From assembly GCA_946406145.1 (NCBI GenBank), contig CAMJJL010000003.1, positions 1 to 64,000 of the forward strand: a DNA stretch of 64,000 bases. The letters are read 5' to 3'. Made by a program: the position numbers and the translations under genes. This DNA is from an uncultured Clostridia bacterium. Its GTDB lineage: Bacteria; Bacillota; Clostridia; Oscillospirales; Acutalibacteraceae. Position 1 is the stretch's first letter. Every line of letters starts with the position of its first letter. Under the pieces are notes generated by a model. The model ran no database searches. It saw only the letters and a list, made by a program, of their open reading frames with translations, and had not been told where the DNA came from. Below are positions 1 through 64,000 of this stretch, piece by piece.

Positions 1-2
1 TC

Positions 3-812
3 TCCTGCGGTCTGATCACCGAGGGCGAGCGCTGGATGACCATGGTCGATATCCAGGGACTCGAGGACTTCTTCGGCGACATGGACTTCAAGGTCGCCGG
101 TACCCATGACGGCATCACCGCGATCCAGATGGACTTAAAGATCAGCGGTCTGCTGCCCGAGATGGTCAAGGAAGCGCTCGAAAAGACCCACAAAGCGCGT
201 AACTACATCCTCGACGAGGTCATGCTCAAGGCGATCGCCGAGCCTCGTCCTGAGCTCTCCAAGTACGCTCCCAAGATGTTCACCACCACCATCGCCGCCG
301 ACAAGATCGCCGAGGTTATCGGCAAGTCCGGTAAGGTCATCAAGGAGATCCAGGCGCAGTGCGAGTGCAAGATCGACATCGAGGAAGAGGGCGAGACCGG
401 TCAGGTATTCGTCGCCGGTCTGGACGCTGAGAAGTGCCAGCGCGCGATCGAGATCATCCAGACCATCGCTACCGATCCCGAGCCCGGCGCCATGTATCTG
501 GGCAAGGTCACCCGTCTGATGGACTTCGGCGCGTTTGTCGAGATCGCTCCGGGTAAGGAGGGTCTGGTACACATCAGCCAGCTCGACGTCAAGCGTGTCG
601 ACAAGGTGACCGATGTGGTCAACGTCGGCGACGTCATCCGCGTCAAGGTACAGGAGATCGACGACAAGGGCAGACTCAACCTCAGCCGCAGAGATGTGCT
701 GATCGAGGTGGACGGTCTGACCCCCGAGAACAACCCCGATGAGGAACGCAGACCCCGTCGTGACGGCGGCAGAGGTCGCGGACGTCGTGACGGCGGCAGA
801 GGCAGAAGATAA
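3..812 (+). CDS. pnp: Polyribonucleotide nucleotidyltransferase (PNPase), C-terminal part, 5' truncated by window edge
   Basis: Open from the window edge (SCGLITEGERW...). KH domain (IAEVIGKSGKVIKEIQAQCECKIDIEEEG) followed by S1 domain (GKVTRLMDFGAFVEIAPGKEGLVHISQL) and an R/G-rich tail. Confidence 0.95.
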   Translation, partial: SCGLITEGERWMTMVDIQGLEDFFGDMDFKVAGTHDGITAIQMDLKISGLLPEMVKEALEKTHKARNYILDEVMLKAIAEPRPELSKYAPKMFTTTIAADKIAEVIGKSGKVIKEIQAQCECKIDIEEEGETGQVFVAGLDAEKCQRAIEIIQTIATDPEPGAMYLGKVTRLMDFGAFVEIAPGKEGLVHISQLDVKRVDKVTDVVNVGDVIRVKVQEIDDKGRLNLSRRDVLIEVDGLTPENNPDEERRPRRDGGRGRGRRDGGRGRR

Positions 813-904
813 GGCAACATGATGTTGCATCCCGTTCCGCCTTTTGCAAACGCCGATAGGTGATTGACGTATGATCAACGGCGGGATCAAAGATTCATAA
901 AGCA

Positions 905-938
905 ACAGCACCGCTTCATAGGAGGCGGTGCTGTTTTT
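905..938 (+). terminator. Rho-independent terminator downstream of pnp
   Basis: ACAGCACCGC-ttcatagga-GCGGTGCTGT followed by TTTT. Confidence 0.75.
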
Positions 939-1070
939 GCTTGTGGGACATGTGCGTCTTTCGACGGGAGCAAACACGTGTGTTACATCCCCTGCGATTG
1001 TGCTGCGGCGTTGGGAGATAACAAAAGCCGCCGTTTAAATGATTGACAGAGGGGTGAAGTGTATGTCGCG

Positions 1071-1523
1071 TTATTCCTCCATTTGTTTGCCGAGAAACGC
1101 GGCGGCGGATTGGGCGAGCTTCAATTCTGTGTCTGTGGGGATCTGCACGCGTTCGCCCTTGAGCATCACGACCGCGCCCGTTACATCGCCTGCGGCGATG
1201 ATGGGGTAAATGACCGCGGCGGCGTGATCCACGCCCTCCACCGTCTGTACCTCGTCCACCGAGTGCGCGTGGGCGCTGTAGCTGCGGCGGTTCTCCATAT
1301 AATTCTCCAGTGTTGGGGTGATGCGCCGCTCCAAAAACTCACGCTTGCTCACGCCTGCCGCGGCGATCACGTGGTCGCGGTCACAGATGAGCGTCGGCAT
1401 CGCGCTGATGCGTGACAGCACGTCCGCATACTGCGCCGCAAACTCACTCAGCTCACCCACCGGCGAATACTTCTTAAAAATGACCTCCCCATCCGTCGCA
1501 GTGTATATCTCCAACGGGTCACC
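1071..1523 (-). pseudogene. spoVT: spoVT 3' portion (displaced C-terminal exon-like half)
   Basis: Translation matches the SpoVT region from the end of the AbrB domain through the GAF domain (GDPLEIYTxxDGEVIFKKYSPxGELS...LICDRD...GAVV...AAxFLGKQMEE). Confidence 0.9.
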
Positions 1524-3248
1524 GTCGCTGATAACATTGACAGCAAAGACCCTGTCGGAATGGTGATTGGCGTGTTGAACTGCGTTGAAGGAAGGAGGAT
1601 CGACGCGCGCGTCGTCGGGGAAGAGGGGGCTGCTGAGAATCCCCTCGATGTCTGATTTGAGCTTGATATGGATATGGGTTTCATACACCGTGATTTGATC
1701 GACGATCAGTTCAAGATCGCCCTTGTCGAACTTGTCCTTCTCCAATATCCGCTCAAACAGCCCGACCGCCTTCGGCGCGATCCTGAGCGCTTTGAGGGCG
1801 GTGTCGTGACGTTCAAAGGTCATGCGCTTCTGATTCTCCAGCCCCTCGATCACGCTCTCACACTCCGCGATCAAGTCGTCATAGGTGGATTGTATGCTCT
1901 CCTCGCGCTTCGGATTGCGCGCGATCTCTCGCGCGCATTGACGCAGATAGATCTTTTTCGACTCCTTTTCGGCGGCGATCCGCTCCTCTAATTCCGTGAA
2001 CAGATCGGTATTCTGCTGTTGGTTCTCCTCCTGCTCGGCGATCTCCTGTTCGAGCTTTTCGATCATCTCCGCGCAGGTGGCTTTCACCGCCTTGAGGTAT
2101 TCGCGGATGATGCCGTCGAGCACCTCGACGCGGATGTAGTGGCGCGTACAGTGCGCCTTACCCTGCTTGTGGTAGGTGCCGCAGAGGTATGCCGGGGCGA
2201 GATCGGGACGGCTGAGTGAGAACATTGGGGCGCCGCAGTCGCCGCAGCGGAGCAGTCCCGAGTAGGCGTTCTCGTACTTTTTGACCCCGCGGTAGTTGCC
2301 TTTGGAGCGGCTTTGCATGAGCTGTTGTGTCTGCGCGAACACCGTCGGCTCGATGATCGCTTCGTGATGGTTGAGGAAAATCAGCTGATCTTCTTCGTCG
2401 CGTTTGACGTCGTCGCCGTTGATCTTTTGGCGCGTCGTCTTGCCCTGCCGGAGCGTGCCTATATAGAAATCGTTTTGCAGGATCCCCTGCACGGTCGCGA
2501 CGCTCCAAGCGCTTTTGACCTCGCGGTGGTATTCGTCGCCCCGCGCTTCGATCCGCGCCCGTTCGCTCATGCGCGGGGTGGGGTAGCGACGATCGGTCAG
2601 GTAATTCGCGATCTTGCGATAGCCCCAGCCCTCGTTATACAGGCGGAATATCTCTCGCACGATCTGCGCCTCGCTCGGCTCGACCGCCAATGTCATCGCC
2701 TTGGTGTTGGTCATCACATAGCCGTAGGGCACGGCGCTGATCCACTTGCCGTCCTGCTGACGGCGGCGGATGACGTTACGTACCTTCTTCGAGGTGTCGG
2801 TGACGGGCATCTCGTTCATGAAGAAGTAGATCTGGATCCGCAGCCAGTCATCGTTGGTGGGGTAGTCGATGTTATCTCCGATCGCGATGATGCGTATTCC
2901 CTCGTCGCGCAGGGCTTCCAGCTCCACCAAGCCGGCGCCGTTTCTTCGCGAGAATCGGGACAGATCCTTGACGATCAGAATATCGTATTGATGCTTGAAC
3001 AGCTTGCGCCTGAGCCGCTGGTAGCTCTCGCGCTGCTCGAAGGTGTAGCCCGAGCGATCGCGGTCTTCATAGAAGTCAAGCGCCGAGCCGGGGAAGTTCT
3101 GCTTTGCGAATTCCTCGATGATCGCCTTCTGGTTCTCGATCGAGGTGTTCTCCTTGTTCAGCTCGTCGTCAACCGAGATACGGCAGTACGCCGCGATAGC
3201 GAATCTCTCCACGACCATCGCCCTTTCTTTTAAGATTTCTGTTTTCAT
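1071..3248 (-). CDS. Large serine recombinase fused in frame to the SpoVT C-terminal (GAF) domain. Likely start 3248 (GGAGTGATAAAATG), not 3293
   Basis: N-term resolvase domain (AAYCRISVDDE...DRDRSGYTFEQRESYQRL...DILIVKDLSRFSRR), recombinase domain, zinc ribbon (CGDCGAPMFS...CGTYHKQGKAHCTRHYIR), coiled coil. The C-terminus GDPLEIYTATDGEVIFKKYSPVGELSEFAAQYADVL... is SpoVT-like. Confidence 0.9.
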   Translation of the reverse strand: MKTEILKERAMVVERFAIAAYCRISVDDELNKENTSIENQKAIIEEFAKQNFPGSALDFYEDRDRSGYTFEQRESYQRLRRKLFKHQYDILIVKDLSRFSRRNGAGLVELEALRDEGIRIIAIGDNIDYPTNDDWLRIQIYFFMNEMPVTDTSKKVRNVIRRRQQDGKWISAVPYGYVMTNTKAMTLAVEPSEAQIVREIFRLYNEGWGYRKIANYLTDRRYPTPRMSERARIEARGDEYHREVKSAWSVATVQGILQNDFYIGTLRQGKTTRQKINGDDVKRDEEDQLIFLNHHEAIIEPTVFAQTQQLMQSRSKGNYRGVKKYENAYSGLLRCGDCGAPMFSLSRPDLAPAYLCGTYHKQGKAHCTRHYIRVEVLDGIIREYLKAVKATCAEMIEKLEQEIAEQEENQQQNTDLFTELEERIAAEKESKKIYLRQCAREIARNPKREESIQSTYDDLIAECESVIEGLENQKRMTFERHDTALKALRIAPKAVGLFERILEKDKFDKGDLELIVDQITVYETHIHIKLKSDIEGILSSPLFPDDARVDPPSFNAVQHANHHSDRVFAVNVISDGDPLEIYTATDGEVIFKKYSPVGELSEFAAQYADVLSRISAMPTLICDRDHVIAAAGVSKREFLERRITPTLENYMENRRSYSAHAHSVDEVQTVEGVDHAAAVIYPIIAAGDVTGAVVMLKGERVQIPTDTELKLAQSAAAFLGKQMEE
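1514..1523. other. attL core ACGGGTCACC
   Basis: Identical to 16552-16561; marks the switch from SpoVT-coding to recombinase-coding sequence. Confidence 0.85.
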
Positions 3249-3303
3249 TTTATCACTCCTCTCCGTTGCGTTACAACAGGATAATGTTTCCATATATATG
3301 TAA

Positions 3304-3335
3304 AGCTGCCTCCCTGCGGAAGCAGCCTTTGATCA
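3304..3335 (-). terminator. Hairpin between the small ORF and the recombinase
   Basis: GGCTGCTTCC-GCA-GGGAGGCAGCTTT on the minus strand. Confidence 0.5.
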
Positions 3336-3569
3336 GGAGGCTTTGCTCAGCTCTGTATGCGGACGGTCGATGTTTCGCTTCAACAGCAGATAGACCATTT
3401 CTTCGGGATCGCTTTCGCCCGATTCGATGATAACGGGGAGCGTTCCCTGATCCTTCTGATTTGCTATCGCACTTTGCAGAAAGTCCACGAATGTTTCATC
3501 CTCCGTTTCACTCTTACTGAGCCAGTAGAGCTGAGCCCTTCTCGGAGCCTCCATCATTTGCGTTTTCAT
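3333..3569 (-). CDS. Small acidic hypothetical protein (78 aa) immediately upstream of the recombinase
   Basis: ORF with GAGGTGAGTGAACC upstream of ATG; no recognised family. Confidence 0.55.
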   Translation of the reverse strand: MKTQMMEAPRRAQLYWLSKSETEDETFVDFLQSAIANQKDQGTLPVIIESGESDPEEMVYLLLKRNIDRPHTELSKAS

Positions 3570-3861
3570 GGTTCACTCACCTCACTCATATTCGTTCTCA
3601 CTTAGTATTACCGCTTTTTTCCGTGATTACTCATTCGTAAGGGTGTTGTATGTTAACTTAGAAAATCGCTGAAGTCAAGTCTTTATCAAAACTATTTTTT
3701 CTTTGTGTACTATGACGAATACGGTGTAAATTCGATTTCGAAGCAGGTGAAAAGGATGTGGGTTGCTGTTTTGAGTTTTAGGGCACCACATCGGCCGCCA
3801 ACGCCGACCGTTAAGCCGTTTTTGAGGTATTATCGGGTCAGTTGTTTAGGTGGGTTGCTGA

Positions 3862-4605
3862 GTGGGGTTTTCCGATAAAGTGGGTTGCAAGTTATTTCAA
3901 ACGACGATCCCAAGCCGTTTCGCACCCCGCAACGTGGGTTGCTCAGCTTTTGAAGATAAAATCCTGCACAAAAAGAGAATAAAATATTGCTCTGCCAATC
4001 AAAGAAAACAAAGCTCCTGTCTCGCCCTAACAAAAGCTCCGATCGAGGGGCTGTATATCATTGAGCCGACTGTACACGGTGACAGCCGCGGGTATTTCAT
4101 GGAGACGTATAATCAGCGAGACATGGAAGAAGCCGGGCTGGATATGGTATTTGTGCAGGATAATCAAAGCATGAGCACGAAAGGCGTTTTGCGTGGCTTA
4201 CACTTTCAAATCAACCATCCGCAAGGTAAACTCGTACGAGTCATCAAGGGCAGAGTGTTTGATGTTGCAGTGGATTATCGCAAGGATAGCCCGACCTATT
4301 TGCAGTGGTTTGGCGTTGAGTTGACAGAAGAGAATAAGAAACAGTTTTATATTTCTCCGGGATTCGCTCACGGCTTCTTAGTGTTATCCGATACGGCAGA
4401 ATTCTGCTACAAATGCACCGATTTCTACCATCCGAACGATGAGGGTGGACTCGCCTGGAACGACCCGAAGATCGGTATTGAATGGCCTGAGCTTGTTGGA
4501 GAGTATCAGGGCTCAGCAAGCGCTAAAGGCTATGCGTTAGCTGACGGGACGCCGCTGAATATCAGTGAAAAAGACCAGAAATGGTGTGTGATCTCTTCCG
4601 TTTAA
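3862..4605 (+). CDS. dTDP-4-dehydrorhamnose 3,5-epimerase-like (RfbC family) with a non-canonical N-terminal extension; probably 5' altered
   Basis: APIEGLYIIEPTVHGDSRGYFMETYN...GVLRGLHFQ...QFYISPGFAHGFLVLSDTAEFCYKCTDFY...; only a GTG start far upstream, within unrelated sequence. Confidence 0.75.
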   Translation: MGFSDKVGCKLFQTTIPSRFAPRNVGCSAFEDKILHKKRIKYCSANQRKQSSCLALTKAPIEGLYIIEPTVHGDSRGYFMETYNQRDMEEAGLDMVFVQDNQSMSTKGVLRGLHFQINHPQGKLVRVIKGRVFDVAVDYRKDSPTYLQWFGVELTEENKKQFYISPGFAHGFLVLSDTAEFCYKCTDFYHPNDEGGLAWNDPKIGIEWPELVGEYQGSASAKGYALADGTPLNISEKDQKWCVISSV

Positions 4606-4608
4606 ACT

Positions 4609-4877
4609 ATCGGCTATTCTTTCGCAGCAACCTATTCATATACCTACAAAAAATGTTATATCAATTGTCAAGTGGTATAACACACCCGTTGCGGATATAT
4701 TCCGTCAGTGGGTGTTTTTTCTATTATATCAAAAGCACCTTCGTCAACCTGCACTATGTAAGGTTCAATCTTTTGTCAATGTTGAATAAGGAAATGGTAA
4801 ATTTTAGCCACTGTGTCAATGTTGTCAGTAGCGGGTCGATATGATGGGTAATTATGGTTGGCTAAAATAGGTAAATC
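4609..4877. repeat. Element-end repeat copy R1 (contains a terminator hairpin and half attP arm TGTCAATGTTGTC...CGGGTC)
   Basis: Eye alignment to 10249-10521 over the whole length, and to 16459-16561 over the last ~100 bp. Confidence 0.8.
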
Positions 4878-4968
4878 AATCATTACAAAATTATCCTACT
4901 ATTTTATATAGCAAACGCAAGCGCAGACCAATGCTGTGCTTGCGTCTTTTGAATATTTTTCAGATTCG

Positions 4969-6159
4969 TCAGATCTCATCGAGTGAGTTCAGCATGACAA
5001 AGTCTTTGAACTTACAGTGATACACCGTGCTGGTGGAATAGTCGATGTCATCGTTGGTGATGATGATCTTTTTGACGAGATTATCAACTCCGGCAAAAGC
5101 CGAAAACTCGCGGTCATACGCTTTCTCTTCTGCTACGCTGTACGCGACCTGGATCAGATACACCTTATTATCCTTCTCAGCGCGGAAATCGATTTCGCGT
5201 CCGGAGTTATTGTATACATTTACCTCATAGCCCATGTACAGCAGCTCATTCAGCACCGCGTTCTCAAAGTTGTGCGTCAGGTCATAGCGGTTGCCGGCGC
5301 AGCGAATGCTATTGAGGGATACATCCTCGTCATACAGCTTCTGATAATAGCTCATTTTTGATTTCGCCTTCTGCGAATACTGTGGGACCTCATTGATTAC
5401 ATAAGCCTCTTTGAGATAGGAGAGATACTTGATGACCGTCGGCGTTGATATTTTGATCCCCTGACTGACCATATACTTCGTGACGGATTGCGCGCTGAAG
5501 ATCCGCGCGTTTGACACCAGAATGAAGTCGACCATCTTTTCAAAGACGTCGGCTTTTTTGATTTTGTATCGGTTTTCAAGATCGTTGTATATGATCGTGT
5601 CGTTCAGATCGGACAGATATCTCTTTTTGCTGTCAAGGTCGGGCAGTTCAAATGACGCGGGAAAACCGCCCCACACCAGATAATCGGTGACGGAAAGCTC
5701 CTTGCCCAGCGTCTCGCAATACTCCTTTGCCTCGCGATAGACGAACGGTCTGATCCGGAATGAAACATACCTTCCGCTGAGCTCCTTGGTGAATTCGCCC
5801 GATAAGAGCTTCGAGTTGCTGCCGGAAATGAACACGGAGCAGTCCTGCAGGCGTAAGGTTCTGCAGGCTTCCGCCCAGCCTTTTACGTTCTGGACTTCGT
5901 CGAGGAACACATAGCATGTGCCTTCACGCCGATTGTTCTTTACATATTCGATCAGCGCGTCGGCGTCGGGGATCTGGTTGCGCACGGGCTTGAGGTCGAA
6001 ATCGAGGAACAGGGTATCCTTGCCATGAGCGCCGATCTCCGCATACGCCTGCTTGAGCAGAACGGACTTCCCGGATCGTCTGATTCCCGTGATAATCTTG
6101 ATCAGATCGCTGTTGTAAAAACTCCTGATCGGATTCAGGTAATGTTCGCGTGTAATCAT
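4969..6159 (-). CDS. AAA ATPase with DUF4143 C-terminal domain
   Basis: Walker A GIRRSGKSVLLKQ, Walker B CYVFLDEVQN, FISGSNSKLLSGE, C-terminal EIDFRAEKDNKVYLIQVAYSV nuclease-like region. Confidence 0.85.
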   Translation of the reverse strand: MITREHYLNPIRSFYNSDLIKIITGIRRSGKSVLLKQAYAEIGAHGKDTLFLDFDLKPVRNQIPDADALIEYVKNNRREGTCYVFLDEVQNVKGWAEACRTLRLQDCSVFISGSNSKLLSGEFTKELSGRYVSFRIRPFVYREAKEYCETLGKELSVTDYLVWGGFPASFELPDLDSKKRYLSDLNDTIIYNDLENRYKIKKADVFEKMVDFILVSNARIFSAQSVTKYMVSQGIKISTPTVIKYLSYLKEAYVINEVPQYSQKAKSKMSYYQKLYDEDVSLNSIRCAGNRYDLTHNFENAVLNELLYMGYEVNVYNNSGREIDFRAEKDNKVYLIQVAYSVAEEKAYDREFSAFAGVDNLVKKIIITNDDIDYSTSTVYHCKFKDFVMLNSLDEI

Positions 6160-6189
6160 GATATCACCGCCATATTTAGTATGCTTCTA

Positions 6190-6272
6190 TTTTACTTTAT
6201 AAATTCATCATTGTCAAGAATTTGTAAAGTTGTACTTTACAAATTCTTAGAAAAGAAGATTTTGTAAAGCAG
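6190..6272. promoter_or_regulatory. Operator-like palindrome cluster (TTTGTAAAG/CTTTACAAA) in the divergent ATPase/recQ intergenic region
   Basis: Perfect 14-bp inverted repeat AAGAATTTGTAAAG-TTGTA-CTTTACAAATTCTT (6216-6248), with further half-sites ACTTTATAAATTC and TTTTGTAAAG. Confidence 0.55.
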
Positions 6273-6391
6273 AGTGTATCTTCTGCTGGTATAATGTTAT
6301 AGACATTCTTTTATCAAAGAATATTGACAAACAGATGTTCGGTGTGATAGTATAATAATATCAAACATATTATCGATATTGAGCGGAGGCG

Positions 6392-8635
6392 ATGGCAATG
6401 TGTAGCGCTTTAGTTGATGAGATGAATCATGCAGAATCAGCTGATACAAAAGCCAAATATGCAGTGCTGGAGCGGTACTTCGGCTATCGCTCGTTTCGTC
6501 GCGGACAGGAAGAGGTCGTTGACAGTCTGCTGTCCGGACGAGATGCCCTCGCCATCATGCCGACGGGTGCGGGAAAATCGCTTTGCTATCAGGTGCCCGC
6601 ATTGATGCTGGATGGCGTTACGCTGGTCATATCTCCCCTGATCTCGCTGATGAAGGATCAGGTCAACGCCCTGACCGCGCAGGGAGTGAGAGCCGCCTAT
6701 CTGAACAGCTCCCTGAATGATGCGCAGTATAATAAAGCGTTAGCGAATATGGCGAACGGGATGTACAAGATTGTCTATGTAGCCCCCGAGCGCTTGAAAT
6801 CGTCGCGCTTTATCCGTGCGGCGACAAGCATCCGTGTTTCGCTGATCGCGGTCGATGAAGCACACTGCGTATCACAGTGGGGACAGGATTTTCGTCCGAG
6901 TTATCTGAACATCGCGGAGTTTATCGCCGAATTGCCCAACCGCCCGACGATCGGCGCGTTTACCGCAACAGCGACAACGGAAGTCAAACAGGATATCGTT
7001 CGCATTTTGGGACTGCATGATTCACTGGAGGTGACCACCGGCTTTGATCGTCCCAATCTGTTTTTCTCAGTGATACGAACCTCGCAGAAGTCGAAGCAGC
7101 TTTTATATCTGTTGTTTTCCCGAATGAATAACTCCGGGATCATCTATTGCTCGACACGCAAGACCGTGGAGAAGGTCTGCGCTTTGCTGTGCGATAAGGG
7201 CTTTTCCGCTACGCGTTATCATGCGGGACTGAGTGATGAAGAGCGCCGCATGAATCAGGACGACTTTGTCTATGACCGCAAGCGTATCATGGTCGCGACC
7301 AACGCCTTCGGCATGGGCATCGACAAGTCCGATGTGCGTTATGTAATCCATTACAATATGCCGAAGAATCTCGAGAGCTATTATCAGGAGGCGGGTCGTG
7401 CCGGTCGCGACGGTGAGGACTCCGATTGTATTTTGCTGTTTGGGCATCAGGATATTCAAACCGCATGGTATTTCATTGATCATATGGAGCCGAATCCGGA
7501 GCTCAGCGATGAGCAGAATGAAGCCTTCAGGAAGAAGGAGATCGAACGGCTCGGTCATATGATCGCGTATTGCAAAACGCGCGAATGTCTCAGGGCGCAT
7601 ATGCTGCGCTATTTCGGTGACAGTGCCGATGATCGCTGTGACAAGTGCTCCAACTGTCGGTCGAAAGTGAAGACCTTTGACGCTACCATCGAATCGCAGA
7701 AGATCCTGTCCTGTATTGTAAAGACCGGGCAGCGCTTTGGTGCGCGGGTCATCTCGGATACGCTGAGAGGAAAGATCAACGATCGTGTGCAATCGCTCGG
7801 ATTTGATCGGCTTTCCACCTTCGGCATCATGGAGAATGAGAGGAAAAAGTATATCAACGAGATGATTGACGAGCTGGAGCGCATGGATTACGTTCGCTAT
7901 GTCGGCGCGGGTTACCCGATCATCAAGGTGACGGACGCCGGATGGCGCGTACTCAGGGGAGAGGAAAAGGTGATGATGATTCAAACCGACCTGCTCCGAA
8001 CTTCAGCCAAAGCCCAAAAGTCGAAGGAAGAAGAAACGGCGTTTGAAGCCCACAACAGAGAATTGTTCGATGCACTGAGAAAAACACGAGCTGAGATCGC
8101 CGGTAAGCGAGGTGTGCCGGCTTATGTGATCTTTTCCGATGCGGCTCTGCGTGATATGTGCGAAAAACTGCCGACAACAGATGAAGAATTCCTGTCTGTC
8201 AACGGCGTCGGCGAAACAAAGCTCAAGCAATACGGCGCTGTCTTTATCCCTGTGATCAAGCGCTATCTCCCCACAAAAAGAGGCAAATTACCGTTTTACA
8301 TTTCTGAGGAGCAGTTGAGCTGTTTTGAGTATTCGGATATGCCGATCCCGGTTTCCAAAATCACAAGGCAGATCAATGATTTGGCAGAGGATGAGCGCCG
8401 AAAGAAGCTCAGAGCAACGGATATCACAGACTGGCTGATGTCGATCTATGTTCTGAAGATCGAGGAGTTGAACAGCAAACCCTTCAAGCTCCCGACCTCT
8501 AACGGCACAAAGCTGGGATTATCGGTTGAGCGAAGAGAAAAAGATGACGGCGAGCCCTACTATATCACGCTATACAACCGCAAGGCGCAGGAATTTGTGA
8601 TCGATAATATGAATAGCGTTATTGCATCTTTATAA
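6392..8635 (+). CDS. recQ: RecQ family ATP-dependent DNA helicase
   Basis: FGYRSFRRGQEEVVDSLLSGRDALAIMPTGAGKSLCYQVPA, DEAH box, QEAGRAGRDG, zinc cysteines, HRDC-like C-terminus. Confidence 0.93.
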   Translation: MAMCSALVDEMNHAESADTKAKYAVLERYFGYRSFRRGQEEVVDSLLSGRDALAIMPTGAGKSLCYQVPALMLDGVTLVISPLISLMKDQVNALTAQGVRAAYLNSSLNDAQYNKALANMANGMYKIVYVAPERLKSSRFIRAATSIRVSLIAVDEAHCVSQWGQDFRPSYLNIAEFIAELPNRPTIGAFTATATTEVKQDIVRILGLHDSLEVTTGFDRPNLFFSVIRTSQKSKQLLYLLFSRMNNSGIIYCSTRKTVEKVCALLCDKGFSATRYHAGLSDEERRMNQDDFVYDRKRIMVATNAFGMGIDKSDVRYVIHYNMPKNLESYYQEAGRAGRDGEDSDCILLFGHQDIQTAWYFIDHMEPNPELSDEQNEAFRKKEIERLGHMIAYCKTRECLRAHMLRYFGDSADDRCDKCSNCRSKVKTFDATIESQKILSCIVKTGQRFGARVISDTLRGKINDRVQSLGFDRLSTFGIMENERKKYINEMIDELERMDYVRYVGAGYPIIKVTDAGWRVLRGEEKVMMIQTDLLRTSAKAQKSKEEETAFEAHNRELFDALRKTRAEIAGKRGVPAYVIFSDAALRDMCEKLPTTDEEFLSVNGVGETKLKQYGAVFIPVIKRYLPTKRGKLPFYISEEQLSCFEYSDMPIPVSKITRQINDLAEDERRKKLRATDITDWLMSIYVLKIEELNSKPFKLPTSNGTKLGLSVERREKDDGEPYYITLYNRKAQEFVIDNMNSVIASL

Positions 8636-8758
8636 CCAAAGGAAAGATTAATTGGACATGATTGCGTTCTCATCGGCGCAGGAGTGTAATAAATTACGAG
8701 AAGATTTTGCGTAATCATTAATGTAATAGAAAAAGATTCATATATCTGCTATAATACG

Positions 8759-8800
8759 ATTCGGCAGCTTCCCATGGTAGGAGCTGCCGAATTTATTTAT
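8759..8800 (+). terminator. Hairpin terminator
   Basis: TTCGGCAGCT-tcccatggtagg-AGCTGCCGAA-TTTATTTAT. Confidence 0.65.
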
Positions 8801-8813
8801 AGGAGGTATTCAG

Positions 8814-9258
8814 ATGAATACGAATAATTACCCAATCTACCATAAGCAGATCAACTTAGAGAGATTCACGGAGGTAGAATCGCCGAAAGGTTTTGGCGAT
8901 CGGTGTAAGCGAAAGCGGTCATCTCGCGATGAATGAACGGTTCTTGTCGATGATCCGATGTTTCAAAATGAAGATGATGATCTCGGATGACAGGAAAATG
9001 ATTCTGCTCAATGAAACAGAGGATGGTCAATATGTATTTCCGAAGTCGGGAAGGATCAAGGATGTAGAGTTTGTTAAATCTCTTTATGATGCCGGTCTTG
9101 CTGTACCGTGCAGATACATCATCAGCTATAGTGAAGAACGGCAACTGTGGGTCGGAGAGTACACTGATGTGTTGAGCGGCGGCAAACAGAGCTTGGAGTA
9201 TTCCGTCGGAAAAATGATGGGCAGCGTCAAAAACAGGAGAAAGAAGAATGGAAAATGA
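8814..9258 (+). pseudogene. Hypothetical protein, apparently frameshifted (ATG 8814 frame vs main ORF 8893-9258)
   Basis: AGGAGG RBS before ATG 8814, but that frame stops near 8931; the longer ORF (DRKMILLNETEDGQYVFPKSGRIKDVEFVKSLYDAG...) is in another frame and only has a TTG start. Confidence 0.4.
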
Positions 9259-9742
9259 TTATCCCAAGCGATATCTGGAAAAGCTGTATCGCCATTACTT
9301 CTTTCATAAATGGGAAGGGTGGCGTGAAGAGATCTTTCAGATCATGTGGAAAGCCCTCTTCGAGGCAAAGAAAAGATATCGTCGCTATCGGTGTCGGTAT
9401 GATTTTGAGGATTATGCGGAAACGGTCATCGTCAAAAAAGTTAACATCTGGATGAAACAGAATCACAGGTATAATTACCGATATTTGTCTTTAGATAAAC
9501 CTTTTGTCGATAGCGAGGAAACGATGCTGTCAACCTATATCGTGGCAGATAATTTATTTTGTTCTCTTGAACTCTATGATTTTATCTCCCGACTCAGTTT
9601 CATCAAATATTCCGTCTGTAAAGGATATATCCTGAGGTATTATGATGAGGAGATCGCTGCAGGGCTTCATCTTTCTCAAGAACAGCTCGAAGGGATCAAG
9701 ATGGAATTTCGGCAGGATTTCATTGCCGGATATTTGATATGA
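9248..9742 (+). CDS. Sigma-70-like protein (divergent)
   Basis: YDFEDYAETVIVKKVNIWMKQNHRYNYRYLSLDKPFVDSEETMLSTYIVAD resembles sigma region 2 plus linker; C-terminal YYDEEIAAGLHLSQEQLEGIKMEF resembles a region 4 HTH. Confidence 0.5.
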   Translation: MENDYPKRYLEKLYRHYFFHKWEGWREEIFQIMWKALFEAKKRYRRYRCRYDFEDYAETVIVKKVNIWMKQNHRYNYRYLSLDKPFVDSEETMLSTYIVADNLFCSLELYDFISRLSFIKYSVCKGYILRYYDEEIAAGLHLSQEQLEGIKMEFRQDFIAGYLI

Positions 9743-9768
9743 TATCAGGGAAGGAGTAACGATTAATA

Positions 9769-10134
9769 ATGCTTGATTTTTTACCATACATCGTATCTGT
9801 GCTGTGCGCTTTGATCGCAGGCTTATCCAGTTATGTCTGTGCAAGACGTCAAGCGAAGACGGAGATCTTAAAGCTGGACAGGCAATTCACGATCGATTTA
9901 GAGAAAGAGCGTGAGAAGGCAAAGCTGGCTCTGGAGAAAGAACGGGAGAAAAACCGACTGGAAACAGAGCGATTACAGCTGCAGTATCAACACGAATTAG
10001 AGCTAAAGGATAAGGAGATGCAGAACGCTATGGGAGAAAGTGTCGTCAATACGCTTTTTTCTGAGCTGATGAAAACACCGGAGATGAAGCAGCAGATTTC
10101 CGATAGTTTCAAAAAGGGCGGCAAAAAGAAATAG
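9769..10134 (+). CDS. Membrane-anchored coiled-coil hypothetical protein
   Basis: N-terminal TM segment followed by an E/K-rich coiled coil. Confidence 0.55.
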   Translation: MLDFLPYIVSVLCALIAGLSSYVCARRQAKTEILKLDRQFTIDLEKEREKAKLALEKEREKNRLETERLQLQYQHELELKDKEMQNAMGESVVNTLFSELMKTPEMKQQISDSFKKGGKKK

Positions 10135-10183
10135 TATTTGTTGACCCACATTCCGAGATGTTCAACTGAAAAGTCTAATGAAA

Positions 10184-10224
10184 GCCGTCACTCATACGGC
10201 AATTCGACATACATGAGTGACGGC
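10184..10224. terminator. Long hairpin GCCGTCACTCAT...ATGAGTGACGGC
   Basis: Perfect 12-bp stem with a 17-nt loop. Confidence 0.55.
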
Positions 10225-10248
10225 ATATTAGGGTGATTCTTTTCTGTT

Positions 10249-10521
10249 ATCGGCTATTCTTTTGAAGCAACCCCTCCATATACTTACTAAAAATGTTATA
10301 TCAATTGTCAAGTGGTATAACATACCCGCTGCGGTTCATATACACCGTCAGCGGGCTTTTTTGCTTATTCGTCAAAGATCCCCCTCGTCGACCTGCACTA
10401 TGTAAGATTCAATCTTTTGTTGATGTTGAATAAGGAAATGGCTATTTTTAGCCACTGTGTCAATGTTGTATGTGAGGGGTCGATATAATGGATAATTATG
10501 GATGGTAAAAAGAGGTAAATT
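10249..10521. repeat. Element-end repeat copy R2
   Basis: Homologous to R1 (4609-4877) throughout, including ATGTTATATCAATTGTCAAGTGGTATAACA and TGTCAATGTTG. Confidence 0.8.
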
Positions 10522-10758
10522 AGTATTGTCAATGATTATGACGCTATACAAAGAATTAGACAGAGATCAATTCAAAAAACGAATATAGAGAAAAAACGCC
10601 GGTGGCGATGTTTGTCTTAGGGAGTATAACCCGAGAATTGATTAATGTGATTTGTTTCCTATTTGACACAACTGCGATATCATAATATAATATAACTGAA
10701 ATGGGCTTTCTGATAGACAGAGAAAGCTGATCGAGAAATCTATTGCAGGTGAAAGAAA

Positions 10759-12090
10759 ATGGATGCCAATCTTTATGAAAGACTGAAGAATAAAGAAGAA
10801 AAGCTCTCATTGATCGGGCTAGGTTATGTCGGTATGCCGATCGCGGTCGCATTTGCGAACAAAGGGATCGACGTTATCGGTTTCGATCTGAACAAGGCGA
10901 AGATTGAGCTGTATCAAAACGGCGTCGATCCGACCAACGAGGTAGGTGACGAGGCGATCAAGGCTTCATCTGTTGAATTTACCGCGGATGAAACAAAGCT
11001 CAAAGAGGCGAAGTTCCATATCGTTGCGGTTCCTACGCCGGTCAATACCGATCATACGCCCGATCTTTCTCCCGTGATCGGCGCGAGTGAAATCGTCGGC
11101 AGAAATCTGACAAAAGGCAGTATCGTTGTTTACGAATCGACCGTTTATCCGGGCGTGACGGAAGATGTCTGTATCCCGATTTTGGAACGAGAATCCGGCA
11201 TGCAATGCGGCGTTGATTTCAAGATCGGTTACTCTCCCGAGCGCATCAATCCCGGCGATAAGGTTCATCGTCTGGAGAACATCCGTAAGATCGTTTCCGG
11301 CATGGATGAAGAGAGTTTAGCGATCATCAAGGCGGTCTATGATACTGTCATCGAGGTCGGCACCTATCCTGTCAGCACAATCAAAACCGCCGAGGCTGTC
11401 AAGGTAGTAGAGAACAGCCAGCGCGATATCAATATCGCGTTCATGAACGAATTGGCGATGGTGTTTGATCGCATGGGCATTGATACCAACGAGGTCGTTG
11501 ACGGCATGAATACGAAATGGAACGCACTCGGCTTCCGTCCCGGTCTGGTCGGCGGTCATTGTATCGGAGTGGATCCCTATTACTTTACGTACGAAGCAGA
11601 AAAACTCGGCTATCACAGCCAGATCATATTAAACGGCAGAATCGTCAACGACGGCATGGGCAGATATGTTGCCGAATCTGCTGTCAAAGAAATGATTAAG
11701 GCAGGACAGGCTCCGAAGAATTCTAATGTCGTGATTTTAGGGCTTACTTTCAAGGAGAATTGTCCCGATACGCGCAACAGCAAGGTCGATGATATCATCA
11801 AGAGCCTGAATGAGTACGGTATCACACCGATCGTTGTCGATCCTTGGGCGAGCGAGCGTGATGCTATGCACGAGTACGGTGTGACCTTGACAAAGCTCGA
11901 GAAAGTCAAAGACGCCGACTGCGTTATCGCTGCTGTAGCTCATGATGAGTTCAAGGCTTTGTCGCTTGATGAGATCAAAGCGTTGTATCGCGCAGATCTT
12001 TCCGATGACGAAAAGGTGCTGTTGGACGTAAAAGGTCTCTACAGCGTTCCCGATTTGAAAGCATCCGGTATGAGTTACTGGAGATTATAA
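10759..12090 (+). CDS. UDP-N-acetyl-hexosamine 6-dehydrogenase (TviB/WbpO type nucleotide sugar dehydrogenase)
   Basis: LSLIGLGYVGMPIAVAFANKG, GYSPERINPGDKVHRLENI, GFRPGLVGGHCIGVDPYY. Confidence 0.9.
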   Translation: MDANLYERLKNKEEKLSLIGLGYVGMPIAVAFANKGIDVIGFDLNKAKIELYQNGVDPTNEVGDEAIKASSVEFTADETKLKEAKFHIVAVPTPVNTDHTPDLSPVIGASEIVGRNLTKGSIVVYESTVYPGVTEDVCIPILERESGMQCGVDFKIGYSPERINPGDKVHRLENIRKIVSGMDEESLAIIKAVYDTVIEVGTYPVSTIKTAEAVKVVENSQRDINIAFMNELAMVFDRMGIDTNEVVDGMNTKWNALGFRPGLVGGHCIGVDPYYFTYEAEKLGYHSQIILNGRIVNDGMGRYVAESAVKEMIKAGQAPKNSNVVILGLTFKENCPDTRNSKVDDIIKSLNEYGITPIVVDPWASERDAMHEYGVTLTKLEKVKDADCVIAAVAHDEFKALSLDEIKALYRADLSDDEKVLLDVKGLYSVPDLKASGMSYWRL

Positions 12091-12283
12091 AAGATTTCTA
12101 TTAATTTTCACATTGTTATGAAGAGAGCATATCGAATGAGGTAAGCTCTCTTTTATTTATGCCGAGGATATGACAGTATTCACTTTGCGCTGAGCTGTGC
12201 TATTGTATTTGACACTTTGGCAATAAGGATATATAATACAATAAAAAACAAGTATTTACCAATCACTTGACGAAGGATGAGAT

Positions 12284-13318
12284 ATGATGAGCAGTTTTGC
12301 AGGAGCTACCCTGATGATTACAGGAGGTACGGGTTCATTCGGAAACACTGTTCTAAAGCATTTTTTAGCCAGCGATATCGGAGAGATCCGCATTTTCTCG
12401 CGCGACGAGAAGAAGCAGGACGATATGCGCCATGATTTGCAGGCGCGTTTTCCCGAATTCGCCAATAAGGTGAAGTTCCACATCGGCGACGTCCGCAACG
12501 CGCAGTCCATCAAGGACGCGATGTGGGGCGTTGACTATGTGTTCCACGCGGCGGCATTGAAGCAGGTTCCGTCATGCGAGTTCTTCCCGATGGAGGCTGT
12601 CCGGACTAACGTGGAGGGTACCGACAATATGCTCCATGCGGCGATTGACTGCGGCGTCAAGCGTGTCGTCTGCCTGTCGACCGACAAGGCAGCGTATCCG
12701 ATCAACGCGATGGGTATCTCCAAAGCGATGATGGAGCACGTTGTTTCGGCAAACGCTCGCGTAGCGGCGGAGCGAGGCGCCACGGTCATCTGCTGTACAC
12801 GCTACGGCAACGTCATGTGCTCTCGCGGCTCGGTCATCCCGCTGTTCATCGACCAGATCAAGGCGGGTAATCCGATCACGATCACCAACCCCGATATGAC
12901 GCGTTTCCTCATGAATCTCGATGAGGCGGTCGATCTCGTCAAGTTCGCCTTTGAGCACGCCAACCCGGGCGATCTCTTCATCCAAAAGGCGGACGCCTCC
13001 ACGATTGGGGTGCTTGCGCAGGCGGTGCAAAAGCTCTTCGGTGATACCGGTACCAAGATCATCGGCACTCGTCACGGCGAGAAATTGTATGAAACTTTGA
13101 TGACTCGTGAGGAGCGACTCCGTTCCGAGGATATGGGTGATTACTACCGTGTAGCGGCAGACAGCCGTGATCTGAACTATGATAAATTTGTCGTCAAGGG
13201 CGAAGTTGCCACTGAGGCGGACGAGTCCTATACCAGTCACAACACTAATCTGCTGGACGTCGACGGCACGGTTGAAAAGATCCTCACCACCGATTATGTA
13301 AAAGAGGCGTTGAAATGA
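12284..13318 (+). CDS. capE: UDP-N-acetylglucosamine 4,6-dehydratase/5-epimerase (CapE-type)
   Basis: ITGGTGSFGNTVLKHFL, AALKQVPSCEFFPMEAVRTNV, STDKAAYPINAMGISKAMME. Confidence 0.88.
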   Translation: MMSSFAGATLMITGGTGSFGNTVLKHFLASDIGEIRIFSRDEKKQDDMRHDLQARFPEFANKVKFHIGDVRNAQSIKDAMWGVDYVFHAAALKQVPSCEFFPMEAVRTNVEGTDNMLHAAIDCGVKRVVCLSTDKAAYPINAMGISKAMMEHVVSANARVAAERGATVICCTRYGNVMCSRGSVIPLFIDQIKAGNPITITNPDMTRFLMNLDEAVDLVKFAFEHANPGDLFIQKADASTIGVLAQAVQKLFGDTGTKIIGTRHGEKLYETLMTREERLRSEDMGDYYRVAADSRDLNYDKFVVKGEVATEADESYTSHNTNLLDVDGTVEKILTTDYVKEALK

Positions 13319-14490
13319 GCGATTATTCAAACGTTAAATGGAAAGATAACGGCAAGCTCAAGCTCCTGATCATTGTCGGGACACGACCCGAGATCATCCG
13401 CCTTGCCGCCGTGATCCATAAAGCGCGCAGGTATTTTGATACCATCCTCGCGCATACGGGTCAGAACTATGATTACAACCTCAACGGCGTTTTCTTCAAG
13501 GATCTGTCTCTTGACGATCCCGACGTCTACCTCGACGCGGTCGGCGCTGATCTCGGCGAGACGATGGGCAATATCATCGCGAAAAGCTATCAGCTGATGG
13601 CTGAGATAAAGCCCGACGCGGTTCTGGTCTTGGGCGATACCAACTCTTGTCTGAGCGTCATCGGCGCAAAGCGCCTGCACATCCCGATCTTCCACATGGA
13701 AGCCGGTAACCGCTGTAAGGACGAGTGTCTGCCCGAGGAAACCAACCGCCGTATCGTCGACATCATCAGCGACGTCAACCTCGCCTACAGCGAGCACGCA
13801 AGAAGATATCTTGCCGATACAGGGCTTCCGAAGGAACGCACCTATGTGACAGGCTCCCCGATGGCGGAGGTGCTGCATAACAACCTCGCGCAGATCGAAG
13901 CAAGCGATATCCATGCGCGACTTGGTTTGGAGAAGGGCAGGTACATCCTGCTCTCCGCTCACCGTGAGGAAAATATCGACACCGAAAAGAATTTTATCAG
14001 CCTGTTCACGGCGATCAATAAAATGGCAGAAAAGTACGATCTGCCGATTCTGTATTCGTGCCATCCGCGCTCAGCAAAACGACTTAAAGAGAGTGGTTTT
14101 AAACTGGACACACGTGTCCTTCAGCATGAGCCGTTAGGCTTCCATGACTATAACTGCCTGCAGATGAACGCCTTTGCGGTCGTGTCCGACAGCGGTACGC
14201 TTCCTGAGGAAAGCTCGTTCTTTACGAGCATCGGTAAGCCGTTCCCTGCTGTTTGCATCCGCACCTCTACCGAACGTCCCGAGGCGCTCGACAAAGCCTG
14301 CTTTATCCTCGCCGGCATCGATGATAAGAGCCTGCTCCAGGCGGTCGATACCGCCGTTGAGATGAACAAAAGCGGCGACCTCGGCATCCCCGTCCCCGAT
14401 TACACGGACGAGAATGTGTCCGATAAGGTCATCAAGATCATCCAGTCCTACACCGGTGTGGTGAATAAAATGGTTTGGAGAAAGTATTGA
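13315..14490 (+). CDS. capG: UDP-N-acetylglucosamine 2-epimerase (CapG/WecB family)
   Basis: IIVGTRPEIIRLAAVI, HTGQNYDYNL, VLGDTNSCLS, HMEAGNRC, ETNRRIVDIISD; start overlaps the capE stop. Confidence 0.87.
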   Translation: MSDYSNVKWKDNGKLKLLIIVGTRPEIIRLAAVIHKARRYFDTILAHTGQNYDYNLNGVFFKDLSLDDPDVYLDAVGADLGETMGNIIAKSYQLMAEIKPDAVLVLGDTNSCLSVIGAKRLHIPIFHMEAGNRCKDECLPEETNRRIVDIISDVNLAYSEHARRYLADTGLPKERTYVTGSPMAEVLHNNLAQIEASDIHARLGLEKGRYILLSAHREENIDTEKNFISLFTAINKMAEKYDLPILYSCHPRSAKRLKESGFKLDTRVLQHEPLGFHDYNCLQMNAFAVVSDSGTLPEESSFFTSIGKPFPAVCIRTSTERPEALDKACFILAGIDDKSLLQAVDTAVEMNKSGDLGIPVPDYTDENVSDKVIKIIQSYTGVVNKMVWRKY

Positions 14491-15041
14491 TCAGAGATTT
14501 TTTCTATTCTATCATCCAATTCTTTAGTACCAGCTCTATGTGGCTGATTATCGCAGTAGTTGCCGTATTTACCCTCGGATGGGGTCTGCTAGAATACCGG
14601 TTGCGGCGTAACGCCAAGCTGTATACGATCGTCAATGCCGTTCTGCTTGCCGTCAGTCTTTTTTTCATCCTTAGTATTACGCTGCTGGTCAGAATACCAG
14701 ATGACTATCAGAGAGTTTCTTTGATCCCTTTTGATTTTGTTTATGGATCGAACAATAGCCGGGGTCTATTCAAATCAATGGGGATGAATGTTGTACTGTT
14801 TATTCCTCTGCCGATGTTCGGATGCAGTCTGTTCCGATGTCATTCCAATAAGTCGGGGCTGATCTTTATCGCGTCGGGGATCGCGTTCTCGTTTTTGATC
14901 GAGAGTATGCAATATTTATTTGTCCTCGGACAGGCGGACGCGGATGATGTGATTTTCAATACACTGGGATTGCTGATCGGATATCTGCTGTATCGTCTGC
15001 ACGATCGTTATATTATGAAGAGAAAAGGAAATATTACATGA
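14475..15041 (+). CDS. VanZ-family membrane protein
   Basis: Multiple TM segments, LIPFDFVYG and IESMQYLFVLGQADADDVIFNTLGLLIGYLLY motifs. Confidence 0.75.
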   Translation: MEKVLIRDFFYSIIQFFSTSSMWLIIAVVAVFTLGWGLLEYRLRRNAKLYTIVNAVLLAVSLFFILSITLLVRIPDDYQRVSLIPFDFVYGSNNSRGLFKSMGMNVVLFIPLPMFGCSLFRCHSNKSGLIFIASGIAFSFLIESMQYLFVLGQADADDVIFNTLGLLIGYLLYRLHDRYIMKRKGNIT

Positions 15042-16234
15042 ACATATTAGTCACCGGCGCGAAGGGCATGGTCGGACAGGCTTTGGTTGCAAATCTGAAG
15101 AATATCCGTGACGGTAAGAACCGCACCAGACCCGCGCTTAAAATCGAAGAGATCTTTGAATATGATATTGACAGTACCGAGGCTCAGTTGGACGAGTATT
15201 GCCAAAAGGCGGACTTTGTCTTTAACCTTGCCGGCGTGAATCGTCCGAAGGATAACGCGGAGTTCATGCAGGGCAATTTCGGCTTCGGCTCAAAGCTGCT
15301 CGATACCTTGAAGAAGTATGATAACAAAGCCCCCGTGATGCTGTCAAGCTCGATTCAAGCGACCCTGATCGGTCGCTACGGTGAGAGCGATTACGGGAAA
15401 AGCAAGCTTGCCGGAGAAGAACTGTTCTTCCAATACGGCGAAGAGAATGGGGTAAAGGTAGCTATCTATCGCTTCCCGAATCTCATGGGTCACAGCCGAC
15501 CGAATTATAACAGCGCGGTGTCGACCTTCTGCAACGCTGTCGCGAACGATCTGCCGTTTACCGTCAACGATCGTAACGCGACCGTTGAGCTGCTCTACAT
15601 CGACGATCTGGTTGAAGCGATGTTCGACCTGCTCGAGGGAAAGGAAAAGCGCTGTGAGTATGACGGCTTGAAGCCGGTCGAGGACCCACAGGGTCGGTAT
15701 TGTTATGTTCCGTTGACGTATACCGTTACCCTCGGCGAGATCGTCGATTTATTGGAACAGTTCAAGGCGCAGCATGATACCCTGATCGTGCCGCCTATCC
15801 CCGACGGCAGCTTTGCTAAGAAGCTCTACAGTCTTTATCTGAGCTATCTGCCGACAAAGGACTTCAAGTTCGCGCTCAAGATGAACTGCGACGACCGCGG
15901 GTCATTCACCGAGCTATTGAAGACCGCCGATCACGGGCAGTTCAGCGTGAATATCAGCAAGCCCGGTATCACCAAGGGTCAGCACTGGCACAATTCAAAG
16001 TGGGAATTCTTCGTTGTCGTCAGCGGACGTGCTTTGATAGAAGAACGTAATATTTGCACAAACGAAAAAATCAGCTTTGAGGTCAGCGGCGACAAGATCG
16101 AAGCCGTCCACATGATCCCGGGCTGGACGCATAATATCATCAATCTCAGCGACACTGAGAACCTCGTCACCCTCATGTGGGCGAACGAGCTGTTCGATCC
16201 CAACCATCCGGATACGTTCTTTGATCCGGTGTGA
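15038..16234 (+). CDS. capF: CapF-type UDP-2-acetamido-2,6-dideoxy-hexose reductase with C-terminal cupin domain
   Basis: MNILVTGAKGMVGQALV..., LAGVNRPKDNAEFMQGN, YGKSKLAGEE, C-terminal KPGITKGQHWHNSKWEFFVVVSG cupin. Confidence 0.88.
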   Translation: MNILVTGAKGMVGQALVANLKNIRDGKNRTRPALKIEEIFEYDIDSTEAQLDEYCQKADFVFNLAGVNRPKDNAEFMQGNFGFGSKLLDTLKKYDNKAPVMLSSSIQATLIGRYGESDYGKSKLAGEELFFQYGEENGVKVAIYRFPNLMGHSRPNYNSAVSTFCNAVANDLPFTVNDRNATVELLYIDDLVEAMFDLLEGKEKRCEYDGLKPVEDPQGRYCYVPLTYTVTLGEIVDLLEQFKAQHDTLIVPPIPDGSFAKKLYSLYLSYLPTKDFKFALKMNCDDRGSFTELLKTADHGQFSVNISKPGITKGQHWHNSKWEFFVVVSGRALIEERNICTNEKISFEVSGDKIEAVHMIPGWTHNIINLSDTENLVTLMWANELFDPNHPDTFFDPV

Positions 16235-16243
16235 TATGCACAT

Positions 16244-16284
16244 AAAAAGACTGAACCTTACTATCAGTGGGTTCAGTCTTTTTG
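16244..16284 (+). terminator. Terminator after capF
   Basis: AAAAAGACTGAACC-ttactatcagt-GGGTTCAGTCTTTTT. Confidence 0.75.
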
Positions 16285-16458
16285 TGTGGTGTTCAACTCC
16301 CTTCATCCTAACAATGCGTATATCACAAAAATCCAACACTATTAAGATGCCTGTTCACAAAATTACAAATACATCAAGCTGCTACCATCACAAAATCCTA
16401 TATTCTGTTCACCGGCACCCCTCTCGGATGCAATGGTCAGGGCTGATCAGCAGACGAA

Positions 16459-16561
16459 CCATCGTCAACCTGCACTATGTAAGGCTCAGTCTTTTGTCAA
16501 TGTTGAATAAGGAAATGGTAAATTTCAGCCACGGTGTCAATGTTGTCTGTGACGGGTCACC
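16459..16561. repeat. Element right end / copy R3 of the end repeat
   Basis: CCTGCACTATGTAAGGCTCAGTCTTTTGTCAATGTTGAATAAGGAAATGG...GTGTCAATGTTGTCTGTGACGGGTCACC, homologous to R1 and R2. Confidence 0.8.
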
Positions 16562-16651
16562 CTCGCGGATACGCAGGGTGCGGCGGATCTCTTTGGGGAT
16601 AACGACGCGGCCGAGGTCATCGATGCGTCTGACAATTCCTGTTGCTTTCAT
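16475..16651 (-). pseudogene. spoVT: spoVT 5' portion: AbrB-domain N-terminus truncated by the element, reads into the element and stops after 58 aa
   Basis: ATG 16651 preceded by AAGGAG; translation MKATGIVRRIDDLGRVVIPKEIRRTLRIREGDP|SQTTLTPWLKFTISLFNIDKRLSLT*. Confidence 0.92.
16552..16561. other. attR core ACGGGTCACC
   Basis: Identical to 1514-1523. Confidence 0.85.
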
Positions 16652-16974
16652 ATCTGAATCTCCTTAAAATGGTACACAAATTCTTGCAACACTATTGTAT
16701 GCAGAGATGATTTTTTCATACAGAACCAATACAGGAAGAATCTGTCAGCATTGAATTATTGCAGAAAAACGGCGTGCCGAATTGCAACGATGGCGAGGCA
16801 CACTCGTTCAGCAATTATAAAAGCACCTGAAAGAACGGTTGTGCAGAAGAAACAGTGGGTATTACTTGCGTTTACTTTTACAATTAACGGGTGGACGCAC
16901 ATATTCAGAGTCCCGTTTATTGTCATTATCAGATTGTAGGAACGAACAATGCTTATTTAAAAAGGAGAATGACC

Positions 16975-17232
16975 ATGTTATTTGAAAGAACTTTTGTCAA
17001 ACCCGAGAACATTATGGACGCCGCCGCTCAGGAGACCTCTTCCATGCGCGATATGCGCATTATGCGCGCGCAGCGCAGTGAGAGAGGCTGGCTGCTCAAG
17101 TACATCACCCTCGACGATGATTATCCCATCGCCGCCATCGAGCGTAGCTTGACCCGCAAGCTCGGCGAGGCGGTCAGCATGGTGAACCTGCACTATGACT
17201 TCGACACCTCTGCAAGATTGATCTACGCATAA
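16975..17232 (+). CDS. Small hypothetical protein
   Basis: ORF MLFERTFVKPENIMDAAAQETSSMRDMRIMRAQ... with AAAGGAG upstream. Confidence 0.5.
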   Translation: MLFERTFVKPENIMDAAAQETSSMRDMRIMRAQRSERGWLLKYITLDDDYPIAAIERSLTRKLGEAVSMVNLHYDFDTSARLIYA

Positions 17233-17278
17233 ATGAAACAGCATAGTACCGCACAGTAAAATAAAACAACCAACAAAC

Positions 17279-17312
17279 AAGGCTGCCTGATAATCAGACA
17301 GCCTTGCTTTAA
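17279..17312. terminator. Hairpin AAGGCTGCCTGATAATCAGACAGCCTT
   Basis: Inverted repeat between convergent ORFs. Confidence 0.6.
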
Positions 17313-17833
17313 TGCGTGTTGATGGTAATGGTGAGTGTGATCAGACCGCCGACGACATAGAACAGCGGCGATACACGATTTAATAATGCGCCGATGCGAC
17401 AAAAGACATGATTTGAATGTGGATCACCGTCGGATTTGATCAGCCCGATGTTATCGAGATGGATACCGAGGCAGTAGAAGTAATGCGCACCGAAGATACA
17501 AAAGATACCCGACAGAATCAGCATGTTTGCCGTCATCGGTGCGTTCGGAAAACGATTGAAGATGATGAGCGGATTGAAGAAGATACCGACAAACGCAAGA
17601 CTGAACACAAGCGGCAGAATAACATTGCCGATAGCGATTTCCGCTTCATTTGTATTGCGGTAATAGAAGATGTTGCTGACGACAGCGAAGAGTACCAATA
17701 CCGCGAGAAATCCCCATTTCAAAGGAGCATAGCCGCTTTCCGCGCTCAGATTGCCAAAGCCTTTTGCGGCGAATAAAAGTATCAGTCCGAACACAAAGGT
17801 GATCGAATCGATCACATAAAGTTTTCTGTTCAT
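17309..17833 (-). CDS. Integral membrane hypothetical protein
   Basis: MNRKLYVIDSITFVFGLILLFAAKGFG..., five or so TM segments. Confidence 0.65.
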   Translation of the reverse strand: MNRKLYVIDSITFVFGLILLFAAKGFGNLSAESGYAPLKWGFLAVLVLFAVVSNIFYYRNTNEAEIAIGNVILPLVFSLAFVGIFFNPLIIFNRFPNAPMTANMLILSGIFCIFGAHYFYCLGIHLDNIGLIKSDGDPHSNHVFCRIGALLNRVSPLFYVVGGLITLTITINTH

Positions 17834-18294
17834 TAGATCCTCCTTTTGATGATATACTCCAGCAGCGCCCGACATCCTTTTGTGATATCATCCCATGTCG
17901 CCGCAAAGTCGCCCGTATACCACGGGTCGGCGACGTCGCGCGTGCTGTCGGCGTATTCCATCAGTAGGCGCACCTTGTTCTCGGGATCACTGCCGATGAT
18001 CCGCATGATGTTGCGCTGATTATTTCGATCCATGATCGGGATGTAATCGTAGCGCTCATAGTCGGCGGCGGTCATCTGACGGGCGTATTTGCCGGAGCAG
18101 GACAGACCGTGCTTTTGAAGCTCTCTGCGCGCGGGAGGATAGACGGGATTGCCCAGCTCCTCGCGGCTGGTGGCGGCGGAGGCAATCTCAAAATCCTTTT
18201 CCAGTCCCGCCTTTTTGACATAATCTTTCATCACGAATTCCGCCATCGGACTGCGGCAGATGTTCCCGTGACAGACGAATAATATCTTGACCAT
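17833..18294 (-). CDS. Low-molecular-weight protein-tyrosine-phosphatase
   Basis: MVKILFVCHGNICRSPMAEFVMKD; C-terminal DPWYTGDFAATWDDI. Confidence 0.9.
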   Translation of the reverse strand: MVKILFVCHGNICRSPMAEFVMKDYVKKAGLEKDFEIASAATSREELGNPVYPPARRELQKHGLSCSGKYARQMTAADYERYDYIPIMDRNNQRNIMRIIGSDPENKVRLLMEYADSTRDVADPWYTGDFAATWDDITKGCRALLEYIIKRRI

Positions 18295-18581
18295 ATCGCA
18301 CCTCCATATTCTGATCGTTATTGCAAAGGATAAGATGGAGATTGCCGCGTCGGAACGATGTTCCTCCTCGCAATGGCAATCTGAAATGCGCCCCGCGGTA
18401 ATCTCAACCAAGCAATTGATCCTGATATCAGTATACCATACTAAGGTAATATTGTACAGTTTTCCGGTCAGAATCTTGTATGCTATGAGGATAGAAAAAA
18501 CGTCGACAATACTGGTATAATATAAATGATAGTCTCCCTTTCCTAAGGGAGGTGGGCGCGCTTGCGCGCTCGGAGGGTTGA

Positions 18582-20099
<1,518 letters not shown>

Positions 20100-20115
20100 A
20101 GTGAGGAGCTAAAAA

Positions 20116-20643
20116 GGCTTCCCCTCGGGGGGAAGCTGTCAGACAGACATGTCTGACTGATGAGGGGATAACCTATTCTTTCAATCTGTTTTTCAAAGAG
20201 TGGTGAACGATGCAGAATAAACTAACCGGTTTTTCACAAAAGCTCCGTAAGAATATGACAAAAGAAGAAAGACACCTTTGGTATGATTATCTGAAACGAT
20301 TACCTGTTACTGTGAATCGTCAAAAGGTAATCGGAGAATATATCGTTGATTTTTATGTCGCCGAAGCAAGAATAATAATTGAACTCGACGGTTCACAACA
20401 TTATTCAGAAGCCGGAGAACACCACGATAGAGAACGTGATGATTATTTCAGAAGAATCGGGGTTAAAGTGTTGCGATATACCAATCGACAAATACATAAA
20501 GAGTTTGACAATGTATGTCATGACATCGGGCGTCAAATTGAGAGTTCGATGAAAGGAAGAAAACTCTTTGTATAAAGCATTTGGATGCAAGGTGAGCCCC
20601 TCATCCGTCAACGTTGTTGACACCTTCCCCCCGAGGGGAAGGC
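20116..20643 (+). mobile_element. DUF559-encoding element with ~45-50 bp terminal inverted palindromic repeats
   Basis: Left GCTTCCCCTCGGGGGGAAGCTGTC...GATGAGGGGATAACC; right ...GAGCCCCTCATCCG...ACACCTTCCCCCCGAGGGGAAGGC (inverted). Internal ends align with the short copies at 38316-38518 and 49727-49928. Confidence 0.65.
20210..20575 (+). CDS. DUF559 domain protein (VSR-like endonuclease fold)
   Basis: LRKNMTKEERHLWYDYLKRLPVTVNRQKVIGEYIVDFYVAEARIIIELDGSQHY...RDDYFRRIGVKVLRYTNRQI. Confidence 0.88.
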   Translation: MQNKLTGFSQKLRKNMTKEERHLWYDYLKRLPVTVNRQKVIGEYIVDFYVAEARIIIELDGSQHYSEAGEHHDRERDDYFRRIGVKVLRYTNRQIHKEFDNVCHDIGRQIESSMKGRKLFV

Positions 20644-20673
20644 TATTGATCCAATAAGTGAGGAACAAGATTT

Positions 20674-22119
20674 ATGTACGACATTATCATCCTCGGCGCA
20701 GGCGTGATCGGTTGCGCCGTGGCGAGAGAACTCAGCAAATACAACGCCAAGATACTGGTGCTCGAGAAAAACGAGGACGTATGCTCCGGCACCAGCAAGG
20801 CGAACAGCGGCATTGTCCACTCGGGCTATGACGCGCACAACGGTACCCTCAAGGCAAGGTTCAATATCGAGGGCAACCGCATGATGGGCGACGTCTGCAA
20901 TGAGCTGGACGTTCCCTTCGACCGTATCGGTTCGCTGACCGTCTGCACGGATGAAAAGAATATCTCCGATCTCGAAGCGCTCAAAGAGAGGGGAGAGAAG
21001 AACGGGGTAGAGGGTCTCACGATCCTCAGTCGTGAAGATCTGCTCAAAGTGGAGCCGCATATCGGCGATGAGGTCGTTGCCGCGCTCTACGCGCCCACGG
21101 CAGGCGTGATATGTCCGTTCAAGCTGACCATTGCTTTTGCCGAAAACGCCGCCGTCAACGGCACAGAATTCCGCTTTGATACCGAGGTAAAAAAGGTATA
21201 TTGTGATAACGGGATTTGGCACGTTGTGACCGATGACGAAGAATATACGGCCGCGGTCGTCGTCAATGCGGCAGGCGTTTACGCGGATGTGTTCCACAAT
21301 ATGGTATCCGAAAAGAAGCTCCGCATCACGCCGCGCCGCGGTGATTATATCCTGCTTGACCGTGCGGTAGGGGGCTTTGTGAACCATACCATCTTCCAGC
21401 TGCCCACCAAGCTCGGTAAGGGTGTGTTGGTCACACCCACCGTCCACGGCAACACCATCGTCGGTCCCACCGCTGTGGATATGGACGACAAGGAGTGTAC
21501 CGCCACCTCTGCCGGCGGTATCGACAGCGTGATCGAAAAGTCGGCACTGAGCGTCAAGAATCTCCCTATTCGTCAGGTCATTACCTCCTTTGCGGGCTTA
21601 CGCGCGCATGAGGACGGAGGCGATTTCATCCTCGGCGAGCCGGATGACGCGCCCGGCTTCTTTGACTGCGCCGGTATCGAAAGCCCCGGCTTGACCGCGT
21701 CGCCTGCCATCGGCGTGTATATCGCCGATTTGATACAGAAAAAATACAGCCTGAGCGAGAAAGCGGATTTCATCGCTCAGCGCAAGGATATATTGAATCC
21801 CTCGACCTTATCGCTCGAGGAGCGTAACGAGCTGATCAAACGTGAACCTGCATACGGCACCATCATCTGCCGATGTGAATCTGTCACCGAGGGCGAGATC
21901 CTCGACGCGATCCGCCGCCCTGTCGGCGCACGCTCACTCGACGGCGTCAAGCGCCGCACACGTGCAGGTATGGGTCGCTGTCAGGCTGGTTTTTGCAGCC
22001 CCAAGGTGATGGAGATTTTGCGCCGTGAGCTGGACATCGACCTCACACAGGTCACAAAGAGCGGCGGCAAATCCACGATCGTCAACGCGCGTACAAAGGA
22101 CGGTGACAGTAATGAATAA
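20674..22119 (+). CDS. FAD-dependent glycerol-3-phosphate dehydrogenase/oxidase-like protein with BFD-like [2Fe-2S] domain
   Basis: DIIILGAGVIGCAVARELSKYNAKILVLEK, GTSKANSGIVHSGYD, C-terminal IICRCESVTEGEILDAIRR...TRAGMGRCQAGFC. Confidence 0.87.
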   Translation: MYDIIILGAGVIGCAVARELSKYNAKILVLEKNEDVCSGTSKANSGIVHSGYDAHNGTLKARFNIEGNRMMGDVCNELDVPFDRIGSLTVCTDEKNISDLEALKERGEKNGVEGLTILSREDLLKVEPHIGDEVVAALYAPTAGVICPFKLTIAFAENAAVNGTEFRFDTEVKKVYCDNGIWHVVTDDEEYTAAVVVNAAGVYADVFHNMVSEKKLRITPRRGDYILLDRAVGGFVNHTIFQLPTKLGKGVLVTPTVHGNTIVGPTAVDMDDKECTATSAGGIDSVIEKSALSVKNLPIRQVITSFAGLRAHEDGGDFILGEPDDAPGFFDCAGIESPGLTASPAIGVYIADLIQKKYSLSEKADFIAQRKDILNPSTLSLEERNELIKREPAYGTIICRCESVTEGEILDAIRRPVGARSLDGVKRRTRAGMGRCQAGFCSPKVMEILRRELDIDLTQVTKSGGKSTIVNARTKDGDSNE

Positions 22120-23374
22120 AGTAGATATCGTCATCGTCGGCGGAGGTCCCGCGGGACTGGCGGCGGCTGTCGCGGCATATGACGACGGCGCAAAAAGCAT
22201 TTTGATCTTAGAGCGTGACGAGCAGCTCGGCGGCATTCTCAACCAGTGCATCCACAACGGCTTCGGTCTGCACACCTTCAAGGAGGAACTGACAGGCCCC
22301 GAGTACGCCGATCGCTTTATCCGGCAAGTGAGCGAACGCAAGATTCCTTTCCTGCTGAACACCATGGTCATGGAGATCTCACCCGACAGGGTCGTGACCG
22401 CTATGAACCGTGAGGACGGCATGTTTCAGATCAAGGCAAAGGCGGTCATCCTCGCGATGGGCTGTCGTGAACGGCCCCGTGGGGCTTTGAATATCCCCGG
22501 CTACCGACCCGCCGGCATTTTTTCGGCAGGAACGGCACAGAGATTGGTCAACATCGAGGGCTATATGCCCGGCAAAGAGGTCGTCATCCTCGGCTCGGGC
22601 GATATCGGACTGATCATGGCGCGCCGCATGACCTTAGAGGGCGCAAAGGTGAAGCTCGTCGCAGAGCTGATGCCGTACTCGGGCGGCTTGAAGCGCAATA
22701 TCGTCCAGTGTCTGGATGATTTCGATATCCCTCTGCGATTATCGCACACGGTCGTGGATATCGAGGGCAAGGAGCATATCACCGCCGTGACCATCGCCGA
22801 GGTCGGCGCCGACTGCAAGCCGATCAAGGGCACGGAGGAACGTTATACCTGTGATACCCTGCTCCTGTCCTGCGGTCTGATCCCCGAAAATGAGCTGAGC
22901 ACCGCCGCCGGTGTAGCACTCAGTCCCGTGACGGGCGGTCCTGTCGTCAACGAAAGTCTGGAGACCAACATCGAGGGCGTTTTTGCCTGCGGCAATGTCC
23001 TGCATGTGCACGACCTTGTGGACTTTGTATCGGAAGAAGCGGCAAAAGCAGGCGTGACCGCGTCACGTTTTGCGCGCGGTGAACGCTCCGCTGACAGCGG
23101 CAGAGAGATCGCCGTCAAGACTGAGGGCGGCGTGCGCTACACTGTGCCTGTTACCGTTCGTCCCGATCATGTTGAGGAAAATCTGACGATCCGTTTTCGC
23201 GTAGGAGATGTGTACAAGGATTCCTATGTCAGCGTGTATTTTGACGATACCCGCGTCCGCCATCAAAAGAAGCGTATCTTAGCGCCCGGCGAGATGGAAC
23301 AGGTCGTCATCCTGAAGAAACAACTGGATGAGATCCCTGATCTGAAAACGATCACGGTGAAGATAGAGCCATAG
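22112..23374 (+). CDS. NAD(P)/FAD-dependent oxidoreductase
   Basis: MNKVDIVIVGGGPAGLAAAVAAYDDGAKSILILERDEQLGGILNQCIHNGFGL; ACGNVLHVHDLVDFVSEEA; ATG 22112 overlaps the upstream stop. Confidence 0.88.
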   Translation: MNKVDIVIVGGGPAGLAAAVAAYDDGAKSILILERDEQLGGILNQCIHNGFGLHTFKEELTGPEYADRFIRQVSERKIPFLLNTMVMEISPDRVVTAMNREDGMFQIKAKAVILAMGCRERPRGALNIPGYRPAGIFSAGTAQRLVNIEGYMPGKEVVILGSGDIGLIMARRMTLEGAKVKLVAELMPYSGGLKRNIVQCLDDFDIPLRLSHTVVDIEGKEHITAVTIAEVGADCKPIKGTEERYTCDTLLLSCGLIPENELSTAAGVALSPVTGGPVVNESLETNIEGVFACGNVLHVHDLVDFVSEEAAKAGVTASRFARGERSADSGREIAVKTEGGVRYTVPVTVRPDHVEENLTIRFRVGDVYKDSYVSVYFDDTRVRHQKKRILAPGEMEQVVILKKQLDEIPDLKTITVKIEP

Positions 23375-23536
23375 CCTCCCTTTCCTAAGGGAGGTGGCCC
23401 GAAGGGCGGAGGGTTGCAACCCCCGGTCGCCTTCCGATATAACAATTCACGCGGTGAGGCGGAAACGCATCCACCTCATCCGCTTCACTTCGTTCAGCAC
23501 CTTCCCCTTAAGGGGAAGGCTCAGAAAGGAACAACA

Positions 23537-23896
23537 ATGGAAATCAAAGAACTCACCTGTATCAACTGTCCGATGGGCTGTCTGCTGACCGTCGAGATGG
23601 ACGGCGAAGAGATCAGGGATATCAGCGGCTACACCTGTCCGCGCGGCAAGACCTATGCCGAAAAAGAGGTCACCAACCCCACCCGTGTCGTCACCTCGAC
23701 GATCAAGGTCACAGGCGGCAAGAAGGATCGCGTCGCTTGCAAAACGCAGTACGACATCCCCAAGGATAAGATCGGCGCGGTGATGGAGGCGATCAACGCG
23801 GCTCAGGCACAGGCGCCCGTCGTGATTGGCGAGGTGCTGATCGCGGACGTCGCCGGCACCGGTGTGGACGTCGTCGCCACCGCACATGCGGTTTAG
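23537..23896 (+). CDS. DUF1667 domain protein
   Basis: MEIKELTCINCPMGCLLTVEMDG...GYTCPRGKTYAEKEVTNPTRVVTSTIKV. Confidence 0.88.
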   Translation: MEIKELTCINCPMGCLLTVEMDGEEIRDISGYTCPRGKTYAEKEVTNPTRVVTSTIKVTGGKKDRVACKTQYDIPKDKIGAVMEAINAAQAQAPVVIGEVLIADVAGTGVDVVATAHAV

Positions 23897-24040
23897 TGTA
23901 TTAAATCGTTGAAAAGTGCGCAATAAACCATCCATATCAAATCTTATATTTGGTGAAAACAGAGTAAATGCCGATTGTCCGTTGACTTTCGGCATTTTGT
24001 TGTTTATATTGTACCTTGGAATAATCCATCAATAATAATT

Positions 24041-24240
24041 GTCATTGCGAAGCCCTTTAACCGGGTTCCCCGACACGCCCCGCGTGTTGGGGAGAGGAGG
24101 AGTCGCGGAGCAAGGTCAAGGCATACCAACCGGATATGCCTACCGCGCAAAGCGAACGACGACGACGTGGCAATCCCACAAAGCAGGAGTACAGCGGTGT
24201 GGGATTCCCACGTCGGGAGCAATCCCTCCTCGGAATGACA
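24041..24240. repeat. MITE-like repeat with terminal inverted GTCATT(G/C)CGA ends
   Basis: GTCATTGCGAAG...CTCGGAATGAC ends; inverted relative of 28011-28159. Confidence 0.6.
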
Positions 24241-24260
24241 CTTTATCGGAGGGGAATAAT

Positions 24261-25334
24261 TTGGAAAAATTTAAAGAGTTTTTAAAACGCAAGAATATTG
24301 AGATCTCGTGGAAGCGCTACGGTATCGACGCGCTCGGCGCAATGGCACAGGGTTTGTTCTGTTCCCTGTTGATCGGTACGATCATCAAGACTATCGGCGT
24401 ACTGTCGGGCTGGCAGTTCTTTACCGATATCGGTACCTACGCGATGGCGGTGTCGGGTCCTGCAATGGCGGTCGCCATCGGCTATGCGCTCAAGGCCGAT
24501 CCCATGGTGCTGTTCTCACTGGCGGCAGTCGGTTGGGCGGCAAATGCCGAGGGCGGCGCAGGCGGTCCGTTGGCGGTTCTGGTCATCGCGATCATCGCCG
24601 CCGAATGCGGCAAGGCGGTCAGTAAGGAAACCAAGGTCGATATCCTCGTGACTCCTGCGGTGACGATCCTCGTCGGCGTGGCGCTGGCGAAATTGATCGC
24701 GCCCCCGATCGGTACGGCGGCAAGCTGGTTCGGCTTGCTGATCGACTCGGCAACAAAGCTCCAACCCTTCCTGATGGGCGTCGTGGTATCTGTGCTGGTC
24801 GGTATCGCACTGACCCTGCCGATCAGTTCGGCGGCGATCTGCTCGGTGCTCGCGCTCACGGGACTTGCCGGTGGTGCTGCCGTGGCAGGCTGCTGCGCGC
24901 AGATGGTCGGTTTTGCGGTGATGTCCTTCCGTGAGAACCGTTGGGGCGGACTGGTCAGCCAAGGGCTGGGCACCTCGATGCTCCAGATGCCGAACATCGT
25001 CAAGAATCCGCGTATCTGGATCGCGCCCATCGTGACCTCCGCGATCACCGGGCCGATCGCGACCTGTGTGTTCAAGCTCCAGATGAACGGCGCGCCGATC
25101 AACTCGGGCATGGGCACCTGCGGATTGTGCGGTCAGATCGGCGTGATTACCGGATGGTTCAATCCGTCTGAGGAAGCAATCGCGAAAGGCGCTGCAACAA
25201 TCACACCCGGCGTGATGGACTGGATCGGACTGATCCTGATCTGTATCGTACTCCCTGCCGTAATCACGCCGCTGATCAACCTGATCCTGCGCAAGGTCGG
25301 ATGGGTCAAGGACGGCGATTTGAAGCTGGCATAA
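24261..25334 (+). CDS. PTS-type sugar transporter EIIC-like membrane protein, TTG start
   Basis: Multiple TM helices; GIDALGAMAQGLFCSLLIGTIIKTIG...NGAPINSGMGTCGLCGQIG typical of the PTS_EIIC_2 family. Confidence 0.75.
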   Translation: MEKFKEFLKRKNIEISWKRYGIDALGAMAQGLFCSLLIGTIIKTIGVLSGWQFFTDIGTYAMAVSGPAMAVAIGYALKADPMVLFSLAAVGWAANAEGGAGGPLAVLVIAIIAAECGKAVSKETKVDILVTPAVTILVGVALAKLIAPPIGTAASWFGLLIDSATKLQPFLMGVVVSVLVGIALTLPISSAAICSVLALTGLAGGAAVAGCCAQMVGFAVMSFRENRWGGLVSQGLGTSMLQMPNIVKNPRIWIAPIVTSAITGPIATCVFKLQMNGAPINSGMGTCGLCGQIGVITGWFNPSEEAIAKGAATITPGVMDWIGLILICIVLPAVITPLINLILRKVGWVKDGDLKLA

Positions 25335-25350
25335 TATATTGATGTTAAAG

Positions 25351-25377
25351 ACACCTGCTGTGAAGCGGGTGTTTTTG
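25351..25377 (+). terminator. Terminator after the EIIC-like gene
   Basis: ACACCTGCT-gtga-AGCGGGTGTTTTT. Confidence 0.75.
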
Positions 25378-25588
25378 CTTTTCACAGATAGGGTTAAGAG
25401 GGTATATAGCTCTCACTCATATAGACGCTGTGCGCTTATGTGTAGAGAAGATTTGAAAAAAATAAAAAAATTATCGTTTTTCGTTAAAAATCTATTGACA
25501 AATGAAAAAACCATGCTATAATACAGTTAACGATAAACGTTAAATAATTTGTCTGTTAAATCAATTTTTTGATGAAAAGGAGAAAATC

Positions 25589-26266
25589 ATGGGAAATTCA
25601 ATCAAGAAAAAGATCAATATTTTCGGCAAGGTCGCCAAGATCATCACAATGATCATCATCGTATGCTTGCTCGTCACGGAAGGCTTTATGCTTGCCGGCG
25701 GTATCATTATTGCCTGTGTTCCGAAGAACAGTGTGACGGTCGACGGAACGGGAACGATCGATGTGAATGTGAACACCGAGTATTTCGGTTTGGAGGGCGA
25801 GAGGTTCTATGTGAACACCGGCAGCGGACACCTTGCGCTCGGTGAGATCAGCACCGGCAGCTTGGACGTCAAAAACGAGAATGGTAATCTGAATGTCAAC
25901 GGCGACTTCAGGCAGCTTCACTTTGATCTGAATGACGGTATGCTGATGCTCGTATACGGAATGGTATATGTCGCGGCAATCGTCGTGGCGCTGTTCTTCT
26001 TCCGCGCTTTGATGAAGCAGTTTATGGTGTGCGACAGTCCGTTCAGCGAGGAAGTCGTCAAGAAAATGCGCGCGTTCGCGATCGCGCTGATTCCCTGCAT
26101 AGCGGCTGTGCAGATCATGAAATCGGCGATCTCCGCAAAGATCAGCGGTTCCTTTAGCTTCGATATCGATTTGATCTCGGTTGCGTTTGTCATTATTATC
26201 TTCATCTTGACGATGATCTTCAAATACGGTACAGAGCTGCAAAAAGAGCACGACGAAACGGTGTAA
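25589..26266 (+). CDS. DUF2975-like membrane protein
   Basis: TM segments; paired with an adjacent small XRE regulator. Confidence 0.65.
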   Translation: MGNSIKKKINIFGKVAKIITMIIIVCLLVTEGFMLAGGIIIACVPKNSVTVDGTGTIDVNVNTEYFGLEGERFYVNTGSGHLALGEISTGSLDVKNENGNLNVNGDFRQLHFDLNDGMLMLVYGMVYVAAIVVALFFFRALMKQFMVCDSPFSEEVVKKMRAFAIALIPCIAAVQIMKSAISAKISGSFSFDIDLISVAFVIIIFILTMIFKYGTELQKEHDETV

Positions 26267-26275
26267 GGTGAGCAT

Positions 26276-26488
26276 ATGGGAAAGATTATCGTAAGGCTCG
26301 ACCGTGTGATGGCAGATCGAAAAATCGGATTGAATGAACTCAGCGAGAAGGTCGGCATTTCAAATGTGAACCTCAGCAAGCTCAAAAACGGTCATATCAG
26401 CGCGATACGGTTTTCGACCTTGATCGCGATCTGTGAAACGCTGCACTGTCAACCCGGCGATCTGCTGGAATTTTCGGAAGAAAATTGA
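26276..26488 (+). CDS. XRE/Cro-type HTH regulator (YozG-like)
   Basis: MGKIIVRLDRVMADRKIGLNELSEKVGISNVNLSKLKNGHISAIRFSTLIAICETLHCQPGDLLEF. Confidence 0.88.
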   Translation: MGKIIVRLDRVMADRKIGLNELSEKVGISNVNLSKLKNGHISAIRFSTLIAICETLHCQPGDLLEFSEEN

Positions 26489-26523
26489 GAAATAAAATAC
26501 TACTTTTTATTGAATATTAGTGT

Positions 26524-26565
26524 AAAACGACATCCCGAGAGAAAGCTCCCTCGGGATGTCGTTTT
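26524..26565. terminator. Strong bidirectional hairpin AAAACGACATCCCGAG...CTCGGGATGTCGTTTT
   Basis: 16-bp perfect inverted repeat flanked by A/T tracts. Confidence 0.8.
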
Positions 26566-26725
26566 ATATACCCAAAAGTCAGGAATATCATGTTGTAGGT
26601 TTGATCAATGTTCTGCTGTAGGGGAGGGGCTTGCTCCTCCCGTTTACAGGACAGTTGCTTTGTGTAAAGAGGATCATGATTCACACGTTCGGTACGTCGC
26701 AAGCGCCGTACCCTACAAAGTTACT

Positions 26726-27949
26726 TTATAACCCGAACTTCTCCTCAAACTCCGCCAGATCGTTGTTGCAATGGATAGGCTCGCCCACGGCTCGGATCGC
26801 GGAGTCGATGTCCTTCAAGCCGTTGCCCGTGACGATGGAGACGATGGTCGCGTTACGCGGCAGCTTGTTTTCTCGGCTGAGCTTTATCAGCCCTGCCGTA
26901 GCGGTCACACCTGCAGGCTCGCCGAACACACCGGCGTTCTTCGCCAGATATTTCTGCGCTTCTCTTATCTCGTCGTCGGTGACATTGACGCAGATGCCGT
27001 CGCTGTCTTTGATGGCGTTGATCGCCTTATCCGGATTGCGCGGTACGCCCACGGCAATCGAGTCGGCGTAGGTGTTCTCCTCCTGCGGCTGCCAAGCCTG
27101 ACCCGTCATCACGGCGGTGTTGATCGGGCAGCAACCCTGCGCCTGCACGCTGATGATGCGTGGAATATGATCGATCAGCCCGACCATGTACATGTCGTAC
27201 AGACCCTTGTACACGCCTGCCACGGTACAGCCGTCGCCGACTGATACCGCGACATAGTCGGGTGCATGGAAATTGAGCTGTTCGCATATCTCATGCGCGA
27301 CGGTCTTTTTGCCCTCGCTGAGATAGGGGTTGATCGCGGCGTTGCGGTTGTACCAGCCGTATTTGTCAATGGCGGCTTTGGATAATTCAAACGTCTCTTC
27401 ATAACTGCCGTCCACGGCGGTCAGGTTCGCGCCGAACATCATCAGCTGGGCGATCTTGCCCTTCGGCGCGCGTGACGGGACAAAGATGTAGGTTTTGAGC
27501 CCTGCCTTTGCCGCGTTGCCGGCAAGGGATGAGGCGGCGTTGCCGGTGGAGGAGCAGGCGATGGTATCGTAGCCGGCTTCGATTGCTTTGGTCACCGCCA
27601 TCGCGGAGGCGCGATCCTTGAGGGACGCGGTGGGGTTGACGCCGTCATCCTTGATGTACAGCTTCCTGATGCCGAGATCCTCGGCGATATTCGGCGCTTC
27701 ATACAGCGGCGACATTCCGACCCTCAGTCCCTTGGGTACGGTATCCTCTTCGATCGGCAACAGCTCGCGATAGCGCCACATGGTGGGCTCGTCACGCTGC
27801 GCCAGCACTTCTTTATTGAATCTGGTTTTAATGAATTCGTAGTCGTAGATCACGTCGAGAATACCGCCGCACTCGCAGGTGGTGATATCCGCCGCGGGAG
27901 CGTATGTCCTGCCGCATCTGACGCATTTGCAGTGAATAATATGCTTCAT
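26726..27949 (-). CDS. thrC: Threonine synthase family PLP enzyme
   Basis: CxRCGRTY...CECGGILDV N-terminal cysteines; LYIKDDGVNPTASLKDRASAMAVTKAIE; CSSTGNAASSLAGNAAKAG. Confidence 0.85.
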   Translation of the reverse strand: MKHIIHCKCVRCGRTYAPAADITTCECGGILDVIYDYEFIKTRFNKEVLAQRDEPTMWRYRELLPIEEDTVPKGLRVGMSPLYEAPNIAEDLGIRKLYIKDDGVNPTASLKDRASAMAVTKAIEAGYDTIACSSTGNAASSLAGNAAKAGLKTYIFVPSRAPKGKIAQLMMFGANLTAVDGSYEETFELSKAAIDKYGWYNRNAAINPYLSEGKKTVAHEICEQLNFHAPDYVAVSVGDGCTVAGVYKGLYDMYMVGLIDHIPRIISVQAQGCCPINTAVMTGQAWQPQEENTYADSIAVGVPRNPDKAINAIKDSDGICVNVTDDEIREAQKYLAKNAGVFGEPAGVTATAGLIKLSRENKLPRNATIVSIVTGNGLKDIDSAIRAVGEPIHCNNDLAEFEEKFGL

Positions 27950-28010
27950 AGTATCTCCATTCAGCCTTGCTCTTGAGTAAGTGCCGATTAATGCGGTTTT
28001 CGTATTCGTC

Positions 28011-28159
28011 GTCATTCCGAGGAGGGGCAAAGCCCCGACGTGGGAATCCCCCTGATAAGGGTAGAAGCTCACTGTTAAAGCCATGAATGACAAGGGGATT
28101 GCCACAGCCTGCCGTTTTACGGCACCTCCCTGAAGGGAGGCTTCGGGCTTCGCAATGAC
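28011..28159. repeat. MITE-like repeat, inverted relative of 24041-24240
   Basis: GTCATTCCGAGGAGGGGCAAAGCCCCGACGTGGGAATCCCC...GGGGATTGCCACA...CTTCGCAATGAC. Confidence 0.6.
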
Positions 28160-28208
28160 ACTGTTATTGTTACGTCGATTTATTCGACGGTTACTCGGGG
28201 GGAAGCCT

Positions 28209-29672
28209 TTAGATCAGTCCAACCTCAGCGTTGAACGCCTCGATGTATTCATCGAGCTGTTCCGCCTGCTTGTGCACGGCGTCCCAGGTGTTCTCGGTGT
28301 CATACCACAGGGCGTTGAGCTCCTCGGCGGTGCGACCCTGCTGTTCGACCCATGTGTAATACTTGAGGTTGTGCACACGCTTGCGCTCCTTGTAGGTCAG
28401 CTCCAGCATATTGTCATCCTTGAGGTTGAGGATGTGCAGGTTGTGGTCGAGCTCTGCCTTGTGCACGTCGTAGTCGCCGTACATCTCTTCGAGCTCCTTG
28501 ATGCGGCTCTGATACATTACGGCTGAGTCGGTCAGCACAGTGCCGAGCACATCATTTTCGGTAAATTCATAATACTTCGCCATTTTGATACAGCACAGAA
28601 GATTCGCGATACCAGAAATGCCAAGCAGATTGAGCTGTTCGGCAAGCTCGCGCTCAACGCCGACGGATACCAGATAATCGATACCCTCAGGCGTGTTGAA
28701 CAGTCGGAGCAGTCGCTGGCTGTCCTCATCGTCGATGTCAATGACCATATCGGTGTTCTTAACGTTGTGGATCCACGGGATATGCTTGTCGCCGATTCCC
28801 TCGATGCGGTGACCGCCGAAGCCGTTGTCCAGAATGGTAGGACACTGCAGGGCTTCGCCGACGCCGAGCTTAAGATTCGGGTATTGCTCCTTGAGGTAGT
28901 CGCCCGCGCTCATCGTGCCTGCCGAACCGGAGGTAAAGCACGCGCCCGCAAATCGATCCTTCTCACCCTTGATCGATTCAAACGCGTCCGCTAACGCGTG
29001 ACCGGTGACGTTGTAGTGCCACAGGGGGTTGCCCATCTCTTCAAACTGGTTGAAGATCATCACCTCGGGGCGTTGCTTGAGCTCCCATGTTTTGTCGAAG
29101 ATCTCTTTGACGTTAGATTCGCACCCCGGGGTCGCGATGACCTCGCCTGCGATTTTACTGAGCCAGTCAAAACGCTCGCGGCTCATTTCCGCCGGCAGGA
29201 TCGCGATACTGTCGCAGGACAGCAGCTTTGAGTTGAACGCGCCGCCGCGGCAGTAGTTGCCGGTGGACGGCCATACCGCCTTGTGCCTGGTCGCGTCGAA
29301 CTGACCGGTCACCAGTCGCGGCGCTAAGCATCCGAACGACGCGCCGACCTTATGACAGCCGGTGGGGAACCACTTGCCGACGATCGCGAAGATCCGCGCC
29401 TTCACGCCGGTGAGAGCGGAGGGCAGCTCGATGATGTTCGGGATCTCACGGAACAGACCGCCGCTTTCCTTTGGTTCATTCTTCCATGTGATGCGGAACA
29501 GGTTGACGGGATCGACGTCCCATAAACCCGTGTGGCTGAGCTTCTCTTTGATCTTCTCGGGGATCAGCTCGGGGTGCTGCATCTGTTTGATAGTCGGGAT
29601 GATGATGCCGTTTTCACGTGCTTTTTCGATATTGTGATGTAATCCTTCTTTGTTAACGGTAAAGTCGATCAT
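28209..29672 (-). CDS. PLP-dependent enzyme (PALP family) in the ygeW/ygeY neighbourhood
   Basis: LPSALTGVKARIFAIVGKWFPTGCHKVGASFGCLAPRLVTG...WPSTGNYCRGGAF...FTSGSAGTMSAGDYL. Confidence 0.75.
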   Translation of the reverse strand: MIDFTVNKEGLHHNIEKARENGIIIPTIKQMQHPELIPEKIKEKLSHTGLWDVDPVNLFRITWKNEPKESGGLFREIPNIIELPSALTGVKARIFAIVGKWFPTGCHKVGASFGCLAPRLVTGQFDATRHKAVWPSTGNYCRGGAFNSKLLSCDSIAILPAEMSRERFDWLSKIAGEVIATPGCESNVKEIFDKTWELKQRPEVMIFNQFEEMGNPLWHYNVTGHALADAFESIKGEKDRFAGACFTSGSAGTMSAGDYLKEQYPNLKLGVGEALQCPTILDNGFGGHRIEGIGDKHIPWIHNVKNTDMVIDIDDEDSQRLLRLFNTPEGIDYLVSVGVERELAEQLNLLGISGIANLLCCIKMAKYYEFTENDVLGTVLTDSAVMYQSRIKELEEMYGDYDVHKAELDHNLHILNLKDDNMLELTYKERKRVHNLKYYTWVEQQGRTAEELNALWYDTENTWDAVHKQAEQLDEYIEAFNAEVGLI

Positions 29673-29751
29673 AGGGTTCCTCCTTATATTTTAATGGAAA
29701 GTTGAAAATGGAAAATGGAAAGTGGAAAATTGAGGGAGGGCGTTGCCCTCG

Positions 29752-30399
29752 TTAATTTGATTCGGTATCCTCATCCGTCAGGTACGAATAAAGCGTAAAC
29801 TTTGAGATACCGAAGTAGGTCGCGATCTTGTCGCCGGATTTGGTGATCAGGAGCGCGCCTTTGCTGTTCAGATAGCGGATCGCGCGCTGCTTGTCATCCT
29901 TGTTCATCAGAGCGACGGGCTTGCCGATCAGCTCGGTGGATTTCCACAACAGCTCGTCGAGCAGCTCGCCGACGTGCGGCGTGATCTTCTCGGGCTCGGA
30001 CGCGGTCGCCGGAGCGGTCAGTTCCGTCAGCGACGCGGCGGCGACGCTCAGGGCGGTGATGTCGTGGTTGATGGAGAAGATCGCGATCGCCTTGCCCTTG
30101 TCGTCGCGGATGTAGACGGTGGTGGATTTGAGCACCTTACCGTCGGTGGTCTTGGTGAAGTAGCCGATGCGATCCTCACGCGACTGTTCCGCCTGACTGA
30201 GCTCCTCGAGCACCACAGCCGAAGCGCCGTCTCCGACGCTGCGACCCGTTACCTCACCGTTTTCGATGTAGATGATGGAGCTGTCGGCGGCGTTCTTGAC
30301 TGTCAGATCGTGGATGGCGACCTCACAGTCTTTGCCGTAGTGCAGGGCGATGGCGTGCGCCAAGGAGCACAGGGTGTTCTTGAGTTGTTCGTTGAGCAT
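29752..30399 (-). CDS. YheO-type PAS plus HTH transcriptional regulator
   Basis: LAHAIALHYGKDCEVAIHDLTVKNAADSSIIYIENGEVTGRSVGDG; C-terminal KGALLITKSGDKIATYFGISKFTLYSYL. Confidence 0.85.
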   Translation of the reverse strand: MLNEQLKNTLCSLAHAIALHYGKDCEVAIHDLTVKNAADSSIIYIENGEVTGRSVGDGASAVVLEELSQAEQSREDRIGYFTKTTDGKVLKSTTVYIRDDKGKAIAIFSINHDITALSVAAASLTELTAPATASEPEKITPHVGELLDELLWKSTELIGKPVALMNKDDKQRAIRYLNSKGALLITKSGDKIATYFGISKFTLYSYLTDEDTESN

Positions 30400-30582
30400 A
30401 GCAAGCCCCGTTTCTACCGGTTTTCATACAAATTTTTAGCAAATCTAAAAACTATTTATATTGTAATACATTTGCTTGTGTTTATCAATGGTTAAGTGAA
30501 GTTTTTTTGAGAATTTTTGTATGGATATCGGGGGATAGAACTTTCAAAATACACCCGATAGTGTTATAATAAAGCAGAAGCG

Positions 30583-31446
30583 ATGATGAAAGGGTGTGCT
30601 CTTTTGAAAACCTGTGATCTACATACACACTCCGTCTACTCCGACGGTACCTATACGCCTGCCGAGCTGATCGACACAGCGGTCGGCGCTGGACTGTCCG
30701 CGGTCGCCTTGACCGACCACAACACCGTTTCGGGACTGGATTCATTCATCGAGGCAGGACAGGGGAAGCCCATCGAGTTGGTTCCCGGCGTGGAGTTCTC
30801 CACCGCCGATAACGGCACCGAGCTGCATATCCTCGGGCTGTTCATTCCGCCCGAGAGCCATTACACGATCAACAGCTATATCGATAAGGCGGCGACGCTG
30901 AAGGAACAGAGCAATTATCGACTTGTCAATCGCTTGCGCGAGCACGGATACGACATTACCTATGTGGATATTCTCGATCATTCCAAGGGTCACGTCAACC
31001 GCGCTAACATTGCTGCTGAGCTGCTCAGGAAGGGGTATATCGAAAGCATCGACTGGGCGTTCAAAAACATCCTGCACAAGGACTACGGGTTGTATGAGCC
31101 GCCCGAGAGGTTGTCATCGATCGAGACGATCCGCTTTATCCGTGAGATCGGCGCTGTCGCGGTTTGGGCACACCCGTATTTTCACATGACCTTCGATCAG
31201 GCGGAGGAGTTTTTGCCGCGCGCGGTAGCCGCCGGGTTACAGGGGATGGAAACGATCTACAGCACCTATGATGACGCAACGACAAAAAAGGCAAAAGAGG
31301 TATGCCGGCGGTTCGGCATCTGCGAGAGCGGCGGCAGTGATTTTCACGGTGCGAACAAGCCGAAGATCTCACTCGGAAAGGGATACGGCAACCTGCGGAT
31401 CCCCTATGAATTCTACGAAAGATTGAAGAGCCTGAAAAACACCTAA
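30583..31446 (+). CDS. PHP domain metal-dependent phosphoesterase
   Basis: CDLHTHSVYSDGTYTPAELIDTAVGAGLSAVALTDHNTVSGLD. Confidence 0.9.
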   Translation: MMKGCALLKTCDLHTHSVYSDGTYTPAELIDTAVGAGLSAVALTDHNTVSGLDSFIEAGQGKPIELVPGVEFSTADNGTELHILGLFIPPESHYTINSYIDKAATLKEQSNYRLVNRLREHGYDITYVDILDHSKGHVNRANIAAELLRKGYIESIDWAFKNILHKDYGLYEPPERLSSIETIRFIREIGAVAVWAHPYFHMTFDQAEEFLPRAVAAGLQGMETIYSTYDDATTKKAKEVCRRFGICESGGSDFHGANKPKISLGKGYGNLRIPYEFYERLKSLKNT

Positions 31447-31582
31447 AAATCTTTCAGAAAACCGAAAATTTTATTTGACACAAGCCCGTGATGTAGTATA
31501 ATAAAAGTGTATCAATGATTGCGCCGCGGCGCGTGGATTGCCTGCGGCATGAATTGAATGAGCCAAGAAAAGGAGGATCACT

Positions 31583-32791
31583 ATGATTGATTATACCGCG
31601 ATCAAAAAAGCAGCCGAAAACTATGAGAAGGACATGACCGCTTTTCTGCGCGAGCTGATTGCCATTCCCAGCGAGTCTGCCGAGGAAGAGGGCGTCGCCA
31701 AGCGTATTGTCAAAGAGATGGAGCAGCTCGGCTTTGACGAGGCGTTCATCGACAAGATGGGCAACGTCCACGGCGTGATGGGCAAGGGAGAGAAGATCAT
31801 CGCCTTTGACGGCCACATCGACACCGTCGGACTGGGCGAGCTCTCCAACTGGAAGTTCGATCCGTACAAGGGCTATGAGAATGACACTGAGATCGGAGGT
31901 CGCGGTGGAAGTGACCAGACAGGCGGCGTGGTATCCGCTGTCTACGGCGCCAAGATTATGAAGGATCTCGGGCTGATCCCCGAGGGCTACAAGGTGCTGG
32001 TTACCGGTACCGTGCAGGAAGAGGACTGCGACGGTCTGTGTTGGCAGTTCATCCATAACGAAATGGACGTCACTCCCGAATTCGTTGTCATCACCGAGCC
32101 GACCGATCAGGGCATCTATCGCGGCCATCGCGGACGTATGGAGATCCGCGTCGAGGTCAAGGGCGTCTCCTGCCACGGCTCCGCTCCCGAGCGCGGCGAT
32201 AACGCGATCTATAAGATGGCGCAGATCGTGCTGGAGGTCAGAGATCTCAACGAGCATCTGCATTTTGATCCTTTCCTCGGCAAAGGCACCGTCACCGTCA
32301 CCCAGCAGTTCTACAATTCTCCGTCACGCTGTGCGGTAGCGGATTTCGCGGCGATATCACTCGACCGTCGGCTGACCGACGGCGAGACATGGGAGAGTGC
32401 TCTGGAAGAAGTACGGAACCTGCCGTCCGTCAAGAAGTACGGCGCGGAGGTCAGCATGTATAAATACGAGCGTCCGTCGTGGACGGGGCTGGTCTATCCG
32501 ACCGAGTGCTTCTTCCCGACATGGGTCATCCCCGAGGACCATCCTGCCTGCAAAGCGATGGTCGCCGCCCACAAGGGCATGTACGGAGAGCCCAGGGTCG
32601 ACAAGTGGACGTTCTCGACCAACGGCGTGTCCATCATGGGACGCTACGGCATCCCGTGCATCGGCTTCGGACCCGGCGCCGAGGCGCAGGCGCACGCGCC
32701 CAATGAGATCACATGGAAGGCGGATCTGGTGCGATGTGCCGCCGTATACGCCGCCGTGCCGATGAATTACGATGCGGTGAATGGTGAATAG
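31583..32791 (+). CDS. ygeY: YgeY family M20-type hydrolase
   Basis: [74 protein letters not shown]. Confidence 0.85.
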
Positions 32792-32928
32792 TGAATGGTG
32801 AATGGTTGAGGGCGGGACACCCGCACCCGATTGATAATCATAACAGAACGTTGCGTTTTGCATTGATAGGAATCAAAAACGCGAAGCGTTTCCCACCACC
32901 ATTCACCATTAGTCATTCACCGTTCACC
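32777..32928. repeat. Heptamer-armed inverted element (GTGAATG family)
   Basis: (GTGAATR)n at left, CACCATTCACCATTAGTCATTCACCGTTCACC at right; contains AACGCGAAGCGTT. Confidence 0.7.
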
Positions 32929-32948
32929 AAAAAGGAAAGGAATCTATT

Positions 32949-34142
<1,194 letters not shown>

Positions 34143-34144
34143 TA

Positions 34145-34265
34145 GTTAGGAGTTAGGAGTTAGGAGTTAGGAGTTGTGGGTGGGCGCTGCCCACACCTGT
34201 TTATAAGAATCAAAACGCGAAGCGTTTCCCTCAACTCCTCACTTCTCACTCCTCACTCCTCACTG
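34145..34265. repeat. Heptamer-armed inverted element (GTTAGGA family)
   Basis: GTTAGGA x4, GTGGGCGCTGCCCAC hairpin, AACGCGAAGCGTT, inverted ACTCCTCACTTCTCACTCCTCACTCCTCACT. Confidence 0.7.
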
Positions 34266-34321
34266 AACAGACAGTTATTTAGGGAATTCCATTTGAGTTT
34301 TTCTGATTATTATGAGAGAGA

Positions 34322-35263
34322 ATGAAACGTAAAATTGTCGTCGCCCTGGGCGGAAATGCTTTGGGCAAAACCTTAACCGAACAATTACAGGCGGTGGAGC
34401 ATACCGCTAAGGCAATTGCCGATCTGATCGAGGACGGCAACGAGGTCGTCATCACCCACGGCAACGGTCCTCAGGTCGGCAAGATCGACGCCGCGATGAA
34501 CGCCCTGCTGCTCGAGGATCCCACCGAGGAAAAAACCTCGCTCTCGATGTGCGTTGCCATGAGTCAGGCGTATATAGGGTACGATATTCAGAATGCCCTG
34601 CGCAAGGAGCTCATGCTGCGCGGCATGTACAAGCCTGTCGTCACCATCATCACACAGGTCGAGGTGAGCAGCGACGATCCTGCGATGAAACACCCGACAA
34701 AGCCGATCGGCAAGTTCATGACGTATGAACAGGCGCAACGCCTCAAGGAGCAGTATGGCTATACGATCGCAGAGGACTCCGGCAGGGGCTGGCGGCGTGT
34801 GGTCGCGTCCCCTCAGCCACAGTATATCATCGAGATCGACGCCATCCGCGCCTCTCTGCGAGAGGGCTCTGTCGTGGTATGCTGCGGAGGCGGCGGTATC
34901 CCCGTGCGCCGAAAGGGCGATTATCTCAAGGGCTGTGCCGCCGTCATCGACAAGGATACTTGCTCGGCGCTGTTGGCGGAGAACCTCAACGCCGATATCC
35001 TGATGATCCTCACCGCGGTCGACAAGGTGAAGATCCGTTACGGCAAGCCCGATGAACGCAGTCTTGACTGTATGAGCCTCGACGATATTCAGCGCTATAG
35101 CGACCGCGGCGAGTTCGCCGCCGGCAGTATGCTGCCCAAGGTCGAAGCCTGCGCGACATTCGTCAAAGGCGCCTCCGGCAGAAAGGCGATCATCGCCGCG
35201 CTGGATCAGGCAGGCGACGCGGTAAAAGGAAATGCAGGGACGGTTGTTTTTGGTGAACAGTGA
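34322..35263 (+). CDS. arcC: Carbamate kinase
   Basis: IVVALGGNALGKT, VVITHGNGPQVGKIDAAM, PIGKFMTYEQA, DSGRGWRRVVASPQP, VVCCGGGGIPV. Confidence 0.93.
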   Translation: MKRKIVVALGGNALGKTLTEQLQAVEHTAKAIADLIEDGNEVVITHGNGPQVGKIDAAMNALLLEDPTEEKTSLSMCVAMSQAYIGYDIQNALRKELMLRGMYKPVVTIITQVEVSSDDPAMKHPTKPIGKFMTYEQAQRLKEQYGYTIAEDSGRGWRRVVASPQPQYIIEIDAIRASLREGSVVVCCGGGGIPVRRKGDYLKGCAAVIDKDTCSALLAENLNADILMILTAVDKVKIRYGKPDERSLDCMSLDDIQRYSDRGEFAAGSMLPKVEACATFVKGASGRKAIIAALDQAGDAVKGNAGTVVFGEQ

Positions 35264-35472
35264 ATGGTGAATAGTGAATAGTGTTGGGAAAGCCTGACGG
35301 CTTTTGGATTCAATAACAGCATATAAACAGAAATGCTCACGACTCTTTGTCAGCCGTGAGCATTATTTTTTGGAATGACTATGTCATTGTATTGATCGCC
35401 GATTCTTGAAAATAATTATCATTTGGGTGAGGGCAGCGCCCTCCATCAATCATTCACTATTCGCCGTTCACC
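35253..35472. repeat. Heptamer-armed inverted element (GTGAATR family) between convergent arcC and tagF-like genes
   Basis: GTGAACAGTGAATGGTGAATAGTGAATAGTG ... CAATCATTCACTATTCGCCGTTCACC. Confidence 0.7.
35333..35372 (+). terminator. Hairpin ATGCTCACG...CGTGAGCAT followed by a T-tract
   Basis: Inverted repeat followed by TATTTTTTGG. Confidence 0.65.
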
Positions 35473-38179
35473 TTAGCTTATCCTTGTCCACCTGCTGCTG
35501 GAACTGCATGATCTCGTTGTAGATACGTTCACAGTTGTTGTGATCGTCGTAGTGGTAGAAGTCATCGACCCTCGCGATGTACTCGGGCTTCATCTTGCAG
35601 CCGTTTTCCATGTATTCACACAGGGTATCGACCAGCATATCGGAGGTGGTGCAGATCTCGCCGAAGCCCATCGTGTCGTAGAAAAATCCGCCGTCATCGT
35701 AATGCGCAGGCAGCTCGTCGGGGTGGAAGTAGACCAGCGGCTTTTTCATGTACGCAAAGTCGAACTGTACGCCGGAGTAGTCGGTGACCATCAGGCTGGA
35801 TTCGGTGAGGATCTTCTCGTAGCTCATATCGCCGACCGAGGAAATGACGTCCACATACGGGTCAGGCGTGTAGTCATTTACCTGCGCAGAGAGGATCGGG
35901 TGCAGCAGATACTTGATCTTGTAGCCGGTGCGCTTAGCGGTCTCGATGAGTTTTTGGTTATTGATCAGGTCGTTGTAGATGCGATAATAGACCGTGTTCT
36001 TGAAGTCGGGGTTGTACGAGCGCTGTTCGCCCTCGCTGGTGGTGACGGGCATCGCGTTGTACATACGCCAGGTCGGAGTGATGAGGATCTGCTTTTGATC
36101 GTTGTTGATCAGTCCGTCATACCTGCCGATACCGGTCATCTTGATGATACCGGTGTCCTTGTAGCCGTAGGCGTGGTTATTCAGGTTCTTTTCTTCATAC
36201 TTGGAGGCGATGAAATACATGCGTGTGTTATCGATGATACGCTGCTGTGCCATCGCGCATTTTTGTACCGACAGACCGTGCTGCAGGCACATGGTCGGGA
36301 AATTGCACAGGTCGCGGATAAAGCGGCTCTTGTCCAGACTGTAGCCGTTGAACGGGAAGGTCTGGGAGTTGGTGATCAGCGCGATATCCGCGTTGAGGAA
36401 CGCCATCTTGTGCTTGATCGAACCCGTCTTGACGGGGTGCAGACCGTCCTTTTTCATCTGACGGTAGTCAGAGGTGTTCTTGTCGATGATGTAGTAGCGT
36501 GTGACGCCGTCCTTTTTATCCTTGCAGTAGCGGTACATATACTCGCTGCTGTCGCCGCCCTTGTAGAGCTTGTCGTACATCAGCCAGATGCGCTTGTTCT
36601 TGTAGAATGGGCGAGTCAACCAGTATTCCAGTCGGGTGATGAAGGTGCGCTTGCTCTCCCTGAATACGCGCGGCAGGTATTTCAGCTCGCGCTTGAGGGC
36701 CTTGCCTGCGGAGGCGTGCTCGATCACCAGCTCACGGTTATTGTTGATAGTCGCCATGTATTTGTTGAAGCGCCAGTAGCCGCCCTCGGGAGCTGCCGCG
36801 AACTTAGCCCAGTGATGCAGGTAGGAGAATTGCAGCGATACGCGGGTATTCTTGTACTTTGCGTAGAAGCTCAGTCTCTGTGTGGGGCGACTGTTGTCGA
36901 ATGAAAGCTCCAAATGGAAGGTGAATTTTTTATAGGCGCTGATGCCGAAATACTTGGTGAGCGAGTAGCGATCGTTATCCTCAAGGTCGATCCGCTCGCC
37001 GTTCCACTCGGCATACAGCTCAATGTTTTTGAGGTTGAATACCTGACGGAAGGAGCCGTCGAGCAGCAGCTTGCCGTCAGTGTAGTCGAGCACATGCAGA
37101 CCGACTCTCTGCCCCTGCATACGCGCGATGACGACGTCGCTGCAGTCGAGGGTGACGTCCTCGTTGCCCTCGCTCAAATGCTGCGGCATTTGGTAGAGGT
37201 CGGTATCGTATTTGAGCATATAGAACATCTCGGCGGCTTCTTCACTGTAGCCGAGAGATTTGTACTTACCCGCGTTGAGGATGATGGTGTCGTCGAGCAG
37301 ATCGAGCACCTTCTTGCACGCTTGCAGAAACAGCTCCAGCTCTTCTTCACTCATATTGCGCTTGTTGCGGTTGTTCATATTGGCGAGGAATCGCGCGGAC
37401 ACGGCATACATCAGGTAGTATTGGATGAAGATGGGGAGGGTGCCGTCGCTGTTTTTGAAGCGATCCGCCAGCGGCAGCAGGAAGCGCTCGATGCTGTCGC
37501 GGTACCAGTCGATGTCGTTGGAGGGGACGAAGTACGCCGAGTCGTCGCTCAGCGGCATGAAGGTGTTGAAGTTCGCCTTCTCCATCGCGAAATAGGTGGG
37601 ATGATCTTGTTGCAGACGGAGCATCACATCGTGAAAGTATTCGAATTTCAGCGAGACGTCGGCAGGATACTGCCTGAGCACCTTGCTCTCGATCAGGTTA
37701 CCGTCGATCTCCATTTGCAGGAGGTTGGGATAGTTGCGGATATCCGCCTCCTTGTTGAGCATAATAAGCGGCACATTGGTGCGGCTGATATATTTGTAGC
37801 GTGTGTAGACGGGATTAATGCAAAAACGGTTCGGCGCCGCAAAGCACCACGGCTTCTTTTCGCCTACCGATGTAAGGGCATTCATAAAGTAGTGACTGCC
37901 GAACACATCACCCGGTCGTGCAACAACAGCGTAATCGGCGCTCAGGTTCTCGAGCGCGATGTTGTAGGCTGTCGCCTCACCGCCTGCGCCGGGCTTGTTG
38001 ATGACGCGCACATTATGATAAGCGCTGAGCTTATCGGCGGCGTTCTGCTCGGCGGAAGTATCGATGACCAGCAGTTCGATCTCTCCGGTATTGACGCTTC
38101 TCTGATTCTTGACGGAATCAGCTGTTTTCAGGATCAGGTCTGAGCTCTCGATATATGGAACGATAACGGAGACTGACAT
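35468..38179 (-). CDS. GT2-type glycosyltransferase fused to a CDP-glycerol glycerophosphotransferase (TagF-like) domain
   Basis: N-term MSVSVIVPYIESSDLILKTADSVKNQ; C-term MTGIGRYDGLINNDQKQILITPTWRM...LMVTDYSGVQFDFAYMKKPLVYFHPDELP. Confidence 0.88.
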   Translation of the reverse strand: MSVSVIVPYIESSDLILKTADSVKNQRSVNTGEIELLVIDTSAEQNAADKLSAYHNVRVINKPGAGGEATAYNIALENLSADYAVVARPGDVFGSHYFMNALTSVGEKKPWCFAAPNRFCINPVYTRYKYISRTNVPLIMLNKEADIRNYPNLLQMEIDGNLIESKVLRQYPADVSLKFEYFHDVMLRLQQDHPTYFAMEKANFNTFMPLSDDSAYFVPSNDIDWYRDSIERFLLPLADRFKNSDGTLPIFIQYYLMYAVSARFLANMNNRNKRNMSEEELELFLQACKKVLDLLDDTIILNAGKYKSLGYSEEAAEMFYMLKYDTDLYQMPQHLSEGNEDVTLDCSDVVIARMQGQRVGLHVLDYTDGKLLLDGSFRQVFNLKNIELYAEWNGERIDLEDNDRYSLTKYFGISAYKKFTFHLELSFDNSRPTQRLSFYAKYKNTRVSLQFSYLHHWAKFAAAPEGGYWRFNKYMATINNNRELVIEHASAGKALKRELKYLPRVFRESKRTFITRLEYWLTRPFYKNKRIWLMYDKLYKGGDSSEYMYRYCKDKKDGVTRYYIIDKNTSDYRQMKKDGLHPVKTGSIKHKMAFLNADIALITNSQTFPFNGYSLDKSRFIRDLCNFPTMCLQHGLSVQKCAMAQQRIIDNTRMYFIASKYEEKNLNNHAYGYKDTGIIKMTGIGRYDGLINNDQKQILITPTWRMYNAMPVTTSEGEQRSYNPDFKNTVYYRIYNDLINNQKLIETAKRTGYKIKYLLHPILSAQVNDYTPDPYVDVISSVGDMSYEKILTESSLMVTDYSGVQFDFAYMKKPLVYFHPDELPAHYDDGGFFYDTMGFGEICTTSDMLVDTLCEYMENGCKMKPEYIARVDDFYHYDDHNNCERIYNEIMQFQQQVDKDKLR

Positions 38180-38315
38180 ATTCTTTCCCCTTTCACAGGA
38201 GCGTTCATACGCTCCTTTTCAACTATACATCATACCATATACAAGCCCTTTTTGTCAATAAAAGCGCACGTATTTGAGTGAGGAGTTGAGGAAGCGGCTA
38301 ATCGGAATCAGGAGA

Positions 38316-38518
38316 GCCTTCCCCTCGGGGGGAAGGTGTCGACCAACGGGAGACGGATGAGGGGACAACCTTTCCTATAGATGTAGGATTCAGTGGGCTG
38401 AATGATTACCGAGAATCGTGAAAAAGCCTTACTCTCTTTGTTAAGATGATCTTTCGGCTAACTCAGCCCCTCATCCGACTCGGCTTGCGCCGAGCCACCT
38501 TCCCCCCGAGGGGAAGGC
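38316..38518. repeat. ~203-bp non-autonomous copy of the DUF559-type element
   Basis: GCCTTCCCCTCGGGGGGAAGGTGTC...GATGAGGGGACAACC ... CTCTTTGTTAAGATGATCTTTCGGC...GCCCCTCATCCG...CACCTTCCCCCCGAGGGGAAGGC. Confidence 0.7.
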
Positions 38519-38716
38519 TTTTTATTTTCAACGAAACGTTTCAGTAACACAGAAAAAGGCGCACGCGCCCCCCCGAGGGGAAGACTTTTGCGTTTTGATT
38601 GATCATTCCTCGTGATTATACCTATATTTATGCGCATAATACCGTGATTATTTGACTTGATAAATGACGGAAAGTTCGCTATAATAGTATACGGATTTTG
38701 TCGAGAGTGACTGAAA

Positions 38717-38789
38717 ATGCAGAAAAATGAAAAAATATGCAAAACGCCCTTGACAAATATGCAAAACGGTGTATAATTAATGCATAAAC
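38717..38789 (+). promoter_or_regulatory. argG operon promoter (TTGACA 38750-38755, TATAAT 38772-38777) with phased ATGCA repeats, candidate ArgR operators
   Basis: ATGCA at 38717, 38737, 38759 and 38780; the middle two are identical AATATGCAAAACG repeats 22 bp apart. Confidence 0.6.
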
Positions 38790-38825
38790 TTCAATTTTAA
38801 CGCATATTCATTCGGAGGTATTACC

Positions 38826-40055
38826 ATGCAAGCTATCAACAAGGAAACCATCAAGAAGGTCGTTCTCGCTTATTCGGGCGGTCTGGACACATCCATCATC
38901 ATCCCGTGGCTCAAAGAGAACTACAATAACTGCGAGGTCATCGCGGTATCCGGCAATGTCGGTCAGAACGACGAGCTCGAGGGGCTGGAGGAAAAGGCGC
39001 TCAAAACCGGCGCTTCCAAGCTCTATGTCCTCGACCAGACCGAGGAGTATGTCGATGATTTCATCATCCCCACCATGAAGGCCGGCGCAGTATACGAGGA
39101 ATACCTGCTGGGCACCTCTACCGCTCGTCCCTGCATTGCGAAGGGTCTTGTTGAGATCGCACTCAAGGAAGGCGCCGACGCGATCTGCCACGGCTGTACC
39201 GGCAAGGGCAACGATCAGGTTCGTTTTGAGCTGGCGATCAAGCACTTTGCGCCCAATATGCCCATCATCGCTCCGTGGCGAATCTGGGATATCAAGTCCC
39301 GTGAGGAAGAGATCGAGTATGCCGAGGCGCATAACATCCCCCTCAAGATCAACCGTGAGACCAACTACAGTAAGGATAAGAACCTGTGGCATCTGAGCCA
39401 TGAGGGTCTTGACCTCGAGGATACCAACAACGAGCCGACTTATGAGAAGCCCGGCTTCCTCGAGATGGGCGTATCCCCGATCGACGCCCCCGATGAGCCG
39501 ACTTATGTTACCATCGAATTTGAACAGGGCACGCCCGTCGCGCTCGACGGCGAGAAGATGTCCGCGAAGAATATCATCCTCAAGCTCAACGAGCTGGGCG
39601 GCAAGAACGGTATCGGTCTGCTCGATATCGTCGAGAATCGTCTGGTCGGCATGAAGTGCCGCGGCGTCTACGAGACCCCCGGCGGCACCATCCTCTACAA
39701 GGCGCATGAGACCCTAGAATCCATCTGCCTCGACAAGATGACCATGCACGAGAAACAGCGCCTGTCCATCACCTTCGCTGAGCTGGTCTATAACGGTCAG
39801 TGGTTCACTCCGCTGAGAGAAGCCCTCTCCGCCTTCGTCGACAAGACGCAGGAGAAGGTCACCGGTTATGTCAAATTAAAGCTCTATAAGGGCAACATCA
39901 TCAAGGCCGGCGTTGACAGCCCCTACAGCCTGTACAGTGAGGAGATCGCAACCTTCGGCGAGTCCGATTACGATCAGACCGATAGTGCCGGCTTCATCAA
40001 CCTCTACGGTTTGCCCATCAAGGTGCAGGCGGTCGTGGACGAGAAAAATAAATAA
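38826..40055 (+). CDS. argG: Argininosuccinate synthase
   Basis: [38 protein letters not shown]. Confidence 0.96.
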
Positions 40056-40067
40056 TTTTTCTCGTCA

Positions 40068-40170
40068 GTGGAAAATGGATAATGGAAAATTGTTTCAGCA
40101 TCAATCGGAAAATTGTTCGAGCGAAGCGAGGTTCCTTCATTTTCAACTTTCCACTTTCAACTTTCAATTC
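40068..40170. repeat. Heptamer-armed inverted element (GGAAART family) between argG and argH
   Basis: GTGGAAAATGGATAATGGAAAATTG ... CATTTTCAACTTTCCACTTTCAACTTTCAATTC. Confidence 0.65.
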
Positions 40171-40246
40171 AAAGATCAACGTTTACGGGTCGGGGAAGTC
40201 TATCGATACCCCCGACCCTCACGGCGTATATAAAGGATGTATTATT

Positions 40247-41617
40247 ATGGCTAAAATGTGGGCGGGACGTACCGCAGGAGATACCAGTAAACTGGCTGAC
40301 GAATTCAACAGCTCCATCGGCTTTGATTCGCGGATGTTCAAGGAGGACATCACGGGCTCCATCGCGCACGCGCAGATGCTCGCGAAGCAGGGCATCATCG
40401 AGCGCAAAGAGGCTGATACCCTCTGCGACGAGCTGTTAAAGATCCTCGAGGACATCACCTCGGGCAAGCTTTCGATCGATATGAACGCCGAGGACATCCA
40501 CATGTTCATCGAGGAAGAGCTGACAAAGCGCGTCGGCGATGTGGGCAAGAAGCTCCATACCGCGCGTTCCAGAAACGATCAGGTCGCGCTCGATCTGCGC
40601 ATGTATCTGATGAACCGTGTGGATGAGCTGTGTGCCGATGTAAAGCACCTGATCGCCGCCCTTGCCGATAAGGCGGAAACATACAAAGAGGCGATCATGC
40701 CCGGCTACACCCACTTGCAGCGCGCACAGCCCATCATGTTCGGTCATCATTTGCTCGCTTACGCGATGATGCTCCTGCGTGACGTCGACCGCATGACCGA
40801 CTGCAAGCGAAGGATGAATATCTCTCCGATCGGCTGCTGTGCTCTGGCAGGCACTACTTATGACACCGACCGTTACTTTGAGGCGGAGCAGCTCGGCTTT
40901 GACGGTATTGCGATGAACTCGCTCGACGGTGTGTCCGATCGTGATTTTGTCATCGAGCTGCTGTCCGATATCGCAATTTTAATGATGCACCTCTCGCGCC
41001 TGAGTGAGGAGATCATCCTCTGGTCAAGTTGGGAATTCGGCTTTGTGGAGCTGTCCGACGCCTACACCACCGGTTCGTCCATCATGCCGCAGAAGAAGAA
41101 CTCCGATATGGCGGAGCTGGTACGCGGCAAGACGGGTCGTGTCTACGGCGATCTGATAGGCGCTTTGACGGTGCTTAAGGGTTTGCCTCTCGCCTACAAC
41201 AAGGATATGCAGGAGGATAAGGAGGGCGTGTTCGACGCGGTCGATACCGCTTCCATGTCTGTAAAGATCTTCATCGGCATGATCTCTACCATGAAGGTCA
41301 AGACCGAGAATATGAAGAAGGCGGCGCAGCGCGGATTTATCAATGCGACCGATCTCGCCGATTACCTCACCAAGAAGGGTATGCCCTTCCGTTCGGCATA
41401 TAAGATCTCCGGCTCCATCGTCGCCTATTGCATCGAGAACGGCGAGGTGCTCGAGACCCTGCCCTTGGAGAAATATAAAGAGTATTCAGACCTGTTTGAG
41501 CAGGATCTGTATGAGGATATCGATCTGTTCACCTGCGTCAACAAGCGCAATTCCGTCGGCGGCACCTCGGTGCAGTCGATCGAACAGCAGATCAAATTTG
41601 TGAGAGAGAAGTTGTAA
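40247..41617 (+). CDS. argH: Argininosuccinate lyase
   Basis: MAKMWAGRTAGDTSKLADEFNSSIGFD; HTARSRNDQVALDLRMY; GSSIMPQKKNSDMAELVRGK. Confidence 0.95.
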   Translation: MAKMWAGRTAGDTSKLADEFNSSIGFDSRMFKEDITGSIAHAQMLAKQGIIERKEADTLCDELLKILEDITSGKLSIDMNAEDIHMFIEEELTKRVGDVGKKLHTARSRNDQVALDLRMYLMNRVDELCADVKHLIAALADKAETYKEAIMPGYTHLQRAQPIMFGHHLLAYAMMLLRDVDRMTDCKRRMNISPIGCCALAGTTYDTDRYFEAEQLGFDGIAMNSLDGVSDRDFVIELLSDIAILMMHLSRLSEEIILWSSWEFGFVELSDAYTTGSSIMPQKKNSDMAELVRGKTGRVYGDLIGALTVLKGLPLAYNKDMQEDKEGVFDAVDTASMSVKIFIGMISTMKVKTENMKKAAQRGFINATDLADYLTKKGMPFRSAYKISGSIVAYCIENGEVLETLPLEKYKEYSDLFEQDLYEDIDLFTCVNKRNSVGGTSVQSIEQQIKFVREKL

Positions 41618-41668
41618 ATAGCCTTCCCCTTGAGGGGAAGGATCTGATTTACTCTACCCGGAAGGAAT

Positions 41669-42595
41669 ATGAAAATGCACAAAATATTTATCGACGGCAG
41701 TGCCGGTACCACGGGACTGCGGATCCGCGAGCGCTTATCCGAGCGCCGGGATCTTGAGCTGATGATCCTGCCCGACGAGCTCCGCAAGGATACCGCCGCA
41801 CGCCGTGAAATGCTTAACAAAAGCGATATCAGCTTTCTCTGCCTGCCCGATCAGGCGGCGATAGAAGCGGTATCGTTGATCGAGAACCCTGACACGGTCG
41901 TGATCGACACCTCCACCGCCCACCGCACGGAGGACGGCTGGACATACGGCATGCCCGAGCTGACAGGTCTGCGTGAACAGCTCAAAACAGCGACCCGTAT
42001 CGCTAACCCCGGCTGTCACGCGAGCGGCTTTATCGCGCTCGTTCGCCCTCTCGTTGAGTTGGGAATCATCCAAAAAGACAGCGCGCTGGCGTGTTTCTCG
42101 CTGACGGGCTATTCCGGCGGCGGCAAGAAGATGATCGCCGAATATGAAGCTGAGGATCGTGATCCGCTGTTTGACGCGCCGCGCATCTACGCGCTTACTC
42201 AGTCGCATAAGCATCTGCCCGAGATGAAGCGGATATGCGGACTCGACAAGGACCCTGTATTCAGCCCCGTCGTCGCGGATTATTACAGCGGTATGGAGGT
42301 CAGCGTGCCTGTCACGCGTGACATTTTATCCGCTTCGCTGAAAGATATCCAAACGGCATATCGAGATTATTACAAGAGCGGATTGATCCGCTATGACGAC
42401 AGCACAGAGGGCGGCCTGATCAGCGCCTCGGCATTCAGCGGCCGTGATGATATGGTGGTCGCGGCATACGGCAACGATGACCGTATCACCCTGATCGCGC
42501 GTTTTGATAACCTCGGCAAGGGCGCTTCCGGCGCCGCGATCCAGAACATGAACATCCGTCTGGGTCTGGATGAAGCAGAGGGCTTGATCGTATAG
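41669..42595 (+). CDS. argC: N-acetyl-gamma-glutamyl-phosphate reductase (short type)
   Basis: IFIDGSAGTTGLRIRERLSERRDLELMIL; IANPGCHASGFIALVRPLVE. Confidence 0.93.
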   Translation: MKMHKIFIDGSAGTTGLRIRERLSERRDLELMILPDELRKDTAARREMLNKSDISFLCLPDQAAIEAVSLIENPDTVVIDTSTAHRTEDGWTYGMPELTGLREQLKTATRIANPGCHASGFIALVRPLVELGIIQKDSALACFSLTGYSGGGKKMIAEYEAEDRDPLFDAPRIYALTQSHKHLPEMKRICGLDKDPVFSPVVADYYSGMEVSVPVTRDILSASLKDIQTAYRDYYKSGLIRYDDSTEGGLISASAFSGRDDMVVAAYGNDDRITLIARFDNLGKGASGAAIQNMNIRLGLDEAEGLIV

Positions 42596-42894
42596 GCTCC
42601 CATTGGTAATGGGTCGCGTGCGACATGCTGTCTCTCAAAAAAAGGCTCCCTTTGGTAAAGGTGCTCCCCGTTGGGGAGACGTCGCGAAGCGACAGAGGGG
42701 GAGCCGCTTCCGGCGAGGAGGCTGTCTCCGAACGGAGGCTGAGGGATTGGATAATTGTTTGAGCGTTAGCGAGTAACCATTTTATAATAAGGTTGCCATG
42801 GTAATTGGCGATTCATACAATCCCTCCGAGCTTGCCTTTGGGCAAGCCCACCTCCCTTTACCAAAGGGAGGCTAAGTTTTCCGAAAGAAGGAAT

Positions 42895-44115
42895 ATGAAT
42901 ATGAAATTGATTGAAGGCGGTGTGACCGCGGCTCAGGGCTTCAAGGCATCGGGCGTCCATTGCGGTATCCGCAGGAATACATCGAAAAACGATCTGTCGC
43001 TGATCGTCAGCAGTACCCCTGCCTCGGCGGCGGCGGTCTATACGACCAACCTCGTCAAGGGTGCTCCCCTGACCGTCACCAAGGCGCATATCGCCGACGG
43101 CAAGGCGCAGGTGATCATCTGCAACTCCGGCAACGCCAATACCTGCAACGCCGACGGCATTGAGATTGCCGAGGGTATGGCGCAGCTGGCAGCAAGTGCG
43201 CTTGTGTTAGATCCCTCTGACGTGGTGGTAGCTTCAACAGGCGTCATCGGTCAGCCACTGAGCCTTGAGCCCATTCAAAACGGAATGGACGAGCTGGTCG
43301 ACAAGCTGTCCGAAACCGGCAGCCGTGATGCGGCGCTGGGTATCATGACCACCGACACCGTGCCTAAAGAGGTCGCGGTGGAGTTTACATGCGGCGGCAA
43401 GACCTGCCGTATCGGCGGCATCGCCAAGGGCAGCGGCATGATCCACCCGAACATGGCGACCATGCTGGTGTTCATTACCACTGACTGCGCGATCGCTCCC
43501 GCACTGCTCCAAAGGGCGCTCTCGGGCGACATCCAAAATACATTCAATATGATCTCTATCGACGGCGACACTTCTACGAACGACATGGTCGTGGTGCTCG
43601 CGAACGGTGTGGCAGGTAACGCCGAGATTACCGCTGAGGGCGAGGATTATACCGCCTTCATGCAGGCGCTCAACACGGTCACCGTGGGACTGTGCCGCAT
43701 GATCGCCGGTGACGGCGAGGGCGCGACCAAACTGCTTGAATGTCAGGTCAGCGGAGCCAAGACGCTCGCTATCGCCAAGACGGTCGCCAAATCCGTCATC
43801 TGCTCGAGCCTGCTCAAAGCGGCGATGTTCGGTGCGGACGCAAACTGGGGTCGTGTACTGTGCGCGATCGGTTACTCCGGCGCGGATGTGGATGTGAGTA
43901 AGATCGATGTATCTTTTAAGAGCGCTAAAGGCACGATCGATGTTTGCAAAAACGGCGCAGGTATCGCGTTCAGCGAGGAAAAGGCGAAGGAGATCCTGCT
44001 CGAAAAGGAGATCGAGATCCTTGTCTCCCTCAACGACGGTGAGTACGATTCCACCGCGTGGGGCTGTGATCTGACCTATGATTACGTCAAGATCAACGGC
44101 GATTACAGGACGTAA
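42895..44115 (+). CDS. argJ: Bifunctional glutamate N-acetyltransferase/amino-acid acetyltransferase
   Basis: GGVTAAQGFKASGVHCGIR; ICNSGNANTCNADGIEIAEGMA; GGIAKGSGMIHPNMATMLVFITTD. Confidence 0.95.
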   Translation: MNMKLIEGGVTAAQGFKASGVHCGIRRNTSKNDLSLIVSSTPASAAAVYTTNLVKGAPLTVTKAHIADGKAQVIICNSGNANTCNADGIEIAEGMAQLAASALVLDPSDVVVASTGVIGQPLSLEPIQNGMDELVDKLSETGSRDAALGIMTTDTVPKEVAVEFTCGGKTCRIGGIAKGSGMIHPNMATMLVFITTDCAIAPALLQRALSGDIQNTFNMISIDGDTSTNDMVVVLANGVAGNAEITAEGEDYTAFMQALNTVTVGLCRMIAGDGEGATKLLECQVSGAKTLAIAKTVAKSVICSSLLKAAMFGADANWGRVLCAIGYSGADVDVSKIDVSFKSAKGTIDVCKNGAGIAFSEEKAKEILLEKEIEILVSLNDGEYDSTAWGCDLTYDYVKINGDYRT

Positions 44116-44136
44116 AAGCTAAGCAGAAACGCTTAT

Positions 44137-44248
44137 TGTAGGGTACGGCATTTATGACGTACCGCAGAGACAGGCTTTATTAACAGTAGTAGCGTGTGAT
44201 AGGAATTGAGGGCTACAGCGGTACGTCGACAAGCGCCGTACCCTACAG
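44137..44248. repeat. GTAGGGTACGGC-type MITE-like repeat (~112 bp, inverted ends)
   Basis: GTAGGGTACGGC...GACGTACCGC at one end, GCGGTACGTCGACAAGCGCCGTACCCTAC at the other; relatives at 26614-26717 and 46354-46464. Confidence 0.6.
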
Positions 44249-44277
44249 CTCACATATAAATTGCTATTGAGGTAACC

Positions 44278-45147
44278 ATGAACAACGAAATCTCAAACGC
44301 GGAGCGTGCGGAGGTACTGACCGCCGCTTTGCCGTACATCAAAAAATATAACGGAAAGATCGTCGTCGTCAAATACGGCGGCAACGCGATGATCAACGAA
44401 GAGCTTAAACAGCAGGTCATGCAGGATATCGTCCTCTTGTGGCTGATCGGCGTCAAGGTCGTGCTGGTGCACGGCGGCGGCCCCGCGATCAACGAGGTGA
44501 TGGAGCGCGTGGGCAAGAAGCCTGAGTTCGTCGACGGCTTGCGCGTGACCGATCAGGAGACCATCGACATCGTCCAGATGGTGCTGTCCGGCAAGGTCAA
44601 TAAGACGCTCGTCAACCTGATTGAGAGCAAGGGCGGCAAGGCGATGGGTATCTCCGGCATGGACGGCAGACTGATCGAAGCGGAGCAAAAGGATCCCCGA
44701 CTCGGTTTTGTCGGCAACGTCACCAATATCCGTCCCGAGCCCATCATGGATCTGCTCGAAAAGGGCTATATCCCCGTCGTGTCCACTATCGGATGTGACA
44801 ACGACGGCAACGCCTATAACATCAACGGTGATACCGCCGCGGCATATATCGCCGGCGCGATCAAGGCGGAGCGTTTGATTATGATGACCGATATCGCAGG
44901 TATTCTGAAGGATAAGAACGACCCCGACAGCCTGATTCCGCAGATCACGGTCAGCGAGGCACAGACCCTCTATCGCGACGGCGTGATCTCCGGCGGCATG
45001 ATCCCCAAGGTCGGCTGCTGTATCGAGGCGATCTATAAGGGTGTGCAGAAGGTCATCATCATGGACGGCAGAGTGCCGCATTCCATCCTGATGGAGCTGA
45101 TGACCGACGAGGGCGCCGGCACAATGGTGCTCGGGGATGAGAAATAA
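44278..45147 (+). CDS. argB: Acetylglutamate kinase
   Basis: KIVVVKYGGNAMINEELKQQVMQDIVLLWLIGVKVVLVHGGGPAINEVMERVGKKPEFVDGLRVTD. Confidence 0.96.
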   Translation: MNNEISNAERAEVLTAALPYIKKYNGKIVVVKYGGNAMINEELKQQVMQDIVLLWLIGVKVVLVHGGGPAINEVMERVGKKPEFVDGLRVTDQETIDIVQMVLSGKVNKTLVNLIESKGGKAMGISGMDGRLIEAEQKDPRLGFVGNVTNIRPEPIMDLLEKGYIPVVSTIGCDNDGNAYNINGDTAAAYIAGAIKAERLIMMTDIAGILKDKNDPDSLIPQITVSEAQTLYRDGVISGGMIPKVGCCIEAIYKGVQKVIIMDGRVPHSILMELMTDEGAGTMVLGDEK

Positions 45148-45192
45148 CCCAATGCCTTCCCCTCAAGGAGAAGCCTATAAGGAGGATTTATA

Positions 45193-46347
45193 TTGAGTAT
45201 CAAACAGACCGATGAGCGCTATATCGCGCATACCTATAAACGCTTCGATCTCGCGATCGTCAAGGGCAAGGGCTGCCTTTGCTATGACGACAACGGCAAG
45301 GAGTATATCGACATGACGTCGGGCATCGGCGTCAATGCCTTCGGCTATTCCGACCCTGTGTGGGCGGACGCTGTCGCAAATCAGGCGAAGCTGTTACAGC
45401 ATACCTCCAACCTGTACTATACCTCTCCCTGCGCGGAGTTGGCGGAGATCCTCTGCACCCGTACCGGGATGAGCAAGGTGTTTTTCTCGAACTCCGGCGC
45501 CGAGGCGAACGAGTGCGCGGTCAAGGTCGCGCGTAAATATGCCGCACAGCATAAGGGCGCGGAGTATTACAATATCATCACACTGCAAAAGAGCTTTCAC
45601 GGCAGAACGCTGACGACGCTCGCGGCGACAGGTCAGGATAACTTCCACCATGATTTTCTGCCGCTGACCGACGGCTTCCTTTACGCTGAGCCGAATGATA
45701 CCGAGGGACTGCAGCAGCTCGTCAACGAGAACAAGGTCGCCGGTATCCTGATCGAGATCGTACAGGGTGAGGGCGGCGTCAATACGCTTGATGCGGACTT
45801 TGTCAAGGCGGTTGACGCGATCTGCAAGGAGAACGACATCGTCTTTATGGTCGACGAGGTACAGACCGGCAACGGACGTACCGGCAAGCTCTATTCCTAT
45901 ATGCACTACGGCGTGCGTCCCGACGTGGTTTCAACCGCAAAGGGACTGGCGGCAGGTCTGCCGATGGGCGCGACCCTGATGAGTGAAAAGGTCGGCGAAG
46001 TGCTCGGCTATGGCGATCACGGCTCCACCTTCGGCGGCAACCCGGTTTGCGCCGCCGCCGCGATCTCGGTGGTGAACCGCATGGATGAGGCGTTCCTCGC
46101 TGATGTCGCCGCAAAGGGACAGTATGTCAAGGAGCGTATCGAGGCGGCAGGCTTTGCCGTCAGCGGTATGGGCTTGATGATCGGTATCGAAACAAAGAAG
46201 CCTGTGTCCGAGGTAATCGCCGCGTGCATGGACAATGGCGTCTTATGCCTGTCCGCCAAAGAAAAACTGAGATTATTACCGCCGCTGAATATCCCGATGG
46301 AACAGCTCACCAAAGCGGTGGATGTGATCATAGAGGCGTTGAAATAA
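45193..46347 (+). CDS. argD: Acetylornithine aminotransferase
   Basis: [18 protein letters not shown]...[21 protein letters not shown]...[41 protein letters not shown]. Confidence 0.95.
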
Positions 46348-46484
46348 CATTTTGTAGGGTACGGCGCTTGCGACGTACCGCATCCCGCAGGGATGTTTGC
46401 AAAGCAAAGGTACAAATCATTGAATTAACAGAAGTGTTTCGGCGGGAGCAAGCCCTCGCCCTACGAAAATACCGAGGTGTCAAC

Positions 46485-47471
46485 ATGAACCTGAAAAATC
46501 AACATTTCCTGAAACTATTAGACCTGACTCCCGACGAGATCGGTGGTCTGATCGATCTTGCCGCTGAGTTAAAGGCGAAGAAAAAGGAAGGCACGCCCCA
46601 TCGTCTGTGCGAGGGTAAAAGCATTGCGCTGATCTTTGAAAAAACCTCGACTCGTACGCGCTGCGCATTTGAGGTCGCGGCGGCTGACCTCGGTATGCAC
46701 CCGACTTACCTCGATCCCTCGGGCTCGCAGATCGGCAAGAAGGAGAGCATCGCCGACACCGCCCGTGTGCTGGGCAGGATGTATGCCGCGATCGAGTACC
46801 GCGGCTACGGTCAGGCGATCGTCGAGGAACTTGCGAAATACGCAGGCGTCCCCGTTTATAACGGACTGACCAACGAGTTCCACCCGACTCAGATCCTCGC
46901 CGACTTCCTCACCATCCGTGAGCATTTCGGTTCTTTGCAGGGAAAAAAGCTCGTCTATATGGGCGACGCGCGCTATAATATGGGAAATTCCCTGATGGTC
47001 GGCTGCGCGAAGATGGGCATGCACTTTGTTGCCTGCGCACCTTCGAAATACTTCCCGAACGCGGAGCTGGTCGCACAGTGTCAGACGATCGCAGAGGACA
47101 CGGGCGCTGTCATCGAATTCATTGAGGATCCGATGACAGCGACCAAAAATGCCGACGTGATCTACACAGACGTGTGGGTCAGTATGGGCGAGCCGGACGC
47201 AGTCTGGGAGGAACGCATCCGTGACCTCAGCCCCTATCAGGTGAACAAGGCGCTGATGGACAACGCCGGGGAAGGGTGCCGCTTTATGCACTGTCTGCCT
47301 GCGTTCCATGACCTGAACACCACCATCGGCAAGCAGATCCACGATAAGTTCGGTATCGACTGCATGGAGGTCACCGACGAGGTGTTCGAGAGCGAGCAGT
47401 CCATCGTCTTTGACGAGGCGGAGAACCGCATGCACACCATCAAGGCGGTCATCGCCGCGACGCTGGCGTAA
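46485..47471 (+). CDS. argF: Ornithine carbamoyltransferase
   Basis: [54 protein letters not shown]. Confidence 0.95.
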
Positions 47472-47480
47472 TCATTGATA

Positions 47481-47515
47481 CAAAAGCTGCTGTATTTCGG
47501 TACAGTAGCTTTTCA
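47481..47515 (+). terminator. Terminator of the arg operon
   Basis: AAAAGCTGCTGTA-tttcgg-TACAGTAGCTTTT. Confidence 0.75.
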
Positions 47516-47584
47516 TTTATCATTTTCTCTGTTATAATGTGACCAAATACAAAATAGCGGTAGTATACAGATAGAGGTGATAAC

Positions 47585-48142
47585 ATGGAGGATGAAAAAA
47601 TCGTCGCGCTGTACTGGGCGCGTGACGAGCGTGCGATCACGCTCAGCAAAGAAAAATATGAACACTATCTGTATACGATCGCCCTCAATATCCTCGCTTC
47701 CCTACAGGACGCGGAGGAGAGTGTGAGCGATACCTATGTCGGCGCGTGGAATTCTATTCCGCCGCACAAGCCCGTTGTCCTGCGCACCTATCTGGGCAGG
47801 ATCACGCGCAATCTTTCGCTCAAGCGCTACCGCTATCTGCACGCTGAAAAGCGATACGGCGGTGAAACGGAACTGGCGCTGGACGAGCTCTCAGAGGTCG
47901 TCGCCGATACCGAAACGGCTGAGAGTGAAGCGGAACGCAGGGAGTTGATACGGATGATACAGGTGTTCTTGGCGAGCCTGCCGAGCGATCAGCGCATGAT
48001 CTTTTTGATGCGGTACTGGCATATGCACCCTGTCGCCGTGATTTCAAAGGAGCTCGGCTACTCGCAAAGCAAGGTCAAGATGGCCCTCAAGCGCACGCGT
48101 GACAGCCTGCGCGATTCTCTCAAAGAGGAGGGATTGCTGTGA
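47585..48142 (+). CDS. ECF-type RNA polymerase sigma factor
   Basis: NILASLQDAEESVSDTYVGAWNSIPPHKPVVLRTYLGRITRNLSLKRYR; region 4 LPSDQRMIFLMRYWHMHPVAVISKELGYSQSKVKMALKRTRDSL. Confidence 0.88.
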   Translation: MEDEKIVALYWARDERAITLSKEKYEHYLYTIALNILASLQDAEESVSDTYVGAWNSIPPHKPVVLRTYLGRITRNLSLKRYRYLHAEKRYGGETELALDELSEVVADTETAESEAERRELIRMIQVFLASLPSDQRMIFLMRYWHMHPVAVISKELGYSQSKVKMALKRTRDSLRDSLKEEGLL

Positions 48143-49398
48143 AGAAGAACGAACTCCTGCTCGATGTGATCGGCGAGGTCAAGGATGAGTATTTGCAGGA
48201 GATCGACAGCCGCATAAAGCGCGTGCGCCACAGGCGGATGTGGAAGCGCGGATTACTCGCCGCGTGTGTGATCCTGATTGCGGGCGTCGTGGTGCAGTTC
48301 GCTGTGATGCTCGGCGGCGGTCTCGGATCGAGGGGCGGAGGCTTTTCAGCGGAGGGGCTTGCCGCAGGAGGATACTATTTTCATCAAACAAGAGATGGAG
48401 ATGTTTTCCGTTATACACCTGAGAAAGGAGCGGTTTGCTTGGTAAAGGGGGGCGTCTTTGACCGATGGAAAAACACGCGGTATTCCATAACAGCGAATGA
48501 CTACGGCTTCTACTACTCCAAGGGCGATTGGATCTATCGTATTAAGCACGGCGAAACAAAAAGCGAAAAGCTCTATCGTTATGAAGCTAAAGTGGGCAAT
48601 ATTTATCTTTACCCTGCCGGAGCAAGCGATATTGCGGTGGAGGTACATTATGATGATAAAAATGTGGGTTTTCATAATGAATTGTTTATCATAGACGGTA
48701 TTATCGGTGATCGCAAAGTGACCATCATCGATGAATATGTGAATCAGGAAGAGATCGGCGCGATTCGCAATGTGTTGCGAAACGAAGAACCCGGATCCGA
48801 CGCCTATAATAAATCATTGGATCAATTGAACAAACATACACCTGCCTTTGCGAAGAAGATAACTTACACTGTAGGAAAAAGAACGCTGGAGCTTGCATTG
48901 GAAGAGGGAAAAGATTGGTTCGACTACACCTACCGCCTGACCGAAAACGGCAGAACGCTCTTTAACGGCTATGTCGAGCCGTATGATGTGCGGACGGTGG
49001 GCGACAGTCTGGTGTTTACCGTTGGGCGCGGCGGCAATAACCTCGGCAATGACCTGAACGGCTATGTGATCGTTTCTCCCGATGGCACCAATCGCGTGGT
49101 CAATGTTCCGTCTGTACCGGGTAACGAGAAGTTCTTCTTTACCGTCAAGGATATGGATGACGGACAGGATATTCTCGCGGTACGCGTCAGCGATAATGAG
49201 AAGTTCAAGCTGAAATGGGACAGAGCGGAGGAACGTCACGTTTGGGATATCTATTCCGACGGATCATATCTTTGGACGATGGGATTTGATGGGAAGAAGG
49301 GTGATTATCTGGCATCCTGCTATCGAATCGAGTATGAGAACGGAATCCCGACCGCTCTGACCTTGATCGACGATGATATCACCGACAACAACAAATAA
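48139..49398 (+). CDS. Membrane protein translationally coupled to the ECF sigma factor (candidate anti-sigma/sensor)
   Basis: 4-bp overlap with the sigma gene; one TM segment near the N-terminus, large extracytoplasmic region. Confidence 0.65.
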   Translation: MKKNELLLDVIGEVKDEYLQEIDSRIKRVRHRRMWKRGLLAACVILIAGVVVQFAVMLGGGLGSRGGGFSAEGLAAGGYYFHQTRDGDVFRYTPEKGAVCLVKGGVFDRWKNTRYSITANDYGFYYSKGDWIYRIKHGETKSEKLYRYEAKVGNIYLYPAGASDIAVEVHYDDKNVGFHNELFIIDGIIGDRKVTIIDEYVNQEEIGAIRNVLRNEEPGSDAYNKSLDQLNKHTPAFAKKITYTVGKRTLELALEEGKDWFDYTYRLTENGRTLFNGYVEPYDVRTVGDSLVFTVGRGGNNLGNDLNGYVIVSPDGTNRVVNVPSVPGNEKFFFTVKDMDDGQDILAVRVSDNEKFKLKWDRAEERHVWDIYSDGSYLWTMGFDGKKGDYLASCYRIEYENGIPTALTLIDDDITDNNK

Positions 49399-49401
49399 GA
49401 C

Positions 49402-49431
49402 AAAAGGCTCCTTTGTATAAGGAGTCTTTTT
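49402..49431 (+). terminator. Terminator
   Basis: AAAAGGCTCCTTTGTATAAGGAGTCTTTTT. Confidence 0.7.
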
Positions 49432-49726
49432 ACATGTATGCGCAAATATCTTCCGTATTTCTCAGCCTTGCGCCAGTGTTTCGTACCCTGCGCCAATCTT
49501 CCGTAGGATGGGATGATTTCCGTTTTGTCTTTCGATAATCCGTGAAAACATTACCGAAAAATCCATCCACACCCCGACAAACGCGCGCAGTCATATCCGC
49601 TATACTTAGGACAAGATCAATATGAATGGTGAACGAAAAAGCCTTCCTCTCGGGGACACGTACGTCTTTTCTATATCACTATAATTATTCGCTGAACAGA
49701 TCAGATGTGCGTGGTAGGTAAAAAAA

Positions 49727-49928
49727 GCCTTCACCTCGGGGGGAAGGTGGCTCAGCGTAAGCTGAGTCGGATGAGGGGCTGACTTAGTTGAAAGATCATC
49801 TAAACAAAGAGTGTGAATCTTTTCCTTTATCCTCGGTAAACATACAGCCTTAGCGAGTCCGACATCAATAGGAAGAGTAATCCCCTCATCCGTCACCTTT
49901 GGTGACACCTTCCCCCCAAGGGGAAGGC
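49727..49928. repeat. ~202-bp non-autonomous copy of the DUF559-type element (opposite orientation to 38316-38518)
   Basis: Terminal inverted repeats GCCTTCACCTCGGGGGGAAGG / CCTTCCCCCCAAGGGGAAGGC; internal ...CAAAGAGTG...GGATGAGGGG. Confidence 0.7.
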
Positions 49929-49968
49929 TTTTGATAACCGGTGACTATTCAAGAAAAGGAATGATAAA

Positions 49969-52302
49969 ATGTCTGTTGTACAAGCTGTTCGGGGGAGTCG
50001 TACCCGTGGAAAGGAACGTTCCGCGCGGAATGTGGCGCGGGAGGTGGTCATCCATATCTCTTGTTTCTTAATGGGCGGCGTAGTGTCACGCGGCGCGACC
50101 TTGGGTGAGCTGTCGCCGTTCGGCGCGTCGGTGGTGGCGGCATTGCCGTTTACTTACATGCCCGCGGGAATGCTTGGTGCGGCGCTGAGCTATTTGTTTG
50201 CGTCGCCGGTATCGTCCTTTCGGTACATCGCGGTGGTAGTGTCTATCGGGGCGATCCGCTGGGTGCTGAATGAGATCAAAAAGCTCTCCGACAGCCGCTT
50301 CTTCGCGCCGGTGGTCGCCTTTATCCCGATCTTTGCGACGGGGATCGCGCTCACCTTTTCGGCGAAAAGCGAGATAACCGAAGTGGTCGAATGTGTGATC
50401 GAGGGGCTGATCGCGGCGGCAGGGGCGTACTTTATGAGCCGAACCGCTCAACTGTTTTCGTCAAAAAGAGCGCTGTCGGGTTTCTCTCAGCAGGAGTTGA
50501 GCTGTCTGTCAATGAGCGGCTGTATCCTGTTGTTGTCGCTGTCACGCGTGATGATCGGCACGGTGTCGGTCGGCAGGATCCTCGCCGTACTGTTGGTATT
50601 ATTATTCGCACGCTACGGGATGGTCAAGGGCGGCAGTATCGCCGGGATCGCGACAGGCGCGGTATTCGCACTGTCGGACAGGGGACTCCTTTTTTTGGCG
50701 GCCGGCTACTCGCTGTCCGGTTTGATCGGCGGACTGCTTGCACCGATGGGGAAGGCGGCGGTGATCTTCGCCGCGGTGATCTGCAACACGATGTTCGCGT
50801 TCGCGTCACCCGATCGGGCGATGGTGCTGTCGGTCGCGATCGAGAGCGCCGTGGCGTCGGGAATCTTCCTGCTGATCCCGAAGGACGCAGGCAACTTCCT
50901 CTCAACGGTGTTCACAGATGACGGTTCACGTACCTCTGAGGAAGCGATCCGCCGCAATGTGACGATGCGTCTGGAGCACTGCTCCAAGGCGCTCGATAAC
51001 GTCAGCTCCTGCGTCAACGCGGTGTCGGACAGGCTCTCTAAGCTCTATGAGCCGAACGCGGACAAGATCTATGAGCGTGCCGCCGACTACACCTGCAAGA
51101 GCTGCGGACTGCGTGCTTATTGCTGGGAGAAAGAGCGCGGACTGACAATGGATGACTTCCACCGCCTGACCGACGCGTTAAAGGAGCGCGGCTATGTCAG
51201 GGAGAAGGATATCGAGGACAACTTCATCAAGCGATGCTGTAAGTCGTCGGAGCTTACGCACAGCGTCAACCGCAGTTATCGTGAATACCAATCGCTGGAG
51301 GCTGCACGCCATCGGATCACCGCGGTGCGCAGTGTGGTGGCAGGACAGTTTGCCGGGCTGAGCGACATCCTGCACGATCTGTCGCAGGAATTCGCGGCGG
51401 TCGAGGGCTACGATGAGGCGCGCGCCGAACGCGTGATCGAGGCGCTCACGGCGGAGGGGCTGACGGTAGCGGACTGCTCCTGCCGCATGGGTGAGATCAG
51501 CGGCATGACCGTGGAGATCGAGATCATCGTCGGCAAAAAGACCGCATTGTCCAAGACGCTGTTGCTGCGTGTGGTCAACCGTGCCTGCGGACGGTATTTT
51601 GAGAGCCCCGAGCTGAGTTTTGAGGGCGATCGTGCAAGGGTGGTGATGTGCGAGATGCCGCTCTTTGATCTTGAGATCGGCTCGGCACAGCATGTGTGCG
51701 ATGACGGCGAATTATGCGGCGACTGTCTGAACTATTTTGTCAACGGTTCAGGCAGTGCCGTGGCGTTGATTTCGGACGGCATGGGCTGCGGCGGCAGAGC
51801 GGCTGTGGACGCGAACATGGCGGTCAGCATCATGTCCAAGCTCTGCAAGGCAGGATTGAGCTACGACTGCGCTTTAGCGGTGACAAATTCCTCGCTGATG
51901 ATCAAGAGTGAGGAGGAGTCACTCGCGACGATGGATCTGATGGACTTCAACTGCTTTACGGGCAGGGTCAGGCTGATGAAGGCAGGCGCCTGCACGACCT
52001 ATATCAAGAAGAACGGCAAGCTCCTGCAAAAGGAAATGCCCTCCCTGCCGCTCGGGATCCTGAATGAAGCCCGATTCAGCAAGGAGGACGCCGTGTTGAC
52101 CAAGGATGACTGGATCGTGATGGTGTCGGACGGCGTGATGATCGGCTCTCTCGAATGGATCGAGCGGCTGATTCTGACATGGCGTGAGGGAAGTGCCGAA
52201 CAGCTCGCCGCTCAAATCGTCAAGGAGGCGCAAAAGCGCAGAAAGAACGACCATGATGACGACATCACCGCAATCGCGATGAGGGTGGTGGAGAATGGAT
52301 GA
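49969..52302 (+). CDS. spoIIE: Stage II sporulation protein E-like PP2C phosphatase
   Basis: Multi-TM N-terminus; C-terminal GSGSAVALISDGMGCGGRAAVDANMAVSIMSKL...DWIVMVSDGVM...NDHDDDITAIAMRV. Confidence 0.92.
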   Translation: MSVVQAVRGSRTRGKERSARNVAREVVIHISCFLMGGVVSRGATLGELSPFGASVVAALPFTYMPAGMLGAALSYLFASPVSSFRYIAVVVSIGAIRWVLNEIKKLSDSRFFAPVVAFIPIFATGIALTFSAKSEITEVVECVIEGLIAAAGAYFMSRTAQLFSSKRALSGFSQQELSCLSMSGCILLLSLSRVMIGTVSVGRILAVLLVLLFARYGMVKGGSIAGIATGAVFALSDRGLLFLAAGYSLSGLIGGLLAPMGKAAVIFAAVICNTMFAFASPDRAMVLSVAIESAVASGIFLLIPKDAGNFLSTVFTDDGSRTSEEAIRRNVTMRLEHCSKALDNVSSCVNAVSDRLSKLYEPNADKIYERAADYTCKSCGLRAYCWEKERGLTMDDFHRLTDALKERGYVREKDIEDNFIKRCCKSSELTHSVNRSYREYQSLEAARHRITAVRSVVAGQFAGLSDILHDLSQEFAAVEGYDEARAERVIEALTAEGLTVADCSCRMGEISGMTVEIEIIVGKKTALSKTLLLRVVNRACGRYFESPELSFEGDRARVVMCEMPLFDLEIGSAQHVCDDGELCGDCLNYFVNGSGSAVALISDGMGCGGRAAVDANMAVSIMSKLCKAGLSYDCALAVTNSSLMIKSEEESLATMDLMDFNCFTGRVRLMKAGACTTYIKKNGKLLQKEMPSLPLGILNEARFSKEDAVLTKDDWIVMVSDGVMIGSLEWIERLILTWREGSAEQLAAQIVKEAQKRRKNDHDDDITAIAMRVVENG

Positions 52303-52488
52303 CAGTGAGGAGTGAGGAGTTAGGAGTGAGGAGTTATTATTATAATGCAATGTTACATTTGCTTTGCGTTTGGTAATGATAGCATATAAAACAAGGGTCA
52401 TCGGACAATCGTGTCTGATGACCCTTATCATGTTCAGTTTTAAAACAGGTGTGGGCAAAGCCCACCGTTAACTCCTCACTCCTCACTG
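52303..52488. repeat. Heptamer-armed inverted element lying exactly between two convergent stop codons
   Basis: CAGTGAGGAGTGAGGAGTTAGGAGTGAGGAG ... CTCCTCACTCCTCACTG. Confidence 0.75.
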
Positions 52489-54672
52489 TTACAGCTCACC
52501 CATCACCTTTTCGATGTACGGCAGGTAGTGCATGGAGTAGCCCCGGCCGTTCGGGTGTACGCCCGAATCATCAACGCTGTCGTCCGACCAGTAGCCATCA
52601 TAGCAGAATTTTGCGACCATGCGCTTGTTGAAGCCGTCGAGGTCGGAGATGTTGAACAGATCGACCGTGCGAATGTTCATTTCGGCGGCGATACGGAGCA
52701 CCTTTTCCTGATAGATCCTTTGATATTCCAATGCACCGTAATCGATCTGGTGGGAGCGGACATAGATGACGGGAGCTGAAGAATAGTTCTTCTTGATCAG
52801 GTCAAAGGTCATCCTCGTGCCGTCAACAAAGGAGGTCTCGTTGGAGTAGTTTTCGATGACCTTGCTGTCTTTATAGTGGAAATACTCGGGGTGGGCATAG
52901 TGAAAATCTCGGTGAATAGGGATGCTGAACCAATCGGGTGCGCTGTAGCCCCAGTCATGCACATATCGGGACGGAGTAGCGTCAGAAAACGGGATCGACG
53001 GATAATAGACGTCGTTGTCGCCGCCGTTAAGGATGACCAGATCCGCGTCTTGATTCTCTTTGATCGCGGTACGCACCTGATTGGCGATATGGCATTTATA
53101 GGAAGCATAGTTGGCGAAGATGTAATAGACGCCCGATTTCTCCAGCTCAGTGCCCATCGACGCACCCGACCAGGAGTAATCACGGTGGTTCATGCCGTAT
53201 TTTTCGCCGATGATTTCGACGGGACCCTCCATCATTTCCTCATTCAAGCGAGGAAAACGCTTGTTGACAAAATCCTTGCGGTTGAAATCGCGATAAGAGT
53301 CTTCGAAACTCGCACCGTTGACCTTGACGATATTGCCTCTGCCCTGCATACCGCTGTCGCCGAAGGAGATCACGGTCTTGCCGTGCCATGTATGGTAGAG
53401 CGCAAGCTCGTCCATCAGATGATCCCATTCGTCGGCGTTGACCTCGTCAAAGAGGTGGAGCTGGTTGTGATAATCGGGATTGAACCAGCCGTAGTAGGCG
53501 ACCGTGTTGATGTTGGAGTAGGAGGTGTCTGCGGCATAGTAGAGGTTGTTATTCCATTTGATGAAGTCCTCTGTGTTGTTGCCGGGGATGTTGTAGGTGT
53601 TGCCGAGCGCATGCGGCTCGTATTGATACAGGTTGATCAGGGTATCGGCGGTGAAGCGTCGATTCAGACCGGCGCCGTCGTTGAAGTAGCCCATCGGCGT
53701 CAATGCGCCGTATTCATGCGCCAGATCGCTGAGCTCCTCGTAGGTGTAATCCGCAAAATCTTTTGCGGCAATGTTATCGTATTTGGTGCACAGCAGTTCA
53801 TAGATCCAGCGGTTACGAGTGCAGTATAAGTCACCCTCGGTGAAATAGGGCGTCACACCGCAGGCGCTCGCGACCTCGCCGTAGCGATCGAGCGCGCACA
53901 CCTTGTAGGCGTAGACAGAGTCGTCCTGCCCATACTCATAGGTAAAGGAATGATCGGCGGTTGAGTCGCAGATCACCTCTAGGTCGTCGGAAGCCATGCG
54001 CTTGCGATAGACGCGATAAGCAGGCGCGTCGCCCGTCCATGAGAGGGTATCCTGCTTGATGACAGGGGTAGTTTCCGCTGTAGGGGCAAGATCGGAATCG
54101 CCCTTAGATCTGATGGGCAATTCCTCTTCCTCCATGTCGTCAAAGGACTCTTGTGTGTCGGTCATACCATGATCGGTATCAACTTCGTCCTGTCCGTCAT
54201 CCGCAGTTTTTGCAAGCGTTTGTTTGGCTTGGTTCACGCTGTTATTTGTTGTGACGCTTCGTCCGACTTCTGCAGAGAGCGAGGGAGCGTCATAGTAGGT
54301 AACTGTCCAGCCTGTCTCGTTGAAGCTCGAGGCAAATTCGCTCTCATCGGGTGTGACGCAGCGGATCGTATAGGTGTACGACTGACCGATATGGATATCG
54401 AGATCGACAAATCGTGTGGAGGCGGTTGTGATCATCCTCACCCAGTCGCCCGAGGCGCTTTTGTAATAGACGCGGTAGAATACGCCGTTGGGATAACTGC
54501 TGTCGATATACGGCTCCCATGTGAACCGCACGCCGCCGTCAATAACCTCGATACTGCTGAAAGACGGCACATAAGAGGACTGTGCGGCAGAGGTAGAAGT
54601 AGGCATCGCGGCAAACAGTCCGATCATGATGACCGCCGCCAACAGGATCGAAAGGATTCGTTTTAAGAGCAT
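52489..54672 (-). CDS. Secreted SGNH/GDSL-like hydrolase with N-terminal fibronectin-like region
   Basis: Signal peptide MLLKRILSILLAAVIMIGLFAAMPTSTSAA; VISFGDSGMQGRGNI; DLVILNGGDNDVYYP; DDSGVHPNGRGYSMHYLP. Confidence 0.75.
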   Translation of the reverse strand: MLLKRILSILLAAVIMIGLFAAMPTSTSAAQSSYVPSFSSIEVIDGGVRFTWEPYIDSSYPNGVFYRVYYKSASGDWVRMITTASTRFVDLDIHIGQSYTYTIRCVTPDESEFASSFNETGWTVTYYDAPSLSAEVGRSVTTNNSVNQAKQTLAKTADDGQDEVDTDHGMTDTQESFDDMEEEELPIRSKGDSDLAPTAETTPVIKQDTLSWTGDAPAYRVYRKRMASDDLEVICDSTADHSFTYEYGQDDSVYAYKVCALDRYGEVASACGVTPYFTEGDLYCTRNRWIYELLCTKYDNIAAKDFADYTYEELSDLAHEYGALTPMGYFNDGAGLNRRFTADTLINLYQYEPHALGNTYNIPGNNTEDFIKWNNNLYYAADTSYSNINTVAYYGWFNPDYHNQLHLFDEVNADEWDHLMDELALYHTWHGKTVISFGDSGMQGRGNIVKVNGASFEDSYRDFNRKDFVNKRFPRLNEEMMEGPVEIIGEKYGMNHRDYSWSGASMGTELEKSGVYYIFANYASYKCHIANQVRTAIKENQDADLVILNGGDNDVYYPSIPFSDATPSRYVHDWGYSAPDWFSIPIHRDFHYAHPEYFHYKDSKVIENYSNETSFVDGTRMTFDLIKKNYSSAPVIYVRSHQIDYGALEYQRIYQEKVLRIAAEMNIRTVDLFNISDLDGFNKRMVAKFCYDGYWSDDSVDDSGVHPNGRGYSMHYLPYIEKVMGEL

Positions 54673-54849
54673 GTAATCATTCACTTCCGTTGAAAATTTC
54701 GCATCAAAGAATTCTGATGATAGCTGCATAATATTATATAATAGCAGTTTTTGTCGAATCGGTCAAGAGTAGGGAGCTAAAATTGTTGATGTACAATCAC
54801 AGGAGAAATATGACAAAAGCCTCCCGAAAAGGAAGGCTTTTGTAGTCGA

Positions 54850-55404
54850 TTATGTTTGAAATTCGTTCCTGAGGATCGCGTGCAAGGCGGTATCACATAT
54901 ACCCTGATTATTGTGGCCCGCCTGACGCATGGTGCCCTCATACCGCATACCGCACTTCTCCATTACTCTGCCCGAGTTCGGATTGTTCACGTCATGGCCT
55001 GCCTGGATACGATTCAGCCCGACAGTGTCAAACAGATAACGGATGACGACGCTGAGCGCCTCGGGCATATAGCCCCTACCCCAAAAATCGTCGCTCAGAC
55101 AGTAGCCGACCTCGGCAGACGCAACCTCTTCATTAAGCCATATCACACTGATACTGCCGATGACCTGTCCGCTGTTCTTTTCCTCGATCGCCCAATAGTA
55201 GGCGTCGGGTTTTTCATAGGTATCGATAATGTATTGTAGATAGCCTTTGACATCCTCAACGTTTTGGTAGGGCTGCCATGTCATATAGCGCGTGACCTTC
55301 TCACGCGACATCCAGTTGTCAAATGCCTGCTGCGCGTCATCCAATGTGAACCGCCGCAGGAGCAGGCGTTCGGTCTCGAGCGGAGCGGTTCCTGCGTGTT
55401 TCAT
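54850..55404 (-). CDS. GNAT family N-acetyltransferase (RimJ-like)
   Basis: LETERLLLRRFTLDDAQQAFDNW...GYCLSDDFWGRGYMPEALSVVIRYLFDTVGLNRIQAGHDVNNPNSGRVMEKCGMRYEG. Confidence 0.92.
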   Translation of the reverse strand: MKHAGTAPLETERLLLRRFTLDDAQQAFDNWMSREKVTRYMTWQPYQNVEDVKGYLQYIIDTYEKPDAYYWAIEEKNSGQVIGSISVIWLNEEVASAEVGYCLSDDFWGRGYMPEALSVVIRYLFDTVGLNRIQAGHDVNNPNSGRVMEKCGMRYEGTMRQAGHNNQGICDTALHAILRNEFQT

Positions 55405-55458
55405 AAATACCTCCATACAGACAGAAGGACGGTATGGACCGCCCTCCTTGATTGATAA

Positions 55459-57027
55459 TTATCCTTCTGATCGCAGCAGCAGGAAGCTGCGGCTGCGGAT
55501 GGTGACATGATCCTCGCCGATCTCATAGCCGCCGAGGAAGTAATATTCCTTCATGCCGTCTGCGTCGAATTCGATGGTCTTGTCTTCGTCGCTCGGATTG
55601 ATGAATGCCGTAAAGCTCCCCCTCTTGTAGACAAAGGGATACTCCTTCTCCTTGGCGTACACGATCTCAAAATCGCTTTCGTTCATCAGCTCGGGATTTG
55701 CTTTTCTCAAGGCGATCAGGGATTTGAGGTTCTCATAAATACTGCCGCCCACGCCGATTTGCTCCTCGACGGTGGGGTAGCCTTCGCTGTAGTCGAGCGG
55801 CAGATAGAGCATATCCTCGTCTGCGTCGGAGAAGCCGAGGTTCTTCTCATGGTTCCACTGCATCGGGGTGCGCGAGCCGGTGCGCGAGAAGCCGCCTTCC
55901 TTAGAGATCAGGTCGGTGCGGTAACGCATGCCGATCTCGTCGCCGTAGTAGACGAAGGGCACGCCCGGCAACGTCATGATGAAGGCGTGGCTGAGCTGTA
56001 TCATCCACTCGCTCATGTAGAACGGCGCTCTGGGCATATCGTGGTTGTTGGTGATGAAGCTGATATAGCCGTGGTTCTTTGAGCACATATAGGCGGGCAC
56101 ATAGTCGGCTAAAAAGGCGGTGATGTCACCGTGCGCGCCGTCGGCAAAGAAGCTCTGATTGTCGCCGTCGGGGGTGGCTCTTTTGCGGAAGAGCTCATTG
56201 TAGCCGTTGCCCTGATGATCAAGGTAAAAATCCGCGTGGAAGCCAGCGTTGACGATCGCGCGCAGGGGATTGCTCCATTCGCTCACCAGCACCGCGTCGG
56301 GGTAATCGCTGTCCATCATTTCACGGATATTGCGCCAGATCTTAGCGGTCGCAACCTTGTCATCATCGTTCTTGACCAGCGAATCCGCCATGTCGACACG
56401 GAAGCCGTCGATGCCCTTGTCAAGCCAGAAGCGCATGATATCCTTGAGTGCGTCAACAGTCTCCCATGCTTCGGGAGAGTCGGATGAGAATTGCCACTCG
56501 GGATGGGTGACCTCATAGAAGCCGTAGTTAAGCGCTGGCTGAGAGGAGAAGTAGTTGACAAGATAGTTGCCGTCGCGCTCACATATGCCGCACATCATGC
56601 GGTATTCTGTGGGCGCGTCCCATACGCATTTGGTGAAGATATAGCGATCGTCGTGCGGCGTCGGAAAGCCCGTCTTGGCGCTTTGGAACCATTCATGCGT
56701 ATCGCTGGTGTGACCGGGCACCAAATCAAGCAGGATCTTCATATCACGCCTATGAGCCTGCTCCAACAGATGCTCAAAGTCCTCCATTGTGCCGTAGCGT
56801 GGGGCGATCTTCTTATAATCGCGCACATCGTAGCCTGCGTCCATGAACGGTGAGTCATAGATGGGGTTGATCCAGATCGCGTTACAGCCGAGATTCTTGA
56901 TATAATCGAGCTTGGTCACGATACCGCGCAGATCGCCGATACCGTCCGAGTTGCTGTCGCAAAAGCTCTGAGGGTAGATCTCATAGAAAACGGAATTTTT
57001 CAGCCAGCTTGTACTCATGTCATTCAC
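55459..57027 (-). CDS. GH13 alpha-glucosidase (oligo-1,6-glucosidase type)
   Basis: WLKNSVFYEIYPQSFCDSNSDGIGDLRGIVTKLDYIKNLGCNAIWINPIYDSP; GFRVDMADSL; FVYYGDEIGM. Confidence 0.93.
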   Translation of the reverse strand: MNDMSTSWLKNSVFYEIYPQSFCDSNSDGIGDLRGIVTKLDYIKNLGCNAIWINPIYDSPFMDAGYDVRDYKKIAPRYGTMEDFEHLLEQAHRRDMKILLDLVPGHTSDTHEWFQSAKTGFPTPHDDRYIFTKCVWDAPTEYRMMCGICERDGNYLVNYFSSQPALNYGFYEVTHPEWQFSSDSPEAWETVDALKDIMRFWLDKGIDGFRVDMADSLVKNDDDKVATAKIWRNIREMMDSDYPDAVLVSEWSNPLRAIVNAGFHADFYLDHQGNGYNELFRKRATPDGDNQSFFADGAHGDITAFLADYVPAYMCSKNHGYISFITNNHDMPRAPFYMSEWMIQLSHAFIMTLPGVPFVYYGDEIGMRYRTDLISKEGGFSRTGSRTPMQWNHEKNLGFSDADEDMLYLPLDYSEGYPTVEEQIGVGGSIYENLKSLIALRKANPELMNESDFEIVYAKEKEYPFVYKRGSFTAFINPSDEDKTIEFDADGMKEYYFLGGYEIGEDHVTIRSRSFLLLRSEG

Positions 57028-57238
57028 TCCTATGTATGGTATATGATGGGGTGGATCATTGCCTATACCAAAATATTACAATATGCGACAGGGAGTGTCA
57101 AGAATAATTAGGAATTAATAGCGCGGAATTAGGAATTGCCGTCACCGCTCCGTACATCTTCGCATAGAATAAGAATGCCAATGATTTCCATCCAGTGATC
57201 TTCACTTGCCTGTGGATGGCGGATGATTTATCATGGGT

Positions 57239-57272
57239 TAGGATGAAGGGAGTTGAACTCTCTTCATCCTAA
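57239..57272. promoter_or_regulatory. Palindrome TAGGATGAAGGGAGTT-G-AACTCTCTTCATCCTA upstream of the mecA-like gene
   Basis: 16-bp arms with one mismatch. Confidence 0.45.
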
Positions 57273-57282
57273 GAGTTGAGGT

Positions 57283-57795
57283 GTGCGTATGACGGTTGAG
57301 ATGATCGGGGAAAAGACGATATTGGTGTCCCTTTGCGAGGGGGATATGCGGCGGTACTCACTCACATTGGACGGTAACGCCGACAAGGTGCAATCGGGGC
57401 TGAAAGACCTGCTCTGTCGCGTGGGGGAGATCTGCGGACTGGATCACCGCGGCAAGAGCTATCTGATCGAGGCGCTCCCCTCGAACAAGGGCTGCCTACT
57501 GATCATCTCGGTGCATACCGTCAAGCATCGCAGGAAGTTCCGTATCAAGCGGACACAGGCGCATGAGCTTTGCGTGTTCTTCGACGCTGACGCCATGCTC
57601 GATTTTTGGCGGTCGCGACCGCAGGGCGGCTATGCCGTTTATGAATACGAGGGCAGATTTATCCTCCTGCCTTGTGGTTCGGCAACGGCAGAACCGATAG
57701 CGCGACTGAGTGAATACGGCGAGCTGTATCCTGTGAGCGACGCCGTTTTCGCGCGGATCCGGGAGCACGGCACTATCCTGCTGAACAGCCGATGA
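57283..57795 (+). CDS. MecA-like adaptor protein
   Basis: MTVEMIGEKTILVSLCEGDMRRYSL...SYLIEALPSNKGCLLIISVHTVKHRRKFR. Confidence 0.6.
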   Translation: MRMTVEMIGEKTILVSLCEGDMRRYSLTLDGNADKVQSGLKDLLCRVGEICGLDHRGKSYLIEALPSNKGCLLIISVHTVKHRRKFRIKRTQAHELCVFFDADAMLDFWRSRPQGGYAVYEYEGRFILLPCGSATAEPIARLSEYGELYPVSDAVFARIREHGTILLNSR

Positions 57796-58909
57796 CCGTG
57801 TCCAGAGAAGCCATATAGGCGGCAGGTGAGTGGCTGTCCGCGACACTGCACCGTGGGATCGCATCCGCGGATGCGATCAGGTCGTTCAGATCGGCGCCGC
57901 TTGATAAAAAGTTGAGCAGATCGGCGTAGTCGGACATCATCGCCGAGAGGAAGATGTCCGCGGCGGCGTCATCCATGTTCTGTGACAGCATGTCCGCGAC
58001 TGAGGTCATGAATTCATAGAGGCTGAGTTTGCGGCTGCCGACCTCTCTGCGGCGTCGATAGTAGGCATTGACGTTCGGTGCAAGGTCATAGACAGCGCCG
58101 ATAAAGTTGTCCACGGCTCTTTGACGAGTGAAGCCGATGTAATCCTCACCCGTGAGCTGACGATAACGCGCGGTCATATCGCCCGCGTTCGACAGTGAGA
58201 TGTTCTTGCCGTACTTGGTGTAGCCCCAGCCTTCGGGCGGTACACGGGTGAACAGATCCTCCTGCCGCACGAGATTAAAGATACAGTTGTAGCGGTTGGT
58301 GCGGCGGCTGAGCGTGGTGGAGGGGGACGCGAAGGTATAGGCGCAGACGCGTTCAAGCCCGTAGCGGTCGCATAATCGCTTTGCGAGGATATTGGCGACG
58401 GCGCCGCCGCGGCTGTAGCCCATTACAAAAAACTCCGGCTCCATCCCGATGGCATGGGTGAATACATAGTCCCCGAGCTTCAGCTCCGCAAAGTCAGCCG
58501 CCTTCGCAAAGCCGCTGTGCTCCGCCGAGTAGCCGACTTCAAAGTTGGAGTACCATTCGTTGCCGCTTGTGCCGCGCAGTATCACGGCGATCTGCAGGCG
58601 GTTTTCTCTCACGCGGCTCGCGATACACATGCCGACCTTATCTCGCTCGGTGTTTTGGTACGCAATCGTGATGATGTCGCCGTAGCCTAAGGCGCTCAGA
58701 TTATCGCGCAAGAGCTTTTCATTATCGGCGCTCATGCTCAGCGCTGCCGCGACACAGCAGGCTGTCGGATTGAAAAAACAACTGTTCTGCGGCAGAAAAT
58801 CGTGATCTGCCGTGACCCTTTGCAGGACAGTTTGACGAGGTGAATCCGAGATCATATAGCGCAGCAGCCATTCCTTTTTATCGGGTTTGATGATCATAAT
58901 ACCCTCCAT
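57773..58909 (-). CDS. Class 3 lipase-like alpha/beta hydrolase
   Basis: FFVMGYSRGGAVANILAKRLCDRYGLERVCAYTFASPSTT...NLVRQEDLFTRVPPEGWGY. Confidence 0.8.
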   Translation of the reverse strand: MEGIMIIKPDKKEWLLRYMISDSPRQTVLQRVTADHDFLPQNSCFFNPTACCVAAALSMSADNEKLLRDNLSALGYGDIITIAYQNTERDKVGMCIASRVRENRLQIAVILRGTSGNEWYSNFEVGYSAEHSGFAKAADFAELKLGDYVFTHAIGMEPEFFVMGYSRGGAVANILAKRLCDRYGLERVCAYTFASPSTTLSRRTNRYNCIFNLVRQEDLFTRVPPEGWGYTKYGKNISLSNAGDMTARYRQLTGEDYIGFTRQRAVDNFIGAVYDLAPNVNAYYRRRREVGSRKLSLYEFMTSVADMLSQNMDDAAADIFLSAMMSDYADLLNFLSSGADLNDLIASADAIPRCSVADSHSPAAYMASLDTVIGCSAG

Positions 58910-59014
58910 CGTGTTGACTAAATCGTAATTTGTGCTATAATAGCAGATGTCAAATCACGACCATAAAGAGCGTTTCGCGCTATGGCGCGACCGCTATGTA
59001 TAAGGAGAGGTTTT

Positions 59015-59512
59015 ATGAAACGGATCATTTCATTATTGCTTGCTGTGATGCTCATACTGTCTGTCGCCGCAATGACAGGCTGTAACAAGAAGACGGAGAA
59101 GAAAGCTGATACCGACACCGTGTCGAGCGCACTGAGTGCGGCATCGGTCCCCGAGGGTGCTGTGCCGATCGCCACCACCGCCGAGGGCAAAGCGACCGGA
59201 TACACGAAGTTTGATAAGGACGAAAAGGATCGTGTCGTGCGTAACTATACCTATGATTCGCTCGGTAAGCTGCAGGGATCGATCGGCTATGAGTACGACG
59301 ATAACGGCTTTGTGTCGAAGGAGATCCACTATGATGCTCAGGGTCAGGTCACCTCTCAGATCGTTCTTGAGCACAACGAGAACGGCTTTGAGACCAAGCG
59401 AACCACCATGGACGCGCAGGGCAAGGTGCAGTCCAGCGTAGTGACTACCTATCATGAGGACGGTACCACCACTCGCACGAAGTTTGACGCGAACGGCAAA
59501 GAGATCAAATAA
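59015..59512 (+). CDS. Lipoprotein with RHS/YD-like repeats
   Basis: Lipobox LSVAAMTGC; repeats YDSLGKLQGSIGYEYDDNGFVSKEIHYDAQGQVTSQIVLEHNENGFETKRTTMDAQGKV. Confidence 0.7.
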   Translation: MKRIISLLLAVMLILSVAAMTGCNKKTEKKADTDTVSSALSAASVPEGAVPIATTAEGKATGYTKFDKDEKDRVVRNYTYDSLGKLQGSIGYEYDDNGFVSKEIHYDAQGQVTSQIVLEHNENGFETKRTTMDAQGKVQSSVVTTYHEDGTTTRTKFDANGKEIK

Positions 59513-59533
59513 TAGCAGTAAAGCAAAAAAAAG

Positions 59534-59563
59534 AAGCAGGAGTTCATGCTCCTGCTTTTTATT
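59534..59563 (+). terminator. Terminator
   Basis: AAGCAGGAG-ttcatg-CTCCTGCTTTTT. Confidence 0.8.
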
Positions 59564-59602
59564 ATATCCGTTTTCTTTTGTTTTATGAAAAGATGGATAC
59601 GC

Positions 59603-60253
59603 TTATTCGCACAGTCCGCGCAGCTCGGTGATCGCTTCCTTTGCGTCGGGCGCGCCGAATACCGCCGTGCCCGCAACGCAGATATCTACGCCTGCTTTTG
59701 CGGCAGTGGCGATGGTGTCCTTGGCGATACCGCCGTCTACCTCGATCAGGGTAGAGATTCCGCGCTTTTTGATCTCCTCCTTGAGGAAGGTGACCTTCTC
59801 CATCATGTCGGGCATAAAGCTCTGTCCGCCGAAGCCCGGCTCCACCGTCATCACCAGTACCATGTACAGCCTGTCGAGATACGGCAGGATAACATGCGGC
59901 GAGGTACCCGGCTTGATGGCGAGGGCGGGCTTGACGCCGCGCGCTTCGATCAGCTTCAGGGTCTCGTCGATGTCGCTGTCGGACTCGGTGTGGAAGGAGA
60001 TGATATCCGCGCCTGCATCGGCAAAATCATTGATATAGCGGTGCGGTTCACTGATCATCAGATGGACGTCAAATGGCTTTTCAGTCGCTTTTCTGAGTTT
60101 TTTGATGACCGGTGCGCCGAAGGTGAGGTTCGGCACGAAATGCCCGTCCATGACGTCGAGATGCATGATGTCCGCGCCACCTTGATCGATGCGGACGATC
60201 TCGTCGCGGAATACGGAAAAATCACAGGATAACAGGGATGGTGCAATTAACAT
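59603..60253 (-). CDS. rpe: Ribulose-phosphate 3-epimerase
   Basis: IAPSLLSCDFSVFRDEIVRIDQGGADIMHLDVMDGHFVPNLTFGAPVIKKLRK; MTVEPGFGGQSF. Confidence 0.96.
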   Translation of the reverse strand: MLIAPSLLSCDFSVFRDEIVRIDQGGADIMHLDVMDGHFVPNLTFGAPVIKKLRKATEKPFDVHLMISEPHRYINDFADAGADIISFHTESDSDIDETLKLIEARGVKPALAIKPGTSPHVILPYLDRLYMVLVMTVEPGFGGQSFMPDMMEKVTFLKEEIKKRGISTLIEVDGGIAKDTIATAAKAGVDICVAGTAVFGAPDAKEAITELRGLCE

Positions 60254-60444
60254 AATGAAACTCCTTAAGAGATTGTGCAGGGGAGGGTCTTGACCCTCCC
60301 GAAAACCTATATTGAAATAATCGTCTTGTTATGATGCTTCCATGATTCAGTATTCATTTCTTACGGTTGTTTGACCGGTTATGCGATGATCACGCCCCTA
60401 CAGGGGCGCAACCGTATTGGTTAAGAGAAAAAGGCATACGTGCC

Positions 60445-63108
60445 CTATGGTCGCCTGACCAATTCGGCAATGAGGGTCGCGCCGACCCAGAAGCCGATGT
60501 AGATCAGCAGCTCGACAATCGACAGCCTCGCCACAGAGGCGTACAGCGCAAGGGTCGCGCACAGCAGGATACCCAGTATCATGCCGAATACTTCGATCAC
60601 GATGCCCAGGCTGATGTTGGATTTAACGCTGATACATCCGCCCACGGCGCGTGCCAGTGAGCCGATGCGTCCGCGTGTTGCGACATAGGCGCGCGAGGCT
60701 TCCTCCACCTTTTCGGTGGCTTCATCGATGACGTTGGAATAGCCCGGCGCGGTGACCTTGACCGAACGGTAGAAGATCTCATAGCGTGTCGCGATCAGCT
60801 CGGGCGTGATGTTGGCGTCGGTGGTGCTCACGATAAACGAAAGGCCGGTTTTCTCGGCGCGCTGGATCTGCGTTTTGAGCGGATCGGCCGCTTCATAGGA
60901 CAGTCCCAGCACCGCGACCGCCTGTCCTGCGACCGCGACATACGCGATCTCGAGATTGCCGCCGCGCTTCTTGAAGGGGATATCGGTAGTGGGGATGGTA
61001 ATGTGGTAGCGGTTCATCAGCTTCATGTTGCCGATGAGGATGCGTTCACCCTTGATCCAGCCGACCACGCCGCTCTTGTCCTCATACATGACGCTCTCGA
61101 CGGAGGGCAGGACGTTGTTGTTCTCCATCACCAGCTCGTCAAAGACAGGCGCAATGGGAGAATTCGCCTCACGCAGTACCGCGGTGGCGAGCAACAGGTT
61201 CTCGCTGATCCTGTACTGCTGCAGGGGGTACATCTCCTCGAGCCTGACCGATCCGTTGGGGAAGAGGTCGGTGGCGTTGAACATCACGGCGTTGGTATCG
61301 CAGAACTGGCGTACCGACGGATAGCCGGCTACCATTGCGTCCTCGCGCAGCATCTTGCGGCTGAACAGCAGCATGGGCAGGTTGCCTGCGAGCATACCCG
61401 TGAAGGGGATGCCGATGCACAGCATGACTGTCAGCGCCGATACCGCGCCCTGCACGCTTTTGAAGATGATCGCGTAAAGGATGGTGACGACGAGGGAGCT
61501 GATGATCGCGATCGGCGCCATCTTGCCGGTGAGCTCCTCACTCGGGTCGGGTGCGTAAGAGATCTTCAAGAAGTCCGATAAAAACCGTGTGACATGCTGA
61601 TAGGCGATGATCCCCTTGGAGGAGGTCGTGCCGCTGACCAGCCTGCGCGCTGTTTCAACGTCGTCATATATCTTTGCCGCATAGGCAGGAGAGTGCGCGC
61701 TGATGAATTTAAAGTTGCTCTTGACCCTTAATGCCATCAGCAGTCTGCCCGTAGCGTTCAGAATCAGCGCGAACGCGACGACAAAGCTGTACAGGTGATG
61801 ATCGCCTCCGACAAAGGAGGTGCAGGTGAAGAGGGAGACAAGGCACTGCAAAAAGCACGCGATATATGAGAGTGAGATCACAGTGCCGCAGTTGAATTTA
61901 AAGTGAGCCAATGGTTTGAGCCCGTCGATCAGGGTGTGACGCGCGACCAGTCCCAACGCAAAGGTGAGGATCAGATACAGTCCGCAGAAGGTAAAGGCGC
62001 TACCTGCGCCGTTCGCGGCGACCGTCGCCGCGCCTGCCATGCGCTCCCAGATCGTCAGCCCGAGCATGCCGATACCGATCAGCAGCGCGAGCAGCAGATG
62101 GGTGAGCTGACGCTTGATGTTCTGGCGGATGGTGTCAAAGATGTACTGCTCGTCCTCGTTGTTGCTGTAGTCCATCGCGCGCATCTGCTCGTCCTCGGAC
62201 GGCGTTGTGATACCCGATGAGATCACAGCACCCAGTACGCGGAAGAATTTGACGACACGCGAGCGCTTCTTTTTCTTGGGCTTGGGCGCTTCTTCGTCAA
62301 AGTTGTTCCGCATGATCTCTTTGTTCTTCTGCTTTTGTGCCGATTCTGTCTTGTGACGCGCGGCGATCTGCGTAAGGGTATACAGCAGGCTCTGGTGCGG
62401 TCTGACCATCGGCTTTGTCGCGTGATAATTCCCCGATATCGTGGGGTCGGTGGATTTGAGGTATTCGTCGTATTCGCTTTCGACCACATCGGTGAAACGC
62501 CCTGCCTTGAGGTAGAGCTTATCCACGCTCTCCTCGTGCTGATAGATGGGGATGGTTTCCACGACCGTATCGCCCGAGGGAGTATAGGGCTTCGACTGCT
62601 TTTTGGGAGGATGGGATCCATGATGCTCCTCAGCCTGTTCGGGCTTTTCGGGCGCCTGTGCCGGGTCAAGGCTGACGTCGATGTCATCGATGTCCTGCAC
62701 ATAGATGTTGCGCAGCTTCTTGACGTCCACGACATCCTCGATGATATCCTCGGCGATGGTGGCGTTGGGGTCGAGCTCCGGCTCGAGCTGTACCTCGGGT
62801 GTATTGACCTTCTCGGGCATACTGAACTCCAGCTTGCCGCGGATCAGCTCGTCCTTGGTGACCTCCTTGCGCCGTGCCGCCGCTTCTTCCTCAAGCGGCT
62901 GATGACGGCGGAATTTCACCTGTTTATCTTTTGTGGAGTAGATCTCCTCCATCTTGTTGTCGAGAGACTGTGAGGATGAGTCGTATGCCGCTTCGTTGAT
63001 GTCGGTCAGCTCGTCCTCTGCCGCGTTATCAATAGGAAGCTCGATGATACCGTCGGATTTATCCTTGTTATCTCCTCTGTCCCAGCGGAATATGCTCATG
63101 TTTCTCAT
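60445..63108 (-). CDS. P-type-ATPase-like membrane protein apparently lacking the DKTGT phosphorylation motif
   Basis: Multi-TM; KGERILIGNMKLMNRYHI nucleotide-binding-like; DPLKTQIQRAEKTGLSFIVSTTDA; expected DKTGT position reads FNATDLFPNGS. Confidence 0.6.
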   Translation of the reverse strand: MRNMSIFRWDRGDNKDKSDGIIELPIDNAAEDELTDINEAAYDSSSQSLDNKMEEIYSTKDKQVKFRRHQPLEEEAAARRKEVTKDELIRGKLEFSMPEKVNTPEVQLEPELDPNATIAEDIIEDVVDVKKLRNIYVQDIDDIDVSLDPAQAPEKPEQAEEHHGSHPPKKQSKPYTPSGDTVVETIPIYQHEESVDKLYLKAGRFTDVVESEYDEYLKSTDPTISGNYHATKPMVRPHQSLLYTLTQIAARHKTESAQKQKNKEIMRNNFDEEAPKPKKKKRSRVVKFFRVLGAVISSGITTPSEDEQMRAMDYSNNEDEQYIFDTIRQNIKRQLTHLLLALLIGIGMLGLTIWERMAGAATVAANGAGSAFTFCGLYLILTFALGLVARHTLIDGLKPLAHFKFNCGTVISLSYIACFLQCLVSLFTCTSFVGGDHHLYSFVVAFALILNATGRLLMALRVKSNFKFISAHSPAYAAKIYDDVETARRLVSGTTSSKGIIAYQHVTRFLSDFLKISYAPDPSEELTGKMAPIAIISSLVVTILYAIIFKSVQGAVSALTVMLCIGIPFTGMLAGNLPMLLFSRKMLREDAMVAGYPSVRQFCDTNAVMFNATDLFPNGSVRLEEMYPLQQYRISENLLLATAVLREANSPIAPVFDELVMENNNVLPSVESVMYEDKSGVVGWIKGERILIGNMKLMNRYHITIPTTDIPFKKRGGNLEIAYVAVAGQAVAVLGLSYEAADPLKTQIQRAEKTGLSFIVSTTDANITPELIATRYEIFYRSVKVTAPGYSNVIDEATEKVEEASRAYVATRGRIGSLARAVGGCISVKSNISLGIVIEVFGMILGILLCATLALYASVARLSIVELLIYIGFWVGATLIAELVRRP

Positions 63109-63270
63109 CTCCTTTCAGCGTCACGCAGCGCGTGACAGTGATGGTTTGCCTGACGGCAAAGTGATGTGCGCGTTGCGTGTGGTTAGTGAGATTTGCCTTA
63201 CGGAAAGTTGCGGGAGGGCTTTGCCCTCACCCGAATTATATGGATTCCTGAAACGTGTCAGTGTTTTTTG

Positions 63271-64000
63271 TTATCGATTTTCGGCTACCTTATACATCAA
63301 AATGCCCGCGGCAACCGAGGCGTTGAGGGAGTTGATTTTTCCCTTCATCGGCAAGGATACGATGACGTCGCATTTCTCGCGCACGAGTCGGGAGATGCCC
63401 TTGCCCTCGTTGCCGATGACCAGCGCCGCGCCGCCGCTGAAATTGGTTTTGCGGTAATCCTCGCCGTTCATGTCCGCTCCGTAGATCCAGATGTTGCGGC
63501 GCTTTAGGTCGTCGATGGTGTCCGCGATGTTGGTTACTCTGGCGACGGGCAGGTATTCCAGCGCGCCTGCGGATGCCTTATAGGCGGTATAGGTCAGCCC
63601 TGCGTTACGGCGCTTTTTTATGATGACGCCGTGTGCGCCGACACACTCCGCCGAGCGGATGATCGCGCCGAGGTTGTGCGGATCCTCGATCTCATCGAGG
63701 ATGATGATGAAGGGTTGTTCACCGCGTTCTTCAGCGAGGGAGAGGATGTCCTCCACATCGGCATACTCCTTCATCGCGCACAGCGCCGCGATCCCCTGAT
63801 GCGCCGCGCCGCCCGTCATGAAGTCCAGCTTTTTGCGCTCAACCTCCTGCACGGGGATACCGGCTTTCTTCGCTTTGGCAGTGATCTCCACTGCGGCGCC
63901 CGATTGGTTGCCCTTGGCGACCATTACCTTGATGATCGAGCGCCCTGCACTGAGCGCTTCGGCTACGGGGTTGCGCCCAATCAACAGCTCGTCGTTCTGA
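63271..64000 (-). CDS. rlmB: 23S rRNA (guanosine-2'-O-)-methyltransferase RlmB-like (SpoU/TrmH), start probably beyond window
   Basis: ...NDELLIGRNPVAEALSAGRSIIKVMVAKG; ILDEIEDPHNLGAIIRSAECVGAHGVII; ALVIGNEGKGISRLVREKCDVIVSLPMKGKINSLNASVAAGILMY. Frame is open to the window edge. Confidence 0.93.
   Translation of the reverse strand, partial: QNDELLIGRNPVAEALSAGRSIIKVMVAKGNQSGAAVEITAKAKKAGIPVQEVERKKLDFMTGGAAHQGIAALCAMKEYADVEDILSLAEERGEQPFIIILDEIEDPHNLGAIIRSAECVGAHGVIIKKRRNAGLTYTAYKASAGALEYLPVARVTNIADTIDDLKRRNIWIYGADMNGEDYRKTNFSGGAALVIGNEGKGISRLVREKCDVIVSLPMKGKINSLNASVAAGILMYKVAENR

Follow-up and report, generated by a model that had tools for sequence, protein, structure and literature searches.

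The recombinase gene of a mobile element inserted in the sporulation gene spoVT is best read as a split gene with its last exon across the attachment site attP. This element lies in the 64,000-nucleotide stretch of DNA from an uncultured Clostridia bacterium that was analysed here (the window). Its serine recombinase (LSR) frame runs into host spoVT codons, and a conserved tail of the same frame is found 15 kb away behind the start of spoVT. We assign a probability of roughly 0.55 to the explanation as a whole, in which the tail belongs to the circle-form, integrating enzyme and is removed by integration. The features of the window are as follows.

1515..16561, no strand: mobile element within spoVT, core to core, about 15 kb (split spoVT; core common to both ends).
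1071..3248, reverse strand: LSR frame joined in frame to SpoVT residues 33-180 (translation and domains).
1071..1514, reverse strand: 3' part of spoVT, host DNA, with the rest of the N-terminal domain and the GAF domain (SpoVT_C, E=1.4e-41; 75-82% identity with intact spoVT of the same genus).
1515..1542, reverse strand: attL, made of the core GGTGACCCG (1515-1523) and the left attP arm TGTCAATGTTATCAGCGAC (1524-1542), within the LSR frame (sequence and comparison of 27 elements).
3333..3569, reverse strand: 78-aa ORF immediately 5' of the LSR, candidate for a directionality factor or an accessory protein (a homologue precedes the LSR at 65 of 78 loci).
3650..3678, reverse strand: putative sigma-A-like promoter TTGACT-17-TAACAT, ahead of both the 78-aa ORF and the LSR (consensus match only).
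16475..16555, reverse strand: putative final LSR exon of the circular form, PSQTTLTPWLKFTISLFNIDKRLSLT with a stop (alike in 29 elements; coding signature; tracks the LSR, not SpoVT).
16535..16561, reverse strand: attR, made of the core (16553-16561) and the right attP arm (16535-16552) (sequence and comparison; arms co-vary in genome G403).
16562..16651, reverse strand: 5' part of spoVT, codons 1-30, the core holding codons 31-32 (identical to intact copies).

The ORF at 3248..1071 on the reverse strand comprises 740 codons when counted from an upstream ATG at 3293. Resolvase, Recombinase and Zn-ribbon domains, in this order and with the catalytic-motif serine (YxRxS) and the coiled coil of an LSR, are followed by a full SpoVT_C domain (residues 614-739, E=1.4e-41), and residues 588-739 match positions 27-180 of TIGR02851. 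Translation and domains thus bear out the claim of the sequence-only reading that the LSR has no stop codon of its own and takes its C-terminus from the integration state. The fused part does amount to about 150 residues with the GAF domain, as had been proposed, and also takes in the last strands of the SpoVT N-terminal domain. The peptide spanning this junction is ...NVISDGDPLEIYT..., while that of the tail form is ...NVISDGDPSQTT.... In a predicted model of the fusion, which includes helices at 374-503, the LSR domains are complete ahead of a disordered joint and SpoVT_C is well predicted; the pTM of 0.36 leaves the relative arrangement of LSR and SpoVT_C undefined, and no fixed packing is predicted. 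The nearest solved structures are the SPbeta integrase with and without its directionality factor (9dxh, 9dxd), and SpoVT. Relatives in NCBIfam are Ccr recombinases, every Ccr match falling far under the equivalog cut-offs.

The element, of 15 kb, interrupts spoVT after codon 32. The first codons of the gene lie 15 kb from its 3' part, on the same strand, and are followed by 26 element codons and a stop: the circle tail predicted from the sequence, PSQTTLTPWLKFTISLFNIDKRLSLT, is present exactly as written, with its stop, after the spoVT 5' part (16651..16562, reverse strand). Rejoining the host flanks in silico gives an intact SpoVT N-terminal region, as in intact copies of the same genus, so that a sporulation gene is interrupted here and its precise restoration can be read from the DNA. 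The search for a second spoVT in the window's genome (95% complete) found none. GGTGACCCG is common to both junctions, and joining the element ends yields the attP TGTCAATGTTATCAGCGAC-GGTGACCCG-TCACAGACAACATTGACA, with inverted arms TGTCAATGTTATCAGCGAC and TCACAGACAACATTGACA, inside the recombinase frame. We reconstructed 27 attP/attB pairs, all with the inverted arms and the short core shared with attB that characterize LSR attachment sites. In all 27 elements the attP arms fall in the element's own coding sequence, as in an integration-dependent C-terminal switch. Both arms in G403 (loci L045 and L118) depart from the family in matching ways (TATCAACACTGTCAG and CTGACAGTGTTGATA), which indicates that the pairing of the arms is kept.

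The cargo in the window comprises RecQ, a dTDP-rhamnose epimerase, a UDP-sugar dehydrogenase and epimerases, a VanZ-like protein and an AAA_14/DUF4143 protein; it is a glycan-modification set with RecQ, and no phage. The element of Anaerotruncus massiliensis (L073, 697-5787 and 7308-8480) encodes a relaxase together with a type I restriction subunit and a GmrSD-type enzyme, and from this cargo some members of the family look mobilizable and defence-bearing. A phage or plasmid carrier was rejected: there is no close plasmid relative, and the few records labelled viral are contigs, short or lacking annotation, in which the LSR is fused to SpoVT or the sequence breaks off close to the att site. 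Four loci filed as viral, three in IMG/VR (L110, L111, L113) and one in GenBank as Bacteriophage sp. (L146), have the LSR joined to a bacterial SpoVT_C and resemble bacterial elements in the integrated state, not free phage. A search of the collected loci and viral contigs with the attP read-through pattern gave no match.

A survey of 398 genomes of the window's family recovered the same fusion in about 10 other genera, and a scan of the species genome collection gave 80 named loci, nearly all fused. Elements that insert in spoVT are a widespread group in gut bacteria, and the observation made in the window is general. The frame is kept, as the sequence-only reading had asked of homologous insertions, at 87/87 LSR-SpoVT_C junctions with an intact core, a count that includes the window and some near-identical copies. 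The stretch from the last LSR motif to the core varies among over 20 distinct lengths, almost always between 34 and 87 residues; since all are in frame, many insertions and deletions have kept it. The sole out-of-frame locus, L040, lost core and frame through a deletion across the core. Apparent internal stops in L009, L010 and L012 were discarded, as they precede the start. In L166 (G419, contig C12, 3500-14000), a single LSR-SpoVT_C has two spoVT 5' fragments upstream, separated by about 7.5 kb and differing in their tails, which may reflect tandem insertions; G398 and G411 likewise have two spoVT 5' fragments each.

Four LSRs (L017, L018, L031 and L070) are not joined to spoVT and have other codons at their ends. 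About 6, 13 and 24 residues are encoded past the core in L018, L031 and L070, respectively. In L017 (1492-4005) the LSR is in frame with about 240 codons of an endonuclease/exonuclease/phosphatase-like ORF, and the spoVT of that genome is intact.

The tail is alike in 29 elements, with 25-29 residues except for one of 38, and a consensus close to P-S-Q-T-T-L-x-x-W-x-x-F-C-F-x-M-L-D-L-A-K-R-x-G-W. Past the attP arm, differences by codon position are 0.53/0.37/0.62. The pooled pN/pS is 0.54 in frame versus 0.87 and 1.26 in the other frames, values near saturation that give a contrast between frames and not a rate. These substitution patterns indicate that the tail is protein-coding, and conserved as such, as would be expected of an integration-dependent C-terminal switch. 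Tail identity correlates with LSR identity (Mantel rho 0.53, p=0.0002), but not with that of SpoVT_C (rho 0.03, p=0.38); the most diverged tail is that of L118. Two elements outside spoVT, L070 (G413) and L018 (G360), both from genomes with an intact spoVT, also keep the tail. Their tails lie 10-20 kb upstream of the LSR on the same strand, preceded by a stop and other sequence and with no SpoVT attached. Finally, the LSR of L089 reads directly into the tail, ...NLISDGDTPLTSLTRELTFYNAIRD, at a contig end. The opposite end of that contig has its own copy of the tail, with one base different. An attP-type junction is thereby present in a deposited record, and it may stem from a circle, from a tandem copy or from mixed strains. 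A tail that is conserved, coding, LSR-tracking, kept outside spoVT and joined to the LSR in L089 is most plausibly the final exon of the LSR gene. It is probably helical according to the predicted model, in which the helix has low confidence.

Homologues of the 78-aa ORF mostly have 65-95 residues, lie directly or closely upstream of the LSR, and share the consensus MEIEVEEEKKIVEIWLTKEESEDEALKESLKPLYKEYKAKKYLVVVFESGEEDLEESTEDLLKHN...; searches of Pfam, PHROGs and NCBIfam gave no family match. The LSR of the C. difficile skin element is transcribed from a sigma-A promoter and gated by CD1234 (PMC5025042). By analogy, control of the spoVT elements may resemble that of skin if the upstream ORF is a directionality factor.

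We propose that in the circle the LSR would read through attP into the conserved tail of about 26 residues and then stop. Recombination with spoVT codons 31-33 would sever the tail, leaving it behind the spoVT 5' end, and would at the same time join the recombinase frame to SpoVT residues 33-180. The integrating enzyme would bear the tail, and the enzyme made from the integrated copy would be without it and carry SpoVT_C. The two forms would then differ in activity: the tail most likely helps the integration reaction, so that its loss would be a functional change. The SpoVT domain would be a tolerated passenger or a modifier of excision. It is predicted to be flexibly attached behind catalytic, DNA-binding and coiled-coil domains that are complete, and excision should therefore still be possible. 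Excision would probably be aided by a separate directionality factor, for example the conserved upstream ORF, and would restore both spoVT and the LSR-tail gene.

The discordant histories of the two halves bear on how the fusions arose. LSR identity shows no significant correlation with that of SpoVT_C (Mantel rho 0.09, p=0.16). L091 and L100 share 93% identity in the LSR and 39% in SpoVT_C, and L052 and L053 share 97% and 57%; the window and L051 show the opposite pattern, with 56% in the LSR and 98% in SpoVT_C. When the window is compared with L032, dS differs within the one ORF, from about 0.4-0.7 for the LSR to 2.0 for SpoVT_C. The junction of LSR and SpoVT_C is a recombination boundary, and as the two histories are unrelated, the elements move between hosts and each fusion is made afresh. 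The same architecture in many genomes would also be found if a stable LSR-SpoVT_C fusion gene were inherited as a unit, or if the junction were an assembly artefact, but we give this next to no credence. The former is ruled out by the discordance. The latter is ruled out by about 20 genomes in which the contig with the fusion also carries the 5' spoVT half, at the opposite end of the element and on the same strand, and by the presence of the fusion in cultured isolates (Ruminococcus bicirculans 80/3, Anaerotruncus massiliensis AT3, R. flavefaciens 007c and Agathobaculum butyriciproducens DSM 100391). After integration the tail continues the frame of SpoVT codons 1-32, and its conservation could reflect selection on a small SpoVT N-terminal peptide rather than on the recombinase. 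This is most improbable: tail identity fails to follow SpoVT_C, and the two non-spoVT elements whose tails are intact behind a stop and other sequence rule it out.

The in-frame junctions themselves weigh little between the remaining readings. The LSR of the circle must read through the core into the conserved tail, so one 1-in-3 coincidence at the origin suffices to explain frame retention; the chance argument of the sequence-only reading is right when applied once, to the origin of the phase, and fails when applied to each homologue. As the tail constrains the same frame, the conserved frame is no independent evidence for a useful SpoVT or GAF fusion, and we set it aside as proof of one. It is possible, if somewhat doubtful, that the whole arrangement is a by-product: the tail would be an ordinary LSR C-terminus overlapped by attP by chance, the spoVT phase would have been matched once, and loss of the tail or gain of SpoVT_C would leave activity unchanged, a separate directionality factor deciding as in C. 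difficile skin (PMC5025042). The tail alone does suffice for frame retention, and the conserved small ORF upstream of the LSR may be enough to determine direction. LSRs with unrelated codons past the core occur as well, and the persistence of these four suggests that the lost tail may not matter once integrated. However, the conservation of the tail sequence implies a function in the circle form, and its loss at every integration is unlikely to be without effect. We consider it unlikely that the gained SpoVT_C acts as a built-in directionality factor or sensor, the fused form excising, perhaps on a forespore signal. Integrated copies do yield the fused LSR only, so that self-driven excision would need the fusion, and engineered integrase-RDF fusions reverse direction (PMC5737554). 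The strong purifying selection on SpoVT_C in the fused state would also fit, but is predicted equally by a SpoVT that is restored. Moreover, SpoVT_C is host-derived and falls to 39% identity from one host to another even where the LSRs are near-identical, which is hard to match with specific contacts with the LSR, and the disordered joint with no predicted fixed packing also argues against it. It is equally improbable that the system forms a natural self-encoded switch, in which the tail form would integrate, the SpoVT_C form would excise when gated in the forespore, and the spore circle would encode the integrating form and reinsert after germination. The split-gene reading, with a tail that probably serves integration, is the one we prefer.

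SpoVT is made in the forespore and is required for mature spores in C. difficile (PMC3789822). SASP genes were found in 25/25 carriers tested, and 23 of these have a strong SigG-type match; in G405 the match is split between contigs. The window's genome has a SASP gene, and its sigma factors match the SigG model only weakly, which may reflect a missing contig or a lost gene. In the other carriers checked, the SpoVT start runs into the tail and not into SpoVT. As the window's genome is without a second spoVT, the element must leave in the forespore if these hosts sporulate, and such excision would be heritable and passed on by the spore, in contrast to the mother-cell cases of the skin type. 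Some contigs end exactly at the att core, on the host side (L150, L152, L154) or on the element side (L050, L112). Together with the L089 junction they are indirect hints of excision; the contig ends fit an assembly fork from coexisting inserted and empty or circular forms, and strain mixtures look alike.

Without an added directionality factor, serine integrases work in a single direction, and the means by which elements time the reverse reaction are under active study. In the spoVT elements one gene would give two integrase versions set by the insertion state of the DNA, with many natural orthologues available. LSRs cloned from integrated genomes would here carry a host domain and miss their own last 26 residues, a trap for genome-engineering tools. 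Our literature search, which covered open papers, gave no report of an element in spoVT or of a serine recombinase with an attP-split coding sequence.

The known sporulation gene-intervening elements with an LSR include skin (sigK), SPbeta (spsM), vfbin (spoVFB), gin (gerE) and yin (yabG); spoVT is not mentioned in these reports (PMC5595907, PMC10747680, PMC4191935, PMC5025042). As in these cases, an LSR-bearing element lies in a sporulation gene that precise excision would restore, here as judged from the DNA. Unlike in those cases, the target spoVT is a forespore gene, so that excision would be heritable, and attP completes the recombinase, which is fused to a host gene product. The SPbeta integrase (SprA/YokA) and the Ccr recombinases share the catalytic, recombinase and zinc domains and, from their aligned range and chain length, appear to be without the attP-spanning extension and the tail. 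In engineered serine integrase-RDF fusions, a domain on the integrase C-terminus can reverse direction and favours excision (PMC5737554). Unlike the spoVT elements, those fusions are artificial and carry a true directionality factor. SpoVT_C is not known to bind LSRs. In the integration-dependent immunity of mycobacteriophage BPs, attP lies inside a coding sequence and integration alters the C-terminus of the phage's own regulator (PMC4557955). The BPs system and the engineered fusions are precedents for the logic that we propose. The spoVT elements are similar in that attP lies in the coding sequence of the element's own protein, whose C-terminus is altered by integration. The BPs regulator is a repressor that is truncated and thereby stabilised, and its integrase is a tyrosine integrase. 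In the spoVT elements, by contrast, the serine recombinase itself loses its tail and gains a host domain.

Follow-up and report, generated by a model that had tools for sequence, protein, structure and literature searches.

DUF559 Nuclease Genes Between Inverted Triplex-Type Ends: a Probable New Class Among the Small Mobile Elements of Bacteria

Organization of the Locus

The window, i.e., the whole stretch of 64,000 nucleotides that was analyzed, carries at positions 20116–20643 (+ strand) a unit of 528 bp whose sole gene, encoding a DUF559 protein, lies between two inverted triplex-type ends, as judged from the sequence, the profile match of the reading frame and the orthologous sites of relatives. 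The unit is intergenic, with an FGGY kinase gene (glpK-like) on one side and an FAD oxidoreductase gene on the other. The left end (+ strand) begins with hairpin 1 (GCTTCCCCTCGGGGGGAAGC, 20117–20136), in which the co-varying base X is C, continues with a variable hairpin 2 (GTCAGACAGACATGTCTGAC, 20138–20157), recognized from its sequence and its variability across the loci of relatives, and finishes with the third strand TGATGAGGGG (20158–20167, co-varying base Y = T), a triplex-code mirror of the 3′ arm of hairpin 1. The gene follows at 20210–20575 (+ strand). The right end, on the − strand, is made up of the third strand GGATGAGGGG (20597–20606, Y = G), hairpin 2 (GTCAACGTTGTTGAC as read on the + strand, 20607–20621) and hairpin 1 (CCTTCCCCTCGGGGGGAAGG, 20623–20642, X = G). 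Read toward the gene, the order within an end is hairpin 1 (GCTTCCCC..GGGGAAGC or CCTTCCCC..GGGGAAGG), a T, the variable hairpin 2, and TGATGAGGGG or GGATGAGGGG. The sequence of hairpin 2 is hypervariable with the stem kept, also when the left and right end of the same unit are compared (20138–20157 versus 20607–20621). An earlier, sequence-only reading of this DNA had described inverted palindromic ends; their inversion stands, but they are compound structures (hairpin 1, hairpin 2 and a G-rich third strand) rather than plain palindromes.

Two short, presumably non-autonomous copies of about 200 bp, which hold no gene and share the ends and a subterminal stretch with the full unit, lie in opposite orientations at 38316–38518 (+ strand) and 49727–49928 (− strand). 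The same reading had placed the gene and both copies at these coordinates, with these sequences, and had taken the copies for internally deleted relatives of the gene-bearing unit, all of which is borne out. The subterminal stretch CTCTTTGT, within which the DUF559 reading frame of the full unit ends, is present at about the same position in 10 of the 12 distinct short copies of this type, so that these are best understood as internally deleted derivatives.

Other motifs of the window comprise a composite short unit at 23375–23519 (+ strand), with a CCTCCC-type left end and an CCTTCCCC-type right end, in place of which several related species have either nothing or something else at the orthologous site; a solo hairpin 1 (CCTTCCCCTTGAGGGGAAGG) at 41622–41641, where the rest of the end is missing; two triplex-type motifs in inverted order, with third strands pointing outward, at 42819–42894 (strand not assigned in these last two cases); and one triplex-type motif upstream of the glpK-like gene at 18534–18579 (+ strand). 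With at most three mismatches allowed, the window contains 15 matches to the 20-base end palindrome, and 100 shuffles gave none. A third repeat family, GTAGGGG..GACCCGCCC..CCCCTACA, in which no gene was recognized, occupies such gaps in other species: the counterpart of 23375–23519 in G017 and in G114, and the loci L154 and L206.

The Nuclease

The 121-residue product of the reading frame matches the PF04480 profile (E = 2e-28) of Vsr/EDxHD-like nucleases, and residues D47, E58, D60, H64 and D73 are invariant in both alignments that were made (10 and 33 sequences). The predicted structure (pLDDT 89) has as its fold neighbors, best first, 3hrl (a DUF559-type protein of Neisseria), the catalytic domain of I-Bth0305I, and Vsr; by this model, the nearest enzyme apart from DUF559 itself is the homing endonuclease I-Bth0305I. 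The gene appears from sequence comparison to be under constraint, and third codon positions vary more than the rest between the DUF559 genes of the window and of a related locus (L153). For the presumed nuclease activity, VsrA of Caulobacter offers indirect support (PMC12907096). Matches to PADLOC and PHROG entries were weak or partial. When the end class (ATGA versus GAGGG type) is mapped on the nuclease tree, 8 changes are needed, compared with at least 17 after shuffling: nuclease clades track end class.

High-copy, paired inverted palindromes resemble REPINs, and such repeats could in principle be moved, as in REP/RAYT or IS200/IS605 systems, by a Y1 HUH transposase. We consider this highly improbable here, as a search for Y1 transposases (PF01797) gave no match in the host genome (assembly about 5% incomplete) and was positive in 5 of 14 control genomes.

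The Ends Co-vary as Triplex-Type Motifs

With respect to the 3′ arm of hairpin 1, the G-rich strand that follows hairpin 2 is a mirror, and neither a complement nor a repeat. A search in which X (the last base of the arm) and Y (the first base of the third strand) were both left free returned 204 distinct ends, among which X/Y is G/G in 107, C/T in 84 and A/A in three genuine cases, with three genuine misfits; the remaining matches look like chance. At least seven of eight positions obey the mirror triplex code in 28 of 32 distinct pairs of arm and third strand, compared with a maximum of 15 in re-paired sets, and a direct-repeat model fits none of the 32. G.G:C, A.A:T, T.A:T and T.C:G are known triads of antiparallel triplexes (PMC10609763), and the ends, as far as their sequences tell, co-vary as an antiparallel purine-motif DNA triplex would (G.G-C, A.A-T, T.C-G). 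Since the two ends are of different class in 23 of 40 non-redundant units, X and Y must have switched together many times, and such repeated, linked change is more than shared ancestry alone can explain. One consistent mismatch, a third-strand A over G in the GGGGAAGG families, violates the code. In the cell, the ends would presumably form such triplexes.

Several other descriptions of the ends were discarded. That each unit has one C/T and one G/G end did not survive as a rule after de-duplication, the proportion just given being not significantly different from the expected half; a G-quadruplex as the folded form is contradicted by the presence of four runs of three G in just one of the 204 ends; and a code-agnostic scan for mirror versus direct partners was too noisy, the re-pairing test being used in its place.

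Linkage of DUF559 Genes to End Motifs

The host genome contains five DUF559 genes, all five of them bounded by inverted ends, with four different end sequences; the end of the window's unit thus represents one of several end families in this genome, each found with its own DUF559 gene. A search of the genome gave more than 200 strand-hits of the end palindrome at up to three mismatches (109 forward and 114 reverse, near-perfect palindrome copies being counted on both strands), with none in the control. Gene-less copies in this genome number in the dozens. Contigs C20, C34, C67, C75, C79 and C85 of G000 end within tens of bases of end motifs, which suggests that the repeats break the assembly and that copy numbers are underestimated. 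At locus L053, the left end is apparently interrupted by another G-rich hairpin repeat, as in a nested insertion.

Within the genus, DUF559 matches were found in 29 of 60 genomes, with variants of the same end plan at most of the loci checked. End motifs of the two main types are more numerous in genomes with strong DUF559 matches (Mann-Whitney p = 4e-6, and p = 9e-6 without the genome of the window), an association confounded by lineage; some members of the genus carry the motifs without DUF559.

A scan of GTDB genomes yielded 80 DUF559 loci, mostly from Clostridia, of which 74 were testable. A motif fitting the code lies within 350 bp of the gene at 72 of these 74 loci, compared with 9 of 142 shifted controls (Fisher 2e-44), and motifs lie on both sides at 48 of 74, compared with 1 of 142 (Fisher 9e-28); at 38 of the 48 two-sided loci, the third strands point inward. 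A code-free test for inverted repeats agrees (50/75 DUF559 loci versus 1/133 controls). In the genome of the window and the contigs of its genus relatives, motifs flank four of five DUF559 genes on both sides, compared with none of 67 small reading frames other than DUF559 and 4 of 317 frames of any size. Outside the main scan, 16 records from Proteobacteria, Deinococcota, Cyanobacteria and plasmid hosts were inspected, and a motif was found near DUF559 in 13 of them (E. coli, Neisseria, Sinorhizobium, Shinella, Sphingomonas, Sphingobium, Azospirillum, Photobacterium, three Deinococcus, Synechocystis and Pseudanabaena), compared with 4 of 30 shifted controls; the three records without one are those of Novosphingobium, a Geobacillus plasmid and a P. 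aeruginosa plasmid. The sequence-only reading had named as observations that would speak against it DUF559 genes lacking the ends and ends lacking any positional link to DUF559, and the outcome is the opposite, both at the GTDB loci and in the repeat numbers of the genus and of E. coli (see below). Among the open papers that mention DUF559 (subscription papers lay outside the search), no link of this family to repeats was found.

Individual records add detail. The position of DUF559 within the hpa gene cluster differs between two Deinococcus species. Directly behind the DUF559 gene of Photobacterium plasmid pGJ3-1 (L069, 2367–3951) begins a series of about 18 triplex motifs arranged in tandem, most of which alternate in orientation. 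In Pseudanabaena plasmid pPg_02 (L284, 1363–1964), DUF559 with two-sided motifs lies within an annotated reading frame of 1,621 aa, into which the unit may therefore have inserted in frame.

E. coli Box C Repeats and ycjD

The motif that adjoins the DUF559 gene ycjD of E. coli is the box C/PIT/TM_ECO repeat. This repeat folds into an intrastrand triplex in vitro, as demonstrated by CD and NMR, and its kind occurs in 262 proteobacterial genomes; no function, mover or associated gene class was found for it, and stability of the E. coli triplexes in vivo was not seen (PMC4666352). The ends in the window do not match the strict TM_ECO pattern (CCCTCNCCC N3-6 GGGNGAGGG N3 GGGNGAGGG) and, because their arms differ and their second loop measures 16–21 nt, they belong to the general box C/TM class and not to TM_ECO.

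The gene ycjD is present in 3366 of 5426 E. coli genomes. In an even sample of genomes, a comparison that lineage confounds, those with ycjD have 8–20 places matching box C (median 14, the ycjD place included) and those without it 1–9 (median 2; p = 1e-10). Strains of the O157 type lack ycjD and keep about nine box C copies. In two ycjD-less strains (L287 and L288), an RND efflux operon and a TetR gene stand directly upstream of fabI, where ycjD is found in strains that have it; with this operon beside fabI in the ycjD-less strains examined, the place did not serve as a clean empty site.

These repeats also bear on the idea that the motifs are ordinary bidirectional terminators or RNA elements, next to which DUF559 would lie incidentally. 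Hairpin 1 with its flanking A/T tracts does look like a terminator, and the units are intergenic. Yet TM/PIT repeats showed neither promoter nor terminator activity in E. coli (PMC4666352), an Rfam search of the window gave no family match, and neither the mirror code of the third strand, nor the two-sided linkage to one gene family, nor absence at orthologous sites would be expected of terminators; we regard this explanation as very improbable.

The main rival is another one, according to which host processes (replication slippage, break repair, recombination) or some other enzyme would spread the motifs, DUF559 being cargo that was trapped between two of them and is retained for a function, such as structure-specific repair, that is useful to the host or selfish. 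It gains from the motifs that exist without DUF559 in O157-type E. coli and in some members of the genus, from the still putative nature of the action of the nuclease on the ends, and from Caulobacter VsrA, a DUF559 protein and presumed Vsr-like repair enzyme with a role in the response to DNA damage (PMC12907096). It accounts poorly for the rarity of two-sided flanking around other genes (in the reading frames and in the shifted controls counted above), for the association of DUF559 with unrelated motif sequences across phyla, for end classes that follow nuclease clades and for repeat numbers that track DUF559. On balance, we find it unlikely that DUF559 is a mere passenger.

Mobility at Orthologous Sites

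At the glpK site, the full unit is found in four other species; the gap is nearly empty in some species, holds a different unit in many, and in one retains only the outer half-hairpins of the unit, around another repeat. That the unit interrupts a glpK-oxidoreductase operon, as had been proposed, is correct and not special, the gap being a turnover site that houses other repeat units in related species. At L157, L159, L161, L163, L167–L169, L171, L173 and L176–L179, the gap (20100–20673 in the window) is occupied by another unit, in which inverted arrays of GGAGTTAGGAGTGAGG-like repeats enclose a gene for a 23S rRNA-intervening-sequence protein (PF05635, E = 4e-30); this unit, too, appears to be mobile and to have a single gene. 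Within the triplex-hairpin remnant in the glpK gap of G113 (L152), there is a further repeat family, GTCATTGCGAGG..CAATGAC, seen also at L233 and at 27986–28215 of the window, and each of the 14 relatives searched contains matches to parts of it.

At the glpK site, comparison of the window with another species (L156) reveals an exchange bounded by the element: the units are 99–100% identical and the flanks about 88–92%, and third codon positions agree at 97.5% in DUF559 versus 79% and 76% in the neighboring genes. At L153, the flanks are nearer to those of the window than are the flanks of L156, with a unit that is more distant. Such exchange is strong at the glpK site only, and weak or mild for one short unit. 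It fails as a general rule at L002 and L003, where it is absent and the unit has diverged no more slowly than its flanks; same-site exchange is therefore not universal. What resembles homing could be ordinary recombination.

Other sites exist in alternative states. A single hairpin 1 replaces the unit of L004 and L002 in some relatives, and at the site of L001, relatives have a short unit (three families are represented), a hairpin on its own, or no element at all. Solo palindromes had been considered as joined outer halves, and hence as empty targets, a notion dropped when the first candidates turned out to be ends of other units; true solo hairpins do occur at orthologous sites, as candidate unoccupied sites, and may be deletion scars. 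An insertion between near-identical strains was not found among the relatives compared, whose flanks are too diverged, and for want of such an empty site no target duplication has been defined. The sequence-only reading had proposed a look at empty sites in sister strains; full, short, solo and empty states are all present among the relatives.

Presence and absence of whole units also helps to weigh a guarding or addiction function, by which DUF559 would cut triplex motifs (or sites devoid of them) and persist as a selfish gene, with the repeats as marks or protection. Such a function would be in keeping with the co-occurrence of motif and gene, and with the damage that a Vsr-type nuclease can do to its own host when modification is missing (PMC12907096). 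It has no need, however, of features that are those of transposons, namely bounding by two inverted motifs, deleted short copies with the same ends, and presence or absence of the unit as a whole, and we consider it improbable.

A Proposed Homing-Like Model of Movement

The units are very probably mobile and linked to DUF559. We propose that they probably constitute a new class among the small mobile elements of bacteria, in which intrastrand-triplex ends are combined with a DUF559 nuclease acting as a likely homing-like mover; that DUF559 itself moves the units is the reading we favor, with some reserve. In this model, DUF559 would recognize the folded ends, or a hairpin common to ends and target, in single-stranded or supercoiled DNA, and would nick or cut there. 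Host repair would then copy the unit into the cut site in a homing-like manner, giving rise to same-site transfer between species and occasionally to new sites, and short copies devoid of the gene would be mobilized in trans. The unit could be lost by recombination or slippage between its two hairpin-1 copies, with one hairpin staying behind on its own. Both the binding and cutting of ends by DUF559 and the copy-in step by repair are steps that we infer. More tentatively, the class could be pan-bacterial, with the Hoogsteen-read triplex end as a recognition code and DUF559 as the enzyme that cuts, homes and spreads gene-less repeats, such as box C of E. coli.

The sequence-only reading had suggested a mobile unit with a non-DDE mode of transposition in the spirit of REP/RAYT. 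Mobility and the underlying logic hold up, with no Y1 transposase found in the genome; what it had missed are the box C-class triplex ends, the link across phyla and the likeness to homing endonucleases. If the model is correct, there exists a type of mobile element that works without DDE, Y1 or recombinase enzymes, and DNA triplexes serve as a biological signal that is under selection, the ends co-varying in their bases by Hoogsteen and not by Watson-Crick rules. Triplex repeats (box C/PIT/TM) are catalogued in hundreds of bacterial genomes and have so far lacked a mover, and no role has been assigned to the common family DUF559; joining the two gives each a testable function.

Comparison With Known Systems

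The closest counterparts of the ends are the box C/PIT/TM_ECO repeats of E. coli, which likewise possess a hairpin, its 3′ arm rich in purines, together with a mirror third strand that folds back, are intergenic and present in high copy number, sometimes form inverted pairs and are unstable between strains, one copy adjoining ycjD. Their second loop has 3 nt, whereas the units described here carry a variable hairpin in this loop, have other arms and bound a nuclease gene. REP/REPIN repeats and their RAYT (TnpA-REP) share the inverted pairs of palindromes and the spread in trans around an element with a single small gene; the DUF559 units differ in having a PD-(D/E)XK-type nuclease instead of a Y1 HUH enzyme, and ends with a mirror third strand. 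MITEs associated with DDE transposons are comparable in their gene-less copies of about 200 bp that keep the ends of a longer unit, but the present unit contains no transposase, its ends are palindromic and conserved in structure, and no target duplication is defined for it. EDxHD/Vsr-like homing endonucleases such as I-Bth0305I offer the nearest solved fold apart from DUF559 and a parallel to the same-site transfer seen at one locus, with flanks unchanged; unlike them, the DUF559 unit lies outside any intron or intein, is bounded by repeats, occupies many sites and is accompanied by short gene-less copies.
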